A stretch of DNA of 12,696 nt, taken from Anaerolineae bacterium (GTDB taxonomy: Bacteria; Chloroflexota; Anaerolineae; 4572-78; J111). Both the position numbers and the translations under genes were made by a program. This document shows, in pieces, positions 1 through 12,696 of the stretch; the first letter of the stretch is position 1, and every line of letters begins with the position of its first letter. The stretch spans positions 1 to 12,696 of the forward strand of contig JAGRCC010000554.1 of NCBI GenBank assembly GCA_020433785.1, read 5' to 3'. The notes under the pieces were generated by a model that saw only the letters and a list, made by a program, of their open reading frames with translations, was not told the DNA's origin and did no database searches.

Positions 1-491
1 AACACCGTAAAGATGGCCTGTTCAGCCTTGGCCCGCCAGCCGGGCCGATACCAATACCGGCGCACCAGATATTTATGCACTAGGGTTTGATATAGACAGT
101 AACTACCCAGATACCATTTAAGCGGCAGGTTGATGGTGTTATGGAGGCGGCCAATCTTGAGCCGTTTTTCAAAGTAAGCGGGGCCGTAATCCCCTGTAAC
201 CGCTTCCTGAAAGATCTGGCGGAAGTATTCAGCCTGGACCTGCTCCAGATGTTGGCGTACCTTTTCTAGCGGTATCTGTTTTTGCCGGGCATACGCTTCG
301 TAAAAGGCGCGGGTGGGAGCAAAGGCAAATTGATGGTTATAGAAATCCCGGGCCAAGGGTGCGGCTATACCATTAGCCCAACCGGCTAACTGCTTAAGAA
401 TCTGAATTTTATCGAAAGAAAGTTGGATGAATTCCCTACGTAAGTTGAGATTGGTATCATTGAGGTAATACTGTTCGGCTAGATTTGGCAT
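1..491 (-). CDS. Globin-coupled sensor, N-terminal protoglobin domain (partial, runs off left edge)
   Basis: The 163 visible codons translate into a globin-coupled-sensor haem domain (protoglobin family), which normally binds haem and senses O2, NO or CO. The early stretch NDTNLNLRREFIQLSFDKI (residues 11-29), the FYNHQFAF segment (50-57), the EYFRQIF helix (88-94) and GDYGPAYFEKRLKIGRLH (100-117) followed by NLPLKWYLGSY (121-131) fit the family in order. H117 is the expected proximal haem ligand. The ATG at 491 is fixed by an in-frame TAA six bases upstream. No strong Shine-Dalgarno is seen. The output domain lies beyond the window; in this family it can be an MCP module, a diguanylate cyclase, a histidine kinase or nothing. 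Sharing a promoter type with two MCP units makes a signalling output plausible, but this is inference. Confidence 0.9.
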   Translation of the reverse strand, partial: MPNLAEQYYLNDTNLNLRREFIQLSFDKIQILKQLAGWANGIAAPLARDFYNHQFAFAPTRAFYEAYARQKQIPLEKVRQHLEQVQAEYFRQIFQEAVTGDYGPAYFEKRLKIGRLHNTINLPLKWYLGSYCLYQTLVHKYLVRRYWYRPGWRAKAEQAIFTV

Positions 492-556
492 CGATTAACA
501 CTCGCTTTCATAATAGTTGAGCCTGAAAAAATGGTTGTGTCTGGTTGTTACTACTT

Positions 557-626
557 ACTATATCGTCGTTTCTGATCAAAAGTTGACCCAGAAGTGGCCC
601 AAAAGTGGCCCAATTCTGGGTCATAA
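557..626 (-). promoter_or_regulatory. Promoter A: four 11-bp repeats plus -10 box, upstream of the globin sensor
   Basis: On the minus strand four consecutive 11-mers run from 626 to 583: TTATGACCCAG, AATTGGGCCAC, TTTTGGGCCAC, TTCTGGGTCAA. Exactly 20 bp later comes TATAGT (562-557), which puts transcription start near 550 and gives a leader of about 60 nt to the ATG at 491. No good -35 hexamer sits 16-18 bp before the -10 box, and the last repeat abuts that position, as expected of an activator-dependent promoter. Units 1 and 4 are inverted copies, giving a 9-bp inverted repeat (585-593 and 614-622). The same layout recurs at 3185-3254 and 5838-5907. Confidence 0.8.
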
Positions 627-635
627 AGGTGACAA

Positions 636-663
636 GGTGACAGTCACTAAAGTAACTGTCACC
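636..663 (-). terminator. Stem-loop downstream of the dCache MCP gene, possible terminator
   Basis: A perfect 9-bp inverted repeat, GGTGACAGT (636-644) and ACTGTCACC (655-663), lies about 30 nt past the MCP stop codon at 695. On the minus strand it is followed only by TTGTCACCTTT, a poor U-tract. On the plus strand it is followed by TGATTTTTG, which looks more like a terminator, but no plus-strand gene approaches. It may insulate promoter A from the upstream MCP gene, or it may be a protein-binding site. Confidence 0.4.
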
Positions 664-694
664 TGATTTTTGCGAAAACCCTAGAGGGCAAGTT

Positions 695-3133
695 TTAGTG
701 GCCGTTCATCACTCGCTCATGATGACCATTGGTGTACGGCTGATAGATGAACTGAGGCCGGTCTGATGGGCTAGGAATAACCGGCTTGTATTCGACCTGA
801 GCGGTCGCCGTCACCTTGAATTGAGCGACAGCATCCCGCAACTGTCCGGCCATCTCAGCCAAAGTTTGGGCCGAGGCGGTTACTTCTTCGGCTTGCGCAT
901 TCATCTCTTCCGTGGCGGCGCCGACCTCTTCGACCATCGCGGCATTCTCTCGGCTAATGCCGGCAATCGCCTCAATTTCTTCTTGAACCACAATGGAGGT
1001 GGCGGCCATTTCTTCCGTCGAGGCCGTGTTTTCTTCGACTATGGCTGAGACGCTGTCCATCGTATGGCTCAGTTCCTCACCGGCGGCGCGAGCCTGATGG
1101 GCTAATTTGACGGCGTCAGTGGCGTCTTGCTGCATGCCTTCAATCAGTTCAAGAATGTTGGTTAAGGCCTGGCCGGCTTGCTCAGCCTGGGTAGCGCCGT
1201 TGTTGACCTCAATGGAACTTTGCGCCATCGCTTGGATGGCTTCAGTGACTCTATTCTGAATGTTGTGAATGAGTTCAACGATCTCTTTGGTGGCCGTGGC
1301 CGACTTTTCGGCCAGCTTAAGCACCTCATCGGCCACCACGGCAAAGCCTTTACCGTGTTCGCCGGCCCGGGCCGCTTCGATGGCGGCGTTGAGCGCCAGC
1401 AAGTTGGTTTGCGAGGCAATATCGTCAATGGTTTCCACAATCCCACTAATCTGTCCGGAGAGGTGGCCCATCTCTGTTACTTTCTCACTGGCCAGCCCAA
1501 CCGACAATTTAATGCTGTCCAGAGCCTTGATCGCTTGATGGACCGTCTGCGCCCCCGTTTGAGCGGTTTGACTGGAGTGAGCCCCTTTATTCGCCGCGGC
1601 TTCAGCCCCTTGGGTTATCTGCTGAAGGGTCTCAGCAATTTGGTTGGCCATCATCGCCCCGCGGGTAACGGCTGTGGCCTGCTCCTGAGCGCCTTGAGCC
1701 ACACCCTCAATCGCTTGGTTGGTTTGAGCTACGGCGGAGACCGTGTGATTGATGCTATCTGACTGCTGGCTAGAGCCTTGGGCAATTTGCTGCATGATGG
1801 CGGCAATTTGGTCGGTGGCTTGGGCGCTCTGGTTAGCCGCTCCACTGAGTTGGCTTGAGGCCTGTTCGACGCTAGTCGCGTTCTCAGCTATCTGTTGAAC
1901 CAAACCGTTCAGGTTATCGAGCATCTGACTAAAGGCCAGGCCGAGCGTATCTTGCCCGGAGCGCGGCTGGATATTCATCGTCAGATCGCCTTTCGCCAGA
2001 CGTTGGGCGGCTGTGGTCATCTCCTGCATATAGGCCATCATTTCCTGAAAGGCCGAGGCCATGACACCGAGTTCATCCTTGCTCGTAATTTCGACGGACT
2101 GATTGACATCACCGGTCGCCAGACGGCGGGCCGCTTCAGTCATTCTTAAAATCGGCTGCGTCACTTTGCGGGCGACAAACAAGGCGGCACCCACCACGAT
2201 GACCGTTGTAATCAAACCCACCAGCAGACCCAGATTTCGCATTTTGTAAGCTGATGCCAAAGCTTCGCTTTTATCGACTTCAACCAGGAGACCCCAGTTC
2301 ATCTGCTCAATGGGCGTATAAGCGCCCAGAATCGGCTGACCGCGATAGTCCGGATATTCACCAAAGCCTGACTTACCGGCCAGCGCCTCTTGGGTGCCTA
2401 TCGTATTCACCTTGAATTCCAGTTCAGTTCGTTCTTTGATCAACCCCTGCGCTATCAAATCGTCGGTAAACCGGGAAGGGGTAATCATATAACCATCGCG
2501 ATTAACTAAATAGGCTTCACTACTCTGGCCCGTTCGGGCATGAGCCAACAGTTCGGCGAGGTCTACCGTTGGCAGCGTACCGCCAACTACACCGACAACC
2601 TGACCGTCGACGGTAATGGGCGCGGCAGCTACGACAACCACATGTCCGCTAAACTTAGATATAAGGGCGTCGGAAATATTTGGCTCGCCTTTTAAGGCCC
2701 TTTGTAAATAATCTCGCTCACTTAGGTCTACCGACGTATCGCTCGTACTATGAAAAATCGTCATCCCATCCCGGCCGGTGATGAAGAGATCCTCATATTG
2801 AGGGTATTCTTGGCTGAACAGGTCAGCGACTTCTTTAATCCTATCATGGTTCAGCGATTGAACCTCACCCGAACCGGCAACAAACTTCATCTCTCTCAGG
2901 CGATCATCCAGCCAGGAGTTAATCTCGTCGGCTTGAATATTGGCTAAAGTGACCAGTTCGTGGGTGGCATCTGTATGTAAAGCATGTTGACTCTCCCAAT
3001 CGGAGAAAATACCAATGGCCAGCAGCGGCAGCAGTGACAACACCAGGAAAAAGCCAAGGAGCTTGGTTTGGATCGAATTGAAGCTGCTAAAGCGATTTTT
3101 TATTTCAGATTGGGGTAAAGATGATAGGTTCAT
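695..3133 (-). CDS. Methyl-accepting chemotaxis protein with extracytoplasmic dCache sensor
   Basis: Transmembrane chemoreceptor of 812 residues. In order: TM1 (about 24-44), a double Cache ligand-binding domain outside the membrane (about 47-292, with the [12 protein letters not shown] and [12 protein letters not shown] segments), TM2 (about 300-322), a HAMP domain plus a second HAMP-like unit (323-420), then a long coiled-coil signalling domain whose hairpin tip is [20 protein letters not shown]. It should bind a small ligand and control a CheA kinase through CheW, neither encoded here. I prefer the ATG at 3133 over the upstream ATG at 3172: AGAGGT (3145-3140) sits 6 nt before it, and 3172 lies almost at the predicted transcription start. 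Tip residues differ from its paralogue at 3256-5334: EHGKGF for EQGRGF and [10 protein letters not shown] for [10 protein letters not shown]. There is no NWETF-type CheR tether; the tail ends [11 protein letters not shown]. Confidence 0.95.
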
Positions 3134-3184
3134 TTTCTTACCTCTTTGATGTTTTGAGTAATGCAGTTCCATACTTTGATGGTC

Positions 3185-3254
3185 AGTATATCAGCAGTTT
3201 TGGTTACTGAAGAACCCAGAATTGAGCCAAAAAAGGCCCAATTCTGGGCCAAAT
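3185..3254 (-). promoter_or_regulatory. Promoter B: four 11-bp repeats plus -10 box, upstream of the dCache MCP
   Basis: On the minus strand the 11-mers from 3254 to 3211 are ATTTGGCCCAG, AATTGGGCCTT, TTTTGGCTCAA and TTCTGGGTTCT. TATACT (3190-3185) follows after exactly 20 bp. The predicted transcription start near 3178 gives a leader of about 45 nt to the ATG at 3133. The repeats begin only 2 bp past the stop codon of the upstream MCP gene (TAA at 3258-3256), so the whole spacer between the two MCP genes is regulatory. No recognisable -35 box is present. Confidence 0.8.
3215..3248. repeat. 14-bp inverted repeat inside promoter B
   Basis: CCCAGAATTGAGCC (3215-3228) and GGCCCAATTCTGGG (3235-3248) are complementary except for one position, with a six-base A/T loop. 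RNA reading through from the upstream MCP gene would form a strong hairpin with a U6 loop immediately after the stop codon. There is no U-tract after it on the minus strand (TTCTTCAG), so it is not a standard intrinsic terminator. The symmetry may come only from the near-palindromic 11-bp units it overlaps. Confidence 0.7.
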
Positions 3255-3255
3255 T

Positions 3256-5334
3256 TTAGTTACCATTGACCGTGATTTGGTAGCGTCCGTTAACGAACGG
3301 CTGATGGATCGCCTGAAACTGAGGAGAGGAAATTGACTGAGCGGCCTTAGCGTCGGCCGCCACCTTGAATTGAGCCACGGCCTGGCGCAACTGTTCGGCC
3401 ATCTCAGTCATCGATTGAGCTGAGGCGGTCACTTCTTCGGCCTGAGCACTCATTTCTTCCGTCGCGGCGCTGACCTCTTCGATCAGGGCCGAATTTTCTC
3501 GGCTAACGCCGGCAATCGCCTCAATTTCTTCTTGAACTACCATCGAGGTGGCGGCCATCTCTTCAGTGGAGGCGGTATTCTCTTCGACCACGGCCGAGAC
3601 GCTGTCCATGGTGCTGCTGAGTTCCTCACCGGCGGCCCGGGCTTGTTGGGCCAAACTGACGGCGTCGATGGCATCTTGCTGCATCCCTTCAATCAGTTCA
3701 AGGATGCTGGTTAAGGCCAGACCGGCTTGCTCGGCCTGGGTAGCGCCGTTGTTGACCTCGACGGAACTTTGGGCCATCGCCTGGACGGCTTCGGTGACCC
3801 GCTTTTGGATGTTGCGAATGAGTTCAACAATCTCTTTGGTGGCCCCCGCCGACTTTTCAGCCAGCTTACGGACCTCATCGGCCACAACGGCAAAGCCTCT
3901 GCCTTGTTCGCCGGCGCGGGCGGCTTCGATGGCCGCGTTGAGAGCCAGTAGATTGGTTTGCGAGGCAATATCGTCAATGGTTTCGACAAAGCCGCTAATC
4001 TGGCCCGATAGATGTCCCATTTCTGTAACTCTGTCACTGGCTAACCCAACAGCTAATTTGATGCTGTTTAGGGCCTCGATGGCGTGTTGAACAGTCTGCG
4101 CGCCGGTCTGAGCGGTTTGGCTGGAGTGAGCCCCCTTATTCGCGGCGGCTTCAGCCCCTTGGGCTATCTGCTCAATGGTTTGGGCAATTTGGCCGGCCAT
4201 CATCGCGCCGCGAGTGATGGCTGTGGCCTGTTCCTGCGCGCCTTGAGCCACACCCTCAACCGCATGATTGGTCTGAGCTACGGCGGAGGCCGCGTGATTG
4301 ATACTGCCCGACTGCCGGCTAGAGCCGTGGGAAATTTGCTGCATGGTATTAGCAATTTGGGTGGTCGCTTGGGCGCTCTGATGGGCAGCGCCTCTCAGTT
4401 GGCTTGAGGCCAGCTCGACGTTGGCTGCGTTCTCGGATATTTGTTGAACCAAGCCGCGCAGGTTGACGAACATCTGATGAAAAGCCAGACCGAGCGTATC
4501 CCGTTCAGAGCGCGGTCGAATTTCGACGGACAAGTCGCCTTGAGCTAAACTATCTGCCGCCTGGGCCATCTCATGCAGGTAGTCTATCATTTTCTGAAAG
4601 GCTGAGGCCATAACGCCCAATTCATCGTTGCTCTTGACCTCGATGTGCTGATTCAAATCCCCATCAGCAATACCCACCGCAGCGTCAGCCACTATATTGA
4701 CCGCGTTGGTAATTGCGCGGGATAAGAATAAGGATATCGCTACGGCCAAAACAACCGCCACGCCGGCCACAATTAAGCCGATGGTTTGGCTTGCGTGGTT
4801 CTTGTCTATCGCTGTCTGAAGAGCGGCGGCGGCTTCCGCGTTCATTTCGGTGACCAGGGTGTCCACCCGGGTCGTGATGTCTTCGCCATAGGCGTCAAAC
4901 TCTTCCATCGCCGGATTGCCCAGTTCCGGCCCACCATCAATATAGGCTTGAGCCATCCACTGTCCCTTGGCATAGAACGCCTCGAACGATTCGCTTAATG
5001 CGTCCAGCGTCTGCTGATTTTCCGGATACAGTTCGGCCAGCGCCGCCACATTTTCACGAAACTGCTGGGCGTATTTCTCCGCTTCGTCAAAGCCGTCGTC
5101 AAAGCCTTCAGCACCCCGGGTGGCGCTGATATCGGTCAGCCACTGCCACACCTGGTTAACGTCATACTTGATGTCGGCCGCCAGTGCGGCACCCGCATAC
5201 CCTTTATCCCGCGCCATTTCAGCGGCCTTGACGCTATTATTCGTTAGATTCCAGTTCAGGCTAACGATGATGATCAGCATGAGCACGACCACCCCAACAT
5301 TAGCCAGGATTTTATTTCCGATTGTCCATTTCAT
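3256..5334 (-). CDS. Methyl-accepting chemotaxis protein with helical extracytoplasmic sensor
   Basis: Chemoreceptor of 692 residues. TM1 is at about 9-30, an alpha-helical extracytoplasmic domain at 32-179 (probably a four-helix-bundle type; contains [13 protein letters not shown] and the acidic FDDGFDEAE), TM2 at 183-205, tandem HAMP-like units at 206-301 and a long signalling coiled coil with a canonical tip ([26 protein letters not shown], then [10 protein letters not shown]). The ligand is not predictable. The ATG at 5334 is chosen because AGGAG (5346-5342) lies 7 nt upstream; the longer reading from 5367 lacks such a site. It follows the CheY-like gene by 66 nt with no promoter seen between, so the two are probably co-transcribed. 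The signalling half is about 85% identical by eye to the MCP at 695-3133, while the sensors are unrelated. The tail ends [15 protein letters not shown]. Confidence 0.95.
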
Positions 5335-5400
5335 AGTTTTACTCCTTTGCCTAGACGAGTGATGCATAAGAATTAAATTTTGGTCTATCTTTCAATACCG

Positions 5401-5769
5401 TTAACTATTCATAACGGTACGGATGGTCTCTTGGACCGTCGCCAATGTGAATGGTTTTTTGATAAAGCTGTTTAAGCCCGCTTCAGCGGCCTTTTGAGCC
5501 AGGCTGCCCTCGTCGCCGCCGCTCATTAAGATGAACTTCAGCCCCGGCTGCCGCTGTCTGAGTTTAGAGGCCAATTGCAGGCCATCCAGATCACCCATGA
5601 CATAGTCAGAGATGACCAAATCAAAGGGTCGGATCTGGCCCAAAGTGAGCGCCTCCGTTCCGGACTCACTGACTTCAAACTGGAAATCAGGCCCTATCAG
5701 GGCTAAATATTTGGTTAATACCAGGAGAATATCAGGATTGTCATCGACGATGAGAATTCGCTTTATCAT
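5401..5769 (-). CDS. Single-domain CheY-like response regulator
   Basis: A stand-alone receiver domain of 122 residues with no output domain. The acidic pair is D9/D10, the phospho-acceptor is D55 (DLVISDYVMGDLDG), the switch residue is S83 (ILMSGG), and the conserved Lys-Pro is K105-P106 (IKKPF). These make it catalytically complete. An AAAGGGA Shine-Dalgarno lies 6 nt upstream of the ATG. It is first in a probable two-gene operon with the MCP at 3256-5334. Such receivers may act as CheY at a motor, as a phosphate sink or as a phosphorelay intermediate. The MCP link suggests a chemotaxis-like role but does not show which kinase feeds it. Confidence 0.93.
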   Translation of the reverse strand: MIKRILIVDDNPDILLVLTKYLALIGPDFQFEVSESGTEALTLGQIRPFDLVISDYVMGDLDGLQLASKLRQRQPGLKFILMSGGDEGSLAQKAAEAGLNSFIKKPFTLATVQETIRTVMNS

Positions 5770-5794
5770 AGGTCGTCCCTTTAGATATGATTGA

Positions 5795-5851
5795 AAATCA
5801 GTTAATAAGTGAGTGTCACGTAGTTATGATTGTCTACACTATAACTGATTT
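5795..5851. repeat. 10-bp inverted repeat flanking the start region of promoter C
   Basis: AAATCAGTTA (5795-5804) and TAACTGATTT (5842-5851) are perfect inverted copies 37 bp apart. The right arm overlaps the spacer and the first bases of the -10 box of promoter C, and the left arm lies in the leader of the CheY-like gene. Since the right arm is upstream of transcription start, the pair cannot form an RNA hairpin. A two-site repressor operator is possible, and chance is not excluded. Confidence 0.45.
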
Positions 5852-5907
5852 CAGGTAAATAGGATGACCCAGGGTTGGGACTATTTTGGCCCAATTAAGG
5901 TCCAAAA
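5838..5907 (-). promoter_or_regulatory. Promoter C: four 11-bp repeats plus -10 box, upstream of the CheY-like gene and MCP
   Basis: On the minus strand the 11-mers from 5907 to 5864 are TTTTGGACCTT, AATTGGGCCAA, AATAGTCCCAA and CCCTGGGTCAT. TATAGT (5843-5838) follows after exactly 20 bp, the same phasing as promoters A and B. Transcription start is expected near 5831, about 60 nt before the ATG at 5769. Unit 3 is the weakest copy. It lies within the 339-bp spacer 5770-6108, whose remainder holds the repeats at 5946-5977 and 5976-6048 and no gene. Confidence 0.8.
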
Positions 5908-5945
5908 TGAAAGCAATGACGGCTTTTGTGGGGCATACGCGTTAA

Positions 5946-5977
5946 TAATTTGACAAAACGATAATGTTAATTTGACA
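5946..5977. repeat. Two direct copies of TAATTTGACA, 22 bp apart
   Basis: TAATTTGACA occurs at 5946-5955 and again at 5968-5977. The start-to-start distance of 22 bp is two DNA turns, so both copies face the same side of the helix. On the minus strand each reads TGTCAAATTA, recalling the TGTCA core of Pho-type boxes. They lie about 40 bp upstream of the repeats of promoter C. On the plus strand each contains TTGACA, but no suitable -10 box follows. An upstream regulator site is plausible and unproven. Confidence 0.5.
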
Positions 5978-6048
5978 GACCACGGCTAGCCGACCGCCGA
6001 AAAAAAGGCGTACTCGGGGAAAATCGACGGTCTGTTGTCGGTGGTCTG
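5976..6048. repeat. Nested long inverted repeat in the spacer after the OmpR-type regulator gene
   Basis: Outer arms CAGACCAC (5976-5983) and GTGGTCTG (6041-6048) pair perfectly. Inner arms GACCGCCG (5992-5999) and CGACGGTC (6025-6032) pair except at one position. Between them lie equal 8-nt stretches, the left one being the palindrome GGCTAGCC. The arms match at about 18 of 24 positions, with an A7 run in the loop. It sits 61 bp past the stop at 6109, so it could be a 3' structure of that operon, though no U-tract follows it. It could also be a small mobile-repeat relic. Confidence 0.5.
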
Positions 6049-6108
6049 CGGTTAGGGGGTATTGAAAGCTGGGGCAAATCGAGGAAATGCCTGTTAATAA
6101 AGGGGAGT

Positions 6109-6906
6109 TCATTCTGTTGCGAATTTATAGCCAACACTATGAACATTGATGATGTACGCCCCCCCATCCGGAGCCTGGCCCAATTTTCGACGCAGTCGTC
6201 CCAGGTGGCTTTTGAGTAAATCACGGGCCTGGTAAGCATCAACCGTCTGGCCGTGAACGAGGTCGGCCAGTTCTTGAAAGGTTAACGGTTGATCAGGGTG
6301 TTTCATCAATGTCGTTAGCAGGCGAAATTCGGTGGGGCTGAGCGATAGGGTGCGACCGTTTTTGCTAACGACCATTGTTTCCCACTCCACGGCTAACGAT
6401 CGCACTTCAAGCCGAGTGGGCGGAGTTGGCTTTGGCTTAGTGAAGTCCGGCTGGGGTTTCGCCGGCGCGGGGGTTACACCAAAGCTCTCAGCCAGTAGCC
6501 GAGCCGCCAGACGTTGTTGTAACTTAAGCTGACGTCGTTTCATGACCCGCTCGATAGCCTCGAGCAGTTCCTCTATTTCATACGGTTTTAGTAAAAAATC
6601 GCTCGTACCAAGCCGCATTGCTTCAATTGATGTTTCCAAGCTGGCGTGGGCGGTTAGCATAATCAGCTCCGGCGGATCGGCCATTTGCTCGATAGCCGCC
6701 ATCAGTTCCAGGCCGTTAATCCCTGGCATCTGCAAATCAACAATGGCTAGGTCGATGGGGTGCTGACTGAGGAGTGTCAGGGCTTGGTGCCCGTTAGCTG
6801 CGGTAAAAACCTGGTACCCCTCTTCGGTCAATTCCTCGCTGAGGAATAAACGCAGGCTAGCCTCATCATCAACGATCAAAATTTTTCGGGTGTCAGGCTG
6901 GTTCAT
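6109..6906 (-). CDS. OmpR-type response regulator (receiver plus winged helix)
   Basis: Two-component DNA-binding regulator. Residues here count from the upstream ATG at 6912 (267 residues). The receiver (9-125) has D15/D16, phospho-acceptor D59, switch T87 and K109-P110; its AHASLETSIEAMRLG segment resembles NtrC-family receivers. A Pro/Lys-rich linker (about 147-166) leads to an OmpR/PhoB winged helix (168-267), with LSPTEFRLLTTLMKHPDQ before the recognition region and YIINVHSVGYKF at the wing. I prefer the second ATG at 6906 because GGAAG (6917-6913) lies 6 nt before it, against one nt for 6912. The gene overlaps the 3' end of the kinase gene by about 14 nt, so translation is probably coupled and the pair cognate. 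Such regulators bind tandem direct repeats 11 bp apart, which makes this the best local candidate to bind promoters A, B and C. Confidence 0.93.
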   Translation of the reverse strand: MNQPDTRKILIVDDEASLRLFLSEELTEEGYQVFTAANGHQALTLLSQHPIDLAIVDLQMPGINGLELMAAIEQMADPPELIMLTAHASLETSIEAMRLGTSDFLLKPYEIEELLEAIERVMKRRQLKLQQRLAARLLAESFGVTPAPAKPQPDFTKPKPTPPTRLEVRSLAVEWETMVVSKNGRTLSLSPTEFRLLTTLMKHPDQPLTFQELADLVHGQTVDAYQARDLLKSHLGRLRRKLGQAPDGGAYIINVHSVGYKFATE

Positions 6907-7999
6907 GGTCATCTTCCAGTTCGTTGCTGGCAGGTAAGCAGATAGAAAATATACTCCCTACACCCAGCGTACTCTGAACCTCAATGCGACCCCCATGCGC
7001 TTCGATGATGGCGTAACTGATCGACAACCCCAGGCCGGTACCGGTCTCCTTGGTCGAAAAAAACGGCTCAAAGAGTTGGGCCATGACTTCAGTCGACATG
7101 CCGCCACCGCTGTCCTGGACCCTAATCACAAATTGATTTTTATCCGGTAAATAGGCCGTGGTTAGGTTCAATAACCCGCCATTCGACATGGCATCGATCG
7201 CATTGAGAATTAAGTTAATCAAGACTTGTTTGATGTGATCCGGCGTCACTTTAACCAACGGCAAACCGACAGCGAGCGTAACCTTGGCCTCGATCCGTTT
7301 CTGCTGCAATTGTTTACCAACCAAGGCCAAGGTATTTCGCAGCAACTCATTGAGATCGGTTGGCTGTCGGCCGGCTTGACCAGGCCGGGCAAAATCGAGC
7401 GTTTGCCGGGTAAGCGTAATGAGGCGTTCGACTTCTTGGGCCAGTGTGGCGACATAGTGCTGTCGTTTGGCCTCGTCGAGCTGAGGCCGGCTAAGCAGCC
7501 GCAAGCCGCTCCGTAGGGCTTGGAGAGGATTGTTGATTTCATGGGCCAGCGAAGCGGTTAGCCGGCCCAGCGCAGCCAATTTTTCGGTCTGCATCGCGGT
7601 TTGAAGCTGGGTGTAATCTTCACGCAGTTGGCGGCGATCAAGCACCTGCCGCACCATCTGCACCAACTTTACATCATTGAAGGGCTTGAGCAGAAACCCC
7701 TCAGCGCCCAATTCCTGAGCGCGAACGGCGGCTTCAAGGGTGGCGTAGCCGGTCATCATAATCGGGCTAATCTGGGGATATTGGGAGGTAACGTGGTCCA
7801 GCACCGTCAGGCCATCGATATCAGGTAAATCAATATCAAGGAGGATTAAATCATAGCTTGCGTTTGATAACGCCTGAAACGTAGCTTGTCCCGTTTCCGC
7901 AAACTGAACAACTAAACCTTGCTTTTCTAAAACGAACTGGCAGAGTTTCCTGATAAGCCGATCATCATCGGTAACAAGCGCCTTGTAACGTGACCACAT
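6893..7999 (-). CDS. Soluble histidine kinase with N-terminal receiver domain
   Basis: 368 residues and no membrane segment, so cytoplasmic. A receiver comes first (about 5-120): D11/D12, phospho-acceptor D55 (LILLDIDLPD), T83, K105-P106. Then comes a HisKA dimerisation domain with phospho-histidine H153 (LAHEINNPLQ, the NtrB/AtoS-like form) and an ATPase domain with N-box N266 (NLILNAIDAM), D296-SGGG, the F-box EPFFSTKETG and the G2 box GTGLGL (320-325). All catalytic residues are present. The receiver-first order suggests it takes phosphoryl groups from, or is modulated by, an upstream kinase, possibly the large hybrid encoded next to it. It overlaps the OmpR-type regulator gene. The ATG at 7999 has an in-frame TAA directly before it and no Shine-Dalgarno, matching the leaderless promoter proposed at 8006-8034. 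Confidence 0.94.
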   Translation of the reverse strand: MWSRYKALVTDDDRLIRKLCQFVLEKQGLVVQFAETGQATFQALSNASYDLILLDIDLPDIDGLTVLDHVTSQYPQISPIMMTGYATLEAAVRAQELGAEGFLLKPFNDVKLVQMVRQVLDRRQLREDYTQLQTAMQTEKLAALGRLTASLAHEINNPLQALRSGLRLLSRPQLDEAKRQHYVATLAQEVERLITLTRQTLDFARPGQAGRQPTDLNELLRNTLALVGKQLQQKRIEAKVTLAVGLPLVKVTPDHIKQVLINLILNAIDAMSNGGLLNLTTAYLPDKNQFVIRVQDSGGGMSTEVMAQLFEPFFSTKETGTGLGLSISYAIIEAHGGRIEVQSTLGVGSIFSICLPASNELEDDHEPA

Positions 8000-8005
8000 T
8001 TAGTA

Positions 8006-8034
8006 AGTATATCATAACCAAAATAACTCCTCAA
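8006..8034 (-). promoter_or_regulatory. Probable leaderless promoter of the kinase-regulator operon
   Basis: On the minus strand TTGAGG (8034-8029), a 17-bp spacer and TATACT (8011-8006) are followed by six bases and then the ATG at 7999. Transcription would therefore begin at or within a base or two of the start codon. None of the 11-bp units of promoters A to C is present, so this operon is not visibly controlled by its own putative target motif. The spacer 8000-8064 has no obvious terminator for the preceding gene. Confidence 0.6.
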
Positions 8035-8064
8035 GGCGACACGGCAAAAACGCTATGTCTGTTC

Positions 8065-11000
8065 TTACTTATAGTTGATATAGACCCGCGTACCCTGACC
8101 GAGGGCTGTTTCAACTCGCAGCATACCGCCCACACTTTCTATACGTTCACGCATGATCGATAAACCAAAGCTGGCCGTTTTTTTGTTGATTTCGACGGGA
8201 TCGAAACCCTGGCCTTGATCTTCAACGATGATGCACAGCGAGTCATCCTCTTGAGCCAGCCGAATAATGGCCGTTTTGACATGAGCGTGCTTCCGAATAT
8301 TGATCAAAGCCTCTTGGATGGTGCGCACCAGCTGAGACGTCACTTCAGGGGGAAAGACAAACAACGCCGGATCGGCGGCTTGGACCAGTTGAATATCCAA
8401 ATGGTAAAAGCGTTGATATTTATCGACATAGCGTTCCAGCAGTTCCATAAAGCTCATATTCGACTGAATTTTGGCTCTCAGGTTAAAAATCTCTTCTCGC
8501 ACATCGGTATATGTTTCGCCGATAACCTGCTTCACCTCTTGTAGATCGGTGATGATCGTCTCCCGATTCTCGTTGCTCAGATTCGCCAGAACAGTCCCCA
8601 TTCTTAGATTGATATAGCCTAAAGCCTGAGCCACGGTATCGTGAAGCTCCTGGCCTAGCCGATTCCGCTCGCGCATCTCAGCCAACAAACGTTTGGCTTT
8701 CTCCTCCTCTTTGCGTTCGTGAATATCAATAACCGAGCCGATGTAGCCCAAAAACTCCCCTTCCGAATTTAACCGGGGCGAGGCCGAATCAAGCATCCAG
8801 CGATATTCATCATCGTTACGGCGAAGGCGATACTCCAGCCGAAAAGGCTGGTGTTTTTTTATAGCCTCCAAAAACGATTTTTCCGTGATCTGGCGGTCGT
8901 TGGGATGAACGACTTCGAACCAGCCAAACCCCAGCGCGGTTTGGGGCGTTTGTCCGGTAAATTCATACCAGGTTTTGCTAATATAAGTACACGTTCCATC
9001 CAACTCCGTGACCCAAATCATTACCGGAGCGTTGTCGGCCATATTGCGAAACCGGGCTTCGCTTTCCTGCAACGCTTCCTCGGACAGCTTGCGATCAAGG
9101 AACTGACCAACGGCCTGACTAAGCGGTTTGAGTTCGCTGAAGACATTGTCTGATAAGACATAGCGAGAGAATAAAGCCATCACGCCCACCACCCGCTTGT
9201 GAACAATGAGCGGATGGCCGGCAAAGGCCACCAAGCCTTCCTGCTTAGCCCAGGCTGGATCACCAACATTTGGATCATTGGCGACGTCATTTGATAAATG
9301 GGGCTTACCCAACTCAGCAATCCGTCCGATTTTGAAAGATCCCATTGGCACCCGGCTATGCTCTCCATCGAGATGAGTGTAGATACCGGCGCTGGCCTGG
9401 AGTTCCAACATATCTTCAACCGAATTCAAAATCCAGATGCGGGCAAAGGCACAATCGAGATGGGAGACTAGCGCTTCACAAACGCCCTGAAGCACAGGTC
9501 GGCGCGGCTTGTTGCTGACCAGCAGCTCTGACACCTCAGCCCGTAACAGAGCCAGACGCGCGCGTTCGGCCAACTCATTTTTAATTTGCTGCCGTAACCG
9601 GGTTAAGGCCAATTGGGCGCCCACCCGGGCCAGCAGTTCCTGGGCTGAAAAGGGTTTAATTAGATAATCATCCGCGCCGGCCAGCAGCCCTTCGATAACA
9701 GCCTCTTCTCCAGCTCGCGCTGACAGGAGAATGACCGGGACAGTTTGAGTGGCCGGATCGGCCCGCAGTTGGCGCAATAACGCGAAGCCATCCAAACCCG
9801 GCATCATAATATCAGACAAAATTAAGTCCGGGGCATTAACCCGGGCGGCCGTCAGAGCCGCCGCACCATTGCTGACCAGCTCTACCGTCCAATGAACGGC
9901 CAGCACGCGGTGGAGATATCGGCCCATATCGAGGTTATCCTCCACTAAGAGAATGCGCGCTCCAGGCACGTTGAGCGCGGTTACCAGGTCTGCCCGACTG
10001 GCCCCATCCAGAACCTCTATTTGAGCCTCTGGACTAATTTGGGCGGTCGACAGCTCCGGCTCGGGCAGCCAGTGGAGGACTTCTTCAACGTAAGGTTGAG
10101 CCGTTTCCATGTTCGGCATAGCCGCCGCCAGACGTTCAATCTGGCCGGACGGCAGGTGGGCGATTCCCGTGGGTATGTGGACGGTAAAGGTGGTACCTCG
10201 ATCAACCTCGCTCTCAACGTGGATATTACCGCTGTGAAGGTGAACAAGTTCTCTAACCAGGGTCAAGCCAATACCGGTTCCCTCGTAAGTTCGAGCGCGA
10301 CTATCACGCACCCGATGGAATCGTTCGAAGATATGAGGCAGTTCATCAGCCGGAATGCCCGTGCCTGTATCGGATACTGTAAGCTCAACATAGTCAGGCC
10401 ATGCCCGCAGCTTAACCGCAATCTCCCCTTGGTGAGTGAATTTAAGGGCATTTGACAGCAAGTTGAGAACGATCTTCTCCCACATTTCCTGATCGATGTA
10501 AATCGGTTCAGCCAAAGGGGGGCAATCGATCACCAGCCGCAGTCCGGCCCGTTCAACCGCCGAACGAAAAACGCTGGTGAGTTCAGCTGTAAACGTAGCC
10601 AGCTCGGTCGGCCGAAATGAGGCTCGCATCCGTTTGGCTTCGATTCGAGAAAAATCAAGCAAGGTATTAACTAACTTGAGCAGGCGCAAGCAGTTGCGCT
10701 GGGCCAGTATTAATGTCTCGCTTTGCTGCGGCAGTAAGGGCCCTAGATTACCGTTTAAGAGATCTCTTAACGGTCCCAACAACAGCGTCAACGGCGTCCG
10801 GAATTCGTGGCTGATGTTGTTAAAGAAGGTCGTTTTGGCCTGATCCAGTTCGGCCAGAGCTTCGGCCCGCTGGCGTTCCGCTTCATAAGCACGGGCGTTA
10901 GCCACGGCCGTGGCCATATGGCCGGCTATCAGTTCCAGAAACCCTCGATAATCATCATCCAAAATCCGGCGCGAATTTAGCCCGGCGACCAGATAGCCGG

Positions 11001-11895
11001 TTGCCATATTTTGACCTTGAGCCGCAATCGGCAAAATCAGGGCGGTGTGAGGGGGTTCGGGCCAGGGGCCGGGGGGAACACAACTAAAGCAGGTGGCGAG
11101 ATGATTGACCAAGACAGCCCCACTGGTTTGATTGACTTGCGCCAGCGGCCACGCCTCGGCCTCACTATCTGAGCCGGCTATGGCCATGACGAGCGGGCTA
11201 ATCGGCGTTCCGGGCCCGACGCCGGTCGTGCCAACCAGGTGAGCTTCCTGCTCGTGAGTGTCTAAGAGGTAAAGCAACGCAAAAGGGATATCAATGGGGT
11301 TATGCGCCAAGATTCCGGCGGCGATGGCGGCCGCCTGCTCGGCGGTTTTACCTTCACTGGCTTGTGCGCCCAAATCGCGTAGGGTTCGCAGCCGCCGCTC
11401 GCTGAGCACCCTCGCTGTAGTTTCGATGCAGGTCACTAATACGCCGCCAATGCCGCCGCTCTCATCGCGAATGGGGCTGTAGGAGAAGGTAAAATAGGTT
11501 TCCTCGATGTACCGGTTCCGGTCCATCACCAGGAGTAGGTCGTCGGACCAGGTGGCATGCCCGGTGGCAAAGACACTGGTGGCCATGGGGCCGATGACGT
11601 CCCAAATTTCGGCCCAGCACTCCCACCCCCGCTGGCCCATCGAACGCGGGTGTTTGGTCGCACCCAAGATGGGCCGATAAGCATCATTATAGAACTGGAT
11701 CATCTCCGGTCCCCACCAAATCAGCATAGGGTAGCGCGAGGCCAAACAGATACTTAAGCCGGTCCTTAAACTCTGCGGCCATTCTGCCGGGGAGCCAACC
11801 GGCGTCTCCGCCCAGTCAATGGTCCGTATCAAGGCTCCCACTTCCCCTCCCCCCATCAGAACCTGTTCTATATCGGACGAGAATACTTGCTCCAT
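8065..11895 (-). CDS. Dual-core soluble hybrid kinase: PAS-GAF-HisKA-ATPase-REC-GAF-PAS-HisKA_3-ATPase
   Basis: 1276 residues, no membrane segment. In order: PAS-like domain (about 30-165); GAF (about 170-335, with CFSC at 269-272); HisKA with H363 (ISHEFRTPL); ATPase with N482, D509-TGTG and GTGIGL (539-544); receiver (645-760) with E652/D653, phospho-acceptor D695, S725, K747-P748; GAF (about 785-930); PAS (about 945-1060); then a NarX/DesK-type HisKA_3 with H1085 (GQELHDTVAQ) and its ATPase (EALINIRKHA 1195-1204, DQGQGFDP from 1226, FGLSIMRERI). Both cores look catalytically intact, so one polypeptide seems to hold a classical hybrid kinase and a NarL-system kinase. The usual NarL/LuxR-type partner is not in the window. 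A run of AGGGG sits about 11 nt before the ATG, rather far. The gene has no visible link to the repeat promoters. Confidence 0.93.
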   Translation of the reverse strand: MEQVFSSDIEQVLMGGGEVGALIRTIDWAETPVGSPAEWPQSLRTGLSICLASRYPMLIWWGPEMIQFYNDAYRPILGATKHPRSMGQRGWECWAEIWDVIGPMATSVFATGHATWSDDLLLVMDRNRYIEETYFTFSYSPIRDESGGIGGVLVTCIETTARVLSERRLRTLRDLGAQASEGKTAEQAAAIAAGILAHNPIDIPFALLYLLDTHEQEAHLVGTTGVGPGTPISPLVMAIAGSDSEAEAWPLAQVNQTSGAVLVNHLATCFSCVPPGPWPEPPHTALILPIAAQGQNMATGYLVAGLNSRRILDDDYRGFLELIAGHMATAVANARAYEAERQRAEALAELDQAKTTFFNNISHEFRTPLTLLLGPLRDLLNGNLGPLLPQQSETLILAQRNCLRLLKLVNTLLDFSRIEAKRMRASFRPTELATFTAELTSVFRSAVERAGLRLVIDCPPLAEPIYIDQEMWEKIVLNLLSNALKFTHQGEIAVKLRAWPDYVELTVSDTGTGIPADELPHIFERFHRVRDSRARTYEGTGIGLTLVRELVHLHSGNIHVESEVDRGTTFTVHIPTGIAHLPSGQIERLAAAMPNMETAQPYVEEVLHWLPEPELSTAQISPEAQIEVLDGASRADLVTALNVPGARILLVEDNLDMGRYLHRVLAVHWTVELVSNGAAALTAARVNAPDLILSDIMMPGLDGFALLRQLRADPATQTVPVILLSARAGEEAVIEGLLAGADDYLIKPFSAQELLARVGAQLALTRLRQQIKNELAERARLALLRAEVSELLVSNKPRRPVLQGVCEALVSHLDCAFARIWILNSVEDMLELQASAGIYTHLDGEHSRVPMGSFKIGRIAELGKPHLSNDVANDPNVGDPAWAKQEGLVAFAGHPLIVHKRVVGVMALFSRYVLSDNVFSELKPLSQAVGQFLDRKLSEEALQESEARFRNMADNAPVMIWVTELDGTCTYISKTWYEFTGQTPQTALGFGWFEVVHPNDRQITEKSFLEAIKKHQPFRLEYRLRRNDDEYRWMLDSASPRLNSEGEFLGYIGSVIDIHERKEEEKAKRLLAEMRERNRLGQELHDTVAQALGYINLRMGTVLANLSNENRETIITDLQEVKQVIGETYTDVREEIFNLRAKIQSNMSFMELLERYVDKYQRFYHLDIQLVQAADPALFVFPPEVTSQLVRTIQEALINIRKHAHVKTAIIRLAQEDDSLCIIVEDQGQGFDPVEINKKTASFGLSIMRERIESVGGMLRVETALGQGTRVYINYK

Positions 11896-11941
11896 AAATG
11901 ATCTTACCCCTTGGAAGCGACTTTAAATCCTCCCACGTTAA

Positions 11942-11958
11942 AAATCGCTTCGCAATTT
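11942..11958 (-). terminator. Weak stem-loop after the MetE-family gene
   Basis: On the minus strand AAATTGC, loop GAA, GCGATTT forms a 7-bp stem with one G-U pair and runs on into TTAACG. It lies about 80 nt past the stop at 12040 and about 50 nt before the large kinase gene. The short U-tract and AT-rich stem make it a weak candidate. Nothing else is seen in the 144-bp spacer 11896-12039; I could not pick a convincing promoter there. Confidence 0.3.
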
Positions 11959-12039
11959 AATATCGTCGAGTGGTTATCTAATAAGCTTCATGATAGTGTA
12001 ATATAGAAAAAAGTGAGAAATAAGAAGGACGATATGAAT

Positions 12040-12696
12040 TTAATAACCAGCCAACTCTTGCCTGACAATGGCCGTACCGGCGGCCAATGCCCTTAATTTG
12101 CCGACAGCGGCCTCACGGCTGAGTGGAACCATACCACAATTGGTACAGGGGTAAAGCTTATCCGGGGCCACATAGTTGAGCGCTTGCCGGATAGTGGCGG
12201 CCACCTCTTCCGGTGTTTCGATCTGGTCGGTCGCCACATCGATGGCCCCGGCCAACACATCTTTGCCCTTCAGCAACCCAATCAACTCGATGGGTACGTG
12301 TGAGTTGTGACACTCCAGCGACACCTGATCGATGGTGGAGGCTTGCAGCAGCGGGAAAAACTCTTCGTACTGCCGCCATTCGGAGCCGAGTGTCTTTTTC
12401 CAATCATTGTTGGCTTTGATGCCATACCCGTAGCAAATGTGAACCGCCGTTTTACACGGCAGCCCTTCGGCCGCCCGTTCTAAAGCCGCGATGCCCCACG
12501 CGCGCACCTCATCAAAGTAGACGTTGAAAGCCGGTTCGTCAAACTGGATCACATCCACTCCGGCAGCGGCTAGTTCGCGGGCTTCCTCGTTCAAAATTTT
12601 GGCGAATTCCCAGGCCAACGTCTCCCGGCTGCGATAATAATCATCGTACAGTGTGTCCACCATCGTCATTGGGCCGGGCAAGGTGAACTTGATCGG
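12040..12696 (-). CDS. MetE-family (cobalamin-independent) methionine synthase catalytic domain (partial, runs off right edge)
   Basis: The 218 visible C-terminal residues match the catalytic barrel of cobalamin-independent methionine synthase, which moves a methyl group to homocysteine on a zinc-bound thiolate. Counting from the window edge, the expected zinc ligands are H86 and C88 (HICYG), E128 (SLECHNSH) and C187 (CTNCGM); the homocysteine-binding acidic motif is QFDEPAF with D53-E54. The frame is open through the edge (IKFTLPGPMTM), so a TTG at 12681 is internal and not the start. Whether this is a full two-domain MetE or one of the short core-MetE proteins of about 340 residues cannot be told. 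It has no evident tie to the signalling genes. Confidence 0.88.
   Translation of the reverse strand, partial: PIKFTLPGPMTMVDTLYDDYYRSRETLAWEFAKILNEEARELAAAGVDVIQFDEPAFNVYFDEVRAWGIAALERAAEGLPCKTAVHICYGYGIKANNDWKKTLGSEWRQYEEFFPLLQASTIDQVSLECHNSHVPIELIGLLKGKDVLAGAIDVATDQIETPEEVAATIRQALNYVAPDKLYPCTNCGMVPLSREAAVGKLRALAAGTAIVRQELAGY

Follow-up and report, generated by a model that had tools for sequence, protein, structure and literature searches.

Three promoter regions in one contig of an Anaerolineae bacterium carry what looks like the same repeat array upstream of sensory genes, which raises the question of whether they form a single regulatory element and, if so, which protein reads it. The window referred to below is the whole stretch of DNA analysed (12,696 nt).

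Operator-promoter sites and genes in the window

The pattern AATTGGGCC-N15-CTGGGT was found to occur exactly three times in the window (586-615, 3214-3243 and 5867-5896), compared to 0/200 dinucleotide shuffles of the window, and each match lies at the same distance from a TATAGT or TATACT box. The identical spacing claimed in the original prediction is hence confirmed, and the three sites would be copies of one element under a single regulator.

557..626, minus strand: operator-promoter S1, upstream of the globin-sensor gene; cores 622-617 (inverted), 612-607, 601-596 and 590-585; TATAGT 562-557
3185..3254, minus strand: operator-promoter S2, upstream of the dCache MCP gene; cores 3250-3245 (inverted), 3240-3235, 3229-3224 and 3218-3213; TATACT 3190-3185
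5838..5907, minus strand: operator-promoter S3, upstream of the CheY-like gene and MCP gene; cores 5903-5898 (inverted, weak), 5893-5888, 5882-5877 (poor either way) and 5871-5866; TATAGT 5843-5838

The strand, on which the prediction was silent, is the minus strand for all three. The genes of interest are as follows.

3..491, minus strand: protoglobin sensor, truncated at the edge of the window
695..3172, minus strand: dCache-HAMP-MCP
3256..5367, minus strand: HAMP-MCP, second gene downstream of S3
5401..5769, minus strand: CheY-like single receiver, first gene downstream of S3
6109..6912, minus strand: OmpR/PhoB-type response regulator (receiver and Trans_reg_C), the proposed operator regulator
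6893..7999, minus strand: histidine kinase with a receiver at its N-terminus; its gene overlaps that of the response regulator

The downstream genes match those originally proposed, namely a protoglobin, a dCache-HAMP-MCP, and a single receiver followed by a HAMP-MCP. Translation of the dCache-HAMP-MCP probably begins inside the frame, at the ATG of 3133 (P0001, the database copy, has 812 aa). The counterpart of the truncated globin gene in the related genome G001 is a 617-aa protoglobin-MCP behind the same operator, and the G001 gene order (MCP, operator, globin-MCP) is that of the window. Upstream of the kinase and response regulator genes in the window, no operator site was found.

Architecture of the array

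A total of 24 sites were aligned, two of them one base shorter, together with one variant (G003:C644) that lacks exactly one 11-bp unit while keeping its distance to the -10 box. Each unit was scored for orientation against a matrix derived from the remaining sites, using their units 2 and 4. Units 2 and 4 score better forward in 24/24 sites, as does unit 3 in 23/24, with the exception of S3, where it is poor in both orientations. Unit 1 is better reversed in all 24 sites, and in 22 of them its score is positive; it is poor either way in S3 and in the G016 site. The array order is inverted, direct, direct, direct and, with unit 1 inverted, successive core centres are separated by 10, 11 and 11 bp. 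Four units in fixed phase stand as first described, but their spacing is not 11 bp throughout, and unit 1, taken for a looser direct copy, is an inverted one. Two tandem 6-4-6 palindromes, as for CRP/FNR-like dimers at approximately -42 and -64, were plausible from the window alone; this arrangement was dropped because unit 3 reads forward almost throughout.

The consensus of the 22 equally spaced sites has the 6-4-6 inverted pair GTCCCA-AAAA-TGGGTC, followed by two further TGGGWC half-sites at 11-bp steps, then 22 bp and TATAGT, with the whole element spanning 72 positions. Half-sites recurring every ~10–11 bp in phase with the promoter are as seen for OmpR/PhoB-type operators, and the inverted repeat with in-phase direct half-sites constitutes an AgrR-like layout. 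If the TATA box is placed at -12 to -7, the cores start at approximately -72, -62, -51 and -40, the fourth reaching as far as -35, the place expected for a -35 box. Class II activators sit where this array ends. A scan of the three window sites gave no -35-like hexamer, in agreement with the earlier claim that this box is missing.

This position and phase would best be read as activation by a protein bound to a single face of the helix. The response regulator would occupy the inverted pair and the direct half-sites, abutting -35, and activate in a class II-like manner. It is unlikely, though worth considering, that a regulator bound here acts as a repressor instead. The array abuts the promoter and a position near -35 would also permit repression; furthermore, a TG extended -10, which could work unaided, is present at 21/24 sites. 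However, the three sites devoid of it include two in the window, and both the lack of a -35-like hexamer there and the end point of the array would fit an activator site.

Distribution and targets in related genomes

The comparison used genomes of relatives, comprising 25 of the order, 298 of the class and 400 in the phylum. A sequence-only model (R1) built from 9 sites found 16 sites outside its training set, with the same unit order, in four genomes of the order (E 1.6e-5 or better). R1 matches were seen in 6/298 genomes of the class, and a match to model R2 in 1/400 genomes of the phylum; the response regulator is present in every class and phylum genome matched by either model. At E up to 0.1, R2 gave weak matches in 16/25 genomes, of which nine do not have the regulator, and on che stretches fetched from G011–G015 it gave no match up to E 1. 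When up to 3 mismatches were allowed, the loose window pattern was no more frequent in four genomes than its reversed control (25 vs 30 matches).

Several candidates were set aside. The 3-mismatch pattern match G004:C30 (L011) has no flanking unit, and a weak match in G012 lies inside a 2158-aa frame. By eye, G001:C77 (E 2.4e-5), C266 and C461 look like a separate palindromic repeat and do not enter the target count. G018:C160 (E 0.0038) was too weak to include; the gene after it is similar to the MCP that follows G017:C109.

Chemotaxis genes (CheY-like, CheW, CheA, MCPs) are located downstream of 10/11 counted sites outside G003 (10/12 if G001:C77 is included) and of 2/13 sites in G003. A CheY-like first gene similar to that of the window follows the operator in G002, G003, G004 and G016. 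In relatives, the element also stands ahead of CheA and of gene units comprising CheW, CheR, CheB and CheY-like members; one genome adds many further genes of other kinds. That the shared operator defines a regulon, as originally suggested, is well supported by this sequence comparison, but the regulon appears wider than the small set of sensory inputs then envisaged.

The candidate regulator

The protein encoded at 6109-6912 belongs to the OmpR/PhoB family, with Pfam matches above cut-off to a receiver domain (Response_reg, 105.6 bits) and to a winged helix (Trans_reg_C, 62.3 bits). By sequence, its best solved relative is MtrA. None of the named OmpR-family regulators in NCBIfam (PhoB, OmpR, KdpE, CpxR, RpaB and others) reached its cut-off among the best 25 of 102 families, in which RpaB scored best (125.8 vs a cut-off of 330 bits). 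Its likely partner is the overlapping histidine kinase (6893..7999).

A close relative of this regulator (at least 56% identity, range 56–79%) is present in 7/25 genomes of the order, and these are exactly the seven with confident operators, a co-occurrence that covers 7 genomes of one order, several of them fragmentary, and few independent events. In an RpoB tree that includes 6 of these 7, the genomes bearing regulator and operator do not form one clade; the presence label needs 3 changes, at least 2 of which are forced by well supported branches. Both operator and regulator are missing from 10/17 CheW-bearing genomes. The order response regulator, operator, CheY-like gene is shared by the window, G002 and G016. 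Within the DNA-binding domain, a stretch reading ARDLLKS or ARDMLKS, which we take to be the recognition helix, is nearly identical across all 8 operator-bearing lineages and differs in G020, the closest homologue without operator; five rows (G069, G224, G123, G284 and G034) were left out of this comparison, as an adjacent frame had been taken there in place of the regulator. In G012, the che unit is preceded by another OmpR-type regulator (35% identity).

We consider it reasonably likely, on these sequence grounds, that the array is one operator-promoter element with which the response regulator at 6109-6912 governs chemosensory genes of a Chloroflexota lineage from a class II-like activator site. 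The regulator encoded next to the sites is probably the protein that works the operator; its binding, the activation and a role for phosphorylation are what we infer. SARP-type regulators also bind 11-bp spaced repeats, and it is conceivable, if improbable, that a genuine operator and regulon are read by some other factor, such as a SARP-type or different winged-helix protein with its gene elsewhere, while the response regulator shares no more than their distribution. Another regulator of equal distribution would fit a presence pattern with so few independent changes, and in G017 and G018 the regulator is not seen beside regulon genes, with no chemotaxis gene in the stretches fetched around it. 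Against this stand its place directly ahead of operator and CheY-like gene in the window, G002 and G016 and the near-constant helix stretch that changes in G020.

It is highly improbable that units 1 and 2 represent an intrinsic terminator of the upstream gene, outside the operator. The S2 pair GGCCCA-GAAT-TGGGCC does precede T6 just after the MCP stop codon (stems in relatives were judged by eye), but units 1 and 2 hold phase with units 3 and 4 and the -10 box in 22/25 sites, and not every site comes just after the end of a gene, the nearest upstream frame (at least 100 aa) at L068 ending ~380 nt before. MraZ, matched in 21/25 genomes and known for boxes of direct TGGG repeats (TGGGN, 10 bp apart), is hardly credible as the binder of these tandem TGGG cores with 11-bp steps: the repeats upstream of mraZ in the dcw operon (4/10 regions readable: G003, G013, G014 and G015) belong to the TGGGG type with a usual spacing of 10 bp and occasional gaps of 12, 20 or 22, both motifs occur separately in G003, 16 MraZ genomes have no operator, and the operator genomes G004 and G018 (fragmentary) have no visible MraZ.

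Both motif and regulon look new, while the mechanism proposed for the response regulator is of a known kind. PhoB boxes are 11-bp direct repeats standing in for the -35 element; they resemble the array in this respect, and differ in sequence, in distance and in having no inverted first unit. CpxR is likewise an OmpR-family regulator of chemotaxis genes (motABcheAW and tsr), but within an envelope-stress regulon, as opposed to an apparent chemosensory one here. For ArcA of Escherichia coli, of the same family, 92/158 sites contain three to five repeats, mostly at 11-bp intervals; these are described as direct, differ in sequence and serve the control of carbon oxidation genes (PMC3798270). The operator was initially not recognised, and its motif does look new; its layout, however, is that published for AgrR of Cupriavidus metallidurans, and the window itself encodes a candidate regulator. 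AgrR, an OmpR-family protein and apparently a type II activator, binds a 16-bp 6-4-6 inverted repeat with adjoining in-phase direct half-sites (PMC7380067). The AgrR half-site is ATTACA (compared to TGGGWC), its targets are tied to silver resistance, and direct half-sites accompany some operators only, whereas two are present at 24/25 sites here (PMC7380067). Among the matches listed, no paper in the open literature describes such an operator or transcriptional control of chemotaxis in Chloroflexota. With its constant phase, its repeatedly found targets and a candidate regulator close by, the element lends itself to direct testing in a group that is largely uncultured, and predictions of chemosensory and surface genes in metagenome contigs can be based on it.

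A more speculative and rather doubtful extension is that one dedicated two-component system runs the chemosensory array and, in some members, part of the surface and secretion genes, with feedback from CheA or a hybrid kinase. In the window and in G001, the kinase begins with a receiver and has no other Pfam input domain, and so could be fed by CheA or the adjoining large hybrid kinase, from either of which its receiver could take phosphate. The chemosensory array would then set its own expression. The kinases of G002, G003, G004 and G016 show weak GAF or PAS matches, which could represent a sensor of their own.

Operator sites in the window and in related genomes

All Pfam-supported genes of the 12.7-kb window lie on the minus strand. 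Its MCP and response regulator have several of their nearest homologues in proteins named Anaerolineales or Anaerolineae bacterium, which makes a Chloroflexota origin very probable. In transcription direction these are the end of a Meth_synt_2-family gene, a large hybrid sensor kinase, a receiver-histidine kinase and an OmpR/PhoB-type response regulator, followed by a CheY-like receiver, then a HAMP-MCP and a dCache MCP, with the beginning of a globin sensor gene last. The features of interest are:

8065-11895, minus strand: hybrid kinase of 1276 aa, with two kinase modules (HisKA, HisKA_3), a receiver, GAF and PAS
6109-6912, minus strand: OmpR/PhoB-type response regulator, candidate binder of the operator
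5838-5907, minus strand: putative operator S3, ahead of the CheY-like gene and MCP
3185-3254, minus strand: putative operator S2, ahead of the dCache MCP
557-626, minus strand: putative operator S1, ahead of the globin sensor

The original prediction of a three-site pattern at constant spacing to a TATA-T box and lacking a -35 box was borne out: the pattern occurs three times in the window and in 0 of 200 shuffles, the spacing is identical at all three sites, and no -35-like match was found at any of them. The box lies 65 nt (S1), 51 nt (S2, with the MCP start taken as 3133) and 68 nt (S3) from the start codon.

To find relatives, 14 aligned response regulators served as the query in a scan of genome contigs. 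It returned eight loci, four of them (L001-L004) close relatives at 55-79% identity. With up to three mismatches, the window pattern gave 25 matches in these four genomes versus 30 for the reversed control, hence the loose pattern alone is background. Six of the 25 also fit in their flanking units and -10 context and were taken as real for that reason (one each in G001, G002 and G004, three in G003). That of G001 has zero mismatches and precedes a globin-MCP gene, itself located after an MCP, whose beginning resembles the window globin gene.

R1, a sequence-only model trained on the six sites taken as real plus the three of the window, was applied to the order of G003 (25 genomes) and found 16 sites outside its training set at E 1.3e-13 to 1.6e-5: ten in G003, four in G017 and one each in G016 and G018. 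At E 1e-3 eight of the 25 genomes matched, the eighth (G012) through a partial match within a long frame. Searches covering >40 genomes were run at stricter filters. Across the class (E 1e-4), R1 matched 6 of 298 genomes, all among the seven operator genomes, in a sample evidently without the seventh, G004. A second model, R2 (24 training sites), gave 22 matches in the order at E ≤3.5e-9, 21 of which were training sites, confined to the seven operator genomes. Next came G017:C47 (1.1e-6), G004:C2 (7.4e-6) and G001:C77 (2.4e-5), the remainder starting from 4.9e-4; at E 0.1 weak matches extend to 16 of the 25 genomes, nine of which are not among the seven. Across the phylum (E 1e-5), only G003 matched among 400 genomes, a sample evidently without the other six.

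Weak operator-model matches in G001 lie at C77:1262-1327, C266:13633-13683 and C461:28899-28979, those in C77 and C461 on both strands. A palindromic element like TGTCCTAAAATTGGGACAATTTTGTCC occurs at C77 and C266, and the element at all three looks like a separate dispersed element.

Co-occurrence with the candidate regulator

Searching the 25 genomes with the window regulator returned full-length relatives at 56-79% identity only in G001, G002, G003, G004, G016, G017 and G018. This is the same set as the genomes with confident sites, thus the seven operator genomes are the seven regulator genomes. The next homologue in the order is that of G020 (46%), followed by full-length ones at ≤38%; in the class, all homologues after G020 are at ≤43%. 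Within the DNA-binding domain, the eight operator lineages share the stretch ARDLLKS, in the form ARDMLKS in G017 and G018, and the corresponding G020 stretch is ARDALST. Upstream of the regulator lies a gene for a receiver-histidine kinase, identified by Pfam in the window, G001, G002, G003, G004 and G016, and by likeness in G017 and G018. Among the matches listed, no ortholog of named OmpR-family regulators was found for the window regulator.

CheW is present in 17 of the 25 genomes, ten of which are without both operator and regulator. Two random sets of seven would coincide with a chance of 1 in 480,700 among 25 genomes, or 1 in 19,448 among the 17 chemotactic ones, both figures too favourable since kinship is ignored. 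On an RpoB tree of 21 genomes, including six of the seven operator genomes (no usable RpoB was obtained from G006, G010, G018 and G024, and G004 covers a third of the columns), the operator/regulator label requires three changes, at least two of them forced by well supported branches. A well supported group that contains G001 and G003 also takes in G013 and G014, which have neither.

R2 at E up to 1 gave no match in the fetched che stretches of G011 to G015 or around the G020 regulator. Operator absence could reflect missing sequence, because many genomes are in small contigs. G011 and G012 have large contigs carrying units that resemble CheW-CheR-CheW-MCP-CheA (CheW checked), in the order seen in G016. 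In operator-less G011, AAATTTGGTGTAGTA lies ahead of the che unit (L237:4408-4665), resembling the regulon promoters in their -10 context. The G012 unit is preceded by a different OmpR-type regulator gene, upstream of which two TTGGG-type cores lie 11 bp apart (L236:3122-3323); this pair may be chance or a remnant.

Target genes

Targets were counted for the 22 strong R2 matches plus G017:C47 and G004:C2, leaving out G001:C77. Outside G003, 10 of 11 counted sites precede a chemotaxis gene (10 of 12 with G001:C77 added); the remaining one, G017:C47, lies ahead of the gene for a 384-aa protein whose family matches are all weak. A chemotaxis gene follows 2 of 13 sites in G003. The regulon appears enlarged there, as the operator precedes many non-chemotaxis genes, such as those for metalloproteases, FHA proteins and a pilin-like protein.

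Genes behind operator sites in relatives
G001: globin-MCP
G002 and G016: CheY-like/CheW units (CheR checked in G016)
G004: one MCP; one CheY-like/CheW unit
G017: CheW unit, CheA, two MCPs
G018: CheA
G003, chemotaxis: CheY-CheB-CheR unit (CheB named from first residues only); CheY-like
G003, other first genes: two FHA proteins, of which one carries a protein kinase domain; WD40 protein; Flp/Fap-like pilin (28.8 bits against a cut-off of 32.2, thus below it); two metalloproteases (M36, M4); two-CW protein; 422-aa protein without family match
G003, ~650 nt from the site: multihaem cytochrome
G003, two sites: only short frames

Operator architecture and proposed mode of action

Spacing is uniform throughout in 22 of 25 sites laid out, with the consensus TTTGTCCCAAAAATGGGTCTATTTTGGGACAATTTTGGGTCA, 12 variable bases, AAAATTTGG and TATAGT. 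Two sites (G003:C448, G017:C109) are one base shorter, and G003:C644 lacks exactly one 11-bp unit while keeping the distance from last unit to -10 box. The fixed phase of the four consecutive 11-mers originally described is upheld; unit 1, there described as a looser copy, is inverted (the reverse complement of the unit 3 consensus, TTTTGGGACAA), and successive core centres are separated by 10, 11 and 11 bp. With an orientation matrix built from units 2 and 4, the scored site being left out, unit 1 scores better reversed in 24/24 sites (positive in 22), unit 3 forward in 23/24, and units 2 and 4 forward in all 24, unit 2 scoring negative at one site. Of 24 sites, 21 carry a TG extended -10; S1, S3 and the G001 site do not.

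If the box is taken as -12 to -7, the last half-site would end at -35, where an activator on one helix face would replace the -35 element. This predicted arrangement is favoured by that half-site position, by the absence of a -35-like match at the window sites, by the fixed phase and by the variant lacking one unit. AgrR (PMC7380067) has the closest published layout, and ArcA (PMC3798270) illustrates the multi-repeat habit of the OmpR family. Nothing on such an operator was found in the open literature searched. Binding of the array by MraZ is highly improbable: in the four mraZ upstream regions read out of ten (G003 L181, G013 L190, G014 L184, G015 L189), the MraZ-type boxes are TGGGG repeats mostly 10 bp apart, though some gaps are 12 or 22 bp.

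The gene for the 1276-aa hybrid kinase lies upstream of the kinase-regulator pair, and its product is a possible phosphate source. Between the dCache MCP stop and S1, a hairpin at 633-668 (GGTGACAGT...ACTGTCACC), with no T run after it, may be the terminator of the dCache MCP. Directly behind the stop codon of the upstream MCP, units 1-2 of S2 (3235-3250) form a stem of 6 bp with a loop of four bases; T6 comes next on the gene strand, and the structure may double as a terminator.
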